Part shown: one piece after another, positions 1 through 64,000 of the stretch
How the letters are laid out: every line of letters begins with the position of its first letter
Position numbering within the stretch: position 1 is the stretch's first letter
From: Leptotrichia sp. oral taxon 879 str. F0557
GTDB lineage: Bacteria; Fusobacteriota; Fusobacteriia; Fusobacteriales; Leptotrichiaceae
Reading direction: 5' to 3'
DNA length: 64,000 nt
NCBI RefSeq assembly: GCF_000469385.1
Contig: NZ_KI271304.1
Coordinates: 12,001 to 76,000 of the forward strand
Made by a program: the position numbers and the translations under genes
Notes under the pieces: generated by a model
Database searches by the model: none
What the model was told of the DNA's origin: nothing
Seen by the model: the letters and a program-made list of their open reading frames with translations, nothing else

Positions 1-2
1 GT

Positions 3-62
3 TTAAACTATGCAACACCATTTGAAAAATTTTTGCGTGAAATTAAATTTGAGGGAATCTAA
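3..62 (+). mobile_element. C-terminal end of a transposase (partial, cut by window edge)
   Basis: An open frame enters from the left edge and stops at 60-62. Its last residues read NYATPFEKFLREIKFEGI, the kind of tail (N-Y-x-T-P-x-E-K) that ends DDE integrase-type transposases of the IS481/IS3/IS30 classes. Only 19 codons are visible, so the family cannot be fixed. The bases after the stop contain GTTGCATTTAATACTATG, which could be the terminal repeat of the element. Call is by inference. Confidence 0.4.
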
Positions 63-103
63 AAAATGTTGCATTTAATACTATGATTTATGATACCAAA
101 AAA

Positions 104-129
104 ACTGCCCTTCAATTTTGAAAGACAGT
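104..129 (-). terminator. Rho-independent terminator of the outer-membrane barrel gene
   Basis: On the minus strand an 11-bp stem with two G-U pairs (arms 119-129 and 104-114, loop of four bases) is followed by a run of seven T. It lies about 40 bases after the stop of the barrel gene. Confidence 0.8.
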
Positions 130-168
130 TAAAATATTTAAACTCTATTATATTTGTACTTAATTTAA

Positions 169-789
169 TTATAATCCAAATGAATAACCTACTCCTAAAG
201 TAAGTGCTCCGTGATTAGTATTAAATTTATTATTTGCTTTATATCCAGGAAGATCCACATCTAATTTTGTTTTCAAACTATTTATATTATATGATAAATC
301 AGTTACAAAATTTTTATATTGAATTCCAGCTCCAATTCCATAATAAATTCCTGAATTATATTTGAATTTAACACTAGAAGGTCCTTCTTTAATTTCTATT
401 TTTCCAGAATTAAATGCAACTCCTAAATTACCTTTTACATAAGGAGTAACTTCAGAATCATTTTTAAAGTTATATCTTGTTGTAAAATACACAGGTACTG
501 AACTAAGTCCTTTTACACTAACTCCTGGTAAGTTTTTACTGCTTAATTTATTATATTTATAAGCAATTCCACCACCCATTTCAAGATTTTCATTAAATAC
601 TGGTGTTCTATATTCACCTGTAATTTCAAATCCTCTCTTTAATGCATCTTTGTTGATTCTCCATGTTGAATTGTCAGTATCTTTAAATGTTGCACGATTT
701 GTCAAGTCTCCACCTATTCTAACTTCAGCAACACCAGCCATAGCAGTTGCACTTACAACTAGTCCCAATAATAACACTAATTTTTTCAC
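169..789 (-). CDS. Outer-membrane beta-barrel protein (porin/opacity-like)
   Basis: A 206-residue secreted protein. It opens with a classical signal peptide (VKKLVLLLGLVVSATAMA, cleavage after AMA-G). The rest is alternating polar/hydrophobic strands with frequent Gly and Tyr, ending in GVGYSFGL, where a C-terminal aromatic-rich strand is typical of barrels inserted by BamA. An in-frame ATG lies five codons upstream, but a GGAGGT Shine-Dalgarno overlaps it and sits seven bases before a GTG, so GTG at 789 is chosen. It most resembles small eight-stranded barrels of the OmpW/opacity type. Substrate and role cannot be read from sequence. Monocistronic, with its own terminator. Confidence 0.75.
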   Translation of the reverse strand: MKKLVLLLGLVVSATAMAGVAEVRIGGDLTNRATFKDTDNSTWRINKDALKRGFEITGEYRTPVFNENLEMGGGIAYKYNKLSSKNLPGVSVKGLSSVPVYFTTRYNFKNDSEVTPYVKGNLGVAFNSGKIEIKEGPSSVKFKYNSGIYYGIGAGIQYKNFVTDLSYNINSLKTKLDVDLPGYKANNKFNTNHGALTLGVGYSFGL

Positions 790-1110
790 AAAAATTACCT
801 CCATTTCTTATTTTTTAATAATTATTTTATTACCAATTACAGTTTACCAAATTTTTATTACTTTGTCAACAAATTATCTTAAAAAATTCTTTATGAAATT
901 AATTTTTTAAATTTAAAAAACATGTAAATATCACAACTAAAAAATCTTTAAAATCCCATATTTAATTAGCAATAAACATAAATTATAAATTATAATCTTT
1001 CTTAAGCAATTTTATTATTTTTATATTTGTTTTTATTGAGTATCGTCATAGAAAAAACTATCTTGTAAATTGAGAAATAAAAATTGTTAAAACTTTACAG
1101 ATTTCTTAAA
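790..1110. other. Intergenic, AT-rich, no gene seen
   Basis: About 320 bases between the barrel gene start and the cobT stop. It should hold the barrel gene promoter. I see no hairpin with a T tract, no repeat and no credible ORF. Confidence 0.5.
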
Positions 1111-2238
1111 TTATACATCAGGATATTTTCTTACAACTTCAGTAATATTACAAACTCCCTCAATCACAGGGAACATCATAACAGCCCCAGTACCTTCCCC
1201 CAATTTCATATTCATAAAGAGCATTGGCTCTAAATCCAGTTCTTTCATAATATACTTCATTCCAGGCTCTTCGCTCAAGTGGGAAGCAATCATAAAATCC
1301 CTGCAGTTTGGACAAATTTTATAAGCAACAAGAGCAGAAATTGCTGAAATAAAACCATCCATCACAACAGGTACACGTTTTTTTGCACATCCTAGATAAG
1401 TTCCCACCATTCCAGCAATATCAAGTCCCCCAACTTTTGCCAGTACATCTATTATTTTATTTTTTTCAAATTTTTCTTTTTTTCCTGTTCCATTTATATT
1501 TTCTTCAAAAAATTTTGACAATCCATTTACTTCAACTGCTTTTTTAACGACATTCTTCTTATGCTCCAAAGTTTTATCATCAATTCCGCTTCCATATCCG
1601 ACAATCTCATCTAGTGACAAATCTGTCAGAACCTTCAAAATAGCACTACTAGTCGTAGTATTTCCAATCCCCATTTCTCCAGTTGCAAATAAATTGTATC
1701 CGTCTCTTGCAAACTCGTCAACCATTTCAATCCCAGTTTCTATAGCCTTTACAGCATCTTCATACTCCATTGCGGCTTGTTTAGCAATATTATTAGTACC
1801 TGATTTCATAATTTTTCTGTTGATAATTCCCGATAAATCTATTTCTTTTTTAATGTCCGAACTCTCATCAATTCCTAGATCTACCACTTTCACATCAGCA
1901 TTATATGCCATTGAGAGAGCATTAATTGATGATTTGCCATTTAACATTGCTTCTACTACATACTGTGTTATTACTCTTTTGGATTTGCTGACTTTTTCTC
2001 TTTCCACACCGTTATCGGCTGCCATTACAAGCACAATTTTTTTGCAAGGTTTATAATTTTCGCTCATTCCCTCAAGCCTGATTGCCAACTCTTCGAGTTT
2101 TCCTAGTCCATTTGGAGTTTTTAGCAATGAATTCAGTTCATTTTCCTTTTTTTTCATTTTATTTCTATCTAAAGCCATTATTTTTTTTATTGTATCAAAT
2201 AAAATTTCTCCTGTAATTTTACTCTTTATGCTTTCCAT
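1111..2238 (-). CDS. cobT: Nicotinate-nucleotide--dimethylbenzimidazole phosphoribosyltransferase
   Basis: 375 residues, close to the usual length of about 350. CobT transfers phosphoribose from nicotinate mononucleotide to the lower-ligand base (5,6-dimethylbenzimidazole or an analogue), giving alpha-ribazole phosphate for cobalamin nucleotide-loop assembly in the cytoplasm. The family signatures GEMGIGNTTTSSAIL and DGFISAISALVA are present, as is a late Glu (GEGTGAVM) in the catalytic region. GAGG precedes the ATG. It follows hemL by 22 bases and is the last gene of the oxidoreductase-hemL-cobT operon. No other cobalamin gene is in the window, so it may serve salvage of cobinamide or remodelling of corrinoids; that is inference. 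Confidence 0.93.
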   Translation of the reverse strand: MESIKSKITGEILFDTIKKIMALDRNKMKKKENELNSLLKTPNGLGKLEELAIRLEGMSENYKPCKKIVLVMAADNGVEREKVSKSKRVITQYVVEAMLNGKSSINALSMAYNADVKVVDLGIDESSDIKKEIDLSGIINRKIMKSGTNNIAKQAAMEYEDAVKAIETGIEMVDEFARDGYNLFATGEMGIGNTTTSSAILKVLTDLSLDEIVGYGSGIDDKTLEHKKNVVKKAVEVNGLSKFFEENINGTGKKEKFEKNKIIDVLAKVGGLDIAGMVGTYLGCAKKRVPVVMDGFISAISALVAYKICPNCRDFMIASHLSEEPGMKYIMKELDLEPMLFMNMKLGEGTGAVMMFPVIEGVCNITEVVRKYPDV

Positions 2239-2260
2239 ATATATTCCTCTATTTACAAAT

Positions 2261-3595
2261 TTATTTTAATTTTTCAGCAATTTTTTGAAAAGTTTTTTCC
2301 ACACCCTTCAACAACTTTTCCACATCCTCATCATTATGAATATAAGAAACAAAATGTGCCTCATATTTTGAAGGTGGCACAATTACTCCATTTTCAAGCA
2401 TTGTATCAAAATATATGCTGTAAAATTTATCATTTGTATTTATTGCATCTTCCAAAGTTTTCACTTTTTCCTTTGAGAAAAATATTGTAAATAAGCTTCC
2501 GAAGTAGTTCACACTTGCTGGAATATCATATTTTTTTATTAATTCATTAATTTTATTTACCAAATTCTCCGTTTTTTTATTTACATTTTCATAAATTTCA
2601 GGATTTTCCTTCAAAATCGAAATTGTTTCTATTCCTGCAGCAACTGAAATTGGATTTCCAGAAAGCGTTCCAGCGTGATAAACATTACCAACTGGCGAAA
2701 TTAAGTTCATAATTTCTTTTTTTCCACCAAATCCACCAACTGGATAACCACCACCAATAATTTTTCCAAGAACAGTTAAATCAGGTGTAATTCCAAATAC
2801 TTTTTGAGCACCACCTAATGAAACCCTAAATCCAGAAATTACTTCATCAAAGATTAACACCACATTTTTTTCTTTTGTAATTTCACGTACCTTTTCCAAG
2901 TATTCCTTCTCTGTTTCAATAAGCCCCATATTTGCCGGAATTGGCTCAATAATCACACATGCAATATCATTATCATTTTCCAAAGTTTTCTTTAATTTAT
3001 CAAAATCTCCAAAAGGCAATGTTATCGTATTTTTCACAACTCCCTCAGTAATCCCGTTACTATCCTGATGCTCAAATGTCAAAAGCCCTGATCCAGCCTT
3101 AACCAGTAATGAATCTGAATGTCCGTGATAACATCCTTCAAATTTTATAATCTTATTTTTTCCAGTAAATGCACGAGCAACTCTCACACTTGCCATAGCC
3201 GCTTCTGTCCCTGAAGTAGTCAATCTTAATTTTTCAATTGATGGAAAACAGCTCTTTACAAGTTCTGCCAGTTCTACTTCCTTTTTCGTAGGAAGCCCAA
3301 AAGAAGTTCCATTTTCAAGTTCTTTCTTCACAACTTCCAAAACTTTTGGATAATTATGTCCCAAAATCATCGGTCCCCAGGAACCTATCATATCTACATA
3401 CTCATTTCCGTCTTCATCATAAAGTTTACTTCCATTTCCACTTTTAATAAAAATTGGATATTCTTTATCCACCGACTGAAACGCTCTAACTGGACTGTTC
3501 ACTCCACCCGGTATTGACTCTTTAGCTTTTTCATAAATTTTTCTTGAATTTTCCGTACACAGTTCCTTATCTTTTTTAGAAAATGAATTATCCAT
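2261..3595 (-). CDS. hemL: Glutamate-1-semialdehyde 2,1-aminomutase
   Basis: 444 residues, class-III aminotransferase fold. It converts glutamate-1-semialdehyde to 5-aminolevulinate, the committed precursor of tetrapyrroles. Seen: the substrate segment GSWGPMILGH (71-80), SGTEA for phosphate binding of PLP, FDEVISGFR (249-257) and the Schiff-base lysine near residue 278 in VLGKIIGGGYPVGG. The gene begins two bases after the oxidoreductase stop and ends 22 bases before cobT, so the three are surely cotranscribed. hemA and later tetrapyrrole genes are not nearby; they could be elsewhere, or the enzyme could act in corrinoid supply with cobT. Confidence 0.93.
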   Translation of the reverse strand: MDNSFSKKDKELCTENSRKIYEKAKESIPGGVNSPVRAFQSVDKEYPIFIKSGNGSKLYDEDGNEYVDMIGSWGPMILGHNYPKVLEVVKKELENGTSFGLPTKKEVELAELVKSCFPSIEKLRLTTSGTEAAMASVRVARAFTGKNKIIKFEGCYHGHSDSLLVKAGSGLLTFEHQDSNGITEGVVKNTITLPFGDFDKLKKTLENDNDIACVIIEPIPANMGLIETEKEYLEKVREITKEKNVVLIFDEVISGFRVSLGGAQKVFGITPDLTVLGKIIGGGYPVGGFGGKKEIMNLISPVGNVYHAGTLSGNPISVAAGIETISILKENPEIYENVNKKTENLVNKINELIKKYDIPASVNYFGSLFTIFFSKEKVKTLEDAINTNDKFYSIYFDTMLENGVIVPPSKYEAHFVSYIHNDEDVEKLLKGVEKTFQKIAEKLK

Positions 3596-3597
3596 TT

Positions 3598-4971
3598 TTA
3601 TTTCACGCTCCCAAACAAATCATTCAAAGCCTCGCTCATTGTTGGGTGAGTAAATATCATATCTTTTAGGAATGTATATTTTTGTTCAGCTTTCATGGCT
3701 GCTGCAACAATGTTTATCATTTCGTGGGAAGTGTTGCATAATAAAGTACATCCTAGTATTTTGTCTGTTTTTGCATCTATAACTGCTTTAAGCAGTCCAT
3801 CTGTTACACCTTCTATTTTTGCTTTTGGAATTGCCATTGCTTCAAGTCTTCCTGTTTTTACTTCATATCCTTTGGCAATTGCTTCACTTTCAGTCATTCC
3901 AACTCTTGATAATGGCGGATTTATGAATACGCTGTATGGAATTACATTTCTGTCGTTTACTGTTCTGTTTCCTCCATTGTAAAGATTATCTCTTATTATT
4001 CTAAAGTCGTCAAGAGAAATATATGTAAATTGAAGTCCGCCTTTCACATCTCCCATTGCCCAAATGTTATCAGCTGTCGTTTTCAATGTTTCATCAACTA
4101 CAACAGCACCTTTTTCGTCAGTTTTTACTCCTGCCGCTTCTAGATTAAGCCCTTCTGTATTAGGTTTTCTTCCGATTGCCACAAGAATTGCGTCTGATTC
4201 AATTTCGCTCTTGCTTGCCCCTTGTGAAATTTGCACATATCCTTTTCCATTTTTATCAATGATTTCCTCAATTTTTGATTCTAGTAAAAATTTAACCCCT
4301 TTTGCCTCAAATATTGCCTTTGCCCTGTCAGCAATTTCTTCATCTTCCCTAGACATAAGTCTTTGTGCCAAATCAATAACTGTAACTTCTGACCCAAAAT
4401 CAGCATACATTGAAGCAAATTCCAACCCAATGTACCCTGCTCCTAAAATAGTCAATTTTTTAGGAAGTTCCTTTAGTTCCATAATTGAAGTGCTTGTATA
4501 AACGTGGTTACTTTCTTTAAGTCCTTTTATACCAGGAATTATTGTAGTCGAACCTGTATTTATAAATATTTTTTCTCCTTCAATCTGAACATTTTCTCCA
4601 TTACTTTCAATATTAACTACATTTTTTGAAACGAAACTTCCGAATCCATCATAAATATCGATATTTTCCTTTGTAGCCAACATTTCATAATTTTTTCCAC
4701 GTAACGCACCAATCAGTGTATTTTTATTATTTATACTTTCTGTATAAAATCTCTCCTTTTCCTCAATACCGCTTAATCCTTTATTTTTAAGAACTTTTGT
4801 ACTGTCAACAAGTTTTTTTGTAGGAATACACCCAATATTTATACAAGTCCCTCCGTACATCTTGTCCGATTTCTCAATCAAAGCCACATTTTGACCTTTC
4901 CCAGCTAAAAATCCTGCCAAAGTTTTTCCACCTTTTCCAAATCCAATTATTATTGCATCATATTTTTTCAT
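3598..4971 (-). CDS. Pyridine nucleotide-disulfide oxidoreductase (RclA/mercuric-reductase-like flavoprotein)
   Basis: 457 residues, class-I flavoprotein disulfide reductase. N-terminal FAD-binding GFGKGGKT, redox-active dithiol GGTCINIGCIPTKK, a second Rossmann motif GAGYIGLEFA for NAD(P)H, the second FAD motif WAMGDVKGG, and a C-terminal dimerisation domain with FTHPTMSE (the usual base HPT). No mercury-binding N-terminal domain and no lipoyl complex genes nearby, so it is neither MerA nor Lpd by context; RclA-like enzymes for oxidant or metal stress fit best. ATG at 4971 is preferred over two upstream ATGs because AAAGGAC sits just before it. First gene of the operon with hemL and cobT, behind a palindromic operator. 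Confidence 0.85.
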   Translation of the reverse strand: MKKYDAIIIGFGKGGKTLAGFLAGKGQNVALIEKSDKMYGGTCINIGCIPTKKLVDSTKVLKNKGLSGIEEKERFYTESINNKNTLIGALRGKNYEMLATKENIDIYDGFGSFVSKNVVNIESNGENVQIEGEKIFINTGSTTIIPGIKGLKESNHVYTSTSIMELKELPKKLTILGAGYIGLEFASMYADFGSEVTVIDLAQRLMSREDEEIADRAKAIFEAKGVKFLLESKIEEIIDKNGKGYVQISQGASKSEIESDAILVAIGRKPNTEGLNLEAAGVKTDEKGAVVVDETLKTTADNIWAMGDVKGGLQFTYISLDDFRIIRDNLYNGGNRTVNDRNVIPYSVFINPPLSRVGMTESEAIAKGYEVKTGRLEAMAIPKAKIEGVTDGLLKAVIDAKTDKILGCTLLCNTSHEMINIVAAAMKAEQKYTFLKDMIFTHPTMSEALNDLFGSVK

Positions 4972-4992
4972 TTTCTTCGTCCTTTCCATTTT

Positions 4993-5018
4993 ATACAATT
5001 ATAGTTACATAATTGTAT
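4993..5018 (-). promoter_or_regulatory. Perfect palindromic operator at the promoter of the oxidoreductase-hemL-cobT operon
   Basis: ATACAATTAT, six bases, then its exact reverse complement. The palindrome starts two bases after the predicted -10 box and so covers the expected transcription start. This is where a dimeric repressor would block initiation. It has no T tract, so a terminator is unlikely. The regulator is unknown. Confidence 0.6.
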
Positions 5019-5020
5019 TC

Positions 5021-5048
5021 ATTATAAAATTAGATTTCCTTGTCTTAA
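5021..5048 (-). promoter_or_regulatory. Predicted sigma-70 promoter of the oxidoreductase operon
   Basis: Minus strand: -35 TTAAGA (5043-5048), 16-base spacer, -10 TATAAT (5021-5026). The -10 box is an exact consensus match. The palindromic operator follows directly, and the oxidoreductase ATG is about 50 bases downstream of the -10 box. Confidence 0.6.
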
Positions 5049-5088
5049 GAATACCACATTTTTTATAAAAAAACAAGAGTATTTGTGT

Positions 5089-5286
5089 TTACAAATTTAT
5101 ATTAATTTTTTCAATATCCTCCTCCTTAATAACTAAAATATCCAAAGTCTTCTCATCTTCCATAAACCCCATCATATAATCATTTAAAAATTCAGGAAAT
5201 ATCATCACAACTGTTCCAATCGAATTCTTTAAAACTTTATCAGACAATTTTCTTTTTGCTTTTACTACATCATATTCATCAAACAT
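5089..5286 (-). CDS. Small DUF4926-like protein
   Basis: 65 residues from the ATG at 5286, chosen over upstream ATGs because GGAG lies at good spacing before it. The pattern MFDEYDVVKAKRKLSDKV followed by GTVVMIF and a C-terminal hydrophobic strand is what I know as DUF4926, small SH3-like barrel proteins often found next to toxin or secretion genes. Function is unknown. It stands 68 bases upstream (in map order) of the TPR lipoprotein gene and runs in the same direction. Confidence 0.6.
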   Translation of the reverse strand: MFDEYDVVKAKRKLSDKVLKNSIGTVVMIFPEFLNDYMMGFMEDEKTLDILVIKEEDIEKININL

Positions 5287-5358
5287 AAAATCTCCATTTT
5301 TCATTTTCATATCAAAATACCTCTATTCATAATTTTGTTTCACAATTAATTAAACATT

Positions 5359-6585
5359 TTACTCTTTTTCTTTTAAAAATTTTGCATATTCTTTTATTCT
5401 TCCACTGTCAGCTTCACTATAATTTTTTAATCCATTTGATTTTTTAACTACATCTATCCATTTTTTTATTTCTTTTAAATTTTTCTCTCTGTAGTAATAT
5501 TTTAATAAATAATTTATTGCTCTATAATCTTTTAGCTCAGCCGCTTTTAAATACAAATCAAAAGATTCGAGTTTATAACCTTCTTCTTCCAAAATTTGTG
5601 CTAAATATATTTGTGAATCAGTGTATCCTGCATTCGCTGCTATCCGATACCATTTTTTTGCTTCATCAATATTTCTATTTCTATGCTCAATAATTCCTAT
5701 AAAAACAGCAGCTTTCTTTAAACCATTTTCATATGCTTTTTTATATTTTTCCATTCCTTTTTCTTTTTCATCCTTATAACGATAATAAAAATCAGCTGTA
5801 TACAAAATTCCTTCTTTTTTTAACTTCTCCATTTGTAAAAAATATTTTTCTGCTGTATCATAATCTTTTTTTAAAATACTTTCCTCTCCTTTTATATACA
5901 ACTCAAAGAACTCTTTATCCATTCTATCTTTTGATAAACTGTATTCCAGTAAATCATTTGCTTCATCATCAAATCTAAAAATTTCTTTTGTATTTAATAT
6001 TTTATCTTGCCAGTATTTCAATTTTTCATTATCTTTTTTCATATAATATATTTTTATTAAGTCTAACATCGAATCCGCATCTTTGCGATTTCCAGCTTCT
6101 ATAAAATATTTCTCAGCCTCATTTTTTCTATTTGTTTTATATAAAAACGTAGCAAAAGATTTATATCCTAATACATTCTCTTTATCCAATGATTTTTTGT
6201 ACCATTCTTCTGCCTTTTTATAATCATTATTATCCTCAGCAATCATACCTAAAATTGTACCTGCCTTTTTATTTCCTTTTTCAAAAGCTATCTCATACCT
6301 CTTTTTCCCTTCATTTTCATCAATATGTTCATAATACATATCTGCAATTGAAACATAAGCAGTTTTGTCATATTTTGCCACTTTTAAAAAATACTTTTCT
6401 GCTTCTTTATAGTTTTCTCTGTTCAATTCATAGGCAATTCTTGCCATTAATTGAGCTTTTTCAGGATTTTGCTTATTTTCGAGATAAAAATAAACATCAT
6501 CAACATCTTTTATTACTACATCATTTCCTTGATTTCTACATCCTATTAACAGACAAAGTAACATCAGTAAAATACATTTATTCAT
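5359..6585 (-). CDS. TPR/Sel1-repeat lipoprotein
   Basis: 408 residues. Signal peptide MNKCILLMLLCLLIGC with a lipobox (LIGC), so it is probably anchored in a membrane. The remainder is made of helical repeats with the TPR/Sel1 pattern: AEKYFLKVAKYD, KKAEEWYKKSLDKEN, EAEKYFIEAGN, DEAKKWYRIAANAG. I count roughly eight to ten repeats. Such solenoids bind protein partners. It starts with ATG touching the stop codon of the preceding unknown gene (TAAATG), as last gene of a four-gene operon whose first gene is another TPR lipoprotein. No enzyme motif seen. Confidence 0.8.
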   Translation of the reverse strand: MNKCILLMLLCLLIGCRNQGNDVVIKDVDDVYFYLENKQNPEKAQLMARIAYELNRENYKEAEKYFLKVAKYDKTAYVSIADMYYEHIDENEGKKRYEIAFEKGNKKAGTILGMIAEDNNDYKKAEEWYKKSLDKENVLGYKSFATFLYKTNRKNEAEKYFIEAGNRKDADSMLDLIKIYYMKKDNEKLKYWQDKILNTKEIFRFDDEANDLLEYSLSKDRMDKEFFELYIKGEESILKKDYDTAEKYFLQMEKLKKEGILYTADFYYRYKDEKEKGMEKYKKAYENGLKKAAVFIGIIEHRNRNIDEAKKWYRIAANAGYTDSQIYLAQILEEEGYKLESFDLYLKAAELKDYRAINYLLKYYYREKNLKEIKKWIDVVKKSNGLKNYSEADSGRIKEYAKFLKEKE

Positions 6586-7035
6586 TTATAATTCCGCCTT
6601 TTCAAAGTTTTTATTCCTTCCGATTTTTATACCAAATCCTGCCATCCTATATTCATCATCAAAAAATAGCAAATATCCTTCCCAAATTTCAACTTCTAAA
6701 AAAATTTTCTTCCCTTCCTTTAAATAAACTGTTTTTCCATCAGCCCAATATTTTTCGAGCTTATCCTCAATTTCTATTTCTACATACTCATACAATCCAT
6801 ATTCATAATCCAAAATAACCGAATTCCCCTGAAATTTTAATACCGCTTCCCGTTCAATTTTTTTTTCAATTTTTTCATTTTCACTAACTATTTCTATTTT
6901 TTTCAGTTCTCCTGTTTCATAAGACAAATATATTTTTATCTCTTCATTATTAAAAGAAAAAATCATATCCCGCTCACTTACCACATTCTCACTTTTTCCA
7001 GTAAAATCTATCATCTTCAATTTCAAATTTTCCAT
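6586..7035 (-). CDS. Unknown protein, beta-rich
   Basis: Up to 149 residues, unrecognised. Composition is rich in Glu, Lys and Ile with alternating beta-strand patterns (EIKIYLSYETGELKKIEI, FLEVEIWEGYLLFFDDEY); no signal peptide or membrane span. The first ATG lies 47 bases inside the preceding gene and has no good ribosome site, so translation may be coupled or start at an internal codon around 6950-6985; start uncertain. It ends directly at the start of the lipoprotein at 6585. Its place between two lipoproteins suggests a shared job, perhaps a partner or immunity-like protein; this is speculation. Confidence 0.6.
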   Translation of the reverse strand: MENLKLKMIDFTGKSENVVSERDMIFSFNNEEIKIYLSYETGELKKIEIVSENEKIEKKIEREAVLKFQGNSVILDYEYGLYEYVEIEIEDKLEKYWADGKTVYLKEGKKIFLEVEIWEGYLLFFDDEYRMAGFGIKIGRNKNFEKAEL

Positions 7036-7486
7036 AAATCAAAATTCCTTCTGCATAATTATTCCTATTAATTAAGATTACTATATTTTCGAAAATTTTT
7101 ACTCCAAAATAAATATTAAGCCTGTTATCAGTAAAATAACATCCGATAATATTTTTAGAAATATTAATCTCCAAAAAATCTAATTCTTTAACTTTTATAC
7201 CAGCTTCATTGTATTCTTCCCTCTTAAAATAAATATCGCCTTCTATTATATTTTCAGGAACTTCTATTTTATGTGTAAATTTAGCCATTTTCAATATATT
7301 GAGAATTTCCAGCGAATTTATTCTCCCGTCTTCTCCTATTAATAAATAAAAACTGTATAATTTTTTTTCATACGAAACGCTTGAAAGTTCCGTTACCTTC
7401 CTATTTAAATTAATCTCCACATATTCATCAGAATTATTTTCAAATTTATCAATATTTTTTACAAATTCCAGTTTTTCTATTCTCAT
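6989..7486 (-). CDS. Unknown protein, beta-rich
   Basis: 165 residues from the ATG at 7486, which overlaps the stop of the upstream lipoprotein as ATGA and is preceded by GGAGAA. No family recognised, no signal peptide. It has several strand-like segments (EYVEINLNRKV, LYSFYLLIGEDGRI, NRLNIYFGVKIFENIVILI), so a compact all-beta or alpha/beta fold is likely. The IGEDGRINSLEIL piece is reminiscent of periplasmic or immunity-type beta proteins but is not diagnostic. Translationally coupled to its upstream neighbour. Confidence 0.65.
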   Translation of the reverse strand: MRIEKLEFVKNIDKFENNSDEYVEINLNRKVTELSSVSYEKKLYSFYLLIGEDGRINSLEILNILKMAKFTHKIEVPENIIEGDIYFKREEYNEAGIKVKELDFLEINISKNIIGCYFTDNRLNIYFGVKIFENIVILINRNNYAEGILIYGKFEIEDDRFYWKK

Positions 7487-8496
7487 AAAATTCTCCATTT
7501 TTTATTTATTTTATGATTTAATTTTTCTTTTTTTTTTGTTTTTTTCAATTCTACCAATTCTTCATTTATTTTCAAAGCTTGACTATATTTCCCTTGCTTT
7601 TTGTACAATTTGGCTAAACTTTTTAATGCAAGTTCCTTGTATGCAAGTTCTTTTGCTTTTAAAAGGTTATTTTCAGCCTTGCCGTAATCTCCTTTCATTT
7701 CATAAACTTCTGCTAACAGACGCAATAATCTTGCTCTTTTTTCTTCAATCCGTTTCACATTGTCTTCTGAATGTGAAAATAATTTTTCCGATTCTTTTAA
7801 TAACCATTCTTCAGCTTTGTCATAATCTTTTTTCCACATATAAAGTTCCCCTAAAAGTCTTTCTGCATTCGGATATTTTTCATTAACAAGCTCCTTGTAG
7901 AGTTTTTCAGCTTCATCAAAGTAATCGTGCCTCTGATAATAAAAAGCCAAAGCATTTTTTACCTCAATATTTTTATTTAAATTTCTTTTAAACGCTTCCA
8001 CCACTTCGCTATTAATTTCTTTCCTTTCTCCATACACCCACACTCTAAACAAGGTATCTTCCTTATAATCTCCCTGATCCATTGCCTTTATATAATATTT
8101 TCTTGCATTCATTTCATCTCTCTGATTAGCATAAATATGTCCTGCAAATGCACTTGCTTCCTTCACTCCTCTGTCCGAGCCTTTTCTTGCCCATTTGAGT
8201 GCCTTTTCTTTTTCCCCTCTCGCACTATAGTTTCTTGCTAGATAATAATCTGCTATTGGAATATCCTTTTCCACACTTTTAAAATACACTACCCCAATTC
8301 GTAAATATTTTTCCTGAACTTCCAGCCCCTTTTGCAAAATTCTTTCCTTTTCTGCCATTGTCGGATTTTTCTTCATTTGAGCAATTTCCATTTTTGCCTT
8401 TTTTAAAGCTCTTTTTTCCTCCTCCGAGAAAGGAATACCCCCACTACAACTCACTAAAAATAATACACTTACCAAAATTAAAATTATCTTTTTCAT
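7483..8496 (-). CDS. TPR-repeat lipoprotein
   Basis: 337 residues. Signal peptide with lipobox (MKKIILILVSVLFLVSC, S+1 G+2 G+3). About seven TPR/Sel1-like repeats follow: ADYYLARNYSARGEKEKAL, ARKYYIKAMDQGDYKEDTL, DEAEKLYKELVNEKYPNA, DKAEEWLLKESEKL, GKAENNLLKAKELAYKELA, and a closing KQGKYSQALKINEELVELK. First gene of the operon 8496-5359; ends in a 4-base ATGA overlap with the next gene. Paralogous in design to the lipoprotein at 5359-6585. Probably a scaffold at the inner face of the outer membrane; partner unknown. Confidence 0.8.
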   Translation of the reverse strand: MKKIILILVSVLFLVSCSGGIPFSEEEKRALKKAKMEIAQMKKNPTMAEKERILQKGLEVQEKYLRIGVVYFKSVEKDIPIADYYLARNYSARGEKEKALKWARKGSDRGVKEASAFAGHIYANQRDEMNARKYYIKAMDQGDYKEDTLFRVWVYGERKEINSEVVEAFKRNLNKNIEVKNALAFYYQRHDYFDEAEKLYKELVNEKYPNAERLLGELYMWKKDYDKAEEWLLKESEKLFSHSEDNVKRIEEKRARLLRLLAEVYEMKGDYGKAENNLLKAKELAYKELALKSLAKLYKKQGKYSQALKINEELVELKKTKKKEKLNHKINKKWRIL

Positions 8497-8874
8497 AACT
8501 TTCCCTTTCTATATTTTTTCAGTATTAACAAAATTTATATTTTTAATTTTATACAGTAATATTATACCCTATTTTTTATCTAATATTTCCTTTTTAATAC
8601 TAGACCTCATTTAAATAGTGAATTTATCATAAATTGCAATATTAATTGCGACATTTTACCAATTTTTTTAAATAGCCTACGTTTTTATTATTTACTTCAG
8701 TCATCTAAATTTAATATCCCAATTTTCTTAACCATTTTTCTACTTTTTTTATTTTATCAAATCTATATACTTTTACTACATATCAAAAAATAAAGGTTAT
8801 AAAATTGTTTTAAATTTCACAAAAAAGTGCTATAATTAAAAAATGCAATAAATTTTAAAGGGAGGAAAATTAAA
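8497..8874. other. Divergent intergenic region with promoter for the MATE gene
   Basis: Some 380 AT-rich bases between divergent genes. Near the right end an exact TATAAT (about 8832-8837) lies 40 bases before the MATE start, with TTTAAA 16 bases upstream as a weak -35. GGGAGG precedes the ATG. No repeat or ORF seen in the rest. Confidence 0.45.
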
Positions 8875-10236
8875 ATGTTATTTGAAGCTCAATCGAATGA
8901 AGAACGCCGTCAGATGATTTTAAATGGGAAAGTTATTAATACTTTACTTTTTTTATCTATTCCAACATTGCTTGTCGGAATTATTCAAGCACTTATCCCA
9001 CTCTCAGACAGTCTATTTTTAAATAGGCTCACAAGTGTGGAAGTTGCCAGCTCCGTCACGTTCAGCCAGCCTGTACTGAATATTATGATTGCATTATCAC
9101 AAGGGCTGGGAGTGGCTACACTGGTTATGCTTGGGCGGCTGTATGGAAAAGGGCGTATGTTGGCTGTTAAGGAAACGATGTTACAAATCTTTGTATTCAG
9201 TTTTTTTATTGGACTTTTATTAATTCCTGTATGTATGTTTACAGCTTTTTTAATTTCAAATAGCACAACCTCTGAAATTCGTAACAATGTTTATACATAT
9301 ATTTCGCTTTATTCACTCATAATGCCCTTTATATTTTTAGCTGCCATTTACAATTCTTCAAAAAATGCAATTGGACGTCCTGAGGTTACATTTGTTAGAA
9401 TTTTTCTTTTGTTAATTTTAAAAATTATTTTTAATTCAATTTTTTTATATGTTTTAAAAATGGGAATTGTGGGTGCAGTAATGGCATCACTCTTTTCTTA
9501 CATAGTTGTTACGATCTGGATGTTTTACGATTTATTTTTAAAAAGTGGAGATATAAAACTTAATTTACGAAGTTACACAATAAAATTGCCAATTATAAAA
9601 CGATTATTAAAAATCGGTTTTCCTTCAATGTTAAATTACGCCTTCTTGTATCTTGGATTTTTTCTTATAAACAAGGAAATGGAAAAATTTGGAGCTGTTG
9701 CCTTAAATGCTCAGGGAATTGCTTCCAATATCAATGCAATCTGCTTTATTTTACCATCCTCAATAGGAACCACCGTTTCCTCAATGATTAGTATAAATAT
9801 GGGAATTGGAAATGTAAAAAAATCTAAGGATGTGTTTAAGGTGGGCTGGATAACTGGCGTTACTATTTCAATTTTGACTATTGCCTTAATCCTGCCTATT
9901 TCATTACCACTCGTATTAACTTTTACAAAGGTTCAAAAAGTAATAGAAATTGCTGACAAGGCTCTCCATATTTACACATACTCAGTAATCGGATTCAGTG
10001 TCTTTATGATAGCACAAGGAGTTTTTATAGCACTTGGAAGAACAAAAGTTCCGTTAGTTATGTCAATTTTAAGAATCTGGCTATTAAGATACATCTTTAT
10101 TTTACTGACACAAAAATATCTTGGACTTTATTCAATATTCTGGGGAAATTTATTTTCAAATACACTGGCTGGAATAATATTCTTTATTTTAGTAAAAGTT
10201 ATTGACTGGAAGAAAGGAATAAAAGCTGGAAAATAA
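8875..10236 (+). CDS. MATE family multidrug/cation exporter
   Basis: 453 residues, the usual MATE length, with about twelve hydrophobic spans in two six-span halves. It exports organic cations or drugs across the inner membrane in exchange for Na+ or H+. Seen: the N-terminal segment FLSIPTLLVGIIQALIPLSD with the conserved Pro and Asp, and the equivalent second-half start LLKIGFPSMLNYAFLYLGF. It begins after a strong GGGAGG site and is monocistronic. The substrate cannot be predicted. It belongs to the Firmicutes/Fusobacteria-type DinF/NorM-like branch by general look only. Confidence 0.88.
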   Translation: MLFEAQSNEERRQMILNGKVINTLLFLSIPTLLVGIIQALIPLSDSLFLNRLTSVEVASSVTFSQPVLNIMIALSQGLGVATLVMLGRLYGKGRMLAVKETMLQIFVFSFFIGLLLIPVCMFTAFLISNSTTSEIRNNVYTYISLYSLIMPFIFLAAIYNSSKNAIGRPEVTFVRIFLLLILKIIFNSIFLYVLKMGIVGAVMASLFSYIVVTIWMFYDLFLKSGDIKLNLRSYTIKLPIIKRLLKIGFPSMLNYAFLYLGFFLINKEMEKFGAVALNAQGIASNINAICFILPSSIGTTVSSMISINMGIGNVKKSKDVFKVGWITGVTISILTIALILPISLPLVLTFTKVQKVIEIADKALHIYTYSVIGFSVFMIAQGVFIALGRTKVPLVMSILRIWLLRYIFILLTQKYLGLYSIFWGNLFSNTLAGIIFFILVKVIDWKKGIKAGK

Positions 10237-10287
10237 TAAAAAATAATTTAGTTGAATAAATTATAAATTAGTTATCAAACAGCCTTA

Positions 10288-10329
10288 TTATAGAAAATTA
10301 TTCCTATTTTTAAACAGAGTTTAGTATAA
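10288..10329. repeat. Dispersed repeat copy, IS630-end-like (copy 1)
   Basis: About 42 bases matching 60687-60728 at roughly four of five positions. Ends with a 22-base core (10308-10329) that also resembles the end of the decayed IS630-type element at 26324-26345. Lies just after the MATE gene. Confidence 0.55.
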
Positions 10330-10493
10330 ATATAATTTTAACAACACAATTAACAAAAGATGTAATGGATAAAAACTGTAAAACATATATTTTTTTGATT
10401 CATTTTATCTCCTAATTTTTTTGTCTAGATGAAATATTTTCGATGTATCTCATCAATTTCTTTTGCTTTTAACCTTTAATATCAAATCACAAA

Positions 10494-10522
10494 AATAACT
10501 ATTATACTTTTCAATAGTTATT
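10494..10522 (-). terminator. Terminator downstream of the hsdR relic
   Basis: Perfect 10-bp inverted repeat (AATAACTATT and its complement) with a nine-base loop, followed on the minus strand by a short T run. Sits 20 bases after the hsdR stop. Confidence 0.65.
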
Positions 10523-10541
10523 ATTCAAAAAAAACAGAAAT

Positions 10542-12560
10542 CTAAATCCCAATAAAAATTTCCACTATATTTCTTATTTTCTGTAATACAGTCTGTTTTT
10601 TCGCCTCTCTTGCTCCCTTTCTACGTGAAGTTGGTGGTAGGATGCTGTCTAATTCTGCACCAGCATAATCAACAAATCCTTTATTTATAGATTTTTCTAT
10701 AAAACGTTCTGAATCTTTCTTTAAACCCTCATTTTCTATTAATTCATTAATTTTTATTTTCTTTTCTTCATTTGCATATTTATAGAATGATTCAAGAATA
10801 TCACTGCTATTTTTCAGTTCAGATAAATCAGTTTTATTAATAAAATTCATGACTAAATCTTCTTTAGCTCTTGTTCCTAAACTCGTTCTAATAATTCTAC
10901 GTATTTCAGACTTTAAAGTTTCAATATCGTCGTGTTCTTCTGATTTCTTCAAAATTAAGGATAAAATATAATCAAGATTTATTTCATCTGTTTTAAGCAA
11001 ATCAATTTGAAATTCAATGTCAGAAAAATCAATTTCCTCTTCTCCATTTCTATTTTCATCATTTTTTCCAGTATTTCTTATACCTTCACAAATATCCACA
11101 TAAACACTTTTCATATCCTGCATTTGTCTATCTGATATTATTTTCTCAAAATTTTCAAATTCATCGAAATTCTTAAGTATATTTTCTGTTTTAAGTAATT
11201 CTCCAAATAATTCTGCAAATTCCTTTTTATCTTGATTTTTTTCAATTTCAACAGGCTTTGGAAATTTTTCAACTATTTCATTACATAAACCTACATATCC
11301 TTTTACTGATTTCCCTGTTTCCTCGTCTTTAAATCCATTTATATAATCGTTATAACTTTTTTCAAGAATTATATTTACACTATTATCATCTCCAAAAGTT
11401 TTAATAGCATTTTTTGTAGCCTTTTCCAAATCTCTAAAACATACAATATTTCCAAAAGTTTTAACTTTATTCAAAATACGGTTTGTTCTTGAAAACGCTT
11501 GAATTAATCCGTGGTATCTCAAATTTTTATCAACAAACAAAGTATTTAATGTTGGTGCATCAAATCCTGTCAAAAACATTCCTACAACAATTAAAATATC
11601 AATTTTTTTATCCTTAACCTTTTTAGACAAATCTTTATAATAATTCTGAAATTCATTTCCATTTGTTGAAAAATTTGTTTTAAAATAATCGTTGTAATCA
11701 GATATCACTTTATCCAAAAATTCTTTCGCTGTCGATTCCATTGCACTTGGCTCAAAATTTTCATCAGGAATATCTCCTATCGCATTCCGCTCTTCATTCG
11801 CAGCAAAACTATAAATTGTCGCTACTTTCAGTCTTTTTTCTTCAGGCAAATTTTCTTGCTGTTTTTGAAATTCTTCATAATAAAGTTTTGCCGCTTCTAC
11901 ACTTTGAACAGCAAATATAGCATTAAATCCGTTTAGCCGTTTCTGTTTTATATTATAATATTCATTTCTATGAGTTTTTGTATTATATACTTTTAAAATA
12001 TATTCTACTATTTTAGAAATTCTCTCAAGATGTAACAACATTCTTTTTTCAAGTTCCTTGAGCTTTTTATCATCTGTTTCTGTTTCAGCCGCTTTAAATT
12101 TTGCCCTAATATCATTATAATCCACTTTAAATTTTAAAACTTTTTTATCACGAATAGCATCTGTTATAACATAACTATGTAATTGAGCTCCAAAAATTCC
12201 AGCTGTTGTATCACTTCCAAGAGCATTTTCAGGAAAAATTGGTGTTCCTGTAAATCCAAACTGATAATAATTTTTAAAAGATTTCCTAATATTTTTTTGT
12301 GCATCTCCAAATTGTGAACGATGACATTCATCGTAAATTATGACACAATGTTTATCGTAAATTTCATGGCTTGGATTTTTTTTGACAAATTCATTTAATT
12401 TTTGAATTGTTGTAACAACTATTTTGTTATCCTGTTTTTCAATACTTCGTTTAAGTTCTTTTGTATCTTTACTACCATTTACACTATCAGGCTGAAATTT
12501 CTGATATTCCTTCATTGTCTGATAATACAGTTTTGAAAATCTTTTTAGAAAGATTATCCC
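10542..12560 (-). pseudogene. hsdR: 5'-truncated type I restriction endonuclease subunit R
   Basis: An open frame from ATG 12515 gives 657 residues, where HsdR is normally about 1000. It starts just after helicase motif Ia: helicase motif II DECH near residue 68, motif III FTGTPIF, motif VI QAFSRTNRIL, and the C-terminal HsdR helical domain are present. The N-terminal nuclease domain and Walker A are absent. HsdR-like residues continue 15 codons upstream of the ATG (IIFL..RFSKLYYQT, where intact proteins have IIFLVDRKDLDYQT) until a TGA at 12561-12563, which shows the gene lost its front by a rearrangement. Without Walker A and nuclease it cannot act as a restriction motor. Confidence 0.85.
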
Positions 12561-12591
12561 TCATACAACAAAATTTTTCTATTTCTTCCAC

Positions 12592-13018
12592 CTAAACAAG
12601 ACAATATCTGTCACTACTCAATACCATGTTAATCATATCAGACGGTATTTCTGTCTCATAGATATTAAATATTTTCTGTTTATACACAAGAAATTTTACG
12701 AGGTATATCCCTTTTCCTATCATTCTTAAATCTCCACCTTCATAAAATGGCTTTTGGATTCATCTTTTAATTTCAACTTCGACTTAAGTTCATTGAACGA
12801 ATTATAGTATTTATAAACTCCGCTAACTGGCTGATATTGTTCTATTTGATTTCCCTTAATCAAAAGATATTTTCCATTTTGTTTTATTTTTATATTTTTA
12901 TTCCGTCTCAAAAGAGACTAAAACCATATTTTTATTCTTAATCTATTATGAAATATAATTGCAGCAAAATAAGTAATTATTGCAACAATGAGGTTGACAA
13001 TTATATCTTGTATTATTC
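12592..13018 (-). pseudogene. Decayed TM-Nudix gene resembling a CBASS-associated (Cap16-type) effector
   Basis: In one frame, the sequence right after the methylase stop encodes a hydrophobic helix (IVNLIVAIITYFAAIIF), then RLRIKIWF, an in-frame TAG at 12918-12920, then [20 protein letters not shown] and [13 protein letters not shown], ending in a stop at 12726. A shifted frame continues with a further 43 codons (12592-12723). A TM helix followed by K-Y-L-L-x-K-G-N and Q-P-V-G-G-V-Y-K is the layout I associate with SMODS-associated Nudix proteins. The Nudix box itself is not intact. No CD-NTase gene lies nearby, so this is a relic. Family assignment is from memory of motif order. Confidence 0.45.
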
Positions 13019-16000
13019 TTAAATCTTCTCCATATCCTTTATTGAATTTTTTATATGTTTTCTTTCTTCTTGTGAAAAATTATATTTATCGAAAAGTTGC
13101 TCATCAATATTATCTATTGGTTTAGACCAATCTATATCTGAATTCTCTGTAAAATCTTGTAAGGGTAAATTAGAGAACACTTCTTTATTTAACCTTTGTG
13201 TTGCTTTTAAAGTTCCTATCATAAATCTTGCGAATTTTGTTTTTATATATTGATTCAAACTTTCAATCTCAACTTTACTTTCAAAATCTCCTATTGAAAT
13301 AAATGTTTGGGTAAATCCAGAATTTTTTTCTATTATTTTAGGTTCTCCTATTATTCTAGGATTGTCATTACCTAAATTGCCTGCAGCACCATTCGTTGCA
13401 GCAATAATTATCTTCCAACCATTTAAATTATGCTGTTCTGAATCAAGATATATTTTGTTAATATACTTTGAAGTTAATATACCTTTATTATCATTTCCAT
13501 ATATTTTTACTGAATCTTTTAACGGGCTCAAATGAAACACATCCAGATCTTTTTGTAGTATTGATGTAATTAGCCTTCTTTCAGTTCCAATTATCTTCTT
13601 AAATTGTGGTTTATCTTCAAAAAGTTTTTTTGTGTTAAATTTTGATTGAAGATATATTATATTTGTTATTGGTTCAAATCCCTTATAATTAATTACTTTA
13701 TCTACAATTTCTCTTATGATTTTATCGGGATAAAACTTTATAATTGGATGTGATATTATTTTTTTATCTCTTACTGTTATTACTATAGAGCTTGAAAGTG
13801 CTATGTCAGGGAAAATTTTTTTTGCATCAGATTCATAGCGCATAACCTTTAGATATTTATCATTTAACATTTTAGAATTCCATTTCTTAGGAGTTTTTCC
13901 TGCATTAAACAAAAACTTTCCTGGTGAAATAAATACTGCTAAATCTGATATAGAATACCCAATCTCCATAAATAAGTTATATATTTGTTTAGCGCTTGTT
14001 CCTATCAACTCTTCTTGGTAAGGAGGATTCCCTATCACTGCTCCGAACTTCACTGTTTTCTCACCTACCTTTATTTCATCTTCTAATGTAATTTTACTGA
14101 ACGGCTTTCCTTGTTCTAATATGCCACTTATTCTCTCATAATCCACTTCATCTTTATCATTTTTCACATCAATTAAATCATATGCATTGAACCCCGCCGC
14201 AATATTTTCAACATTGATGTCTAATATCTCATAGAACCTTCTTGTAAATTCATATGCGATAGATGATGTCGGAATCGAATAAATAATATCCCTTACATCT
14301 TCATGCGAATATCCAAGTTCAGATGTTAATCTCTTATATAAAGAAACTGCATATTCTCCTGATTTGCTTGCAATATCAAGCAACTTATCTTGCTTAAATA
14401 CAATCTCTTTTAATCCTTCTTCAGGTAATAAGTAAACCATTTCATCACATACCTTAGATGGTGTAATAACCTCTGATTCAGACATTCTATTAAATTTTTT
14501 GATAGATGTCATTGCTCTTGTAAGCGGTGTAACCGATTCATCACAAGCAAGCATTGAGATGTTTTGTATCTTATAGTCCAGCCTGCTACGCTTGAACGGA
14601 TCCATTACCTTGCTTATCTTTTCAATGATACCTTTATCCAAAAACAAATTCTTAGATAACCTAATATTTTCATCCTTATCAATCACGCTTAAAATATCAT
14701 CAAGCGAAGCTACTTTATCCTTTGTTAAGAAAGAAAAGAATAAAAGCCTCTGGTAATATGTTTTAATCTGACCTTCTAATTTATCTATTTCTTTATCGCT
14801 TTTTTCTTCAGTATAATCCTTACTCTCTGGTTTCTCTTGATTTTCTTCAGAATTTTTACCTTCCTCACCAGCTTCTTTAATATCAAGCTCATCACCTTCG
14901 CCTTGGTTTGGAGCTATCATAAGTCCTTGCTTAGAATTGAATTTTACCTGTTGTTCAATGGCTTTCCTAATAGTTTCATCATTTAATATTGATAAATCTA
15001 TCGGAATATCCAAAACTTCGTCCGATACACTTCTTTGATTGTTGTATTCACTGATTGCCTCTAAGATATTAGTCGCATCTACCTCTTTAATTTTATTATG
15101 ATTCATCATAATAATCGGAGAAATACGAAGTTCTTCAGAAATTCTTTCCTTAAGTTTTCTATTTCCATTTTTATCAATATTTACATTATAAATTAAAGAT
15201 TTTTGCTCTTGCATCCTAAAAAGTCTATTTGGAGAAAAATCAACCAGCAATGTTTGAGGTTTTAGATTCTCTTTAATAATCCCTTTATCACTAGATAATA
15301 TCCTTATATACTGATTTTGAAGTCTAAAAATAGATTGATCATATTCTTGTGGCGATGCTGTATCTTTAAAATAAATCATTGTATCCCATTGTTCAACAGT
15401 TGAACCCGTTAGCATTCTATTTACAGTTAAGGTTAATGTTTTTTTATTCTTATATTCACAATCTTTAATTCTTTTTTTTATATCTTTAATTTTTTTATAC
15501 TTTTTTTTAGCTTCAAATCCAGAAATATTGATAATCTCGTATTCACTTAAATTTTTAAAACTATCTTTTTTATCTTTCAGCAACTCTTCCATCGCATCAC
15601 ATGAAGCACATAATGGTAGTACCATAACCATATGTCTACACATTTTTCCTTCTTTAATTTTATCATAGTCTAAAAATCCTAATATATTTTCATCTTCTTT
15701 ACTACCATCTATAACTTGTAGTAAATCTAGAATTTCTTTTTCATTCTTGAACTTCTTATAATTATTATTAGTAGTATCTTCGTCTTTAGATTCTAGTTTA
15801 AATAAATCTGAAAGAGTATAGCTAGTACCTCTTTTCTTTAGTTGTTCCATTTTTTCACGTGATGATTTATTAGGATTAAATGCAAATCTAATCATTTGAG
15901 GAAATCCATAATAAGGATTATCCCATTCGTTAACTTCATCTTTATTTAGATTATTTTTATCCCATTCTTCTTGTTCTTTAACAATATCTGAAAATTGAAC

Positions 16001-17098
16001 AAAAGAAATTATGTCATCTTTTTCAAATTCACTTCCCATCAATATACGATATGGAGTTCCTGACAAATGTAACCTTATCTTTGCATTGATTTTTTTTAAT
16101 TTTTTTTCAGCTTTATTAATCTCAATTCTTTCATCTTCAAGTTTTTTTATATTTTTTTCTTCATTTTTATCATATCCTTTATTATCTATAGATTTCCCAT
16201 AAGATTTTCCTCTTGCACCAAAATGTGTTTCATCAATAATTAGTAAATCTATTTCTTTCCCAAATAACTCTTTGTGTTTGTCTTTAATATTATTACCTTG
16301 TAAGTCTTGTAAAGTTAAAAATAGAACAATTTTTTTCTCTTCAGATAACTTATCCTTAATAGCACTTTCATTTCTTGCTAAATCAGTTGCTTCAAAAAAT
16401 TCATAATCTACAAAATTGCCAGGTTTTTCAACTGTTTTTTTCCATTCATCTTTTACATCTGCCTTAGCCGATACTACTAACACTAAATCCGCTTTCATTT
16501 CTAATGCACAACAAAGAGATGTGAAAGACTTTCCAAAACGCATTACTGCATACATTAGAAGATTTTTTCTCCCATTATGTACTGCATTTACAAAAGATTT
16601 TACCGCATCAGCCTGATTTGGTCTTAAATTCCACTTCTCTCCTCTTTCATAGTGGTATCTTTCAGGCAGTCTGCTTTCAGAACGGTAATATTCATATTTC
16701 CCTGTATTACCGTTATAGTTACTCTTTATATCTTCTATGGCTTTGTCTATATCTGCATTTTTGGTTTCTTTGAAAAACTCCCTACTAAAATAAATGCCCT
16801 CTTCTAAATCGGATGATTTGAGGCGTTTTCTTCTTAAATCCTGCTCAAGAAATTGATGAATAGCATAATCTCTAAAATAGGTTTCATCATCTATAACAGC
16901 TTTGTTCTCATACTGTTTTTCAAGCTCAGGGAAGAATACTCTCCACTCGTTTAATCTTTGAGATACAGGTCTATATGTATCACCGACTTTTAGATAATTC
17001 GGCACAGTATTTGTTGTAAAAGCATAAATGTGCGGATCTACACGACCGATTATAATTCTATCAAGCACATCAATTGCTTCTATTTTCATTTTATTCAT
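13019..17098 (-). CDS. GIY-YIG nuclease / SF2 helicase / Eco57I-like N6-adenine methyltransferase fusion (restriction-modification)
   Basis: 1359 residues carrying a whole restriction-modification machine. Residues about 20-90: GIY-YIG-type nuclease (HIYAFTTN, YLKVG, then R and an E/H helix YAIHQFLEQ). About 155-600: SF2 helicase with Walker A MRFGKS (187-191), DETH box (289-292), LSGTPYR, and motif V/VI MLTGSTVEQWD..QSIFRLQNQ. About 750-790: acidic linker. About 870-1030: methyltransferase with EVITPSKVC (motif X), LLDIASKSGEYA (motif I) and GNPPYQEE (motif IV, near 1022). The C-terminal 300 residues resemble target-recognition regions of Eco57I-type enzymes. Its ATG directly follows the stop of the 308-residue partner, whose last codons contain the AAAGGAGGT site, so the two are translationally coupled. 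Intact, unlike everything around it. Confidence 0.85.
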   Translation of the reverse strand: MNKMKIEAIDVLDRIIIGRVDPHIYAFTTNTVPNYLKVGDTYRPVSQRLNEWRVFFPELEKQYENKAVIDDETYFRDYAIHQFLEQDLRRKRLKSSDLEEGIYFSREFFKETKNADIDKAIEDIKSNYNGNTGKYEYYRSESRLPERYHYERGEKWNLRPNQADAVKSFVNAVHNGRKNLLMYAVMRFGKSFTSLCCALEMKADLVLVVSAKADVKDEWKKTVEKPGNFVDYEFFEATDLARNESAIKDKLSEEKKIVLFLTLQDLQGNNIKDKHKELFGKEIDLLIIDETHFGARGKSYGKSIDNKGYDKNEEKNIKKLEDERIEINKAEKKLKKINAKIRLHLSGTPYRILMGSEFEKDDIISFVQFSDIVKEQEEWDKNNLNKDEVNEWDNPYYGFPQMIRFAFNPNKSSREKMEQLKKRGTSYTLSDLFKLESKDEDTTNNNYKKFKNEKEILDLLQVIDGSKEDENILGFLDYDKIKEGKMCRHMVMVLPLCASCDAMEELLKDKKDSFKNLSEYEIINISGFEAKKKYKKIKDIKKRIKDCEYKNKKTLTLTVNRMLTGSTVEQWDTMIYFKDTASPQEYDQSIFRLQNQYIRILSSDKGIIKENLKPQTLLVDFSPNRLFRMQEQKSLIYNVNIDKNGNRKLKERISEELRISPIIMMNHNKIKEVDATNILEAISEYNNQRSVSDEVLDIPIDLSILNDETIRKAIEQQVKFNSKQGLMIAPNQGEGDELDIKEAGEEGKNSEENQEKPESKDYTEEKSDKEIDKLEGQIKTYYQRLLFFSFLTKDKVASLDDILSVIDKDENIRLSKNLFLDKGIIEKISKVMDPFKRSRLDYKIQNISMLACDESVTPLTRAMTSIKKFNRMSESEVITPSKVCDEMVYLLPEEGLKEIVFKQDKLLDIASKSGEYAVSLYKRLTSELGYSHEDVRDIIYSIPTSSIAYEFTRRFYEILDINVENIAAGFNAYDLIDVKNDKDEVDYERISGILEQGKPFSKITLEDEIKVGEKTVKFGAVIGNPPYQEELIGTSAKQIYNLFMEIGYSISDLAVFISPGKFLFNAGKTPKKWNSKMLNDKYLKVMRYESDAKKIFPDIALSSSIVITVRDKKIISHPIIKFYPDKIIREIVDKVINYKGFEPITNIIYLQSKFNTKKLFEDKPQFKKIIGTERRLITSILQKDLDVFHLSPLKDSVKIYGNDNKGILTSKYINKIYLDSEQHNLNGWKIIIAATNGAAGNLGNDNPRIIGEPKIIEKNSGFTQTFISIGDFESKVEIESLNQYIKTKFARFMIGTLKATQRLNKEVFSNLPLQDFTENSDIDWSKPIDNIDEQLFDKYNFSQEERKHIKNSIKDMEKI

Positions 17099-18025
17099 CT
17101 AATTACCTCCTTTATTTACTAAATCTTGGAAAGTGTAATTTCTCTTTGCTCTCCAATCTTTTATAATGCACAAGCTTTTCTTGTCTTTTTCTTGAAAATC
17201 AAACAGAGTTATCTGTTCTATAGGCTCTACTGCTTCTTCATACGGAATAGTATAAGTAAGCCCATCCATCTGCCATAAATTCCATGAAATTATCTTTGCA
17301 ATATTTACCAGTTCTTTTTCTGTTGGGTACCTATTCAGCTTTTCTTCCATGTAATCACAATACGAAGCAAGCAGATTTTCCCTTGCGATAAGAAGACTGT
17401 CTCCTTGGAATTCAAATCCATATACACTCTGAAAAGCTCTTTCAGACCATTTTAGCCATTCCGTATCACTATCGGTATTTTCACATACAACTCTCATTTT
17501 CCTATCAAGCATACCTATTCTGTCTTTCAATTCTAATGGTTCTCCAGAAACTGTGTCATATCTGCTAACTAAGTAAGGTGCTTCGCCACAAGTAATTTCA
17601 AGTCTTTTTTCATCAACATACTTTTGCCAAGTTTTATTCTTTTTATCGGGAAATTTGATTTTTTCTGTGTTCGTTTCCCAACCCTTTTCAATTTCTCTAT
17701 TAAATATATTTTCGCTCCCAAACCAAGCATTATCCACAAGGTTATTTTGTGCATTGCAAACCCAGCTCGGTGTAAAAACTTCTGCCTTTCCTTTTGTTCT
17801 CTTACCTTGGCTTTCTTTTGTTTTTAATATCCTTGGCTGAATAACATTAGAATTTTTTCCAGTAATAAGACTATAAAGGATTGGATAATGTGAATCATAT
17901 TCTCTTCCTAAAATTTCATAGTCATCTGTTCCCCATATAATATTTCTATTTGTTGTTCTATCAATGAGAAGAGTTTCTATGATTTCTTTTTTCCATTTCC
18001 CCTCATCTACATCTATTGTAAACAT
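17099..18025 (-). CDS. Methyltransferase-like accessory subunit of the fused restriction system
   Basis: 308 residues. Contains a motif-X-like AEVFTPSWVCNAQNNLVD (about 80-97), a motif-I-like LEITCGEAPYLVSRYDT, and VYGFEFQGDSLLIARENLL (typical of the acidic loop and following helix of N6 methylases, linking the product to the growing list of loci). It lacks an NPPY catalytic motif, so by itself it should not methylate; it probably supplies a second methylase-like protomer or a specificity function to the 1359-residue partner. Proteins with this EITCGEAPYLVSRYDT signature are usually labelled restriction endonuclease subunit M and sit next to such fusions. First gene of the pair; its stop (TAG) is followed at once by the partner's ATG. 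Confidence 0.75.
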   Translation of the reverse strand: MFTIDVDEGKWKKEIIETLLIDRTTNRNIIWGTDDYEILGREYDSHYPILYSLITGKNSNVIQPRILKTKESQGKRTKGKAEVFTPSWVCNAQNNLVDNAWFGSENIFNREIEKGWETNTEKIKFPDKKNKTWQKYVDEKRLEITCGEAPYLVSRYDTVSGEPLELKDRIGMLDRKMRVVCENTDSDTEWLKWSERAFQSVYGFEFQGDSLLIARENLLASYCDYMEEKLNRYPTEKELVNIAKIISWNLWQMDGLTYTIPYEEAVEPIEQITLFDFQEKDKKSLCIIKDWRAKRNYTFQDLVNKGGN

Positions 18026-18259
18026 TATTTGTCTCCTCGATTTTTATTTTTCATTAATTTTTATGATTTATTGGAATTTCTCATTTTCTATTTTTCCTTA
18101 ATTTGTTTCTGTTTTTATAATTTCCTTAAAATAAATCTATTAAAAATTATTAAGTATATCAGTGTAGTATCTATAATTATTCTTTATAATATAGTTAATT
18201 TAATTTCATAAATATTATCTAAAAAATTAAATAAGTAAGATTCGAATATCAACTATTAG
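18026..18259. other. AT-rich junction between the nested restriction unit and the old type I locus
   Basis: About 230 bases of very AT-rich DNA with no ORF I believe. It should contain the promoter of the nested unit and one boundary of its insertion. A near-palindrome AACTAATAGTT lies by 18250-18260 at the broken end of the RhuM-like gene. No hsdS sequence can be recognised. Confidence 0.4.
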
Positions 18260-18511
18260 TTAACAGTTAGTTTTCCCTTTAATTGCACCATGTTGAGTGG
18301 TAGTCAACTGATAGTTTACAACCACTTTTTCCAATAATTCTCCATCTTCAAATATAGCTTTTATATGTTTACTCACATTCTGTTTCGTTGTTTCAAAAAG
18401 CTCTGCAATTTCCAGCTGACTTAGCCATACTGTTCCATTTTCTAGCTTTAGGCTTATCTTTGACTTTCCATCTTCTGTATTATAAATAATCATATCATTA
18501 CTCATTTTCAA
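18260..18511 (-). pseudogene. Truncated RhuM-like (virulence RhuM family) gene
   Basis: 83 residues. The start IIYNTEDGKSKISLKLENG, then TVWLSQLEIAELFETTKQNV and SKHIKAIFEDGEL is the conserved DNA-binding-like N-terminus of RhuM family proteins, which are normally above 300 residues. The frame stops after HGAIKGKTNC, where intact homologues continue into the YNLDMI.SVGYRV region, so about three quarters are missing. Start overlaps the hsdM end by 14 bases. RhuM-like genes are common passengers between hsdM and hsdS. The break marks where hsdS and the rest of the locus were lost. Confidence 0.75.
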
Positions 18512-20072
18512 GCTCCTTTACTATCTCATTTATGGAAGCTCTGAGTACATCTATTCTTTTTACTGTTTCCTCAATTTCTTTATTTAACACTTTAATATCA
18601 ATTATCTCACGTGTATCTTCTTTTTCAACATACGTAGAAACTGACAGATTATAGTCATTTTCAGCAATTTCACTATTATCTACCAATCTTGCAAAATATT
18701 CTACATCTGCTCTTTCCTTAAATTCCTTAACTATCGTTTCAATATTTTCAGGATTTAAAACATTATTATTTGTTTCTTTCTTAAATTCCTTGCTTGCATC
18801 TATAAAAAGTGTCTTATTTTCTGTCTTATTTTTTGCCATTACTAAAATACAAGTTGCAATAGATGTTCCAAAAAATAGATTTTCCGGCAGCTGTATCACA
18901 CAATCTACAAAGTTATTATCCACTAAATATTTACGAATAGTTCTTTCTGCTCCTTTACGATAAAAAATACCAGGAAAACATACTATTGCTGCTCTACCTT
19001 TGCTAGATAAATAACTTAAAGAATGCATTATAAATGCATAATCTGCATAAGATTTTGGTGCGAGCTTTCCAGCAGGTGCAAAACGTACATCGTTGATAAG
19101 TGTCGGATCACCGTCCCCTATCCATTTTATCGAATACGGAGGATTCGAAACAATTGCATCAAAAGGCTTTTCATCATTATGTAACGGATTAAGTAATGTA
19201 TCTCCACGTTTTATTGAAAAATTATTGTAGTTTACATTATGTAAAAACATATTCATACGAGCCAGATTAAAGTTAGTCATATTTATTTCCTGCCCAAAAA
19301 ATCCTTCATCAATAATATGTTCTTCAAACTGTTTTTTCATCTGAAGTAATAAAGAACCACTTCCACAGGTTGGGTCATATACCTTATTGATACTTGTTTT
19401 TCCTTCCATTACAAGTCTTGCCAAAAGTTTAGAAACTGTCTGTGGTGTAAAGAATTCTCCTCCAGATTTTCCAGCATTACTGGCATAATTTGAAATCAAA
19501 TATTCGTATGCATCTCCAAAAGCATCTATATCATTATCCTGAAAACTTCCAAAATTAATTTCAGAAATCCCTATTAAAATATCTGCTAATCTTGTATTCT
19601 TCTCTGCTACCGTTCCACCTAGACGGTTACTGGTTGTATCGACATCTTCAAACAATCCTTTAATATCATTTTCCGATTCAAAACCGATAGCACTTGCCTC
19701 AATGGATTTAAAAATATTAGCCAAATCAGTATTTAAATTTTCATTATTTCTCGCTGTTTTTACAACATTCTGAAATAATTGGCTTGGCAAAATAAAAAAA
19801 CCTTTATCTTCTACTGTATTAGGTCTAAAATCTTCTTCTGCTTCTGCATCAGAGATATTTTCATAATTGAATTCTAAATCTCCAGCTTCATGTTCTGCCT
19901 TATTAAAAAATTCCACCATGTTCTCAGAAATAAATCTGTAGAATAAAATTCCTAAAATATACTGCTTGAAGTCCCAGCCATCTACTGCTCCACGTACATT
20001 ATCAGCAATAGACCATATTTTTCTATGCAGTTCTGCTCTTTGCATCATCTCATTTGACCCTTTATTATCCAT
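18498..20072 (-). CDS. hsdM: Type I restriction-modification system methyltransferase subunit M
   Basis: 524 residues, full length. N-terminal helical HsdM domain ([21 protein letters not shown]), then an N6-adenine methylase: [14 protein letters not shown] (motif X), [12 protein letters not shown] (motif I), [10 protein letters not shown] (motif IV). The C-terminus has the usual coiled-coil that binds HsdS ([20 protein letters not shown]). AGGAGA precedes the ATG. It is the only intact subunit of this type I system here: hsdS is absent and hsdR lacks its 5' third. HsdM alone does not bind its target, so unless an hsdS lies elsewhere it should be inactive; it could also pair with an orphan HsdS. 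Confidence 0.92.
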
Positions 20073-20334
20073 TTTTTATTTCTCTCCTAATTTTAAAATT
20101 TTTGTATTTTTTGTATTTTTTGTATTTACAATATATTTTATTATAAAATTTTTTAAAACACAAGTTTTAATAAATAAAAATTTGTCTTCTTCCAGCATAT
20201 TTTAAATTCTTTTATTTTATTCCTGATTATTAAAAAATTCATCAAAAATATACAATTTTTCCTTTAAACTATTGCATTTCTGTCACTTTAAAGGTAAAAT
20301 TATATTATAAAAACTTTTTTAGGGAGGAAAACTT

Positions 20335-21015
20335 ATGAATTTATGGATACTTATTGGTATTGTTATTATTGTAGTAGGATTCACATTGAAGCTTGATGTG
20401 CTGGCAGTGGTGCTTACTGCTGGTATTGCTACAGGAATCGCTGCAAAAATGGATTTTTTAGAAATACTTGGAATTATTGGAAAGGCTTTTGTGGATAATA
20501 GACTTATGTCTGTTTTTCTAGTCAGCTTGCCAGTTATTGCAGTTCTTGAAAGATATGGACTTAGAGAGAGAAGTGCAACTTTAATTGAAAAATTGAAAAA
20601 TGCGACTGCTGGTAGAATTTTAGGATTTTATATGGTTATCCGTTCAATTGCAAGTGTATTATCAATCAGAATTGTAGGACATGTGCAGTTTATACGTCCT
20701 CTTATCTATCCAATGGCTGAAGCTGCTGCAAAATCTCATAAAGAACAGGAGCTTACAGAAAAAGAAACAGAAAAGTTGAAAAGTTTGAGTGCCGCAATCG
20801 ACAACTACGGAAACTTCTTTGCTCAGAACATATTTATCGGTGCATCAGGACTTCTTCTAATTCAGACTACATTACAGGAAAATGGATACAATGTGTCATT
20901 AAAGCAATTAGCATTATTCTCAATACCAATGGGAATTATCGCAATAATCTTGACCTTTATTCAAGTTTATATTTATGATAAAAAAATAACAGCAAACAAA
21001 GGAGGTAATAAATAA
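20335..21015 (+). CDS. 5-oxoproline transporter subunit, DUF969 family
   Basis: 226 residues, mostly hydrophobic with about five to six spans (start NLWILIGIVIIVVGFTLKLD). Matches DUF969 in length and in the LSIRIVGHVQFIRPLIYPMA segment. DUF969 and DUF979 proteins form the two halves of a permease now assigned to 5-oxoproline (pyroglutamate) uptake on the basis of linkage with pyroglutamyl peptidase or oxoprolinase genes. Here it is directly followed by the DUF979 gene (one-base TAATG overlap) and pcp. GGGAGG precedes the ATG. Confidence 0.8.
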   Translation: MNLWILIGIVIIVVGFTLKLDVLAVVLTAGIATGIAAKMDFLEILGIIGKAFVDNRLMSVFLVSLPVIAVLERYGLRERSATLIEKLKNATAGRILGFYMVIRSIASVLSIRIVGHVQFIRPLIYPMAEAAAKSHKEQELTEKETEKLKSLSAAIDNYGNFFAQNIFIGASGLLLIQTTLQENGYNVSLKQLALFSIPMGIIAIILTFIQVYIYDKKITANKGGNK

Positions 21016-21956
21016 TGGATGTAAAAGCCCTTTTAAAAATTTTAACAGAAATTGTTTATATCCTTTGTGGATTTGTCAGTATTGCTACTGCGATTAGAGG
21101 TCTGAAGAATGAAAAATCAAGAATAGGAACATTTTTATTCTGGTTTATTCTTGGAATAATATTTATTTTTGGACCTGTTATTCCATACAAAGTTACTGGC
21201 GGACTCCTTGTAGTTCTTGCTATAATTACTGTAACAAAACAGCTTCATATAGGAAAATTTGAAAATATTTCATCACAATTCAAAATTGCACAAAGTGAAA
21301 GACTAAAAAACAAAATTTTCATTCCTGCTGCATTAATTGGAATTGCCGCTTTTCTAATACTTCAGTTTAAAATCGGAAAAACTGCAATACCGCCTGCATT
21401 AGGTATTGGTGGAGGTTCACTTGTTGCACTGTTAGCAGCTGCCATTATTATAAAACCAAAATTTAAAGAAACAAATGAAGATACTTCAAGGCTTCTTATG
21501 CAAATTGGTGCTACTGCCATTCTTCCACAGCTTCTTGCAGCATTAGGTGCAGTATTTACAAAAGCTGGTGTTGGAAAAGTAATTGCAACAAGCATTTCTT
21601 CAGTTGTACCGACAGGAAATATTTTTATAGGAATTATTATTTATGCAGTTGGAATGGCTATATTTACTATGATTATGGGAAATGCCTTTGCTGCATTTTC
21701 AGTAATAACTGCAGGTATTGGTATACCTTTTATCATAAAGCACGGTGGAAATCCAGCTGTTATAGGTGCTTTGGGAATGACTGCAGGTTATTGCGGTACT
21801 CTTATGACTCCAATGGCAGCAAACTTTAATATCGTTCCTGCTTCAATCCTTGAAATAAAGGACAAGTATGGAATTATAAAAATTCAAGCTCCAATGGCTT
21901 TATTGCTACTTTTATCACACATTGTACTTATGCTGTTTCTTTTTGGAGTAAAATAA
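21015..21956 (+). CDS. 5-oxoproline transporter subunit, DUF979 family
   Basis: 313 residues, about eight membrane spans. DUF979 traits: a middle segment IPPALGIGGGSLVALLAAAI and the long Gly/Ala-rich stretches AVGMAIFTMIMGNAFAAFSV and MTAGYCGTLMTPMAANFNIV, which look like the core transport helices with re-entrant hairpins. Overlaps the DUF969 gene by one base with GGAGG just upstream, so the two proteins are made together and probably form a heteromer in the inner membrane. pcp follows at 76 bases. Confidence 0.82.
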   Translation: MDVKALLKILTEIVYILCGFVSIATAIRGLKNEKSRIGTFLFWFILGIIFIFGPVIPYKVTGGLLVVLAIITVTKQLHIGKFENISSQFKIAQSERLKNKIFIPAALIGIAAFLILQFKIGKTAIPPALGIGGGSLVALLAAAIIIKPKFKETNEDTSRLLMQIGATAILPQLLAALGAVFTKAGVGKVIATSISSVVPTGNIFIGIIIYAVGMAIFTMIMGNAFAAFSVITAGIGIPFIIKHGGNPAVIGALGMTAGYCGTLMTPMAANFNIVPASILEIKDKYGIIKIQAPMALLLLLSHIVLMLFLFGVK

Positions 21957-21982
21957 ATATCAAAAATTTAATTAATGTAAAG

Positions 21983-22034
21983 AAAGGAGTGCACGAAATT
22001 ATAAACCGTTATAGTATCGTGCAATAAATATATG
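21983..22034 (+). promoter_or_regulatory. Shine-Dalgarno separated from pcp start by a hairpin (looped-out ribosome site)
   Basis: AAAGGAG (21983-21989) is 42 bases from the ATG, too far to work linearly. The 34 bases after it (21990-22023) fold completely: TGCACGA pairs with TCGTGCA, then one A-A mismatch and seven more pairs around a four-base loop. Removing the hairpin leaves eight bases between SD and ATG, the ideal distance. The same layout precedes the gene at 47416. Confidence 0.7.
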
Positions 22035-22673
22035 AAAATACTTGTTACAGGCTTTGACCCCTTTGGAGGAGAGCCTATAAATCCTGCTATCGAATCAGTA
22101 AAAAAATTACCAGATAATATTGCAGGAGCCGAAATTATCAAACTGGAAATCCCGACAGTGAAAAAAAAATCTATTGAAAAAATTGAAAAAGCTATTGAAG
22201 AGCATAATCCAGATGTTATCCTGTCAATTGGGCAGGCAGGCGGAAGATTTGACATTTCCATCGAACGTGTTGGAATAAATCTTGATGACTTCCGAATTCC
22301 CGACAACGAAGGAAATCAAACTATTGATGAACCAATTTTTCCAGATGGAGAAAATGCCTATTTCGTAAATCTGCCTGTAAAAGCCATGGTAAAAAATATA
22401 CAAAAAAACGAAATTCCAGCTTCAGTTTCATACACTGCAGGAACTTTTGTATGTAACCACGTTCTTTATGGTACTCTTTATCTTGTAAACAAAAAGTATA
22501 AAGGTAAAAAAGCTGGATTTATCCACATCCCATTTTTACCACAGCAAGTTATCGACAAAAAAAATACACCTTCAATGGAATTAAATGCCATTGTAAAAGG
22601 ATTGACTGCAGCAATTGAAGCTATTGTAAAAAATGATGAAGACATCAAAGAAACTGGCGGAACTGTATGTTAA
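22032..22673 (+). CDS. pcp: Pyroglutamyl-peptidase I
   Basis: 213 residues, the standard length of this cytosolic cysteine peptidase, which removes N-terminal pyroglutamate from peptides. The catalytic triad is visible: Glu78 in [19 protein letters not shown], Cys141 in [13 protein letters not shown] and His165 in [12 protein letters not shown]. The start motif [19 protein letters not shown] is classical. Third gene after the DUF969/DUF979 permease, which fits a unit that takes up and processes pyroglutamate or pyroglutamyl peptides. Translation depends on an unusual leader in which a hairpin separates the Shine-Dalgarno from the ATG. Confidence 0.95.
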
Positions 22674-22700
22674 AGCAAGCTGCATATTAAATACAAATAA

Positions 22701-22757
22701 AAAATATCGATTTATTAAATTGAAATTTCTTAATAAGTCGATATTTTATTTTTTATA
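22701..22757 (+). terminator. Strong terminator after pcp
   Basis: 18-bp stem (22701-22718 with 22730-22747, one G-U pair), 11-base loop, then a T-rich tract. Ends the permease-pcp operon. Confidence 0.85.
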
Positions 22758-22766
22758 TTTGTGAAA

Positions 22767-22800
22767 AAATCAGACAAGACTATTTATCCCTGCCTGATTT
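22767..22800 (-). terminator. Terminator of the Ca2+ ATPase gene
   Basis: Minus strand: 10-bp stem with one G-U pair (22791-22800 with 22767-22776), 14-base loop, followed by a T run. Starts 12 bases after the ATPase stop. Confidence 0.8.
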
Positions 22801-22811
22801 CCATTAAATAG

Positions 22812-25511
22812 CTAACTACTGCTTCTCTTTCTTGAAATTAGCTTTATTACTTCATTAACTGCGAATGGTATTAGTGCAAATATTAGCACTACATCCCAAT
22901 TTCCAAATGAAATGTTTGTCACTTTAAATATTTTTGCAATTGGTGCAAATGAAGTCAATCCTATTTGTAACGCAATTCCGATTATAATTGAATATATTAA
23001 ATATTTATTCTTGAAAATTCCAATTTCAAATATTGTTTTTTGGCTATTTCTCATTGTTAATGAATAAAATAACTGCGACACCGTAAGCACGATAAACGCC
23101 ATTGTTCTACCTTGTGTCAATGCGTGTTTTGCAGCTTCATTTCCATTTTTTGCCATTGCTTCCAGCTGTCCTAAGTTCCCAATCATTCCAGTTTCGTTAA
23201 TTCCAATATAAAATGCAGCTAATGTCAGCAAACCAATTAATGTTCCACCAATTACTGCCCGCATTCCTGCACCTTCCGAAAAGAAACTTTCCTTAGGATT
23301 TCTTGGAGAACGCTTCATTACATCTTTATCCCCTGGATCAATTCCAAGTGCCAATGCAGGTAATGTATCAGTAACTAGATTTACCCATAATAACTGTGTT
23401 GCAACTAATGGCAAGTCCCAATTTAATAATGTTGATAAGAAAATACAAATTATTTCTCCCAAATTACATGAAAGCAAGAATATGATAGTTTTTTTGATAT
23501 TATTATAAATGTTTCTTCCTTCTTCAATCGCATGAACAATCGTAGTAAAGTTGTCATCAGTCAAAATCATATCACTTGCACCTTTGGAAACATCAGTTCC
23601 TGTAATTCCCATAGCGACACCAATATCAGCAAATTTAAGCGACGGAGCATCATTTACTCCATCTCCTGTCATTGAAACAATATTACCTTTTTCCTTAAAT
23701 GCTCTTACAATTTTTACCTTATGTTCAGGCGATACTCTTGCAAAAACTCTATATTTGCTAATATTTTCAGAAAATTCCTTATCTGAAAGCTCATCAATTT
23801 CAGCACCAGTCAAACTTTGACTTATATCTGTAGCAATTCCTAATTCTTTCGCAATGGCAACTGCGGTATTTTTATGATCTCCTGTAATCATAATCGGAGT
23901 AATTCCGGCACTTTTTGCCTCTGTTATCGAATCTTTTACTTCCGTTCTTGGAGGGTCAATCATTCCAACAATTCCAACTACAACCAGTTCTTTTTCCATT
24001 TTCTCTGGAGAAATTACAGTATCCACATCTTTAAAAGCTACTCCTAGCACACGAAGTGCATCATCAGACATTTCTGTTGCAACTTTTAATATTTTTTCTT
24101 TCATTTCCTCAGTCAATGCAACAATTTTTCCATCCACTAAAATTTTATCTGCTCTTACTAGAATATTGTCAATAGCACCTTTTGTATGGACTCTATACTT
24201 GCCATCCCCTTCTTCATTTAAGGTTGACATTAATTTTCTGTCTGAATCAAATGGATTTTCGCTTACTCTTTTATGCTCTACATTCAAAGTATTTTTCTCA
24301 AGATTAAATCTATCTCCCAGTACAACCAGCGCTACTTCTGTAGGATCTCCAATATCCTGTCCACTGTCAATAGAAGCATCTGAACAAAGGACAAACGAAC
24401 GAATTAATTCAGTTTCATCTTTATTTGCCACAAAATCTCTACTTTCTGACGGTATATCCCTCAAATTATCAAGTGTATAAGTTTTTACAACTGTCATTTT
24501 ATTTTGCGTCAATGTTCCTGTTTTATCCGAGCAGATTATATTTACTGCTCCTAATGTTTCAACTGCAGGCAATTTTCTTACAATCGCATTTTTCTTTGAC
24601 ATTTTATTTACACCCATTGCAAGCACAATTGCAACAATTGCAACAAGTCCTTCAGGGATTGCGGCAACTGCCAGACTTATTGACGTCATAAACATTTCTA
24701 AGATAGGACGTTTTTGAATAATTCCAACAATAAATATTACAGCACAAATTCCCATTGCAATATAACCAAGAGTTTTACCAAGTTCATCCAGCTTTATTTG
24801 AAGAGGAGTTAATGTATTTTCATCTTCATCAAGTATTTTTGCAATTTTACCAATTTCAGTTTCCATTCCTGTTGCAACTACAACACCTTCTCCACGTCCA
24901 TAAGTAGCCATAGTTGACATAAATGCCATATTTTCCTTATCTCCAACAGGAATTTTTTCATCTTTTGTAATAAAATCAGCATTTTTTTCACTTGGTACTG
25001 ATTCTCCCGTAAGTGCCGACTCTTCAATTTGTAAATTGGCACTTTCTATAAGTCTTACATCAGCTGGAATAAATCTCCCAGCATCAATTACCAAAATATC
25101 TCCTGGAACCAAATCTTCTGAGTTAACCTCTATAACTTCTCCATTTCTTCGAACCAAGCTCTTAGGAGTTGTCATTTGCTGCAGTGCCTCAAGTGCCTTT
25201 TCAGCCTTAGACTCCTGTACCACCCCGACTATCGCATTTATAAGCACTACCGCCATTATAATCAAAGCATCCGTCCAGCCGTGTTTAATATCCACTATCA
25301 AATTTATCACAGCCGCCGCAATTAACACATAAATTAGCATATCTTGAAGTTGTGCAATAAATAATTGCAGCAATGTCTTTTTAGCCTTCCCTTTTAATTT
25401 ATTCTGCCCGTATTTTTCGAGCCTTGTATTTACCTCATCTGTTGTCAATCCAACCTTATGATTTACATTTAATTCCTTTAAAACTTCATTTTGTGATTTT
25501 GTAAACCACAT
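22812..25511 (-). CDS. Calcium-translocating P-type ATPase (P2 type)
   Basis: 899 residues, ten-span P2 ATPase. Order: N-terminal cation ATPase domain, actuator loop with LTGES, TM4 with AAIPEGLVAIVAIVLAMG (PEGL as in Ca2+ pumps), phosphorylation site CSDKTGTLTQNKM, nucleotide domain with KGA, hinge TGDGVNDAPSLK, TM5-TM6 with ATQLLWVNLVTDTLPALALG (N and D of the ion site), and the C-terminal cation ATPase domain. It pumps Ca2+ out of the cytoplasm (or Mn2+ in some relatives). No N-terminal heavy-metal domain. GAGGTG precedes the ATG. Monocistronic with its own terminator. Confidence 0.92.
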   Translation of the reverse strand: MWFTKSQNEVLKELNVNHKVGLTTDEVNTRLEKYGQNKLKGKAKKTLLQLFIAQLQDMLIYVLIAAAVINLIVDIKHGWTDALIIMAVVLINAIVGVVQESKAEKALEALQQMTTPKSLVRRNGEVIEVNSEDLVPGDILVIDAGRFIPADVRLIESANLQIEESALTGESVPSEKNADFITKDEKIPVGDKENMAFMSTMATYGRGEGVVVATGMETEIGKIAKILDEDENTLTPLQIKLDELGKTLGYIAMGICAVIFIVGIIQKRPILEMFMTSISLAVAAIPEGLVAIVAIVLAMGVNKMSKKNAIVRKLPAVETLGAVNIICSDKTGTLTQNKMTVVKTYTLDNLRDIPSESRDFVANKDETELIRSFVLCSDASIDSGQDIGDPTEVALVVLGDRFNLEKNTLNVEHKRVSENPFDSDRKLMSTLNEEGDGKYRVHTKGAIDNILVRADKILVDGKIVALTEEMKEKILKVATEMSDDALRVLGVAFKDVDTVISPEKMEKELVVVGIVGMIDPPRTEVKDSITEAKSAGITPIMITGDHKNTAVAIAKELGIATDISQSLTGAEIDELSDKEFSENISKYRVFARVSPEHKVKIVRAFKEKGNIVSMTGDGVNDAPSLKFADIGVAMGITGTDVSKGASDMILTDDNFTTIVHAIEEGRNIYNNIKKTIIFLLSCNLGEIICIFLSTLLNWDLPLVATQLLWVNLVTDTLPALALGIDPGDKDVMKRSPRNPKESFFSEGAGMRAVIGGTLIGLLTLAAFYIGINETGMIGNLGQLEAMAKNGNEAAKHALTQGRTMAFIVLTVSQLFYSLTMRNSQKTIFEIGIFKNKYLIYSIIIGIALQIGLTSFAPIAKIFKVTNISFGNWDVVLIFALIPFAVNEVIKLISRKRSSS

Positions 25512-25924
25512 AATTTTTACACCTCTTTCTATAATTATATTTACTTTTTTATTTAAATTTCAAAAAAAATGAATATATTTTAAAATTATACTAAAATTAA
25601 TTTTATAATTTATATATTTTTCATTCTATTAAATAATAGAAATTTACATAAGTTTAGTACATTTTCTATCAGACTCCTTTATATAAAATATTTCCTATAT
25701 TATACACTAAAATTAAATTTATTTCACTATAATTCTAAAATTTTTTTTAAAAAGCTGTATAAATGTCAAACATTTGTTACAAAAAAATATTATAATAAAA
25801 CCTATACGAAAACGATCTAAAAATATAAAAATATAATAGTATTATATATATGAAAAAGATTATAGAAAAACAATTTTAAATTTTTATTACAAAAATGGAA
25901 AAACAAAAACATTATTTCAATTCA

Positions 25925-26329
25925 ATATAAGTTCTAGCACACTGTATGAATAGATAAAGCTTAAGAAGGAGACAGTGAGGGCATCACTGAAAAAATTAAG
26001 ATACACAATAAAAAAAACAGATAAAACACAGAAATAATGGAAAGTAAATTTTTTGAAGAATGGTTCAGAAAAATATTTTTAAGAAATATTGAAAAATTAA
26101 AGAAGTGTGTACTAATATTTATGGATAATATCAGATTTCATAGAAAAAGGATATAAAAAAGGTAATTAAGGAAATGGAGCATTGTCGATTATTTCTTCCA
26201 CCATATTCACTAGATCTAAATAAAGTATGGGTCAACCTTAAAAAGAAATTAGAAGACATAGCTCATAATTTTAATACACTGGAAGAAGCAGTTACTTCTG
26301 TTTTATTTAATAAATTAGTTCAGTTTTAA
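25925..26329 (+). pseudogene. Decayed IS630-type transposase, remnant A
   Basis: Broken frames with an IS630-like order: STLYE, then VRASLKKLRYTIKKTDKTQK, later MDNIRFHRK and an almost continuous C-terminus with CRLFLPPYSLDLNKVW and NLKKKLEDIAHNF up to VQF and a stop at 26327-26329. The LPPYSPDLNPIE signature around the last catalytic residue has lost its NPIE part. Several stops and frame changes; inactive. Confidence 0.7.
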
Positions 26330-26349
26330 ATGAGTTTTACTATAATATG

Positions 26350-26403
26350 CTTGAGGAAGCCCTTACTTCTGTATTTTGTTTGATAAGATAGTACAATTCT
26401 AAA
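26350..26403 (+). pseudogene. Second degenerate copy of the remnant A tail
   Basis: About 50 bases that repeat the last codons of remnant A (leucine-glutamate-glutamate-alanine..TSV) with many changes, directly downstream of it. Probably the end of a second, older element or a tandem duplication. Confidence 0.45.
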
Positions 26404-26483
26404 TAATTTTTAATATAATAATACAAAATACACAGTAAAATAGTATTTACAAGTTTAAATGAATATGAAGAAATCTTAAAAAA

Positions 26484-27040
26484 AATAGAGAAAGTAAAAA
26501 CCATCTAAACTTTAGGGTACACTTTATGAACAGATATACAGAGTTCTTGGCTACAGAAAAAATAATCCTAGAAGCAGACATTCAAAGAAAGCGAATGATA
26601 AAGTAATCGAGCAGTCTAAAAAAGTTGCAAGTCTTGTGCAGGAAACCAAAACAAAAAACCCAGATAGGACAATTAAGAATAATATTTGAAGATGAAGCGA
26701 GTTTTGGAAAAATCTAGGTACTTCTGATGCAGCAACAAGTTCAGATCCAGTATTTCCTGTCATTGTATAAGGACAGATATGCTTTAGTTATACCCAACTG
26801 CAATACAAGTAACATTAGCGTTTTTCCAAATTAACTAAATGGAGATGGTATAAATCAAAAGATTTAAAGACGCCCAGAAACATTATTAGCACATCTACCG
26901 CCACCCCCATTAAACAAATCTGAAAACAAATAATACACAACAGGATATTCAAAATATTAAATATTGTAGTTGATAGACTATGTGACACTATAAATTCACT
27001 TACAGATAAACTGGTAAAAAGTATAACTCTTCGTCAATAG
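26484..27040 (+). pseudogene. Decayed IS630-type transposase, remnant C (different subgroup)
   Basis: Shifted frames give IYRVLGYRKNNPRSRHSKKA, then a FEDEAS.FGK piece (first catalytic Asp region), WYKSKDLKTPRNI, LPPPPLNK in place of LPPYTPEMNPIE, and VVDRLCDTINSLTDKL / KSITLRQ before a stop at 27038-27040. The order is that of another IS630-like transposase than remnant A. At least four frameshifts or stops; dead. Confidence 0.7.
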
Positions 27041-27105
27041 ATTTATTCTGTTAGTTAAATGAAATTTCGTATGAAAAAAATTTTTATTCTTAAATTATCT
27101 ACAAA

Positions 27106-27141
27106 ATATAAAAATAAGCTATCACTAGCTTATTTTTATAT
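27106..27141. terminator. Bidirectional terminator beside the Na/Pi cotransporter gene
   Basis: Perfect 16-bp inverted repeat (27106-27121 with 27126-27141, loop of four), rich in A on one side and T on the other, so it can end transcription from either side. It sits four bases after the cotransporter stop. Confidence 0.85.
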
Positions 27142-27144
27142 CCT

Positions 27145-28797
27145 CTAATTTGCTTTGTTTTCAATCATTTTCTCAACTAAGTTTCTCGCATGATCTCCAA
27201 TTCTTGTGAAATGTGATATGACATCGATGTAATAAAGTCCTGCTTTTATATCACATTCATGTTTGCTTACACGTTTTATATGTGCTTTTCTTACTTCCTT
27301 TTCTTTAGCATAAAGTTTATTATGTAAATCAACTACTGCAAAAGCTTTTTCTGTATCATCATTTTTCAAGGCTTCTGCAGCTGTTTCTATAATTTCTTTT
27401 GATATAAAGAATAATTTTTGAACTTCTTCATGAGCCGTTTTAGTAAATACCAATTTTTTCTTAATTTCATATTGTACATCTCGTACAATTCCAATCGCAT
27501 GATCTCCTATACGCTCTACATCACGGCACATATCAAGATACATGCTGATTTCTTCTCCATCTTTTTCAGTTATATGTTCTTGGGATAATGAAGTTAGATA
27601 TTTTGTAATTTCCTGATCAATATTATTTATTGCCTCTTCTCTTTTCTCAACTTTTTCTGCTAATTTTTCATTTCGTTCATGAAAAAATTCAACTGCTCTT
27701 CCTAAACTTTTTAATGCTATCGAAATCATTGAAAGCATTTCCTGCTTTACCTGCCCTAATGCAATCGAAGGTGTATAAATCAATGCTGAATCTAAATATT
27801 TTGGCTTATGTTCAACTTGATCTTCATCTTTTTCCCTAATCAACTTTACAACGATGTATTCCAAAACTCCAATGAATGGAAATAATAAAATTGTTGTCAT
27901 AATATTAAATGATCCATGTGCAAACGCTATTGTTACTTTTGGATTCAAATGAAAAAACTGAGCCATTTTTTCCACAAACATTGAAAATGGCGATAAGAAA
28001 ATCATAAAAATAACTGTTCCTATAACATTGAACATTGTGTGAGACAAAGCAAGTCTTTTTGCCGAAGTATTTGCTCCAATTACTGCAATTATTGCTGTTA
28101 TAGTTGTTCCGATGTTATCTCCAAAAAGCACAGGCAATGCGGCTTTTAACGTTATAAGATTTTCCTGATACACATTTTGTAAAATACTGATTGTGGCACT
28201 TGAAGCCTGAACCAGCATTGTAATCATTGTACCGATAAATACTCCTAAAACTGGACTATTGCTTAATTTTATTGTTAATTCTGTAAATGCTGGTAAATGT
28301 TTAAGCGGTTCCATTGCACTTGACATTAATGTCAATGCAAAAAATATTCCTCCAAAACCAAATAAAATTCTACCCAAATTATTTATGAAATTATGTTTTA
28401 CAAAAAATAGGCACGCCGCTCCTAAAAACAGTATTGGCAATGCATAATGCGTAATGTTAAATCCAATTATGAAAGTTGTAATTGTTGTACCGATATTTGC
28501 TCCCATAATGATTCCTATTGCCTGTCTTAAAGTTAAAAGTCCTGCTCCAACTAAACCTATAGTAATAACTGATGTTCCTGAACTCGACTGTATCAAAGCT
28601 GTTACAAAAATTCCAACTAGAACTCCTAAAAACGGTGAAGTTGTATATTTATCCAAAATATATCGAAGCCTATCTCCAGCTGCCATTTGCAGCCCGTCCC
28701 CCATATACTTTATACAAAATAGGAATAATCCCAGTCCTCCCAGGAATCCAAATGCCATCTGCTGATAATTAATTGCACTAGCTGCTGCTCCGTTCAT
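27145..28797 (-). CDS. Na+/phosphate cotransporter family protein with PhoU-like tail
   Basis: 550 residues. N-terminal two-thirds are membrane-embedded with the inverted Na/Pi repeats: QSSSGTSVITIGLV and QASSATISILQNV, each near GANIGTTITTFI or GDNIGTTITAII. The last 200 residues are soluble helices with PhoU-type E-x3-D patterns (YLDMCRDVERIGDHAIGIV, YIDVISHFTRIGDHARNLV). The fusion imports phosphate with Na+, and the PhoU tail is thought to tune it. ATG 28797 and a TTG one codon before are both possible; GAGAGG fits either. Confidence 0.88.
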   Translation of the reverse strand: MNGAAASAINYQQMAFGFLGGLGLFLFCIKYMGDGLQMAAGDRLRYILDKYTTSPFLGVLVGIFVTALIQSSSGTSVITIGLVGAGLLTLRQAIGIIMGANIGTTITTFIIGFNITHYALPILFLGAACLFFVKHNFINNLGRILFGFGGIFFALTLMSSAMEPLKHLPAFTELTIKLSNSPVLGVFIGTMITMLVQASSATISILQNVYQENLITLKAALPVLFGDNIGTTITAIIAVIGANTSAKRLALSHTMFNVIGTVIFMIFLSPFSMFVEKMAQFFHLNPKVTIAFAHGSFNIMTTILLFPFIGVLEYIVVKLIREKDEDQVEHKPKYLDSALIYTPSIALGQVKQEMLSMISIALKSLGRAVEFFHERNEKLAEKVEKREEAINNIDQEITKYLTSLSQEHITEKDGEEISMYLDMCRDVERIGDHAIGIVRDVQYEIKKKLVFTKTAHEEVQKLFFISKEIIETAAEALKNDDTEKAFAVVDLHNKLYAKEKEVRKAHIKRVSKHECDIKAGLYYIDVISHFTRIGDHARNLVEKMIENKAN

Positions 28798-28800
28798 CAA

Positions 28801-29129
28801 ACCAATCCTCTCTTATTTTTATTTTTTGATTGTGATTTCTTATTAAAGTTCAAATTTTAGATAAATTCTCCCTTCGCTATATTTATATCATATTTTCTTT
28901 AATTTTTCTATTATTTTTCCACAAAAAATTGTAATTTTTTTTCTAAGAATGCTAATTATTTTTCAAGTTTTTTAAATTATTATCCGTCTATATATAAAAT
29001 AATACAATATTATTAAAGCAGTAATTATTTTCTCAATGGAATTTTGTATTCTTGAAAACAATAACTTAAAAAATATAATATTCAATTTGCTGAAAAATAA
29101 TTTTTTCAAAGAAATAGTACAAATAAAAA
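28801..29129. other. Intergenic, AT-rich
   Basis: Holds the promoter region of the Na/Pi cotransporter and otherwise very AT-rich DNA. No gene or repeat seen before the terminator at 29130. Confidence 0.45.
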
Positions 29130-29172
29130 AAATACCCAAAATAATAATTCACGCTATTAAATCCGAGTATTT
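29130..29172 (-). terminator. Terminator of the DUF3290-DUF421 operon
   Basis: Minus strand: 8-bp stem with one G-U pair (29165-29172 with 29130-29137), long AT-rich loop, then eight T. Directly after the DUF421 gene stop. Confidence 0.7.
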
Positions 29173-29183
29173 TATATTTTATA

Positions 29184-29816
29184 TTATTTTTTCACAATAA
29201 AAAGCTTATCGTCATTACTGTATTCCACCAGGAAAATATCATTAATATCTAAAACATTGTACTTTGCTAGTTCTTCCTTAAGCCATTCATCATTTTTTCC
29301 AATATGCTCTAAGTTATCCTCCATTATTTTACCTTCGGAAACTAATAAATTTGAATAATTTTCATCATTTTTTTGTATAACAATTAGCTGTCCGTTTGAT
29401 TCCATGAAAGCATCTTCAATATCAGATATTTTAAAAATTCCTTTTGTTCTTAACTTTGTATAAAAATCAGGAATAGAAAGAGTTGCCTGAGCAAAATTTT
29501 CTGTTAGCATTTTTCCACCTTTTATTAAGTATACAATTTGTCCATCTATCATTTTTTTTACATTTTTGTTTGAATTTTTTAGAAAATCTATCGTTGTCAT
29601 TAACAGTCCCCATATTAACAGTACTATTAAAAACTGAACTATTGTTATGCTCGGATTGTAAATTACACCTCCAATAATTCCCCCAAGAACATAGTTACCT
29701 ATCTGATCTTCTGTTGAAGTTGGTGCTAGCTGGCTTCGTCCGTTTAAATTCATAAATACTACTAAAGCAATAAATCCGATTGTAAGTTTTATCGCCACAG
29801 GAATTATAAAATCCAA
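29184..29816 (-). CDS. DUF421 (YetF-like) membrane protein
   Basis: 210 residues. Three N-terminal hydrophobic spans (IPVAIKLTIGFIALVVFMNL, IGNYVLGGIIGGVIY, IVQFLIVLLIWGLLMTTIDF) and a soluble C-terminal domain with DGQIVYLIKGGKMLTENFAQ and LRTKGIFKISDIEDAFMESN, as in the YetF family. RSQLAPTSTEDQIGNYVLG is the family hallmark loop. The frame opens with TTG behind a weak AAGTGAG site; start not certain by a few codons. It follows the DUF3290 gene by 57 bases; the pair is recurrent in Firmicutes and Fusobacteria, with an unknown, probably envelope-related role. Confidence 0.82.
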   Translation of the reverse strand: MDFIIPVAIKLTIGFIALVVFMNLNGRSQLAPTSTEDQIGNYVLGGIIGGVIYNPSITIVQFLIVLLIWGLLMTTIDFLKNSNKNVKKMIDGQIVYLIKGGKMLTENFAQATLSIPDFYTKLRTKGIFKISDIEDAFMESNGQLIVIQKNDENYSNLLVSEGKIMEDNLEHIGKNDEWLKEELAKYNVLDINDIFLVEYSNDDKLFIVKK

Positions 29817-29873
29817 ATTACATCATCTCACTTTCTTTACTATTTTTTGCTTTTTTAGAAATAAAAAATATCA

Positions 29874-30317
29874 CTATTTTTTAAATGTCTTAATCTCATC
29901 CACATAAGGTACTGTCATTTGTTCAACTAGAATATTGTTATCCACCCAATGAATCTGATAAAATTTATCTCTTATTTTATAAACCGTATGCTCTGTTATT
30001 TCAGGAGTATTTATAAAAATCTCATCTTCTCTTACTTTAAATTTTTCAGCTAATTTTTTAATAACACTTGCCGAATTTTTATAAACTTTTTCCTGATTAT
30101 TTCTAGCCCTATAATTTTCAAAATGATACAAGCCAAACAGAAAAATAAACATTAGTCCAAGCATGCTAAGCTGCTTATCTCTTAAAGAAATACTTCCCTT
30201 AAACCATTTCCAAAATGCAAATAATACAAATGCAATTACTAAAACAATCATAATAAGAAAAAATTTATCAGTTATAATTTTTTTGTTCTCCAAATAAATA
30301 AAATTATAAAATTCCAT
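29874..30317 (-). CDS. DUF3290 family membrane protein
   Basis: 147 residues. Two N-terminal spans (FFLIMIVLVIAFVLFAFWKW and LSMLGLMFIFLFGLYHF), then a soluble domain with LAEKFKVREDEIFINTPEI and a C-terminal beta part ending in VEQMTVPYVDEI. Length, the short N-terminal FYNFIYLE piece and linkage to a DUF421 gene identify DUF3290. GGAAGGAG precedes the ATG. The two genes form a two-gene operon that probably encodes one membrane complex; function unknown. Confidence 0.8.
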   Translation of the reverse strand: MEFYNFIYLENKKIITDKFFLIMIVLVIAFVLFAFWKWFKGSISLRDKQLSMLGLMFIFLFGLYHFENYRARNNQEKVYKNSASVIKKLAEKFKVREDEIFINTPEITEHTVYKIRDKFYQIHWVDNNILVEQMTVPYVDEIKTFKK

Positions 30318-30697
30318 ATTTTGGTATTTTCTCCTTCCTTTTTATAGTTTAGTTGCTTTAATAATATCATTTTTTTATCAATAAATAAAGAATTTTATAA
30401 AAAAAATAATTTGAATTTCTAAATATGTTTCTAAATTTTATTCTTAAAATTTTCAAATTAGTGATTTTTATTTAAAGTTTATCAAGAGGTAAATTTTAAT
30501 AAATATCTTTTATAATTTATTTACTTAAAATTACTCATTTCCGTAAATTCTGAACCTATAATCAAAATATAAAAAATTACTAATTTTGTACAATTTAGAA
30601 TTTGGTTTTTATTTTAAAAAATAAATTGGAAAAAAATAGCAAATTTGCTATAATATTAAGAGATAAAATTTTTAGAAAAAATGGAGAGAAAATTAAA
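30318..30697. other. Divergent intergenic region
   Basis: AT-rich DNA between divergent operons. A frame in phase with the U32 gene extends up to 30602, but it lacks a ribosome site there. I see nothing else. Confidence 0.4.
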
Positions 30698-32992
30698 TTG
30701 GAAGAAGTAATAGATTTTGATAAAAAAAGAAAAATGAATATTTTAGCGCCAGCTGGAAATTATGAAAAACTAGTCGCCGCTGTAAAAGCTGGAGCTAATG
30801 AAGTATTTTTTGGTCTAAAAGGATTTGGAGCAAGAAGAAATAACGAAAATCTAGCTATACAAGAAGTACTTAACGGAATTGACTATGCTCATTCACGTGG
30901 AGTAAAGACTCTTATGACTTTGAATACAATTTTAAAGGATAGCGAAATTAACAGCATGTATAACAATATTAAAAGAGTCTATGAACACGGAATTGATGGG
31001 TTCATTGTACAAGATTTGGGATTTGTTAAGTTTTTGAAGGAGAATTTTCCAAATTTAAAAATTCATGGAAGTACTCAGATGACTGTGGCAAATCACGTAG
31101 AAGCCAATAAATTAAAAGAATTAGGACTTACTCGTGTCTGCCTTGCAAGAGAACTTTCCTTTGAAGAAATAAAAAGCATTCGTGAAAAAACTGACATTGA
31201 ACTGGAAATATTTGTTTCAGGTTCACTTTGTATTTCTTATTCTGGAAATTGCTACATAAGCAGCTTTATTGGTGGAAGAAGCGGAAACCGTGGACTTTGT
31301 GCCTATTCCTGCCGTAAAAAGTTTACCGATGAAAATGGAGAAAGTGCTTATTTTTTAAGCCCTAATGACCAGTTATTACAAGAAAAAGAAATCAATATGT
31401 TAAAAAATATTGGAATTGATGCGATAAAAGTTGAAGGGCGAAAAAAATCGAGCGAGTACGTTTTCGAGACTGTAAGCTACTATGACAATATTTTAAAAGG
31501 CACTCCACGTCCGACGGAAAGTTATAAGTTGTTTAACCGTGGATATTCAAAAGGGTATTTTTATTTGGATAACAAACTTATGAACTTTAAATATTCTTCA
31601 AATTTTGGATATTTTCTTGGAGCAAGAATTGGAGAATCAAATAACTTTAAAATTGATGATGAATTAATTTTAGGAGATGGTGTTCAATTTGTAGATGAGA
31701 ATTTTGAGCAGATTGGCGGAGAATATGTAAATAAAATTCGGATTATTGAAACTGGAAAAAGTGAAAATTCTGAAAATAAAAATAAAAAGCAAAATAGTCA
31801 CAATGAGAAAGAAAAAGTCCAAAAAGCCAATAGATTTGACATTGTTTCAATCGGAAAATTACCAAAAGGAACAAAATATATTTACAAAAATTATTCTAAA
31901 GAAATTAACGACAGAATTATCCATAATATAAAAGTTTCCAAAAGATATGCCGCTGTTAATGCAACATTACTTGCAAAAAAAGGTCAAGAAATCGAACTTA
32001 CGCTGGAAATTGAAAATTTGAAAAACGAGATAATTTCTGTGACAAAGAAAGGGAATCTTATTGAACAAGATGCCAAAAAATTGATTACGAAAGAACAAAT
32101 CGCAGAGAAAATTGGCGAACTTGGAGATACGACTTTTGAACTTGGTAAAATTCAGATTAATTATGATGGAACTTCGTTCATTCCTTTTAGTGAACTAAAA
32201 AATCTCAAAAGAGAATGTGTTTCAGAACTTTTGGAAAAATTGCTTGGCTCTTACAAAAGAACTGCTATTGAGCGAAAAAAATATAATTTTGAAACAATTA
32301 ATCTGGAAAATGGAAAATCTAAAGATAGTAAAAAACCTGTTATTTCAGCACTTGTTACAAATGATGAGCAGGAAAACGCCTGCCGTGAAATGGGAATAAC
32401 AAAAATTTACCGAAAACAGTTTGATGTTGCAAAGGAAAAGAATTTGTCAAAAACAGATAAGATAAAAACAGGTACAAACCTAGTTTCCAATCTTTATCAG
32501 GCAATTATGGGAGAAAAAACTGGAGCAAAAGGACAAACGCTGGACTGGAACTTAAATGTTTTCAATAATCATACAATTGATATGTTTTCTACTTTCAATA
32601 ATCTTGAAACAGTATTTTTATCGCCAGAATTAAGTTATCGGCAATTAAAAAACATAAAATCTGACAAACTGAAAAAAGGGCTTGTGATTTACGGTTACCT
32701 AAAAGGAATGTATATCGAACATAAAATTTTTGATAAGGAATACAAGGAGCTGGAAGGAGAATTTTATGACAAGTACAAAATTGTAAAAAATGAACTCGAT
32801 AATATTGAACTCTATCTAGATAAGCCAATGAATCTGATACCAAGGCTGGATGATATTTATGAACTGAATTTAGATGAATTGAGGCTAGATTTCACATTTG
32901 AAACAGCAACGGAAGTGAAAAAAATTATTAAAAGCATTGATACAAAAAGTGGAAAATATACTCCTTATGCCTTTGAGCAGGGAGTATTATAA
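30698..32992 (+). CDS. U32 family peptidase (DUF3656-containing, RlhA-like)
   Basis: 764 residues from a TTG at 30698 with GGAGAG nine bases upstream; a further in-frame TTG at 30602 has no ribosome site. The U32 core starts with ILAPAGNYEKLVAAVKAGAN and contains HGSTQMTVANHVEANKLKEL and the cysteine cluster region GSLCISYSGNCYISSFIG / GNRGLCAYSC, typical of members that carry an Fe-S or metal site. The C-terminal half matches the long version with the extra DUF3656-like region. Long U32 proteins include RlhA, which takes part in hydroxylation of 23S rRNA C2501; whether this one does is inference. First gene of a plus-strand housekeeping stretch. Confidence 0.85.
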   Translation: MEEVIDFDKKRKMNILAPAGNYEKLVAAVKAGANEVFFGLKGFGARRNNENLAIQEVLNGIDYAHSRGVKTLMTLNTILKDSEINSMYNNIKRVYEHGIDGFIVQDLGFVKFLKENFPNLKIHGSTQMTVANHVEANKLKELGLTRVCLARELSFEEIKSIREKTDIELEIFVSGSLCISYSGNCYISSFIGGRSGNRGLCAYSCRKKFTDENGESAYFLSPNDQLLQEKEINMLKNIGIDAIKVEGRKKSSEYVFETVSYYDNILKGTPRPTESYKLFNRGYSKGYFYLDNKLMNFKYSSNFGYFLGARIGESNNFKIDDELILGDGVQFVDENFEQIGGEYVNKIRIIETGKSENSENKNKKQNSHNEKEKVQKANRFDIVSIGKLPKGTKYIYKNYSKEINDRIIHNIKVSKRYAAVNATLLAKKGQEIELTLEIENLKNEIISVTKKGNLIEQDAKKLITKEQIAEKIGELGDTTFELGKIQINYDGTSFIPFSELKNLKRECVSELLEKLLGSYKRTAIERKKYNFETINLENGKSKDSKKPVISALVTNDEQENACREMGITKIYRKQFDVAKEKNLSKTDKIKTGTNLVSNLYQAIMGEKTGAKGQTLDWNLNVFNNHTIDMFSTFNNLETVFLSPELSYRQLKNIKSDKLKKGLVIYGYLKGMYIEHKIFDKEYKELEGEFYDKYKIVKNELDNIELYLDKPMNLIPRLDDIYELNLDELRLDFTFETATEVKKIIKSIDTKSGKYTPYAFEQGVL

Positions 32993-33043
32993 AAAAATTT
33001 AAAATTTAGTTTTACTATGTTATTATAACTATAAGGAGGAAAC

Positions 33044-34129
33044 TTGGATACAAAAAATCAGAAGTATCTAGAAAAATTGTATTTACTTTTAGGTGCTTCA
33101 ATTTTTATACATTATGCTTTAGTTATCTTATTTAGCATTCTAATATTAATAAATATATTTATAACTGGAGAATATAAAAAAATATTTAAGGACAAGTCGC
33201 TCATTACAGTGGGAATTGTTTTGGGATTTTCACTTATAACTTCCGCCTTTTATAAAAATATTTTAGGTCTAATGGCAATTCCCATATTTTTATGTATTGT
33301 AGTTGGGCGCTATTATACGTTAATTGTTGATGTAGAATTTAAAAAAAATAATTTGGAATGGATGGCAAAATTTTCGGGAATTTCGCTTTTAGTTGGGTTA
33401 GGAGAATTTTTATTCACACATAACAGAATCGGATACTTTGCGTACTTTAATCCAAATTATTTAGGAAGCATTATGATGATGTCAGCAATCATAAATTTAT
33501 ATTTTACTTTTGAAAAAAAATCAAAAATTAATTTTGCTGTATTTTTAATGAATATTCTGACAATACTGCTTACTGGTTCAAGATCTTCGTTAATTGCAGT
33601 TGTTTTAGGAATATTTACATTATTTTTCTACTTTTTACGAAGAAGATATTTTGCTGGATGTATTTTAATTCTTTTATCATATATTTTGGGAGTAGTTTCA
33701 GGCGTTTTCCCATTCTTGCGTGAAAGTACATTAATAGAATATTTCTGGCTGAGAGTTGAAATTATTGATATGGCGTTTAGAATTTTTAAAAAAACCAATA
33801 TCCTGTATGGACACGGAAACTTTTTTTACTACAAATTTACCAATTATGTGTATCCACATTCACATAATGCACTTGTAGAACTGCTTTTAAGTTACGGACT
33901 AATTGGGACAATAGCATTATTTGCTGTGTTTTTACGCTACTTATATGATATTTTGAGAAATGACAGAAATAATGTGTTAAAAATTGCTCTGATTGCTGGA
34001 ATTGTAGTACATAATTTTACCGATTTTGCAATTTTTTGGGTACAAACTGTACTACTATTTATTATGGCTTTAGCTTATAAGGAGCAAAATGAACAGATAC
34101 GTGGCTACAGGCAGAGACGAAATAAATAA
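33044..34129 (+). CDS. O-antigen ligase / polymerase family membrane protein
   Basis: 361 residues, about ten to eleven spans. TTG start with AAGGAGG before it. The loop after the middle spans carries GHGNFFYYKFTNYVYPHSHN followed by ALVELLLSYGLIG, the His-containing signature of Wzy_C/WaaL-type proteins; TGSRSSLIAVVLG is the conserved Arg region. It would join O-antigen or another glycan to lipid A core, or polymerise it, at the periplasmic face. No other glycan genes are adjacent; it lies oddly between a U32 peptidase and RNA-modification genes. Ligase versus polymerase cannot be told apart here. Confidence 0.75.
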   Translation: MDTKNQKYLEKLYLLLGASIFIHYALVILFSILILINIFITGEYKKIFKDKSLITVGIVLGFSLITSAFYKNILGLMAIPIFLCIVVGRYYTLIVDVEFKKNNLEWMAKFSGISLLVGLGEFLFTHNRIGYFAYFNPNYLGSIMMMSAIINLYFTFEKKSKINFAVFLMNILTILLTGSRSSLIAVVLGIFTLFFYFLRRRYFAGCILILLSYILGVVSGVFPFLRESTLIEYFWLRVEIIDMAFRIFKKTNILYGHGNFFYYKFTNYVYPHSHNALVELLLSYGLIGTIALFAVFLRYLYDILRNDRNNVLKIALIAGIVVHNFTDFAIFWVQTVLLFIMALAYKEQNEQIRGYRQRRNK

Positions 34130-34150
34130 AAAACTGAAAGGAATATCAAA

Positions 34151-34714
34151 ATGAGAGATAACATATATGTGGGGCTTGTCCACTACCCTGTTTACAACAG
34201 AAATAACGATGTTGTGGCAACTTCTGTCACAAACTTTGATATACACGATATTTCTAGGACTTGCAGAACTTACGATATAAAAAAATATTTCATTATAACT
34301 CCAGTTGATGCCCAAAAAGAGCTGACTGGCAGAATTATCGGATACTGGACTGAAGGAAATGGGATAGAATTTAACAAAAATAGAAACGAAGCCTTTGAAA
34401 ATACAGAACTTGAAGATTCTGTCCAAAGTGCTATAGAAACAATTGAAAAAATTGAAGGAAAAAAACCAAAAATTATTACAACTTCAGCAAAAATTTTTCC
34501 AAATACTGTTGGATATGCTGATTTAGGCAAAGAAATCATCGAAGATGATACTCCGTATTTAATTTTATTTGGAACAGGATGGGGCCTTACAAATGAAATT
34601 ATGGATTTATCCTATAAAATTCTGGAGCCAATCCGTGGGAATACCAGATATAATCATTTGTCTGTCAGAAGTGCTGTTTCAATAATTTTAGACAGATTGC
34701 TAGGAGAAAACTAA
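34151..34714 (+). CDS. SAM-dependent RNA methyltransferase, SPOUT-like (PF09936 type)
   Basis: 187 residues. IYVGLVHYPVYNRNNDVVAT starts the domain; ILFGTGWGLTNEIMD and EPIRGNTRYNHLSVRSAVSI form the knot that binds S-adenosylmethionine, as in the C-terminal half of TrmD. I know this family as a short standalone SPOUT protein often encoded beside rimM and trmD, as here. Target nucleotide unknown, likely tRNA or rRNA. 21 bases after the ligase gene. Confidence 0.78.
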   Translation: MRDNIYVGLVHYPVYNRNNDVVATSVTNFDIHDISRTCRTYDIKKYFIITPVDAQKELTGRIIGYWTEGNGIEFNKNRNEAFENTELEDSVQSAIETIEKIEGKKPKIITTSAKIFPNTVGYADLGKEIIEDDTPYLILFGTGWGLTNEIMDLSYKILEPIRGNTRYNHLSVRSAVSIILDRLLGEN

Positions 34715-34750
34715 AAATATAACCATAATATGAAAGGACATAAATAAAAA

Positions 34751-35170
34751 ATGAAAGAAAATAATCATAACTTAGTAGGAATTGTGGTAGTTAGCCACAG
34801 TAACACACTTGCACAGGAAATTATTAATTTTGTAAAAGTATTTAAGCAGGAAGACTTTGCATTGGAAAATGGTGGAAATGCAAGCAGGGAAGTTTACGGA
34901 ACAAATATCGAAAATGTCAAGGAAGCAATAATCCGTGCTGATAACGGTGCTGGAGTACTTGTTTTCGTAGATATGGGAAGTTCTGTATTTAATGCAGCTA
35001 AGGCAATAAAAGAGCTGGAAGGGCAAGTTGAAGCAAAAATTGCAGATGCCCCATTGGTGGAAGGAATAATTTCAGCAGTTGCAGCTAACTTTGATGGAAT
35101 TAGCTTAGCTGACTTAAAAACAATTGCTGAAGATAGCAGAAAATTCACAAAATTAAAAAAAGAAATTTAA
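34751..35170 (+). CDS. dhaM: PTS-dependent dihydroxyacetone kinase phosphotransferase subunit DhaM
   Basis: 139 residues, an EIIA-Man-type domain alone: NLVGIVVVSHSNTLAQEII with the phosphorylated His16, GVLVFVDMGSSVFNAAKAI, and ADAPLVEGIISAVAANFDG. DhaM takes phosphate from HPr and passes it to DhaL-ADP. Multi-domain DhaM of enterobacteria is longer; the single domain form is usual in Firmicutes and Fusobacteria. dhaK and dhaL are not in the window; it sits instead inside an RNA-modification cluster, so a different phosphate acceptor cannot be excluded. Confidence 0.85.
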   Translation: MKENNHNLVGIVVVSHSNTLAQEIINFVKVFKQEDFALENGGNASREVYGTNIENVKEAIIRADNGAGVLVFVDMGSSVFNAAKAIKELEGQVEAKIADAPLVEGIISAVAANFDGISLADLKTIAEDSRKFTKLKKEI

Positions 35171-35204
35171 AAAAATTCAAGAAAGAGAGAAGCAATAACA
35201 AATA

Positions 35205-35714
35205 ATGGAAAACTTAGTAAATATAGGAACAATTGTCGGAACACATCATTTACGTGGCAGCGTTAAAATTACCTCAATTTTTGAAAATATCGAGCTTATC
35301 GAAAATGAGCGTGTTCTTCTTGAAAAAAATGACAAAAAGAAATTACTTGTCGTAAAAAACGTAAAAAGGCTAAATGACAAAAAAGCAATTTTAGACTTTG
35401 AAGGAATTGAAAATATTGATGCCGCAAAAGAGCTGAATGGCTATAAGGTCAAAATACGCCGTGATTTGCTCCCTGAAAGAAATGAAGATGATTTTTATGT
35501 AAAAGACTTATTTGGAATAGAAGTATTTTCTGAAAATGAAAAAATTGGAGAAATTATTGATGTAATGGAAACTGCAGCACACAACATCTTAATTATAGAA
35601 GATATTAATACAAAAAAAGAAATTATGGTTCCATTAATTGATGAATTTGTAACAAAAATAGACTTTCCAAATAACAGAATCGAAGTAAGCCTGATTGACG
35701 GAATGAGAGAATAG
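35205..35714 (+). CDS. rimM: 16S rRNA processing/maturation factor RimM
   Basis: 169 residues, normal length. N-terminal beta-barrel starting VNIGTIVGTHHLRGSVKITS, which contains the family's G-x-x-G-x-H-G/L-x-R-G motif, and a C-terminal PRC-barrel (DDFYVKDLFGIEVFS, IMVPLIDEFVTKID). Binds S19 in the 30S head during assembly. Directly followed by trmD with a 33-base gap, the standard pairing. Confidence 0.93.
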   Translation: MENLVNIGTIVGTHHLRGSVKITSIFENIELIENERVLLEKNDKKKLLVVKNVKRLNDKKAILDFEGIENIDAAKELNGYKVKIRRDLLPERNEDDFYVKDLFGIEVFSENEKIGEIIDVMETAAHNILIIEDINTKKEIMVPLIDEFVTKIDFPNNRIEVSLIDGMRE

Positions 35715-35747
35715 ATATAATTTGAAAATAAACAAGAGGTAAAATTA

Positions 35748-36518
35748 ATGAAATTTAACGTACTCACACTATTTCCTGAATTATTTGAACAATATTTATC
35801 CCAAACGATACTAAAAAGAGCAACTGAAAAAGATATCATCGATTTTAATATTGTAAACATAAGGAACTATACTAGAAATAAACACAGCCAGATGGACGAT
35901 ATCCCTTTTGGCGGCGGTGCTGGAATGGTTTTAAAGCCAGAAGCCTACTGGAACTTCTTTTACGAAAACTATGAATTTTACAACAACGAAAATAACGAAA
36001 ATTCAAAAAAACCTTATGTAATTTTCTTATCCCCACAAGGAAAACAGCTGACTCACAAAAAAGTTACTGAACTTTCAGAAAAAGATGAAATTGTACTTAT
36101 TTCAGGGCGTTACGAAGGTCTTGACCAAAGAGTAATTGATAAATTTGTAGATGAAGAAATTTCCATTGGAGATTATGTCCTAAGCAGTGGTGACTTGCCT
36201 TCCCTTGTAATTATGGACTCTGTTATTCGTATAAAGGAAGGTGTAATAAAAAAAGAATCTTTTGAAACAGACTCATTTTACAACGGACTTCTTGGATTTC
36301 CCCAATATACAAGACCTGTAGAAATTGATGGATATACTGTTCCAGAAGTATTGCGAAGTGGCAATCATGCTAAAATTGATGAATATAGGCAGTTTCACTC
36401 AATTGAGAAAACTATGAAGAATAGAATGGATTTGTTTAAAAAAAAGTTAGAAAATATTGATGAAGATTTAGAATTTAAGAAAGTTTATAAGAAATACTTG
36501 AAAAAGAAAAATATGTAG
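35748..36518 (+). CDS. trmD: tRNA (guanine-37-N1)-methyltransferase
   Basis: 256 residues. Starts MKFNVLTLFPELFEQYLSQT. The SAM-binding knot is visible in IFLSPQGKQL, LISGRYEGLDQRVID and SIGDYVLSSGDLPSLVIMD, with the catalytic Asp in the C-terminal HSIEKTMKNRMDLF region of the helical domain. Methylates G37 of tRNAs to hold the reading frame; dimeric and essential. Follows rimM. Confidence 0.95.
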   Translation: MKFNVLTLFPELFEQYLSQTILKRATEKDIIDFNIVNIRNYTRNKHSQMDDIPFGGGAGMVLKPEAYWNFFYENYEFYNNENNENSKKPYVIFLSPQGKQLTHKKVTELSEKDEIVLISGRYEGLDQRVIDKFVDEEISIGDYVLSSGDLPSLVIMDSVIRIKEGVIKKESFETDSFYNGLLGFPQYTRPVEIDGYTVPEVLRSGNHAKIDEYRQFHSIEKTMKNRMDLFKKKLENIDEDLEFKKVYKKYLKKKNM

Positions 36519-36537
36519 TTAGGAGAGTGTGTTCAGG

Positions 36538-37062
36538 ATGATTTATGAATTGGACGGGATAAAACCTAAAATATTGGGAGAAGTGTTTATTGCTGAAAGT
36601 GCTGATGTTATGGGAAATGTAGAACTGAATGACGGGGTAAATATATGGTTCGGTGCGGTACTAAGAGGAGATGTGGAGAAAATAATTATAGGGAAAAATA
36701 GCAATGTTCAGGATAATTCGACATTACATACTGATTTTGGACTTCCCTGTATCGTGGGAGAAAATGTTACTGTAGGTCATAATGTGATACTTCATAGCTG
36801 TGAAATAGGAGATAATGTGATAGTAGGAATGGGCAGCACAGTTTTAAACGGGACAAAAATCGCTCCTAACTGTCTTATAGGTGCAGGTTCTTTAGTTACT
36901 CATAAAATTCCTTATGAGAAAGGTGTTCTCATTTTAGGAAGTCCTGCTAAAATAGTGAGAAAATTGACTGATGAAGAGATAGAACATATTCAAAAAAATG
37001 CTGACCATTATGTAAAAAATGGAAAACTGTTTACTAAAACTTTGAAAAAGGAGAATATCTAA
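36538..37062 (+). CDS. Gamma carbonic anhydrase family protein (left-handed beta-helix)
   Basis: 174 residues. Hexapeptide repeats: VFIAESADVMGNVELNDGVN, IIIGKNSNVQDNSTLHTDFG, CIVGENVTVGHNVILHSCEI, GDNVIVGMGSTVLNG. The three zinc-ligand histidines of gamma carbonic anhydrases are in place (STLHT, VGHNVILHS). ATG at 36538 is chosen since homologues begin there; a GTG three codons upstream sits too close to AGGAG. Relatives (YrdA/PaaY-like) bind zinc, though many show little anhydrase activity. Last gene of the cluster before a terminator. Confidence 0.85.
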   Translation: MIYELDGIKPKILGEVFIAESADVMGNVELNDGVNIWFGAVLRGDVEKIIIGKNSNVQDNSTLHTDFGLPCIVGENVTVGHNVILHSCEIGDNVIVGMGSTVLNGTKIAPNCLIGAGSLVTHKIPYEKGVLILGSPAKIVRKLTDEEIEHIQKNADHYVKNGKLFTKTLKKENI

Positions 37063-37090
37063 AAAAAGCATAAAGTGTAGTTTGTTTAAG

Positions 37091-37114
37091 GGCAGCCTAA
37101 AGGTTGTCTTTTTT
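37091..37114 (+). terminator. Terminator of the rimM-trmD operon
   Basis: 7-bp stem with two G-U pairs, four-base loop (GGCAGCC TAAA GGTTGTC) and six T. Confidence 0.85.
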
Positions 37115-37383
37115 ATTTCACTATTGATTATTTTTATATTTTCTTAGGAGCAATAAATTTGGAAAATTACTTTGTACTTTAATAACAATGAAGCTAAAAT
37201 GATAAAAATGGGAAAAATGAAATACTGAAAATTATAAAATAAACTATTTTCTATTATTTCTGTTTAAATAGTAAATGTTAATACATTTTGAATTACAGAC
37301 TATGTTATATAGCTTAAAATATATCAAAATAGGAGCTTCAAAACATACAGAAAGTCCCTTTCTAGCGCAATATTAAAAATTAC
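37115..37383. other. Intergenic between convergent genes
   Basis: AT-rich, about 270 bases. No further gene, repeat or structured element seen. Confidence 0.4.
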
Positions 37384-37566
37384 CTATTCAGTTTTATTAA
37401 AAAACTTAAACAAATACTTTCCGCCTAACCCAATAACAGCACCTATCGCTGCTGCAGTCAATAATCCTGGAATCCATCCGTACATATCAATAACTTTGCT
37501 TCCAAGTATGGAAGAAATTACAGAGGTTACTATAATTAATAAATTTTGATATTTTTTACTGCTCAC
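37384..37566 (-). CDS. Small membrane protein
   Basis: 60 residues from a GTG with GGAGG eight bases before it (an upstream TTG overlaps that site and is rejected). Two predicted spans: NLLIIVTSVISSILGSKVI and WIPGLLTAAAIGAVIGLGG, then a short basic tail LFKFFNKTE. The Gly/Ala-rich second span resembles holin-like or glycine-zipper proteins, but nothing in the context supports lysis. No family recognised. Confidence 0.55.
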   Translation of the reverse strand: MSSKKYQNLLIIVTSVISSILGSKVIDMYGWIPGLLTAAAIGAVIGLGGKYLFKFFNKTE

Positions 37567-37670
37567 AATTTTTACCTCCACCAACGATATTTTAATTTAT
37601 TTTATCCTTCTGCGTATATATTACTCTAATTTAAATATTTTGTCAAATTACTTATTAATTAAAATAAAAA

Positions 37671-37696
37671 AGAGCAATCTTATATTGAACTGCTCT
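37671..37696 (-). terminator. Terminator of the secreted protein gene at 37724
   Basis: Minus strand: 8-bp stem with one mismatch (AGAGCAGT/ATTGCTCT), ten-base loop, followed by six T. Confidence 0.8.
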
Positions 37697-37723
37697 CTAA
37701 TTTTTACTTTATATTTTAAGATT

Positions 37724-38218
37724 TTAATTTACGGCTACTCTTTGTAGAACTTCGATTACATTTAAGTTTTTATCAAGTATAACTACTGTATTGTGTTTTT
37801 TATCAAATCCAAAATACAATCTTGCGTGTTTTTTTCCATCCAAGGCTACGTAATTATTTACATAATATACACCTTTTTTCCCTGCTGAATAAATTTTATA
37901 TGATCCGTATACTGTACTGTCATCATCAATATCGTCATAGATTTTTTCTTGTATTTCTCCACCTGTTTTTTTACCAATTTCATAGCCTTGGACTAATTCA
38001 TCTATTTTCCCTTTATTATCCTCCGTTATAAAAAATGAATATCTTTCAGGATATTTGTTGTTATCAAAACTTCCATCCATCCAGTAATAACCGTTAGGAG
38101 TTGCTCCTTCCAATACCTCATTCAATGAAATTTCCAATGTTTTATTTGAAGGTGTAAATTTTTCTGCAAATACAGACATTCCTATTGCCAACATTGATAC
38201 TAGAATTAATTTTTTCAT
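37724..38218 (-). CDS. Secreted protein of unknown function
   Basis: 164 residues. Signal peptide MKKLILVSMLAIGMSVFA with a clear A-x-A-like site before EKF. The mature part of about 145 residues is beta-rich with many Tyr, Asp and Lys (YYWMDGSFDNNKYPERYSFF, DDDSTVYGSYKIYSAGK), no Cys. No family recognised. Probably periplasmic or surface-exposed. Own terminator; monocistronic. Confidence 0.7.
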   Translation of the reverse strand: MKKLILVSMLAIGMSVFAEKFTPSNKTLEISLNEVLEGATPNGYYWMDGSFDNNKYPERYSFFITEDNKGKIDELVQGYEIGKKTGGEIQEKIYDDIDDDSTVYGSYKIYSAGKKGVYYVNNYVALDGKKHARLYFGFDKKHNTVVILDKNLNVIEVLQRVAVN

Positions 38219-38867
38219 AACTTTCCACTCTCCTGCTCTAATTTTGATTTACAAATTGATTCTATCATACGAACCTTAAAATAAACTGAAAAAAATACTT
38301 TAAAAAATAAAATTTAATATACACCCAAACCTATTTAAAATGAAACTGCTAAAATTATATAAATTGAGAAGTTGAGTTAAGTAGTCATAGCTTTTGAATT
38401 CGCTTTTAAATAAGTTTTACTATAACATAATTCAGAATATATTAATAGCGGAATATGTTTATAAACAGAATTTTGTTCTAGTATTTATTTAACAAATATA
38501 CTGTTAAGTTTATACTAAACTAAAAAACATACTAGATTTAAATAAAAAAGAAATTAAAGGGTGAATGTAATCTCAAAGACACAAAATTATAGATTTCGGG
38601 CATTTAACAAAAATTCTTAAGACATATTCAATGCAATTTTTATAATATTTTTTCATTAATATTCTATCCTTACTAATATTTTAATACATAATTGTCATGA
38701 TTTTTTAAATTTGTTACAATATATTATTACATTATTTTACAACAGACAAAAAAAATAATTTAAATAACAGGATAAACAAATTGATTTCAGAATATTTCAG
38801 TGTTATACTTGAATTATCTGATTATTGCAAAAAATAAATTTGAAATATTATTTAGAGGTGATTATTT
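38219..38867. other. Intergenic region with repeat, promoter of the malolactic-type gene
   Basis: About 650 AT-rich bases. Contains the dispersed repeat at 38333-38427. A stretch near 38532-38560 (ctagatttaaataaaaaag) resembles the LDLNK part of IS630 remnant A and may be another IS scrap. GAGGTG precedes the gene at 38868. No other ORF. Confidence 0.45.
38333..38427 (+). repeat. Dispersed ~95-bp repeat, copy left of the malolactic-type gene
   Basis: Matches 40884-40980 in the same orientation at about four of five bases, including the 20-base block gtagtcatagcttttgaatt (one or two changes) and the 22-base core at 38404-38425 that resembles the end of IS630 remnant A. Confidence 0.65.
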
Positions 38868-40502
38868 ATGAAATTAGGTTATGAAATTTTAAACAATCCA
38901 TTCCTTAACAAAGGTACAGCTTTTACAAAAAAAGAACGAGAAGAATATGGATTATTAGGACTTTTACCACCGTATATTCAGACTATAGATGAACAGGCAA
39001 AACAGGCTTATGGACAATTTCTGAAAAAAGACAAGTTAATTGAAAAAAGACATTTCTTAATGGAAATTTTTAATACAAACAGAACATTATTTTATTATTT
39101 ATTTAGCAAACACGTAGTTGAATTTATGCCAATTGTTTATGATCCTGTAATTGCAGAAAGCATAGAAAATTACAGTGAATTATTTGTAAATCCTCAAAAT
39201 GCGGCTTATTTGTCAGTAAAAGAACCAGAAAACATAGAAACTATTTTAAAAAATGCTGCTGACAATAGAAAAATCCGTTTAATTGTCGTTACTGATGCAG
39301 AAGGAATCCTTGGAATTGGTGACTGGGGAACTAACGGAGTTGACATTTCAGTTGGAAAACTGATGGTTTACACTGCCGCCGCTGGAATTAATCCCGCTAC
39401 TATCCTGCCAGTTGTAATTGATGCTGGAACAAATAGAAAAGAACTGCTGGAAAACGACTTGTATCTAGGAAATAGATTTGAGAGAGTTCGAGGAGAGGCA
39501 TATTATAACTTTATAGACAAATTTGTAAAAACAGCTGAAAAACTTTTCCCAAATTTATATCTTCATTGGGAAGACTTTGGAAGATTAAATGCGGCAAATA
39601 TTTTAAATAAATATGAAAATGAAATCACAACTTTTAACGACGATATACAGGGAACTGGAATTATCACTTTAGCTGGAATCTTAGGCGCATTAAAAATTTC
39701 AGGCGAAAAGCTTACTGAGCAAGTTTATATGTGTTTTGGTGCAGGAACTGCTGGAGCTGGAATTGCTAGACGTATTTTTAATGAAATGGTTGCACAGGGG
39801 CTTTCTGAAGAAGAGGCAAAAAAACGGTTTTATCTAGTTGACAGACAAGGCTTATTATTTGAAGACACAGAAGGACTAACTCCAGAACAAACTCCTTTTG
39901 CAAGAAAACGAAGCGAATTTACAAATGCAAATGAATTAACTACTTTGGAAGCTGCTGTAAAAGCTGTAAAACCAACTATACTTGTCGGAACTTCCACAGT
40001 GCCAAAGACTTTCACAAAGGAAATCGTTCAGGAAATGGCAAAACACACTGCAAGACCAATAATTTTTCCACTTAGCAACCCAACAAGGCTAGCAGAAGCC
40101 AGTGCAAAAGATCTTATCGAATGGACAGACGGAAAAGCTCTGGTTGCAACAGGAATACCATCAGACCCAATAGAGCTTAACGGAATCACCTATGAAATTG
40201 GACAAGCAAACAATGCTCTAATCTATCCTGGGTTAGGACTTGGAATTATCGCAACAAAATCAAAGATTGTAAACGACAAAATAATCTCAGCAGCCGCACA
40301 TTCACTAGGTGGAATTATCGACACAACAAAACCTGGAGCTGCTGTACTTCCTCCAGTATCAAAACTGACAGAATTTTCTGAAACTGTGGCACTGTCAGTT
40401 GGACAAAGCGTACTAGATCAAAAATTAAATACAGAACCCATAAGCGATTTAAAAGAAGCAATAAAAAATGCAAAATGGATTCCTGAATACAAGGATTTTT
40501 AA
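38868..40502 (+). CDS. Malolactic enzyme / NAD-dependent malic enzyme
   Basis: 544 residues. The N-terminus ([20 protein letters not shown]) and [20 protein letters not shown] are nearly the wording of lactic-acid-bacteria malolactic enzymes (about 540 residues), closer than to decarboxylating malic enzymes. Also seen: [38 protein letters not shown] (metal Asp) and the NAD-binding [15 protein letters not shown]. Malolactic enzymes turn L-malate to lactate and CO2 using bound NAD and Mn2+; malic enzymes give pyruvate. Sequence alone does not settle which, but malolactic is favoured. No malate permease or regulator gene adjacent. GAGGTG precedes the ATG. Flanked by two copies of a 95-bp repeat. 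Confidence 0.85.
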
Positions 40503-41028
40503 TTAATTTTTCCAATTTTTAAGAGTAAAATAAATTCTAAAAACTTAGATACTTACTGCTTATTTGATAAATGAAAAATACATGGATAGAGTAGATAGGG
40601 TTGTAACGAGTTAAAAAATACAGTAAAAAAGATATTTATTGTTATTAACTACTAAAATAGTAGATTTAAACTTATTATAAACTTTTTTTGCAAAGGCTTA
40701 CTCCCCTTTCTACTAAATAAAGAAATAATATATTTTTATTTTTTTAATAAGTTTAATTTAATTTTTTTTCAAAAAAATACTGCATAGTCCTTTAGGTATT
40801 ATTCATTAAGTTATAGATAACAAAAGATATAAACTAAATTTCAATTGACTTCTTTTACTAAAAAATATGTGTACTTGAACTCATTCAAAATTGAAATACT
40901 AAAAATCATATAAATATAAGGGTTGAGTTAGTAGTCATTGCTTTTGAGTTCGCTTTTAAAGAAGTTTTCTTATAAATCATTAGAAAAATATCCATTAATA
41001 AATATTTATTTTATAAAATTCAAATAAA
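40503..41028. other. Intergenic region with repeat
   Basis: About 525 AT-rich bases between convergent genes, containing the repeat copy at 40884-40980. No gene or clear terminator for the malolactic-type gene seen. Confidence 0.4.
40884..40980 (+). repeat. Dispersed ~95-bp repeat, copy right of the malolactic-type gene
   Basis: Direct repeat of 38333-38427. Core 40954-40975 resembles the IS630 remnant A end with a few changes. Confidence 0.65.
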
Positions 41029-41058
41029 AAATACTATCCTATTTCTAAGACAGTATTT
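41029..41058 (-). terminator. Terminator of the rplU-prp-rpmA operon
   Basis: Minus strand: 10-bp stem with one G-U pair (41049-41058 with 41029-41038), ten-base loop, six T. 26 bases after the rpmA stop. Confidence 0.85.
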
Positions 41059-41084
41059 CAAAAATATATTATACAATTTTATTA

Positions 41085-41378
41085 CTATGCTTCTACTCTT
41101 TCAGGATAAATACTTACTCTTTTTTTACCATTTCCAAATTTTTCAAATTTTACATATCCATCAGTTAACGCGAATAAAGTGTAATCTTTTCCTAATTTAG
41201 CATTAGTTCCTGCGTGAAATTTACTTCCTCTTTGTCTTACAATAATGTTTCCAGCTTTTACAGCTTCTCCATCATATTTTTTTACTCCTAAATATTTAGG
41301 GTTAGAATCTCTACCATTTCTAGTTGATCCTTGCCCTTTTTTTGAGGCAAATAACTGTAAGTTTAATTTTAATAACAT
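41085..41378 (-). CDS. rpmA: 50S ribosomal protein L27 with cleavable N-terminal extension
   Basis: 97 residues. Starts [21 protein letters not shown]27 of Fusobacteria and Firmicutes carries such an N-terminal extension with an LNLQxFA motif that Prp cuts after the Ala, exposing the N-terminus that reaches the peptidyl-transfer centre. The next part ([40 protein letters not shown]) is standard L27. Encoded after rplU and prp on the same strand, the conserved order. Confidence 0.96.
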
Positions 41379-41454
41379 TTTCCAACCTCCTCGATTTCTT
41401 TTTCATATTTTATTTCTTGGATTCTTTTCAAATCTTAACTTCTGAACTTAAAAT

Positions 41455-41793
41455 TTATATTTTTATTTCTTTAAGTTTCACAAAATTACTATAACTTTTT
41501 GCAACTTCCTTCAAATACAAATACATTGATTCAACCAAAATATCTGCATTTTCTAGTTCATCATCAGTCAATCCAGAATTTTTTAAATCACAGAAAATAT
41601 ACCCATCTTCCTCAGTAAACTTCAATTTTTTCTTAAGTTTCAAAGTTTCAATAAGTCCATTTACTGTCATTTGTCCTACTGACGAAACAGCTGCACAAAT
41701 TACATCTTCTCCATATTCTGAAAAATTTGCATGTCCTTTTATTTCAAAATATGTTATTTTATTTTTTTGTCTTTGAATTTCTATTCTTATCAT
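41455..41793 (-). CDS. prp: Ribosomal-processing cysteine protease Prp
   Basis: 112 residues. The catalytic pair is visible: His in FEIKGHANFSEYGEDVICAA (about residue 21) and Cys in the same motif (VICAAVSS). Prp removes the N-terminal extension of L27, a step essential in species that have it. Position between rplU and rpmA is diagnostic, and the L27 here keeps the cleavage motif. Start ATG has a weak ribosome site and may be coupled to rplU. Confidence 0.92.
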   Translation of the reverse strand: MIRIEIQRQKNKITYFEIKGHANFSEYGEDVICAAVSSVGQMTVNGLIETLKLKKKLKFTEEDGYIFCDLKNSGLTDDELENADILVESMYLYLKEVAKSYSNFVKLKEIKI

Positions 41794-41840
41794 TCAAACC
41801 ACAACAGCTTTCACAATCTAAATTATATTAAAAAATACAA

Positions 41841-42149
41841 TTAAGCATTGATTGATTTAATTTCAATTGCTGTAAAAGATTGTCTATGCCCTTTTTTTCT
41901 GTAGTAAGTTTTTTTGTTATATTTAAAGTTAATTTTTTTATCAGCTTTTCCATGAGATTTAACTGTAGCTACAACTTTAGCTCCTTCTACAACTGGAGTT
42001 CCAACTGTTACGTTATCTCTTTCTCCAACTAATAGAACTTCATTAATTTCGATGTCTGAATCAACATCAGCTGCTAATTTTTCAACTTTTAATACAGTTC
42101 CAACTTCTACTTTGTACTGTTTTCCGCCTGTTTTAATTACTGCAAACAT
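41841..42149 (-). CDS. rplU: 50S ribosomal protein L21
   Basis: 102 residues: [57 protein letters not shown] are the standard L21 blocks. GGAGGTG stands before the ATG. First gene of rplU-prp-rpmA. Its leader contains a hairpin that may be the autoregulatory L21 leader. Confidence 0.96.
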
Positions 42150-42181
42150 TTATGTTCACCTCCAAATAATTTATCGCTATC

Positions 42182-42200
42182 ATTGGTATTAGCCACCAAT
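42182..42200 (-). promoter_or_regulatory. Leader hairpin upstream of rplU (possible L21 autoregulation site)
   Basis: In the rplU leader ATTGGT, seven bases, ACCAAT form a six-pair hairpin about 35-50 bases before the start, with a conserved-looking GATAGCGATAAAT next to it. L21 leaders that bind excess ribosomal protein are known in Firmicutes; the match here is by position and shape only. Confidence 0.4.
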
Positions 42201-42263
42201 TTTATGCGTATATCTCAATTAGTTTACTATATTTTCACTAATTTGTCAAATTATTTTTATAAA

Positions 42264-42350
42264 TGGCGGAAGTAGAGGGACTCGAACCCACAAGACGTTT
42301 AACCGCCCACAGCTTTCCAAGCTGCTGCCATACCATTAGGCGATACTTCC
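42264..42350 (-). tRNA. tRNA-Ser (anticodon GGA)
   Basis: 87 bases including an encoded CCA. Seven-pair acceptor stem GGAAGTA/TACTTCC, D arm GCC..GGC, anticodon loop TTGGAAA in a five-pair stem, a long variable arm (class II, five-pair stem GGGCG/CGTCT with G-U pairs), T loop TTCGAGT. The T stem has one T-T mismatch. Anticodon GGA reads UCC and UCU. Lies upstream of rplU on the same strand. Confidence 0.93.
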
Positions 42351-42477
42351 ACTTTTACAAAATAACTACAAATATTATACTAAACTTGCCTATAAAAGTC
42401 AACGAATTTATTGTATCCCATATATCTCTTTATGTGTAGATACTACTATTTTCTTGAAATTTCATTATTACCCAGTA

Positions 42478-43248
42478 TTATTTATTTTGATTTTTTCTGT
42501 AAATATTAAATCCAGTTGCCTGATTTGTTGCCATTATTGTAATATCTGAAATTTGTACGTGTTTTGGCTGATTTGCAATATAAACTATTATATTTGCAAT
42601 ATCTTCCGGCTTCAATGCCTCAATTCCTTCATAAACCTTCTTAGCCTGCTCTGTATTCCCATGGAATCTCACATTACTAAAATTAGTTTCCACAATTCCA
42701 GGTTGAACAGTAGTTACTTTAATATTTTTATCAATTGTATCAATCCTGATTCCATCGCTCAAAACCTTTACAGCAGATTTAGTCGCACAATATACAGCAG
42801 CTCCTGCATAAGCATAAATTCCAGCAGTTGAGCCAATATTTATAATATGTCCCTCATCATTTTCAACCATGCTTGGTAAAATTTGTCTTGTAACGTACAA
42901 TAATCCTTTTATATTAGTGTCTATCATTCGTTCAATATCCACAATATCATATTCCTGAAATTTATCCAGTCCCAAGGCAAGTCCTGCATTATTCACAAGA
43001 ATATCCACCTTTTTCACATCATCCAATATTTTCTTAGTAAATTTTACAACATCATTATATTTCATGACATCAAGAACGAAAATATACGCATTAGTACCAT
43101 ATTTTCTATCAATATCAGCCTTTATCTCTTTCAATTTATCTACATTTCTGGCACACAAAATCACATTGTCCCCATTTTTCGCAAAGGCATAAGCTGTTTC
43201 CTTCCCAATTCCACTTGTAGCTCCAGTAATAAAAATATTTCTATTCAT
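42478..43248 (-). CDS. Short-chain dehydrogenase/reductase (YdfG-like)
   Basis: 256 residues, classical SDR. NAD(P)-binding TGATSGIGKETA (8-19), CARN after beta-3 (favours NADP), DILVNNAGLALG, catalytic Ser in INIGSTAGIYAY, YCATKSAV with the Tyr-Lys pair, and VQPGIVETNFS. Length and the EYDIVDIERMIDTNIKG region are like YdfG-type 3-hydroxy acid dehydrogenases (serine or 3-hydroxypropionate class). AAGGAG precedes the ATG. No operon partner that reveals the substrate. Confidence 0.88.
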   Translation of the reverse strand: MNRNIFITGATSGIGKETAYAFAKNGDNVILCARNVDKLKEIKADIDRKYGTNAYIFVLDVMKYNDVVKFTKKILDDVKKVDILVNNAGLALGLDKFQEYDIVDIERMIDTNIKGLLYVTRQILPSMVENDEGHIINIGSTAGIYAYAGAAVYCATKSAVKVLSDGIRIDTIDKNIKVTTVQPGIVETNFSNVRFHGNTEQAKKVYEGIEALKPEDIANIIVYIANQPKHVQISDITIMATNQATGFNIYRKNQNK

Positions 43249-43283
43249 AAAAACTCACTCCTTATATTTGAATTTATCATTAT

Positions 43284-43582
43284 TTATTTTAAAAATGATT
43301 TTTTTAATTTATTTAAAATCAAATATACTTTACTCCTATGTTCTATTTCAACAGCTAAAACTATTAATTTATCATCTTGTATTTCAACTATTATCCTGTA
43401 ATTTTTTAATGGTTTGTACTTCCAATATCCTTTTAAATTATGGCTCAAAGCCTCCCCTTTGATTCTTGGATTTTCAGAATTGTCTATTTTTTCAGAAAAT
43501 CATAAATTTTTTTACTTGTATTTTTATCCATTTTTTGTAATTTTTTTGCTGCATATTTAGATAACAATACTCTATATTTCAC
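43284..43582 (-). pseudogene. RelE/ParE-type toxin with a -1 frameshift in an A run
   Basis: GTG start right after the antitoxin stop. Reads KYRVLLSKYAAKKLQKMDK and IYDFLKK, then stops at TAG (43484-43486). Reading on in the +1-shifted frame gives IDNSENPRIKGEALSHNLKG, YWKYKPLKNYRIIVEIQDDK and AVEIEHRSKVY, a perfect RelE continuation. The join is CTG followed by six A; seven A would restore an 88-98 residue toxin. So either the gene is dead, phase-variable, or the base count is a sequencing error. Confidence 0.8.
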
Positions 43583-43810
43583 TTAAAATCCCATTTTCTT
43601 TCCAAAATCTTCAAGAGGTATCATTGGCGATTTTTTAGCTTTTTCAGATAACTTCACTATTCTTTTTATTTCTGATTTGGAAATTTGTTCATTTTCTTCT
43701 ATTTTATCTAATTCTTTTGATATTAAGTCATTGATAAAGTTGTTATCATATTCTAAATCTTCCTTTAACTGTTTTTGTTTTTTTTCGTTTAATTCAACAT
43801 CTATAATCAT
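43583..43810 (-). CDS. Antitoxin of a RelE/ParE-type pair
   Basis: 75 residues from the ATG at 43810 with AGGAGG before it (an ATG 35 codons upstream has none). MIIDVELNEKKQKQLKEDLE then helices DNNFINDLISKELDKIEENE and a C-terminal SPMIPLEDFGKKMGF, the type of tail that neutralises RelE-like toxins. The toxin GTG abuts its stop. N-terminal part may dimerise and bind the promoter. Family not certain. Confidence 0.65.
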   Translation of the reverse strand: MIIDVELNEKKQKQLKEDLEYDNNFINDLISKELDKIEENEQISKSEIKRIVKLSEKAKKSPMIPLEDFGKKMGF

Positions 43811-43914
43811 AGTATTTCCTCCTAAAATAAATTTTGTAATTTTTTTAGAAATCGAATGATTTTTAAGTTCATTTAATAGAATATCTATATTTTTATTATA
43901 CCACAAAATTTTCA

Positions 43915-44379
43915 TTATTTTATATCAAGTTTATTTTTTTGATGAAATTTTTGTCTCAACTTCAATTTAAAAATCCCTATCCCTTTTTCAATGCTCATTT
44001 CCTGCGAAAACTTATACACAAACATATTCGTAAATTTCAAATCCATTTTTTTATTTGAACCTAAATCAACAAACATTTCCAGATTTCTATAATCACTCTT
44101 TTGTAAATATGATTCAGCCCATTCCACTAAATCTATTATATTTTTTTTATTTTTTTCATACAAATCATCATTTATACTCTCATTTTCTAAATTATTTCCT
44201 GTATTTTCCAAGTTTGAAATAATTTTCCCAATTATTTCCATTTCTACTGTGCTTCTGCTGTTTGCAAGATTTGTATCTTCTGCAAGACCGATTTTATATT
44301 TTACTTCCATAATTTCATCTTCACTTACATTTATTTCCTTTTTATTTTCCTCATCTGTAATTTTCAATCTATATTTCAT
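43915..44379 (-). CDS. Putative tube/Hcp-like protein of a contractile-injection-type cluster
   Basis: 154 residues, no signal peptide. Beta-rich start MKYRLKITDEENKK, then VKYKIGLAEDTNLANSRSTV and EIIGKI, LVEWAESYL with YRNLEMFVDLG, and FTNMFVYKFSQEMSIEKGIG followed by FKLKLRQK. This order (a strand pair, W-x-L/A-E, Y-R-x-L/V-x-x-x-V, F-x-N-x-F-V-x-x-F, G-x-G-x-F) is what I recall for about 150-residue Clostridia proteins filed under the misleading name membrane-associated protease 1, which look like Hcp/tail-tube folds and sit next to VgrG-like genes. Third gene of 46498-43915. Assignment is by memory; structure prediction would test it. Confidence 0.5.
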   Translation of the reverse strand: MKYRLKITDEENKKEINVSEDEIMEVKYKIGLAEDTNLANSRSTVEMEIIGKIISNLENTGNNLENESINDDLYEKNKKNIIDLVEWAESYLQKSDYRNLEMFVDLGSNKKMDLKFTNMFVYKFSQEMSIEKGIGIFKLKLRQKFHQKNKLDIK

Positions 44380-44400
44380 TTATTCCACCCCTTCATTTTT

Positions 44401-45231
44401 CTAAAAAACTGCTATTTCATCAATTTTTACTGTTTCATCAACATTTACAACTCCAAAATGATTTTTCCAAAATACTTTTAATTCCATTCCAAGTTCCAGA
44501 AACAGTAATTCCAAAGTTTTTATTTTTGCAATATTTACCTCATTTTTAGGTTTATTTATATAAACTATTATTTTATTTTTTTCTGATTTTTGTCTATAAA
44601 TAAGTGAATCAATAAAAAAATATTTTATTCCCAATCTAAAATTTTTCATGCAATTTACATTATTTATTTTTTCATTATAAATTAAAAGTGCTATATATTG
44701 CTGTTCTTCGCTATTCAAAAATAAAAAATACTTTTTCAAGCTTATTCCTAGAATTCCTTTTTTTATATCTTCCAAAATTTTTTCACAAATAACATCAATT
44801 ACCGTTGTTCCACTCACAAAATCAAGTTCCTGTAAATAATTTATCGCATTATTTTCAATATTTTTCTTAAATTTTTTTAAAACAGATATATTTCCCTTTT
44901 TTTCTTCAACTATGCTGTCTCTACGTCTAAAACTGTTTATTTTAGACTCTTTTTTAGGTGTATTTTCCATTGTTAGATTTTTAATTTTAGTATCTTTTTC
45001 CAGCTTATTTTCAAACTCAAAAAAATTATCATAATAATTTACAAAACTGGTAAAAATTTTATTAAACCTCACATACGGATTTACTTTTACAACCTTCTTT
45101 TTCACAATTTCATTATTCAAAAAATCTGCATTTACCTCAATATATGCTGAAACACTATTTTCCAGCTCAAATTGCATATTCAGAGGAACTGCCCATATAT
45201 ATGCGTATCCTTTTTTATTTTTATTCGCCAT
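44401..45231 (-). CDS. Unknown protein of a VgrG-associated cluster
   Basis: 276 residues from the ATG at 45231 with AGGGGG before it (two upstream ATGs rejected). Start MANKNKKGYAYIWAVPLNMQ then FELENSVSAYIEVNADFLNN, a basic linker around 90-125, and a helical C-terminal domain (ELDFVSGTTVIDVICEKILE, LNSEEQQYIALLIYNEKI, ELLFLELGMELKVFWKNHFG). The end VFWKNHFGVV is reminiscent of baseplate-type proteins, where small domains wrap around the spike. Clostridial homologues are often labelled iron-dependent peroxidase without real evidence. Overlaps the 425-residue gene by 11 bases. Function inferred only from neighbourhood. Confidence 0.5.
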   Translation of the reverse strand: MANKNKKGYAYIWAVPLNMQFELENSVSAYIEVNADFLNNEIVKKKVVKVNPYVRFNKIFTSFVNYYDNFFEFENKLEKDTKIKNLTMENTPKKESKINSFRRRDSIVEEKKGNISVLKKFKKNIENNAINYLQELDFVSGTTVIDVICEKILEDIKKGILGISLKKYFLFLNSEEQQYIALLIYNEKINNVNCMKNFRLGIKYFFIDSLIYRQKSEKNKIIVYINKPKNEVNIAKIKTLELLFLELGMELKVFWKNHFGVVNVDETVKIDEIAVF

Positions 45232-46498
45232 ACAGGTACCCCCTGCATTCAAATTCATTATAGTCATTTTGAATTTCTGAAATTAAAAAACTCACTTTAT
45301 CTTCTGAATAATCATCAAAATCCTTTATTTCCACAAACAAATTCATCTTTGGCTTTTTATCAGAATATCCCTTTTGAAAATCATTTTTCAAACTTTCATT
45401 ACAGTCATAAGTATCTATATTTTTTTCAATGTTTTCTTTAAAATTAATATCTTTTAACAAAATTTTATCTTTTGTAAATTCATATTCCAAAAAATATTTT
45501 TCTAAAAATGCACGACTTCTAGTATTTCTATTTTTTGTTTGAATTTTATCGATAAAGCTCTTATTTCTAAAATTTGTAAAATGAAAATAATTTTCCTGAT
45601 TCTCGCTACTTTTTCCATAAAGTTCAAGAATTTTTATGCATTTTTCGATTGGCTTTACTGAAAATACATCCCAAATATCGCCTGTATTTTTCTTTGAAAG
45701 AATATTTAATTTGTTTTTTCCGCTGTAATAGCAACACAAAATATCTTCATTTTCATTATTTGATACCAAAATCTGTTCATCACTTTCAAAATTTATTGTA
45801 TATTCAAAAGATATGTCAATTTTTGTTGGACGTACAAAAATGGTGCTTATTATATTTTTCTTTTCAATATTCCAAAGCAATTCCCTATCTCTTAGAACTT
45901 TATCCTGAATTTCTTCAAAATCATAAGTAATCTCATATTTTCCATTTTGAATTTTCTCCAAAATATCCTGCGACATATCAAAACCATACTCAGCCAGTTT
46001 AATCTTATAACACCTCATAAAATGCGCCATATTAATAGTTTTCCATTTTTTTCCATTAAGTTCAAAAGAATTATACAATTTTTTTATTTCGTCAAAATAT
46101 CTCTCATCTTTTACAAACCTGACTTTAACCTCGTAATTATCTCCGTCAATGTCTATCCATCCAAAAAATTCTCTTTCCAAAACCTCATTAATCTTACGTA
46201 AATCCAAATTCAAATATACATTTTCCAAATAAATATCCTTATAATTCTCATCAATAATATCTATTTTATCAACCACAGGAAAAAACACTCCATCCATTTT
46301 AAATACATCTTCTTTTTCCACTAATACTGTTTCAACAAAAATATCTTCATATTCGGAACTCTCATTAATTTTCGCTTCTAAAAACTTATCTTTGATTTCC
46401 TGAAATCTCTCCTGCATCTCCACATTCATCTCAAAAAACATCTCTCTCAGACTTTTTCCAAGCATTTCCTTTTCAAAAATTTCATTCTCTCTATTCAT
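45221..46498 (-). CDS. Unknown large protein of a VgrG-associated cluster
   Basis: 425 residues, no signal peptide or span. N-terminal coiled helix (MLGKSLREMFFEMNVEMQER FQEI, residues 12-36), then mixed alpha/beta (DGVFFPVVDKIDIIDENYK, FFGWIDIDGDNYEVKVRFVK, WKTINMAHFMRCYKIKL), with a closing strand-turn at the C-terminus. Rich in Glu, Asp and Lys. TssF-like baseplate and wedge proteins have this kind of charged alpha/beta composition, but I cannot show homology. First gene of the three-gene operon; GGAGGGG precedes the ATG. Confidence 0.5.
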   Translation of the reverse strand: MNRENEIFEKEMLGKSLREMFFEMNVEMQERFQEIKDKFLEAKINESSEYEDIFVETVLVEKEDVFKMDGVFFPVVDKIDIIDENYKDIYLENVYLNLDLRKINEVLEREFFGWIDIDGDNYEVKVRFVKDERYFDEIKKLYNSFELNGKKWKTINMAHFMRCYKIKLAEYGFDMSQDILEKIQNGKYEITYDFEEIQDKVLRDRELLWNIEKKNIISTIFVRPTKIDISFEYTINFESDEQILVSNNENEDILCCYYSGKNKLNILSKKNTGDIWDVFSVKPIEKCIKILELYGKSSENQENYFHFTNFRNKSFIDKIQTKNRNTRSRAFLEKYFLEYEFTKDKILLKDINFKENIEKNIDTYDCNESLKNDFQKGYSDKKPKMNLFVEIKDFDDYSEDKVSFLISEIQNDYNEFECRGYLYGE

Positions 46499-46719
46499 AA
46501 CCCCTCCAATATTTAATTATATTTTAATTTTATCATATAATTAAATTTTTTTCAAATATTTTTATTGATTTTTTAATTTTAAAAAAATATAAAATTTTAA
46601 ACCTTTACATCATTGTAAAACTGCAAAAAAAATGATAAAATTATTAAAAAATACAACAAGATACAATTCTTCTAAAAAATTCAAAAATTACAAAAATCTA
46701 TTCAGGAGGAAATATTTTT

Positions 46720-47361
46720 ATGAGCTATCAAACTATAATTGTTGGAATTGCTGGAGGTACTGGTTCTGGTAAGACTAGTGTAACTCAAGCTATTATCAAA
46801 AATTTAGAAAGAACGGGAATTCATTCGATTTTGCTGGAGCAGGATTCTTATTATAAGAGAAATGATCATCTAACTTATGAAGAAAGGGCTAAGTTAAATT
46901 ATGATCATCCTGATGCAATTGATTTTAACTTGCTGGAAAAGCACATACTGGCATTAAAAGATGGAAAATCTATTGAAAAGCCTATTTATGATTTCCAGGT
47001 TCATAACAGAGTTAATGAAACTCAGCATATTGAGCCTGCAAATATAATCATCGTTGAAGGTATTTTAGTACTTGCAATGGAAAAAATCAGAAGTCTTTTT
47101 GATACAAAAATTTTTGTTGACACTGATGATGATGAAAGGCTGCTTAGAAGAATTGAGAGGGATTTAAACGAGCGGGCAAGAAGTTTTGAAAGTATAAAAA
47201 ATCAATATATTGATACTGTAAAGCCTATGCACTTGGAGTTTGTTGAACCTTCCAAAAGATATGCTGATGTTATAATTCCACGTGGAAAAGACAACAAAGT
47301 CGGTATAAACATGGTAGCAAGCAGACTTAGATATTTGTTTAACAAAATGAATCAAAAATAA
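46720..47361 (+). CDS. udk: Uridine/cytidine kinase
   Basis: 213 residues. Walker A GGTGSGKTS (15-23 region), LLEQDSYYKRNDHLTYEERA with the substrate-binding Asp-Ser-Tyr, NYDHPDAIDFNLL, YDFQVHNR, and VEGILVLAMEKIRSLFDTKI with FVDTDDDERLLRRIERD. Phosphorylates uridine and cytidine with ATP or GTP for pyrimidine salvage. AGGAGG precedes the ATG. Full length. Confidence 0.95.
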   Translation: MSYQTIIVGIAGGTGSGKTSVTQAIIKNLERTGIHSILLEQDSYYKRNDHLTYEERAKLNYDHPDAIDFNLLEKHILALKDGKSIEKPIYDFQVHNRVNETQHIEPANIIIVEGILVLAMEKIRSLFDTKIFVDTDDDERLLRRIERDLNERARSFESIKNQYIDTVKPMHLEFVEPSKRYADVIIPRGKDNKVGINMVASRLRYLFNKMNQK

Positions 47362-47374
47362 AAATAATAAAATG

Positions 47375-47418
47375 AAAGGAGTGTATGATTCTTAAATTAT
47401 CATACAAAAAATATTATG
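47375..47418 (+). promoter_or_regulatory. Shine-Dalgarno separated from the start codon by a hairpin
   Basis: AAAGGAG (47375-47381) is 34 bases before the ATG at 47416. The 25 bases directly after it form a perfect 8-bp hairpin, TGTATGAT (47382-47389) with ATCATACA (47399-47406), loop of nine. The nine bases after the hairpin give normal SD spacing once it folds. Same layout and same SD, with a similar first arm, as at pcp. Confidence 0.7.
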
Positions 47419-48753
47419 AAAATAGTTGTAATTGGAGGCGGAGCAGCTGGAATGATGTTTTCGACTCAATATAAAAAAGCAAATCCTGAAGATGAGGTTA
47501 TTTTATTTGAAAAATCCTCTTATGTGGCTTGGGCTGGATGTCCAACACCCTATTTTATCGCTGATGAATTGAAAAAAAGTGATGTTCTTCACGGAACACC
47601 TGAAGATTTTATAAATCGTGGAATTGAAGTAAAAATTCATCACGAAGTTACAGAAATAAATTTTCAAAATAAAACTGTAACAGTAAAAGGAGATGAAATT
47701 AATGGAATAATCTTTTACGACAAATTGGTAATTGCCGTTGGAGCAAAATCATTTGTGCCAAATATTACTGGATATTCAAAGGATCTGGAAAATGTATTTA
47801 CTCTATCTCACGCAGAACATGCCTTTAAAATAAAAGATTATCTTAACGAAAATAAATCAAAATTAAAAAATGCAGTTGTCGTAGGAGCTGGTTTCATTGG
47901 GCTTGAAATGGCTGAATCATTCAGAAAAAATGGATTAAACGTTACACTTACTGAAAAGGCTGATCAAATTTTTCCAAATGTTTCTGAAAACTTGAAAAAA
48001 AGAATTTATAAAGAAATAGAAAATAATGATGTTGAATTAAAATTAAACTCTGGCGTTTCAGAAATAATTTCTGAAAATAATATAGCAAAATCAGTAAAAT
48101 TGGATAATGGGGAAACTGTAGACTTTGATACTGCACTATTTAGTATCGGAATTACTCCAAACATTGATTTCTTGCCGAAAGAATTAAAAACTGATTCTGG
48201 GAAAATTGTTGTAAATGATAAATTTGAGACAAACATTAAAGATGTATATGCCATTGGAGATTGCGTTTTTAACAAATATTACAAAACTGACAGAAATTTA
48301 TATGCTCCATTTGGAGATGTAGCAAACAAGCATGGAATGTTGCTTGCAAAACACTTATCTGGAAAAGATGTGAGCTGGAAAGGGTTAATCCGTTCTTTTG
48401 CAACTTCATTTTATGATGTAAAACTAGCACAAACTGGACTTTCTCTAAAAGAAGCTCTGCAATTAGGATACAATGCCGATGTAGTTTCAATGAAAGCAAT
48501 GTATAAAAATTCTGGCTTTGAAGACTCTGTTCCTGCAAGTGCCGAAATTATTTACGATAAAGACAGAAAAATTGTTCTTGGTGGAGCAATGGTAGGAAAA
48601 GAAGCAGTAGCACAATTTGTAGATCAAATGGCTATTGTTATTGCTCTTGAAACACCTATTGAAAAATTCATAGAAATTGACTTTGCATATTCCCCAACAA
48701 ATGCAAGTGTTTGGAATCCGTTATTAGTAACATATAGAAAAGTTATTAAATAA
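47416..48753 (+). CDS. CoA-disulfide reductase / NADH oxidase-like flavoprotein
   Basis: 445 residues. FAD-binding VVIGGGAAGMMF, then the single redox Cys42 in AWAGCPTPYF, NADH-binding VVGAGFIGLEMAESF, and second FAD motif YAIGDCVFNK. One active Cys near residue 43 defines the CoADR/NADH oxidase/peroxidase group; the C-P-T-P-Y-F context is nearer to CoA-disulfide reductases than to water-forming oxidases. Role: keeping coenzyme A or other thiols reduced, or removing oxygen, useful in an anaerobe. Translation uses a hairpin-separated ribosome site. Confidence 0.85.
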   Translation: MKIVVIGGGAAGMMFSTQYKKANPEDEVILFEKSSYVAWAGCPTPYFIADELKKSDVLHGTPEDFINRGIEVKIHHEVTEINFQNKTVTVKGDEINGIIFYDKLVIAVGAKSFVPNITGYSKDLENVFTLSHAEHAFKIKDYLNENKSKLKNAVVVGAGFIGLEMAESFRKNGLNVTLTEKADQIFPNVSENLKKRIYKEIENNDVELKLNSGVSEIISENNIAKSVKLDNGETVDFDTALFSIGITPNIDFLPKELKTDSGKIVVNDKFETNIKDVYAIGDCVFNKYYKTDRNLYAPFGDVANKHGMLLAKHLSGKDVSWKGLIRSFATSFYDVKLAQTGLSLKEALQLGYNADVVSMKAMYKNSGFEDSVPASAEIIYDKDRKIVLGGAMVGKEAVAQFVDQMAIVIALETPIEKFIEIDFAYSPTNASVWNPLLVTYRKVIK

Positions 48754-48766
48754 AACAGGAGTTTTT

Positions 48767-49549
48767 ATGAAAAAGAAAATTGAAAAATTACATAAAAACA
48801 AAAGATTTCGTATAAGTTATCAGATTATTTTTATTTTCTTGGCATTATACAGCTTTGTCACTACACTTTTAGATTTACATGGCGATATTAGCATTTTTAA
48901 TAATCCAATCCTGGAATTTATTGATGTATCAATTTATTTAATTTTTGCAGTGGATTATTTTATACGTTTTACAAATTCAGATAATAAATTAGATTTTATT
49001 GAAAGCAATATTCCTGATTTAATCTCAATTATTCCGTATTATTCTATTTTTAGGCTATTCAGAATTTTTAAGATTAGACGTTTAGCAAGAGTTTTTAAGC
49101 ATTTAAAACTGACAAAAGCTTATTTGTCTGTAAAAAAATTCTACAAAAAAATAAAAAAAATCTTGAGAGCAAATGGACTTATTTATTTGTTAATATTTGC
49201 TGTACTTGGAATCATAGTATCTGCCCTAATAGTTTCCTATGTCGAAAAACTCTCTTATTTTAATAGCCTATGGTGGGCTTTTGTAACTGCAACTACTGTT
49301 GGTTATGGAGATGTCTATCCGCATACATTTATTGGAAGAATAATTGCTATTTTTCTGATACTGATTGGAATGGGAACTTTTGGAATGATTACGGGAGCAA
49401 TCACAAGTTATTTCTTAAATCGGCAAACTGATTTAATTCCAGATGATGATTTAGATGAATATGTTTTAAACTCCCAAAATTATACAGATACAGAAAAACA
49501 GGAAATTATAACTTTTATACAATTTATAAGAAACAAAAGAAAAAAATAA
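48767..49549 (+). CDS. Voltage-gated-type potassium channel
   Basis: 260 residues, six spans. S4-like helix with regular arginines (FRLFRIFKIRRLARVFKHLK), pore helix and filter WWAFVTATTVGYGDVYPHTF with TVGYGD, final span IIAIFLILIGMGTFGMITG. A basic segment after S5-like linker and a short C-terminal tail (PDDDLDEYVLNSQNYTD, then TEKQEIITFIQFI) with no RCK domain. 14 bases after the flavoprotein, hence the same operon. Conducts K+ across the inner membrane; voltage-gated by the S4 look. Confidence 0.9.
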   Translation: MKKKIEKLHKNKRFRISYQIIFIFLALYSFVTTLLDLHGDISIFNNPILEFIDVSIYLIFAVDYFIRFTNSDNKLDFIESNIPDLISIIPYYSIFRLFRIFKIRRLARVFKHLKLTKAYLSVKKFYKKIKKILRANGLIYLLIFAVLGIIVSALIVSYVEKLSYFNSLWWAFVTATTVGYGDVYPHTFIGRIIAIFLILIGMGTFGMITGAITSYFLNRQTDLIPDDDLDEYVLNSQNYTDTEKQEIITFIQFIRNKRKK

Positions 49550-49568
49550 ATTATACTAAAATCTTTTC

Positions 49569-49618
49569 AATACAGGAAGAACAGTAAGCTTTAACTAATC
49601 TTATTATTCTCCTGTATT
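49569..49618 (+). terminator. Terminator after the K+ channel gene
   Basis: 9-bp stem (AATACAGGA with TCCTGTATT), large loop, six or more T. Convergent with the VgrG-like gene. Confidence 0.65.
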
Positions 49619-49634
49619 TTTTTATTAACTGCTA

Positions 49635-51167
49635 TTAATTACTGTGAACTTTTTTCCCTTTAATTCTAACATCTGAACTTAATGATTCCATCGTTATTTC
49701 CTTCTCTTTCCCAATAATATTTATCTTAGAGCCATAAAAATCAGCATCCCCAATCGACTCTATCCCCAAATAATTATTAGAAGCCACTATCATATTTTGA
49801 TTAGCCTTATTTACAAAATTATCTGCATTTTCAACTATATTTGGTGATTCTACGCTATATTTCTCAGCCGTTTTCACTTCAAAACTGTTCAAATTCAAGC
49901 TAAAATTAAAATCACTCTGATTAACCTGAAAATTTCTTTTGGTATAATCACTAAACCTTCCATTTCCTTTATTGTTTATTGCCCACGACACTTTTGCAAA
50001 TCGCTCGTCTTCATTTGGAAAATAAACTTCCACAGTATCATTTTCTTCAGGAGTGCAGAAAAATCCAGTATTTGTTTGCGAATAAAAAGTCTGATAACTT
50101 AATGGAAATCTTTTTATCCCATAATCATCGTACGCTTTGTCATTACTTTCATCATTGCTTCTTTCCTGAACAATTTTTTTCAGCCCTTCTGCAAATCTGA
50201 CTTCCATTTTCGCAATTCCGCTATCTTCAAACACCCGTTCAACATTTGCTTCAATTCTGCACCCTTTTATTTTTTCATTATATTTCTTGAATATGTGATA
50301 ACTCTTCATATCCGTTGCTAAAAATTCACTTTTTAAAATAAAATCCTTCAAAAATATTCTAGTTTGCAATACAGAAAAACTGCCTTTATTCCCACTAGAA
50401 TCTTTATCATTTCCTTCATTTTCTACAGCGTTTTCAGAAATAGAAACAGTATCTCCCAAATTTATTACTTTATTTGACTGAACTTTATAATATAGATTTT
50501 TATAATCTCTTACCAGCGAATAATCTGAAAAATATTTATTTTCCTTCTTAATTTCTCCCATTTCTACTATTCCAAACAATATTATTCCCTGTTCAATTAC
50601 AAACATCCCCGTTTTTAATTGACTTGCAAGTCTTACCAAAAATTCCCAGTCTGTTTCATCAAACTGAACAATCAAACTGCCTATCTGCTTTTTCGCAATA
50701 TCAGAATATTTTATTTCCAACTTTTTATCAGCATAATCCTTATTAATCTCATCAATTATATCTGAAAACATTAAATTCCTATCTTGAAAAACCCGGTATT
50801 TCTTCTCATTTTTCCTGTCAAAAAGCACACTCTTAGAAAACGCCCTCATCAAAATCCTGCATCCATAACTCCCATAATCCAAAATCTCAAAATAATCAAC
50901 AATCCCACTAAAAACTCTTCTTTTGACATCCTTATCTACATTAGCAAGTTCAATTTCAATCCCAACATCTTCTTTTTCAATAATTCTTTCCAGATTTTTT
51001 CTCTGCTCATCATCCATTTCCAATTGAATTTCCAGTTTCTGATGTTCATTAATATTTTCATCCAACACAAATTCCTGAATCACAAAATTCTCTAACTTTG
51101 TTTTATTCAGTATGATTCCAATATTTTTCCCTTCATACATATTTTCAACATTTACATCTTTACTCAT
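49635..51167 (-). CDS. VgrG/gpD-like spike protein
   Basis: 510 residues from ATG 51167 (GAGGTGG before it). N-terminal half: gp27/gpD-like ring domain with FDETDWEFLVRLASQLKTGM, the usual VgrG E-T-D-W-E-F-L signature. Then an insert, YGIKRFPLSYQTFYSQTNTG followed by FFCTPEENDTVEVYFPNEDE (gp5 OB-fold: P-E-E-x-D-x-V-x-x-Y-F-P) and RFAKVSWAINNKGN, and a short C-terminal repeat tail (INIIGKEKEITMESLSSDV). The N-terminal EFVLDENINEHQKLEIQLEM strand opens domain I. So all three parts of a trimeric spike exist but no effector domain. No sheath, tube or ATPase gene in the window; nearest candidates are the genes at 43915-46498, 3.1 kb away. Clostridia and Fusobacteria carry such VgrG-like proteins outside complete type VI clusters. 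Confidence 0.8.
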   Translation of the reverse strand: MSKDVNVENMYEGKNIGIILNKTKLENFVIQEFVLDENINEHQKLEIQLEMDDEQRKNLERIIEKEDVGIEIELANVDKDVKRRVFSGIVDYFEILDYGSYGCRILMRAFSKSVLFDRKNEKKYRVFQDRNLMFSDIIDEINKDYADKKLEIKYSDIAKKQIGSLIVQFDETDWEFLVRLASQLKTGMFVIEQGIILFGIVEMGEIKKENKYFSDYSLVRDYKNLYYKVQSNKVINLGDTVSISENAVENEGNDKDSSGNKGSFSVLQTRIFLKDFILKSEFLATDMKSYHIFKKYNEKIKGCRIEANVERVFEDSGIAKMEVRFAEGLKKIVQERSNDESNDKAYDDYGIKRFPLSYQTFYSQTNTGFFCTPEENDTVEVYFPNEDERFAKVSWAINNKGNGRFSDYTKRNFQVNQSDFNFSLNLNSFEVKTAEKYSVESPNIVENADNFVNKANQNMIVASNNYLGIESIGDADFYGSKINIIGKEKEITMESLSSDVRIKGKKVHSN

Positions 51168-51329
51168 TTTTACCACCTCAATTATTTCCTTTTATTAATT
51201 TTATTTAATAATCATTTTACAGTTTTAATCCTTAAGTACTAAAATAACAATTATTTCTAATTTTTATAAACAGAATTGTTGTTAATAAATATTTTTTCAA
51301 TGATTTATATATTTTTTCTTTTTTATAAC
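51168..51329. other. Start of a ~570-bp gap, AT-rich
   Basis: Promoter side of the VgrG-like gene; nothing else seen here. The rest of the gap to 51741 holds the hairpin repeats listed separately and plain AT-rich DNA (51460-51741). Confidence 0.4.
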
Positions 51330-51359
51330 GTAAAGGGGATCAATCGCCATCCCCTTTAC
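51330..51359 (+). repeat. Hairpin repeat I, copy 1
   Basis: Perfect 11-bp stem (GTAAAGGGGAT with ATCCCCTTTAC) and an eight-base loop CAATCGCC. The same loop motif and related stem occur at 60326-60349 with different but still paired stem bases. Confidence 0.65.
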
Positions 51360-51366
51360 AATCCCC

Positions 51367-51460
51367 GCTAGTCTAAGCATTTTTTTGAAACAAAAACGAA
51401 ACTCGCTACGTAAAACTTCGCTCAAACAGTCGTTTTTATTCCAAAAAAATCACGACACTT
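51367..51460 (+). repeat. Hairpin repeat II with conserved loop, copy 1
   Basis: Module GCTAGTCTAAGCATTTTT, then a 20-bp inverted repeat (51380-51399 with 51430-51449, two mismatches) around a 30-base loop with CTCGCTACG and GCTCAAACAG, then ACGACACTTT. The same modules occur inverted at 60490-60570. Confidence 0.65.
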
Positions 51461-51741
51461 TAAATTTAATTATAACAATTATAATAAAAAAAATTTTCAA
51501 AAATATAAATAAAAAGTAATTATTAGTCAAAATAATCTGAAATTTAAAAATCTTCTATTTTAGTACTTAATTGATATTTTTAAAATAAATTATTAATTAA
51601 ATATTAATATATATTTTATTATACTATATTTTTAATTAAATTTCAATTATAATTTTAAAAATAGCTATTGCTTAAAAGCAGAATATATAAATTATAATAT
51701 TCTAGATAATAAATTTCTCAAACTCTTAAAAATCAGTACAT

Positions 51742-52248
51742 TTAATCTTTATCCCAAGATTTTGGATATATTTTAAATTTAATTAATATTAAAATAACAG
51801 GGCTGAAAAATAAAGCTATTATAAATTTAGCAACTAACATTTCGTAAAATAGATTAAATTCATCTTTACCATATTTATTTATATATTTTTTAGCTTTTTC
51901 CAATTTAATTTTTTGAGAAAAAATTTTTTCTATCTCTTCTTTTGTTAAATTAAATTTCTTTTTATTATTATCTGAATAATTAATATAAAAATATTGGTTA
52001 TTTTCCATTTTCCCTATTAAATAATTTTTATCCTGATTTGAAATTTCTTCTACAACAAAACAATCTAAATTACCTTTTGACTCACATATAAATACTGAAT
52101 AAAAAGGATTGGGTCCACTTTCAAGATGATAATATTCACTTATTTTCATAAAAGTTTTTTGTATAATTTCTCCTTTAAAATAACTTTCAAAACAAAAAAT
52201 AACTAGCAGTACTACAAATAGTTTAACAAAAATCTCAAATTTTTTCAT
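51742..52248 (-). CDS. Membrane protein of unknown function
   Basis: 168 residues. N-terminal span FVKLFVVLLVIFCFESYF, a soluble part of about 100 residues with CESKGNLDCFVVEEIS (two Cys that could pair) and FNLTKEEIEKIFSQKIKLEK, and a C-terminal span AKFIIALFFSPVILILIKF. Both ends are anchored in the membrane, the middle probably outside the cytoplasm. No family recognised. Promoter not seen clearly. Same strand as ychF but separated by a terminator, so expressed alone. Confidence 0.65.
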   Translation of the reverse strand: MKKFEIFVKLFVVLLVIFCFESYFKGEIIQKTFMKISEYYHLESGPNPFYSVFICESKGNLDCFVVEEISNQDKNYLIGKMENNQYFYINYSDNNKKKFNLTKEEIEKIFSQKIKLEKAKKYINKYGKDEFNLFYEMLVAKFIIALFFSPVILILIKFKIYPKSWDKD

Positions 52249-52272
52249 TTTAATCTCCTAAATAATTCAAAA

Positions 52273-52309
52273 AAGCTCCTTAATAAGCAACAAACTTAAA
52301 AAAGAGCTT
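52273..52309 (-). terminator. Terminator downstream of the 168-residue membrane protein or upstream ychF boundary
   Basis: Minus strand: GAAGCTC ... GAGCTT stem (six to seven pairs) with an AT loop and five T. It lies after the ychF stop in minus-strand direction, so it ends ychF transcription. Confidence 0.65.
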
Positions 52310-52330
52310 CTATAATTAATAAATATTTTC

Positions 52331-53434
52331 TTAAACATTAAATCTGAAGAACATTACATCCCCATCTTGCACAATGTACTCTTTTCCTTCCAGTCTCATT
52401 GCACCTTTTTCTTTTGCGCCGTTCCATCCGTTTAGTTCGATGAATTTGTCGAAAGACACTACTTCTGCTCTGATAAATCCTTTTTCAATGTCTGTATGAA
52501 TTTCACTGGCAGATTTTTGAGCGTTTGTTCCTTGTTTTATTGTCCATGCTCTTACTTCTTTTACTCCAGCTGTAAAATATGTGATTAGTCCTAACAATTT
52601 GAATCCTGCTCTAATTAGTCTATTTAGACTTGGTTCTTTTATTCCTAATTCGTCAATGAACATTTGTCTTTCTTCTTCGTCTTCGATTTCGATTAGTTCT
52701 GCTTCCACTTTTGCTGAAAAGGTTACTACTTCGCTATCGTACTGTTTTGCAAATTCACGCACTTTTTTTACGTAATCATTTTCAATTCCAGCCGTCAAAT
52801 CTTCTTCCGAAATATTTGCGGCAAACATCATTGGTTTTACTGTTAAAAATTGATAAACTTTTATTAATTCCTCTTCTCTTTGAGTAAATTCCAATGTTTT
52901 TAATAATTTAAATTCTTCCAGATGAACTTTACATCTTTCAAGAACTGCGACTAATTCTTTTCCTTCTGCGTTTCCTCCACGAGCCAGCTTCTGATTTTTC
53001 TGAATTGCCCTTTCAACTGTGTCTAAATCAGCAAAAATCAATTCTGCATTAATTGTTTCAATATCTCTTATAGGATCAACGCTTCCTTCCACGTGAATAA
53101 TATTGTCATCATCAAAACATCTTACAACCTGACAAATTGCAGCTGTATTTCTAATGTTTGATAAAAACTGGTTTCCCAACCCTTCTCCCTTTGATGCACC
53201 TTTTACAAGTCCTGCAATATCTACAAATTCAACTGTCGCTCCAACCGTTCTTTCTGGATTAACTACTTTCTCCAAATCTTTTAAACGTGGATCTGGCACG
53301 CTTACAAGCCCTACATTTGGCTCAATTGTTGCAAATGGATAGTTTGCCGCCTCTGCATTCTGTGTTTTTGTTATTGCATTAAATAATGTTGATTTTCCTA
53401 CGTTTGGTAATCCTACAATTCCTATTCCTATCAT
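52331..53434 (-). CDS. ychF: Redox-regulated ATPase YchF (Obg family)
   Basis: 367 residues. Walker [13 protein letters not shown] (7-18), switch [15 protein letters not shown] and [20 protein letters not shown], then the coiled-coil domain and the C-terminal TGS domain starting [17 protein letters not shown]. The G4 motif is replaced ([11 protein letters not shown]) as is normal for YchF, which binds ATP rather than GTP. Universally conserved and involved in translation-linked stress. AAAGAAAGG precedes the ATG. Confidence 0.96.
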
Positions 53435-53459
53435 TCTTCTTTTATTTCCTTTCTTTATT

Positions 53460-53993
53460 TTATAATTTTTCCAAAATTTTTATTAATTTCCATTTTTCCT
53501 TATCTGTCGCTTTAAACAAATAGGAAATATCGTAAATCGGCACAACCTTAATTTCTCCATAAAAATCAAACACTTTCCCCACCAAATCTTTTATATCCTC
53601 TTTTTCTACGTCTTCTAAAAGTGATTTAGTTGCCCTTTCTCCAACTGTTACAATATACCTTGGATTAATTAAGGCAATTTGTGCTACAAGAAACTCATTA
53701 CACTTTGAAATGCTGTCTTTCTCGATTAAATTACCATGTGAACTGCATTTTGTGAGAGTTGTAAAATAACATTTCTTAAAATCGAGCTTTGAATATTCTA
53801 AAAATTTTTTAAAATATTTTCCATTTCTGTCAATTAAAAGTTTCTGTTTTACATCCTCTTCCTCACTTATGCTATCCAGCACAAATAAAATTTTTGCCTT
53901 TTTATTCCCTTCGCCAACAATTGGATTAATTCTAGTTTTTTCTAATATACATTTAGTACAAATGTCGATTTCCAGCTTTAAGTCATTCCACAT
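53460..53993 (-). CDS. Uracil-DNA glycosylase family 4-like protein with altered motifs
   Basis: 177 residues. Fe-S ligand arrangement of family 4 UDGs is kept: CTKC (13-16 area), then C..SKC in [20 protein letters not shown]. But the catalytic region reads [12 protein letters not shown] where active enzymes have G-E-A-P-G-x-x-E-D, and [10 protein letters not shown] where they have H-P-S. So Fe-S binding and fold are likely while uracil excision is doubtful. In frame between the MBL hydrolase and ychF, with AAGG before the ATG. Possibly a repurposed DNA-binding or sensor paralogue. Confidence 0.7.
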
Positions 53994-54023
53994 AACTTTT
54001 TCCTTATTCTTTATTCTAGTATT

Positions 54024-54797
54024 CTATATTTTATAAATTTCTGTTCCCTCTTCGTTAATAATTTCAATTTCCAAATGGCTTTTATTTTCACGCTCTAAAA
54101 TTTGATACAGCGAATTATAAGCCAGCTCTGGCGTGTTATTGTCCTTGCTTATATGCATTAAATAAACCTTTTTCAGTTTCTCGCTAAGCACCTGCCCAAT
54201 CAGCTTTGATGCTTCTGCATTTGACAAATGTCCATTTCTTCCCTTTACACGATTTTTCAGTTCCCAATGATAAGGCCCTGTCATTAGCATATTATAGTCA
54301 TAATTACTTTCCAGTACAATTACATCGCTATTTTTCAAATTTTCCTTAATAATATTGTTTACACAGCCAACATCACTTGCATAGGACAATTTTTTTCCTT
54401 CATATTCAAATGTATATCCCAAGCACTTTTCAGCATCGTGCATTACTTCAAAATTATTTATCACACAATTATCAATAACAATTTTTTCATCTCTTATAAA
54501 ATTTAAATTTTTTTTCTCAATTTTTCCAATTCTGTCCTTAATTACATTATAAGTTACTTCGTGAAGATAAATTGGAATATCGTATTTTCTTGAAACAACA
54601 CCCAGTCCTTGAATATGGTCAGAATGCTCATGTGTCACAAATATCCCCATTACATCCTCAATCCTTTTTTCAATATTATTCAATTTTTCTACAATTTTTT
54701 TTCCACTAAATCCTGCATCTATAAGAAATTTCTTGTTTCCCATTTCAATATAGCTAGAGTTTCCACTGCTTCCACTTCCCAAACTTGAAAATTTCAT
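54024..54797 (-). CDS. MBL-fold metallohydrolase (WalJ/YycJ-like)
   Basis: 257 residues. Zinc ligands in THEHSDHIQGLG (H-x-H-x-D-H), NFEVMHDAEKCLGY (third His) and KKVYLMHISKDNN (final His), with D in YASDVGCVNN. N-terminus FSSLGSGSSGNSSYIEMG is the YycJ-type start. In Firmicutes WalJ links cell-wall regulation or acts as a 5'-3' exonuclease; role here not evident. 31 bases before the UDG-like gene, so likely one operon. Confidence 0.85.
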   Translation of the reverse strand: MKFSSLGSGSSGNSSYIEMGNKKFLIDAGFSGKKIVEKLNNIEKRIEDVMGIFVTHEHSDHIQGLGVVSRKYDIPIYLHEVTYNVIKDRIGKIEKKNLNFIRDEKIVIDNCVINNFEVMHDAEKCLGYTFEYEGKKLSYASDVGCVNNIIKENLKNSDVIVLESNYDYNMLMTGPYHWELKNRVKGRNGHLSNAEASKLIGQVLSEKLKKVYLMHISKDNNTPELAYNSLYQILERENKSHLEIEIINEEGTEIYKI

Positions 54798-54863
54798 TTT
54801 TTTACTAATCTTCTTTCTAATTGAGTTTCTTTATTTAACTCCCCCATTTTTCACTTTATAATT

Positions 54864-55301
54864 TTAAATATTTGGCGAAATAGTCCCTTTTGCCTCATCA
54901 TAAACCCATCCACCTTTTTTATCCTTTTTCGTTACAATTCTATTGCTTCTTTCTCTTGAATCCTTTATGCTTTCAGGAATTTCATAAATTTTATCCCTTC
55001 CATAAAAAGCTTCAAAATTATATTTACCATCTGAGCTTCTCACATCCCTAAGGTTATTTTCAAGCCCGATTAATTTGGGATTTGAGCCAGTTTTTTTGTT
55101 AAATTCCTTCACTGCATTCTGCAATTTTACAGTTTCAACCTGAATATCAGCCATTATAAGCTTATCGATCTTTCTTGAAAATAGAATAACAACATTAAAT
55201 ATTGCGATAAACACTACCACAAGAAAAGTTATACCACGAAGGGTAATATTTTTAGTCACTCTATTTTTGTTCTTTCCATAATAACTATTACCAAAAGCCA
55301 T
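54864..55301 (-). CDS. Pseudopilin-like membrane protein
   Basis: 145 residues. Basic N-terminus, one span (LRGITFLVVVFIAIFNVVIL), then a helix VETVKLQNAVKEFNKKTGSN and a compact C-terminal domain ending GGWVYDEAKGTISPNI. The helix plus the terminal G-G-W-x-Y-D-x-x-x-G-x-I-x-P-N pattern is what type II secretion or type IV pseudopilins show. The prepilin peptidase motif (G-F-T-L-x-E) is absent before the span, so it is not a canonical prepilin. It sits alone between yqeH and the MBL gene. Function unknown. Confidence 0.6.
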   Translation of the reverse strand: MAFGNSYYGKNKNRVTKNITLRGITFLVVVFIAIFNVVILFSRKIDKLIMADIQVETVKLQNAVKEFNKKTGSNPKLIGLENNLRDVRSSDGKYNFEAFYGRDKIYEIPESIKDSRERSNRIVTKKDKKGGWVYDEAKGTISPNI

Positions 55302-55360
55302 TTTCTTACATGAAATTTTTAAAAATCATGTTCTCCTTTCTTAATTTCTCTTTACTTAAT

Positions 55361-56482
55361 TTATTTCCTGTTTTTAAAAATTGATGGTCTAACAATTACT
55401 TTCACATTTTTGGGAACTTCAAGCTGTACCTTTAGCGGACCTCTTTTAACATTTATCCAGCCTAGTCCTGCTATTACCAGTTCCTCATTTTCCTCGATTT
55501 CCACTTCATGAGTCACAAATTTATTTTGAAAATACTTTTCTTTTTCATTTCCTTGTAAAATCTCAAAGTAATTTCCATTTAACAAGGCTTCCACTCTTTC
55601 CTCACGAGCCACGTGAAACTTCACGCTTTTTGAAGCATAAGCAGAAAATATAGGCTTGCTTCCACTTTCTAAAAGTTCATTTCCAAGTATTTTAAATCTG
55701 CAGAAAACATCAAACATAAATACCTGATTTTCTTCAAGTTTAAAAGTTTTTCGGGAAATTTCTCCAGCTGGCACTAGCTTTAATCCATTTTCTACACTAA
55801 TCAAATCAGAAATTCTTCCGTCTGGAATAAGTCCAGGCGTGTCAATTATCGTAATTTCACTATTTGGAATTTTATTGTTAATTGATTTTAAAGTAGTTCC
55901 AGAATATTTAGAAGTCGTTATTTTATTGTTCCCAAGAAGTAAATTTATAACTGATGATTTCCCAACATTTGAAACTCCAAGCACAGTTGCCTTTACTTTT
56001 TTGTTATGAAAAATATTTTTAATTTTTCTGATTATTCCATTTACTCCGTATTTATTTTTTGCACTGATAAAAGCAATATCATCAGGTACAATATCTTCTT
56101 CTGCAAGCCTGTCCTTTACCCAGTTTGAAATTTCAGTTGGATGTATAAAGTCAGGCAGCAAATCTATTTTGTTAATTAAAATTATAGATCTGTAGTCTCT
56201 TAGATAATCCAAAATTTCCTCAGTAAATGAGCCTTCAAAGTCAATAATATCAAAAATCGGAAGTATTATATCAGTTTTTTTCACACTTTCATTTACTTCC
56301 TTCAGATAATCTTCCCTGCTAAAATTATTTACAAGGTTTTCCCCATAATTTTTAATTTTAAAACATCTCTGACAAAGTAAGTTATCCTCTGTTATAAACT
56401 TCTCTTCAGGAACATATCCTTCCTTATTTTTATCTTCAAACTGCAGTTCAATTCCACAACCGCTACATTTTTTTATAATCAA
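55361..56482 (-). CDS. yqeH: Ribosome biogenesis GTPase YqeH
   Basis: 373 residues. N-terminal zinc finger CSGCGIELQF..LLCQRCFKIKNYG, circularly permuted G motifs: LINKIDLLPD (G4), FISAKNKYG (G5), then VLGVSNVGKSSVINLLLG (G1), SGTT (G2) and IDTPGLIP (G3). A C-terminal domain follows with GLGWINVKRG. Needed for 30S assembly. TTG start, AGGAGG before it. Likely cotranscribed with the gene upstream by direction, though the gap to the recombinase is 56 bases. Confidence 0.93.
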   Translation of the reverse strand: MIIKKCSGCGIELQFEDKNKEGYVPEEKFITEDNLLCQRCFKIKNYGENLVNNFSREDYLKEVNESVKKTDIILPIFDIIDFEGSFTEEILDYLRDYRSIILINKIDLLPDFIHPTEISNWVKDRLAEEDIVPDDIAFISAKNKYGVNGIIRKIKNIFHNKKVKATVLGVSNVGKSSVINLLLGNNKITTSKYSGTTLKSINNKIPNSEITIIDTPGLIPDGRISDLISVENGLKLVPAGEISRKTFKLEENQVFMFDVFCRFKILGNELLESGSKPIFSAYASKSVKFHVAREERVEALLNGNYFEILQGNEKEKYFQNKFVTHEVEIEENEELVIAGLGWINVKRGPLKVQLEVPKNVKVIVRPSIFKNRK

Positions 56483-56538
56483 AATTTCCTCCTATTTTCT
56501 CATTCCTTTTACATTAAAATTCAATCCAATCAAATCCA

Positions 56539-57651
56539 TTATTCCTTAGCCAACGGATGAGTATTCATATAAATATCTCTCAAGAAAGCCTTGCTCACAT
56601 GTGTATAAACTTGCGTTGTCGCAATACTGCTATGCCCAAGCAATTCCTGTAAATATCGGATATCCACTCCGTTATTCAAAAGTTCTGTTGCAAACGAATG
56701 CCTAAATACATGCGGTGTTATTTCCTTTTGTATCCCAGCTTCATGTGCGTGTGCCGAAATAAGCCTTCTTAGCGAACGTGTTGTCAATTTTTTTCCTTTA
56801 CTGTTTACAATCAATACTTCCCTAGTGTAATTTTCATATTGCTTTTTCTTTTCCTCAATATACTTTATCAGCCATTTCTTAGCATTTTCACTAAAAAAAG
56901 TTATCCGTTCCTTATCACCTTTTCCAATAACTCTAATTTCCCGCTCTTCAATATCAATCATAAATTCACTCAAATTAATAAGTTCCATTGATCGAAGCCC
57001 GCTAGAATAAAGAAGTTCAATAATCAATCTATCTCGAATCCCAGTAATTTTTTCGGTATTTATAACGTTTCTCAATCTATTCAAGTCATCTCTATTCAAG
57101 ACATTTGGCAATTCCTTCTCGAATTTTGGAACATTAATATAAGCCGCCTTATTCGTTTCAATCACTTTTATTTCCTGAAGATATTTAAAAAATGTCCTAA
57201 GTGCTGAAATCTTTCTATTTATAGTCCTTTTAGACACTGGCTTGACACTCATTTTTGTATTTAATTCTTCCATATCTTCAATACTTTTTATCTTATCAAT
57301 CTCTGATTCTGTATTATCAATTTCTCTATTTGCAGTATTTTTCTGAGAATCCTTTTTTTTCTTATCTTCCTCTTTAGCCAGCTTCTGAGGAGAATTTAAA
57401 TACGCAATAAAGGATCTGAATGTCATCATTTCAATTTCTTCAAAATTATGAATTTCCTCATATTCATCTAGATACTCCATAAACTGCAGTAAATCTCGAC
57501 GATAACTTCTAATCGTATTAAAACTTTTCCCAAGAATAACCTCTTCATAATACAAAAATTTGTCAACATACATCACAAGATTTTCATTTTTTATATTGTC
57601 CTTGTTTCCAATATCCTTTTCTTTCTCAATACCTTTGTCACTATTATTCAT
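56539..57651 (-). CDS. Tyrosine recombinase (XerC/XerD-like) with interdomain insert
   Basis: 370 residues from ATG 57651 (GGAGAAG before it). N-terminal SAM-like core-binding domain (FLYYEEVILGKSFNTIRSYR), a charged insert of about 45 residues (roughly 90-135: KEEDKKKKDSQKNTANREID and onward), then the catalytic domain: Arg in SSGLRSMELINLS, Lys in GKGDKERITFF, ITPHVFRHSFATELL (H-x-x-R), ELLGHSSIATTQVYTHV with the nucleophilic Tyr. All five catalytic residues present. XerC/D average about 300, so the extra length is the insert. Chromosome-dimer resolution is the likely job; no phage genes adjacent. Confidence 0.88.
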   Translation of the reverse strand: MNNSDKGIEKEKDIGNKDNIKNENLVMYVDKFLYYEEVILGKSFNTIRSYRRDLLQFMEYLDEYEEIHNFEEIEMMTFRSFIAYLNSPQKLAKEEDKKKKDSQKNTANREIDNTESEIDKIKSIEDMEELNTKMSVKPVSKRTINRKISALRTFFKYLQEIKVIETNKAAYINVPKFEKELPNVLNRDDLNRLRNVINTEKITGIRDRLIIELLYSSGLRSMELINLSEFMIDIEEREIRVIGKGDKERITFFSENAKKWLIKYIEEKKKQYENYTREVLIVNSKGKKLTTRSLRRLISAHAHEAGIQKEITPHVFRHSFATELLNNGVDIRYLQELLGHSSIATTQVYTHVSKAFLRDIYMNTHPLAKE

Positions 57652-57839
57652 TAAAACTTCTCCATTTATTATAACACAATCATTCACAGCAATACAGATT
57701 AATTCTATTTTTTATTTAAAAATTATCTAAAATCGTATTTAAAATCTATAACACTCTATATTATTCAATTTATTAGTCCGATAATAAAAAACAAAATGAT
57801 TTTATACTTAAATTTTAATAAATTAATTATTTTTTCTAG

Positions 57840-60224
57840 CTATTTAGACTTTTTTACTGTAGATTTTCTAGTTACTACTGCCTTTTTAGCCTTTATAGAT
57901 GTAGATTTTGCTTTAGCTGTTGTTTTTTTAGTTGCCTTTTTTGTAGTTTTCTTGGCTTTTTCTGCTTTTTCAGTTACTCTTGTAACTTTCCCAGTTTTTA
58001 TATTTTTTATAGTCTTACATTCTGGGTAGCCTGTACAAGCCAAAAATTTTCCAAATCTTCCAGTTTTTATTTCATACGGTTTCCCGCAAAATTCACATTC
58101 TCCTGCTTCTTCTATTATTTTTCTGTCAATTTCCTGCAACCGTTTCATTTCATCGTTTATTTGCAATACTCCATCCAGCTCTATTACAGCGCCTTTTTTA
58201 TATTTTTGCTTTAATTCAGCTGGCAACGACATTCTTTTTTCATCTTTTTCATAATTTTCACTTTCAAGATATTCTCCGAAACGTCCAACTTTAAGCACAT
58301 ATCTGTTTCCATCTTCATCAAGATAATCAGTCAAAATTCCCTTTTTATTGTTTTGAAGTTTCTCTACTTCTTCTTTTACAAAAACTTCTCCTTTTTTAAG
58401 AGCTTCTGGCGATACAGCAATCCCTTTTAGCGAGATTTTTTCCTTCTCATTTGCTTCGCTAATCAAATATTTTCCATAAAGCCCCGTTTTTAAAATCATT
58501 GGATTTCCCTCAGAATCCAGTACATCCGACACAATTCTACGATTTTTTATTTTATCAATTTCCTTCTCAAACTTATCAATGTCCTTTTCAAGCGAATCAT
58601 AAAAAGTTCTCAAAAGCTGTATCCATTCAACTGTCCCTTCTTCAACCTTATCCAGTTCCTTTTCCATATTCGCCGTAAATTTCACATTCATAATGTCCTT
58701 AAAGTTCTTGACAAGTTCATCCTTTACTTCGTATCCCAAATATGTTGGATGAAAACGCTTTTCAATAAGTTCAACATATTCCCTTGATTTAAGCGTTTCG
58801 ACAATTGAAGCATAAGTTGATGGACGTCCAATTCCTTCTGATTCCAGTTTTTTTACAAGCGTCGCTTCGGAAAATCTTGTTGGAGGCTTTGTTATTCCTT
58901 CTTCCACATTTAATTTGTCTATTGGATGAACACTGCCTTCCTTTAATTCTGGAAAATCTCCAGTCTTAATTTCATCCTCATCTTTAAAAATCTTGTAATA
59001 TCCATCAAAAATTACTTTGTTAATAGTCCCACGAAAATTATAATCCCCATTCACAGCGTTAATTTGCATCTGCTCATACTGCATAGCTGCAAACTGTGAA
59101 ACTAGAAATCTATCCCAAATCAATTTATACAATCTGTACTGATCATTAGTCAAATAAGCTTTTATATTGTCTGGGACTAAGTTGATATCAGATGGACGGA
59201 TTCCTTCGTGGGCATCCTGAACATTTGATTTTGAATTTTTTACAATATATTTTCCAACGTATTTTTCACCATAGTTTTTTGTAATGTAATCTTTTGCCAT
59301 ATTTAGGGCATCAACAGAAATTCTTGTGGAATCTGTTCTCATATACGTTATTAGCCCTTTATTTTCGCCATTAATTGCAAGTCCTTCATAAAGCTGCTGT
59401 GCAATTCTCATTGTTTTGCTTGCACCGTAACCAAGATATGACGAAGCAAGCTGCTGCAGTGTACTTGTCTTAAATACAAGTGGTGGTCTTTGCGATTTTT
59501 TCTTAACTTCTATTTTTTCAAGCGTCAATGATTCATTTTTCAAATCTTTTTTCAATTTTTTTACAACTTTTTCATCAAAGATTTTATCCACTTTTTCATC
59601 TGCAATTTTTACTAAATTAAGATTAATATCTTTTTCAATTAATGCACTTACTTCCCAATATTTTTGAGGCACAAACGCATTTATCTCGTCTTCCAGGTCA
59701 CAAATCAGCTTTAATGCAACTGATTGTACACGACCAGCACTGGCGTTACGATTAATTATTTTCCATAAAAGCGGACTTATCTTATATCCCACAATTCTAT
59801 CCAGCAGTCTTCTCGCCTGCTGTGCATTCACAAGATTATCATTAATATCTCTTGGGTTTTTAATCGCATTATTTACAGCCGTCTTCGTTATCTCATTAAA
59901 TTCTATCCTCTTTACCTTATCAGGCTGCTTAATATAATTAGAAATATGCCAAGCAATCGCTTCCCCTTCCCTATCCTGATCTGATGCCAGGTAAACAGCG
60001 TTTGCACTTTTCGCTTTTTCCTTTAATTTCTTTAAAACCTCACCTTTTCCTTTTATAACCTTATATTGAGGTTCAAAATTATTTTCTACATCTATTCCAA
60101 TTTTTGTTTTTGGTAAATCAATCACATGTCCGTAAGATGCAACAACTTCATAATTCCTACCAAGTATCTTTTCGATAGTTTTTGCCTTCGACGGTGACTC
60201 AACAATAACTAACTTTCTAGCCAA
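57840..60224 (-). CDS. topA: DNA topoisomerase I
   Basis: 794 residues. TOPRIM IVESPSKAKTIEKIL and ASDQDREGEAIAWHIS, active-site Tyr in LITYMRTDSTRIS, LRPT-type segment HEGIRPSDIN, KLESEGIGRPSTYASIVETL, and a C-terminal zinc finger CEFCGKPYEIKTGRFGKFLA with C..C. Then a Lys/Ala/Thr-rich tail of about 55 residues, typical of Fusobacteria and helpful for DNA binding. Relaxes negative supercoils. TTG start with AAGGAG before it. Some two zinc fingers of longer relatives are missing; one visible. Confidence 0.95.
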   Translation of the reverse strand: MARKLVIVESPSKAKTIEKILGRNYEVVASYGHVIDLPKTKIGIDVENNFEPQYKVIKGKGEVLKKLKEKAKSANAVYLASDQDREGEAIAWHISNYIKQPDKVKRIEFNEITKTAVNNAIKNPRDINDNLVNAQQARRLLDRIVGYKISPLLWKIINRNASAGRVQSVALKLICDLEDEINAFVPQKYWEVSALIEKDINLNLVKIADEKVDKIFDEKVVKKLKKDLKNESLTLEKIEVKKKSQRPPLVFKTSTLQQLASSYLGYGASKTMRIAQQLYEGLAINGENKGLITYMRTDSTRISVDALNMAKDYITKNYGEKYVGKYIVKNSKSNVQDAHEGIRPSDINLVPDNIKAYLTNDQYRLYKLIWDRFLVSQFAAMQYEQMQINAVNGDYNFRGTINKVIFDGYYKIFKDEDEIKTGDFPELKEGSVHPIDKLNVEEGITKPPTRFSEATLVKKLESEGIGRPSTYASIVETLKSREYVELIEKRFHPTYLGYEVKDELVKNFKDIMNVKFTANMEKELDKVEEGTVEWIQLLRTFYDSLEKDIDKFEKEIDKIKNRRIVSDVLDSEGNPMILKTGLYGKYLISEANEKEKISLKGIAVSPEALKKGEVFVKEEVEKLQNNKKGILTDYLDEDGNRYVLKVGRFGEYLESENYEKDEKRMSLPAELKQKYKKGAVIELDGVLQINDEMKRLQEIDRKIIEEAGECEFCGKPYEIKTGRFGKFLACTGYPECKTIKNIKTGKVTRVTEKAEKAKKTTKKATKKTTAKAKSTSIKAKKAVVTRKSTVKKSK

Positions 60225-60325
60225 CTTTATTTTCTCCTTATTTCTTTATCTATTTATTCGTATTTATTTTAAAATTATTTTATTTAATAATTGCTTCTTT
60301 TATTTTTTATATTTAGTTTTTAAGC
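60225..60325. other. Start of a ~500-bp gap between dprA and topA
   Basis: AT-rich. The whole gap 60225-60730 holds the repeats listed separately (60326-60349, 60432-60450, 60490-60570, 60575-60603, 60687-60728) and no gene. Confidence 0.45.
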
Positions 60326-60349
60326 AGGGAGAACAAACGCCATCTCCCT
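60326..60349 (+). repeat. Hairpin repeat I, copy 2
   Basis: AGGGAGA, ten-base loop with AACGCCA, TCTCCCT. Corresponds to 51330-51359; stem bases differ yet remain paired, loop CGCCA is kept. Confidence 0.6.
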
Positions 60350-60431
60350 TTATTTCGTACTAACAGTTATTTTAACATATTTAACTGAATACTACTTAAA
60401 GATAACAGCGAAAGTGCTATGCACTATCCCT

Positions 60432-60450
60432 GGCTTGTCTAAGCATTTTT
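60432..60450 (+). repeat. Conserved module GCTTGTCTAAGCATTTTT
   Basis: Same as the module at 51367-51386 with one change (A to T). It belongs to the hairpin repeat composite; a degenerate inverted copy is at 60556-60568. Confidence 0.5.
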
Positions 60451-60489
60451 ATTTTGTAAACAGAATCTGACATGAATTAATATCCGTCG

Positions 60490-60570
60490 GAGCATTTTTC
60501 TGTGCTGGCAAAACTGTCTGAGCATAGCGAGTTTTTTGCCAGTGCAGGAAAGTGTCGTAGACTAGCCATA
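60490..60570 (-). repeat. Hairpin repeat II with conserved loop, copy 2 (inverted)
   Basis: 14-bp stem with two G-U pairs (60500-60513 with 60534-60547) whose loop, read on the minus strand, contains CTCGCTATG and CTCAGACAG, the loop words of copy 1. Flanked on the minus strand by GGCTAGTCTACG and ACGACACTTT, also as in copy 1. Confidence 0.65.
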
Positions 60571-60574
60571 GGTT

Positions 60575-60603
60575 GTAGGATTTGCGGCAATGAGCAATCC
60601 TAC
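60575..60603 (+). repeat. Additional 8-bp hairpin next to repeat II
   Basis: GTAGGATT (60575-60582) and AATCCTAC (60596-60603), perfect complement, loop of 13. Separate from the listed modules; orientation not decisive. Confidence 0.55.
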
Positions 60604-60686
60604 GAAAATAAAAAGAAAAATATAGAAATCAAAGAGAAAAATATTTATAAAATTGAATAATTATGAATTAACTATTGAAAACTCCA

Positions 60687-60728
60687 TTATAAAAATTTAT
60701 TCTAGTTTTTAAACGGGGTTTAGTATTG
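60687..60728. repeat. Dispersed repeat copy, IS630-end-like (copy 2)
   Basis: Matches 10288-10329. Its core (60707-60728) ends within a few bases of the dprA stop at 60731. Confidence 0.55.
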
Positions 60729-60730
60729 AA

Positions 60731-61822
60731 TTATACTATCCTTATGTACTTTGCCCCATTTGTTTCTGTAATTAATCCTCTAATTTTTAGACTCATAATT
60801 ATTGAAAACAATTTATTTTTTTCGATTTTTTCTTTTACGCTTTGTAGTATTTGCTCAAAACTTACTTCTTCCATTATTGTTTCAAATACAATTTGCTCTT
60901 CTTCTGTTAATTTTTGTAATTTGCTTTTTTCTTTACGAATATCCCATAGGAATTCTTCAGCAATGTCATCTGCACTTGTTACTAATTTTGCCTTGTTGCT
61001 TTTTATTAGATTATTACAACCTTCAAATGAAGGATAGTTGATGAATCCTGGCACAGCAAAAATTTCACGATTCATACTAAATCCTAATTCTGCTGTAATT
61101 AATGCACCACCTTTTTTAAAACTTTCGGCTACTAGGACTCCGTCTGACATTCCCGCTATAATTCGGTTTCTTCTAGGAAAAGTCCACCTTGTAGGCTGCG
61201 TCCCTAGCGGATATTCGCTTATGATTGTACCTGTTTCTGATATTCTTTCCCATAGATTACGATTTTCATAAGGATAGACAACATCCAGTCCTGTTCCTAC
61301 TACTGCGACAACTTCAATTTCCTTATCAAGTGCAGTTTTTAAGGCGGTTGTGTCAATTCCGTCTGCCAGTCCGCTAATTAGAGTTACATCATAGTTTACT
61401 AGCTCATTTACTATTTTCTCGCAGGCAGTTTTTCCAAATTTTGTTGCTCTTCTCGTGCCTACAACTGCGATATTTCGTCTATTGTCCACTGAAATTTTAT
61501 CTTTATCCATTTTTATTTTGTCGTAATCTTTTAATTTTTTTCCTTTCAAATATAAAAAAACTGGAAAATCTTTTATTTCCTTTAGTTTTTTTGGATATTC
61601 CTTATCATTTGCACTTATTATTCTAACTCTGTTTCGTTCGTAGAGTTCCAGCCTTGCCTTCAAATCAATTTTCATTGCTTCTTCCAATTGATTTTTCAGT
61701 TCATCATTAAACAATTTAAAATTTTCTTCATAAAATAACTCTTCAAAATCTTGAAAAATTAACATAAGTTTTTTTATATGGGCGTTTTTCATCCCATATT
61801 CCTTTAATCTAAGCCATTCCAC
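60731..61822 (-). CDS. dprA: DNA-processing protein DprA
   Basis: 363 residues. Rossmann-fold DNA_processg_A domain: VVGTRRATKFGKTACEKIV, LISGLADGIDTTALKTALD, AVVGTGLDVVYPYENRNLWE, SRNRIIAG-like RRNRIIAGMSDGVLVAES. N-terminal SAM-like helices and a C-terminal winged helix follow. Loads RecA on incoming single-stranded DNA in transformation. GTG start with GGGGGG before it. Its presence points to natural competence, but comE-type genes are not in view. 18 bases after the TPR protein gene, hence one operon. Confidence 0.93.
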   Translation of the reverse strand: MEWLRLKEYGMKNAHIKKLMLIFQDFEELFYEENFKLFNDELKNQLEEAMKIDLKARLELYERNRVRIISANDKEYPKKLKEIKDFPVFLYLKGKKLKDYDKIKMDKDKISVDNRRNIAVVGTRRATKFGKTACEKIVNELVNYDVTLISGLADGIDTTALKTALDKEIEVVAVVGTGLDVVYPYENRNLWERISETGTIISEYPLGTQPTRWTFPRRNRIIAGMSDGVLVAESFKKGGALITAELGFSMNREIFAVPGFINYPSFEGCNNLIKSNKAKLVTSADDIAEEFLWDIRKEKSKLQKLTEEEQIVFETIMEEVSFEQILQSVKEKIEKNKLFSIIMSLKIRGLITETNGAKYIRIV

Positions 61823-61840
61823 AATAATCCCCCCTAATTT

Positions 61841-62530
61841 TTATCTTGAACCGGCTAATATTTCATTTAATACTGCGATTTCTTTTTTTACTTCATCATC
61901 AGAATGTTTTGAATTATAGTCCTTCAAATATCCTAACGCTTTTGAAAAATCCCCTTTTGATTTATAGGCAATGCCTATTCCTAATTTTGCTTCCGCCTGA
62001 TTTTCATCCTGCGATAATATTCTAGTATAGTAATCAATTGACTTGTCATTATCCCCCATTAGTCGTGAGCCAATCGCAATTACATACATTACAGGAATAT
62101 CAGGTGCTTCATCCTTTAATGCCAAATTTACTGCTTTTTCGTAAAGTCCGTCACGAAAGTAAAGCTGTGCCATTCTGAATGTAGCTGATGAACTTTTTTT
62201 AGCAAGTGTCGCATTTTCATAATTTGCATAGGAATTGTATTTTGCCTCAGTTGAGATGTCTTCGGTCTGTGTTGCGGGCATAGTTCCTGTGTCAACTGTC
62301 TTTTTTTCCTCTTTAGGCTTGTCTTTTTCACTTCCTTGTTCAAGAGCCTTTTTTGTATTGTCATCAGCTTCGGTTGTCGGTGGCACTACTGGCGTTCTTT
62401 CTTCTTCAATAGTTGTTGCATCCCCACCACTATTAGTTCCTATTTTTTCTGCAATATAGTAGTTTGCCTTTACTACAGTTGCAAAAGAAAGGATTAATAT
62501 TCCCATTATTATTCGTCTTAATTTCTCCAT
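61841..62530 (-). CDS. Secreted TPR-repeat protein
   Basis: 229 residues from ATG 62530 with AGGAGGG before it (a start 15 codons upstream lacks it). Signal peptide RRIIMGILILSFATVVKA. Then a low-complexity acidic/Thr/Pro linker (about 25-90), and TPR repeats at about 110-225: AKYNSYANYENATLAKKSSS, YFRDGLYEKAVNLALKD, DNDKSIDYYTRILSQDENQA, SKGDFSKALGYLKDYN. Probably periplasmic adaptor. Paired with dprA in one operon; no known partner. Stop of this gene precedes dprA by 18 bases. Confidence 0.75.
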   Translation of the reverse strand: MEKLRRIIMGILILSFATVVKANYYIAEKIGTNSGGDATTIEEERTPVVPPTTEADDNTKKALEQGSEKDKPKEEKKTVDTGTMPATQTEDISTEAKYNSYANYENATLAKKSSSATFRMAQLYFRDGLYEKAVNLALKDEAPDIPVMYVIAIGSRLMGDNDKSIDYYTRILSQDENQAEAKLGIGIAYKSKGDFSKALGYLKDYNSKHSDDEVKKEIAVLNEILAGSR

Positions 62531-62725
62531 TTTTCCCTCCTGACTGTATAATTTTAATATTATATCTAAAATCAAATAAATTTATTTATTCAAAAATTTT
62601 AATTTCAGAATTTCAAAGTATTTTCACTTATAATTATACACAAAAGACATACCTCTTATATTGGCTTTTCTTTGAATATAATTTTAATATTTTGTCAAGC
62701 TGAATCTGAGGAACCGAAGATTAAA
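62531..62725. other. Short intergenic region
   Basis: About 195 bases between the TPR gene start and the asnS stop. No hairpin or ORF seen with confidence. Confidence 0.35.
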
Positions 62726-64000
62726 TTAAAATTCCAAATTTTTAGTTGTTCTTGGAAATGGAATTACATCTCTTATATTAGTCATTCCAGTAATGTACAT
62801 AAGCATTCTGTCAAACCCAAGTCCAAATCCTGAATGTGGCACACTTCCATATTTTCTAAGGTCTAAGTACCACCAGTAATCTTCCTCTTTTAATCCCATT
62901 TCATGAATTTTTCCTAAAAGAACATCATAATCATCTTCTCTTTGGCTTCCACCTACGATTTCTCCAATTCCTGGTGCCAATAAATCAACCGCTCTTACAG
63001 TTTTCCCATCTTCATTTAACTTCATATAAAATGCTTTTATGTCTTTTGGATAATCAGTTACAAATACAGGTTTTTTAAAGTGTTTCTCTGCCAAGTATCT
63101 TTCATGCTCAGTTTGCAGGTCAATTCCCCATTCCACTTCATACTCAAATTTCTGTTTTGAATTTTTCAAGATTTCAATCGCTTCTGTATAAGTAATTCTC
63201 CCAAATTCATTGTTTACTAAAGTATCAAGCCTGTTAAACAAGTCCTTGTCTACAAATTGGTTAAAGAATTCCATTTCTTCCTTAGCATTTTCTCTTACAT
63301 AATTTACAATATATTTTATCATTTCTTCAATAATATCCATATTTACATCCAAATCTGCAAATGCAATTTCAGGCTCCATCATCCAAAATTCTGCAGCGTG
63401 TTTTGGAGTATTAGATTTTTCAGCTCTAAATGTAGGTCCGAAAGTATATGTATTTTTAAACGCTGTTGCAAATGTTTCAACATTTAACTGTCCACTTACT
63501 GTAAGATTTGCCTCTTTTCCGAAGAAATCCTGCTTAAAGTCAATACTTCCATTTTCAGTTTTCGGAACATTATTTATATCAAGTGTTGTAAGTCTAAACA
63601 TTTCTCCAGCACCTTCAGCATCACTTCCAGTAATTATAGGTGTTTGAACATATACAAAGTTTTTTTCCTGAAAAAATTTATGAATTGCATAAGATAAAAT
63701 TGAACGCACTCTGAATGTTGCAAAAAAAGCATTAGTTCTAGGACGTAAATGTGCAATTGTTCTCAAAAATTCAAAACTATGTCTTTTATTTTGCAATGGA
63801 TAATTTGAATCAGCTTTTTGATAAACAGAAATTTTTGTTGCTTTAATTTCGTAAGCTTGTCCCTTTCCTAATGATTCAACTACAATTCCTGTAACTTTAA
63901 CAGAAGTAGAAATTGTAAGTTTAGAAATTTCCTCAAAATTTTCCAATTCTTCATCAAATACAACTTGTATTCCAGTAAAGAAAGTTCCATCATTCAGTTC
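62726..64000 (-). CDS. asnS: Asparaginyl-tRNA synthetase (5' end off the window)
   Basis: At least 424 codons; the frame is still open at 64000 (reads [20 protein letters not shown] at the edge, part of the OB anticodon domain), so the start is outside. Class-II motifs: motif 1 around [20 protein letters not shown], motif 2 region [20 protein letters not shown], motif 3 [15 protein letters not shown] and [13 protein letters not shown]. The Asn-type SGQLNVETF and [11 protein letters not shown] segments distinguish it from AspRS/LysRS. About 460 residues expected. Confidence 0.95.

What the first reader, a model, noticed from the sequence alone, without database searches (positions are those of the whole stretch)
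13019..18025. Two-gene system: GIY-YIG nuclease, SF2 helicase and N6-methylase fused in one 1359-residue protein plus a 308-residue methylase-like partner
Seen: all catalytic motifs of a GIY-YIG domain, a helicase (Walker A at 187-191, DETH at 289-292) and an NPPY methylase in one frame, with a partner encoded immediately before it, start codon touching stop codon. Known: type ISP, type IIL and Eco57I-like enzymes fuse helicase or nuclease with methylase, but a GIY-YIG nuclease at the front with a separate NPPY-less methylase partner is not a textbook type. The partner has the EITCGEAPYLVSRYDT signature and no NPPY, so it may be a dead protomer that gives asymmetry or specificity. The intact state, in contrast to the wreck around it, suggests recent arrival and active use.
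Basis: partly seen in the sequence, partly recalled or inferred. Interest (0 to 1): 0.75.

Follow-up and report, generated by a model that had tools for sequence, protein, structure and literature searches.

The report
Restriction system with split methyltransferase
A two-gene bacterial anti-phage (restriction-modification) system in which one big protein carries a nuclease, a DNA motor and the catalytic, sequence-reading half of a DNA methyltransferase, while the small neighbour appears to supply the missing cofactor-binding half; the family is already catalogued, but this division of labour seems not to have been described.

Summary
The window encodes, back to back on the minus strand, a 308-aa half-methyltransferase and a 1359-aa protein with a T5orf172-type GIY-YIG domain, an SF2 helicase, a methyltransferase-like region with NPPY, and a hypervariable target-recognition domain (TRD). 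It is a restriction-modification system already held in PADLOC as 'type IIG' plus 'type II MTase', found sporadically in several phyla, on plasmids and in viral contigs.

The 'dead NPPY-less protomer' reading is not supported. In about 70 homologues the partner keeps the SAM motifs X, I, II and III and stops just before motif IV. The large protein's own N-half has lost the motif II acid in 56 of 56 sequences, while NPPY is kept in 60 of 60. Relatives carry the NPPY/TRD half fused to the helicase, free-standing, or fused to the partner; phages carry partner plus NPPY half without helicase. Two natural arrangements are predicted as complete methyltransferases (pLDDT 91-92).

Best reading: a split N6-adenine methyltransferase whose catalytic/TRD half is completed by the partner for methylation and is tethered to the motor-nuclease for restriction. 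The 5.8-kb stretch replaced the middle of a type I locus that a close congener keeps intact. No activity was shown.

The parts
17099..18025 (-). Partner protein, 308 aa: N-terminal half of an N6-adenine methyltransferase (motifs X, I, II, III), ending before motif IV
17768..17782 (-). Partner motif X, EVFTP (residues 82-86)
   Evidence: E 69/69, TP 68-69/69 in homologues
17570..17602 (-). Partner motif I, LEITCGEAPYL (residues 142-152), SAM-binding loop
   Evidence: E 72/72, C 72/72, G 72/73, E 73/73, P 73/73
17411..17422 (-). Partner motif II, YGFE (residues 202-205), acidic residue for the SAM ribose
   Evidence: E/D 72/72
17264..17281 (-). Partner motif III, NLWQMD (residues 249-254)
   Evidence: N 73/73, D/N 72/72
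17153..17164 (-). Partner C-terminal IKDW (residues 288-291), the strand before the split point; in natural fusions it runs into the NPPY half
13019..17098 (-). Large protein, 1359 aa: GIY-YIG, SF2 helicase, degenerate MTase N-half, NPPY/TRD half
16709..17056 (-). GIY-YIG (T5orf172-type) nuclease domain, residues 15-130
   Evidence: T5orf172 in 22 of 26 homologues; catalytic pattern
14999..16636 (-). SF2 (ResIII-like) helicase/translocase module, residues 155-700
   Evidence: ResIII 1.6e-12
16526..16543 (-). Walker A MRFGKS, residues 186-191
   Evidence: M186, R187, G189, K190 invariant in 11 divergent homologues
16223..16234 (-). Walker B DETH, residues 289-292
   Evidence: D289, E290, H292 invariant
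14099..14515 (-). Degenerate MTase N-half (degN), residues 862-1000: motif I glycine replaced by Lys, motif II acid lost
   Evidence: folds together with the NPPY half
14018..14029 (-). Motif IV NPPY, residues 1024-1027
   Evidence: NPP 60/60, Y/F 60/60
13169..14011 (-). Hypervariable target-recognition domain, residues 1030-1310
   Evidence: 28.6% mean identity against 62-77% elsewhere
13028..13168 (-). Conserved C-terminal tail, residues 1311-1357 (SDIDWSK..IDEQLFDKY..)
   Evidence: 68.5% identity
12530..18302 (-). Stretch that replaces the middle of a type I R-M locus (rhuM C-terminus, hsdS, hsdR N-terminus) kept by congener G008

Best explanation
It is an ATP-dependent restriction-modification system built round a methyltransferase split in two. 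The small partner is the SAM-binding half (motifs X-III). The C-terminal third of the large protein is the other half, carrying the catalytic NPPY motif and the TRD. Together, in trans, they form one gamma-class N6-adenine methyltransferase that protects host DNA. The same TRD-bearing half is joined to a degenerate, probably SAM-less N-half, an SF2 motor and a GIY-YIG nuclease; on unmodified sites the motor translocates and the nuclease cuts. Shown here: gene order, domains, motif retention and loss, the three fusion arrangements, predicted folds, the variable TRD. Inferred: complex formation, SAM use, target base, translocation and cleavage. How partner and degenerate half share the catalytic half (displacement, or separate subunits in a larger complex) is open.
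For: Partner: motif I E 72/72 and C 72/72, motif II acid 72/72, motif III N 73/73 and D/N 72/72; degN: motif II acid 0/56, Lys in the motif I glycine position 55/56; NPP 60/60. Three arrangements: NPPY half fused to the helicase (window and about 30 loci), free-standing (L019, L027, L039, L098, L102-L105, L107, L108, L113, L131), or fused behind the partner at the same split point (L044, L096, L097, L099-L101, L106, L116, L118). Phages carry partner + NPPY half without helicase: PTm1 as two genes, FNU4 as one 546-aa protein; Pfam Eco57I matches across the FNU4 junction (residues 94-287, profile 9-171, 90.9 bits). 75 of 80 helicase loci show a partner; the other five are cut or short stretches (two have it in the wider region; one has it elsewhere on the contig). 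Folds: L044 fusion pLDDT 92.2, pTM 0.90; window 782-1359 pLDDT 90.7, pTM 0.86; both match N6-adenine MTases CamA, BrxX, MmeI, LlaGI, TaqI. GIY-YIG.
Against: degN folds well with the NPPY half in cis, so the large protein might be a self-sufficient methyltransferase with an unusual SAM site; the invariant KxG in degN shows it is under selection, not simply decayed. Complexes could not be modelled. Several phage contigs carry a partner-like protein with no NPPY half found (11 of 18 records, though these may be fragments), so the partner may have another role there. No methylation, cleavage or phage data exist for this locus.
Confidence: 0.68

Rival explanations
1. The large protein is a complete type IIG/ISP-like enzyme by itself (degN + NPPY + TRD is the working methyltransferase) and the partner is an accessory structural or regulatory protomer.
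For: degN + NPPY half is predicted as one compact MTase fold in cis with high confidence and resembles LlaGI, DrdV and BpuSI; PADLOC calls it IIG.
Against: degN lacks the motif II acid in 56/56 and the motif I glycine in 55/56, whereas the partner keeps both. In many relatives the large protein has no NPPY half at all and the NPPY half is fused to the partner. Phages keep partner + NPPY half without degN.
Confidence: 0.17
2. Toggle model (a stronger form of the best explanation): the single NPPY/TRD half pairs alternately with the partner (methylation) or with degN plus motor and nuclease (restriction), so that one recognition module serves two mutually exclusive complexes.
For: Both N-halves are predicted to complete the same C-half; free-standing NPPY halves exist beside both N-halves; degN motifs are kept equally in loci where no NPPY half is fused to it.
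Against: In the window's arrangement degN and NPPY are covalently joined, so the partner would have to displace degN. No direct evidence. Dimers in which one copy methylates and another recognises would look the same.
Confidence: 0.3
3. The locus is a remnant with at most methylation activity (like B. subtilis DnmA-YeeB-YeeC, an orphan methylase beside an inactive helicase/nuclease).
For: PMC9973331 reports that the B. subtilis cluster does not restrict phages; the Oceanivirga copy here has a frameshift in the helicase; the window copy lies in the ruins of a type I locus.
Against: Both window genes are intact with every catalytic motif, and most relatives are intact.
Confidence: 0.12

Closest known systems
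PADLOC PDLC03626 'type IIG restriction enzyme-methyltransferase' and PDLC03390 'type II methyltransferase'
   Same: Full-length match of both proteins (1814 and 449 bits): same families.
   Different: The label IIG does not cover the SF2 motor, the GIY-YIG nuclease or the need for a separate SAM half.
DnmA-YeeB-YeeC (B. subtilis; V. crassostreae homologue said in PMC9973331 to affect phage sensitivity)
   Same: N6-adenine MTase + SF2 helicase + T5orf172/GIY-YIG protein, conserved as a cluster (PMC9973331, PMC7261158).
   Different: Three separate genes and a complete MmeI-like MTase; no half-MTase partner or degenerate N-half is described. Homology to the window proteins was not tested.
Type ISP enzymes (LlaGI, LlaBIII)
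   Same: Nuclease, SF2 translocase, N6-MTase and TRD in one chain; the window C-terminal model matches LlaGI 5ffj at E 2e-9.
   Different: GIY-YIG at the front instead of an Mrr-type PD-(D/E)xK nuclease (own knowledge); needs a partner; MTase N-half degenerate.
Type III R-M (Mod + Res)
   Same: Relatives with partner-NPPY fusion plus GIY-helicase-degN (L044, L096 and others) are laid out like Mod plus Res.
   Different: Nuclease fold, methylase class and the degN module differ (own knowledge of type III).
Naturally split C5 methyltransferases (AquI, EcoHK31I; named in PMC3404938, found but not read in full)
   Same: One MTase made of two polypeptides (own knowledge).
   Different: Cytosine-C5 enzymes; no motor or nuclease and no second, degenerate N-half.

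Membership tests
Type IIG R-M | REase and MTase in one polypeptide with a TRD | tested here: met
Type IIG R-M | Single polypeptide sufficient, no ATP motor | tested here: not met
   SF2 helicase with intact Walker A/B and a partner found wherever the locus is complete
Type ISP R-M | N-terminal Mrr-like PD-(D/E)xK nuclease | tested here: not met
   N-terminus is T5orf172/GIY-YIG
Type ISP R-M | SF2 translocase then N6-MTase then TRD in one chain | tested here: met
Type ISP R-M | Complete MTase in the same chain | tested here: inconclusive
   MTase fold complete in the model but SAM motifs degenerate
GIY-YIG superfamily, T5orf172 | Y / KIG / R / H / E pattern and Pfam profile | tested here: met
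   22 of 26 homologues pass E 0.01, the window sequence itself does not
GIY-YIG superfamily, T5orf172 | Nuclease activity | not testable with these tools
   needs an assay
N6-adenine MTase, gamma-type (X-I-II-III-IV-TRD order) | Motifs X, I, II, III and IV with TRD after the catalytic region | tested here: met
   Met by partner + large protein together; by neither alone
DnmA-YeeB-YeeC type cluster | Complete MmeI-like MTase plus separate helicase and T5orf172 genes | tested here: not met
   fused GIY-helicase and split MTase; sequence homology to these proteins not tested
PADLOC PDLC03626 / PDLC03390 families | Full-length HMM match | tested here: met

The most novel reading that the evidence does not exclude
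A restriction-modification architecture with one shared catalytic/TRD half and two competing N-halves: an intact SAM-binding half for methylation and a degenerate SAM-less half fused to a motor and GIY-YIG nuclease for restriction. Specificity changes by swapping the NPPY/TRD cassette alone, which keeps methylation and restriction matched. Phage-borne SAM halves may exploit the same interface.
Probability: 0.3. Interest if true: 0.75.

Novelty: new variant of a known kind. Interest (0 to 1): 0.52.

Why it matters
If right, it explains a widespread but unexplained 'restriction endonuclease subunit M' annotation as the missing half of a methyltransferase, and shows how an R-M system can change specificity by exchanging one cassette that serves both activities. 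It gives concrete residues to mutate (partner E143, E205; large-protein NPPY) and warns that methylome-to-gene assignment or cloning of the 'IIG' gene alone may fail without its small partner.

Tried and rejected
Pfam and NCBIfam on the partner gave nothing; PDB sequence search gave only chance hits, with a faint type I M-subunit match for the partner profile (2okc, E 0.32). A programmed frameshift or phase variation in the helicase was considered because Oceanivirga breaks at GACAAAAATC; it is one genome seen twice (L017 and G023) and the window and other copies are in frame, so this was dropped. Rfam: nothing. Promoter and terminator scan no better than shuffles. No silent TRD cassette exists in the window's own genome. 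Literature searches for a split N6-methylase or a fused GIY-YIG/helicase/methylase system found no description; the library is open-access only, so absence is weak evidence. Structure prediction of the partner + large protein complex was not available.

Full report
1. The observation. Two adjacent minus-strand ORFs lie as described: 308 aa (17099-18025) and 1359 aa (13019-17098). The partner's TAG is followed directly by the large protein's ATG, with GGAGG 7 nt upstream. Pfam finds ResIII and Eco57I in the large protein and nothing in the partner. PADLOC recognises both over their whole length as putative R-M proteins (1814 and 449 bits), so the family is not new to databases.

2. Relatives. 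The same two-gene operon at 50-77% identity of the partner occurs in Anaerococcus, Peptostreptococcus, Veillonella, Oceanivirga, an Erysipelotrichaceae MAG and an Alphaproteobacteria MAG. The window genome belongs to the same family as G023, whose copy equals the Oceanivirga one. None of 12 congeners has it; a few other genomes of the phylum do. More distant versions sit on Enterococcus, Lactobacillaceae and Bifidobacterium plasmids and in viral contigs.

3. Anatomy of the large protein. Residues 15-130: Pfam misses this stretch in the window, but 22 of 26 aligned homologues match T5orf172, a GIY-YIG family, and Y25, K37/G39, R48, H81 and E107 are near-invariant in about 54 sequences. Residues 155-700: SF2 motor with invariant Walker A/B and SGTP. 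Residues 862-1356: predicted with high confidence (pLDDT 90.7, pTM 0.86) as one N6-adenine methyltransferase plus TRD, closest in the PDB to CamA, BrxX/PglX, LlaGI, M.BseCI, DrdV, BpuSI, MmeI and TaqI. Identity among six copies of this type is 62-77% everywhere except 1030-1310, where it falls to 28.6%: the signature of a target-recognition domain.

4. The partner. It is a half-methyltransferase. It aligns by profile with a second, more canonical partner family (EPAAGEGAFL...GIE...NGNFL) that takes its place in Enterococcus, Levilactobacillus and some viral loci. Motif X, motif I (LEITCGEAPYL), the motif II acid and motif III are kept in practically all of about 70 sequences. It ends just before motif IV.

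5. The key comparison. degN, the matching half inside the large protein, keeps TP and a KxG in place of the motif I glycines but has no acid at motif II in any of 56 sequences; NPPY is kept in all 60. The NPPY/TRD half is found in three places: behind degN (window type), as a separate gene, or fused behind the partner. In the fusions the partner's [ND]WR strand runs straight into FD.VIGNPPY, and Pfam's Eco57I domain matches across that junction with 90.9 bits in Fusobacterium phage FNU4. A natural fusion (L044) is predicted as one compact methyltransferase (pLDDT 92.2, pTM 0.90) with the same PDB relatives. Tenacibaculum phage PTm1 and phage FNU4 carry the partner and the NPPY half with no motor or nuclease, as expected of a stand-alone methylase. 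Of 80 loci with the helicase module 75 show a partner; the remaining five are cut or short stretches, and for three of these the partner is found in the wider region or elsewhere on the contig.

6. Mechanism. I therefore conclude (inference, about 0.68) that partner and NPPY half together are the methyltransferase, and that the GIY-YIG nuclease and SF2 motor restrict unmodified DNA found by the same TRD. Since both N-halves can complete the same C-half in models, an exchange between a methylating and a restricting state is possible (about 0.3) but not shown. None of SAM binding, methylation, translocation or cleavage was demonstrated.

7. Setting. Congener G008 has hsdM-rhuM-hsdS-hsdR (1008 aa) at this place. 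In the window the stretch 12530-18302 replaces about 3.8 kb, removing most of rhuM, all of hsdS and the first ~346 residues of hsdR, with 97.5% identity to G008 on the hsdM side and 88.5% on the hsdR side. The names rhuM and hsdS in G008 rest on position and ORF length, not on a family search. The type I system is thus disabled except for HsdM, and the new system is a replacement at a defence locus. GC and GC3 are not atypical.

8. Specificity cassettes. G025 has a silent 350-aa NPPY/TRD cassette downstream that is closer to the active TRD of Oceanivirga (60%) than to its own (49%). L043 has two extra cassettes, one inverted with 160-nt inverted arms (76% complementary). L098 has two cassettes in a row with 99% identical first 300 nt. 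Cassette exchange is therefore a plausible route to new specificity.

9. Known and new. The protein families are catalogued. The set GIY-YIG + SF2 helicase + N6-MTase is described as the three-gene DnmA-YeeB-YeeC cluster (PMC9973331, PMC7261158). I found no description of the split methylase, the degenerate second N-half or the fused architecture; the library covers open-access papers only. Hence 'new variant of a known kind'.

Noticed in passing
L011 5980-10051; L015 10640-14711; L021 11102-12641: A full type II CBASS-like operon (cyclase, E1-E2, JAB, 2TM effector) directly follows the R-M pair in Peptostreptococcus (family search run on L011) and, by ORF layout, in Veillonella; a shorter cyclase + 2TM pair follows it on a Pediococcus plasmid.
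   Followed up: partly
L043 10792-14088: Extra NPPY/TRD cassettes, one in inverted orientation, with 160-nt inverted arms: candidate invertible specificity switch; no recombinase seen in the 14.7 kb held.
   Followed up: partly
L045-L051, L134-L141: Many viral contigs carry a partner-like SAM half of about 230-290 aa; an NPPY half was found on only 7 of 18 records, which may be fragments. A phage-borne half could complement or capture a host's NPPY half.
   Followed up: partly
L145 5138-9972: A window-like large protein paired with the other partner family (partnerB), suggesting partners can be swapped.
   Followed up: no
L015 5291-5632; also L018 4750-4950 and L020 5660-5863: A small HTH (C-protein-like) regulator lies just upstream of the partner in several relatives; the window has none between 18025 and 18303.
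   Followed up: no
window 10542-12515, 18260-18511, 18498-20072: Type I remnants: HsdR without its N-terminal nuclease part, a truncated RhuM-like protein, and an intact HsdM left without HsdS.
   Followed up: yes
L017 9419-9494: The Oceanivirga copy has a one-base gain in an A-run (GACAAAAATC) that breaks the helicase frame.
   Followed up: partly
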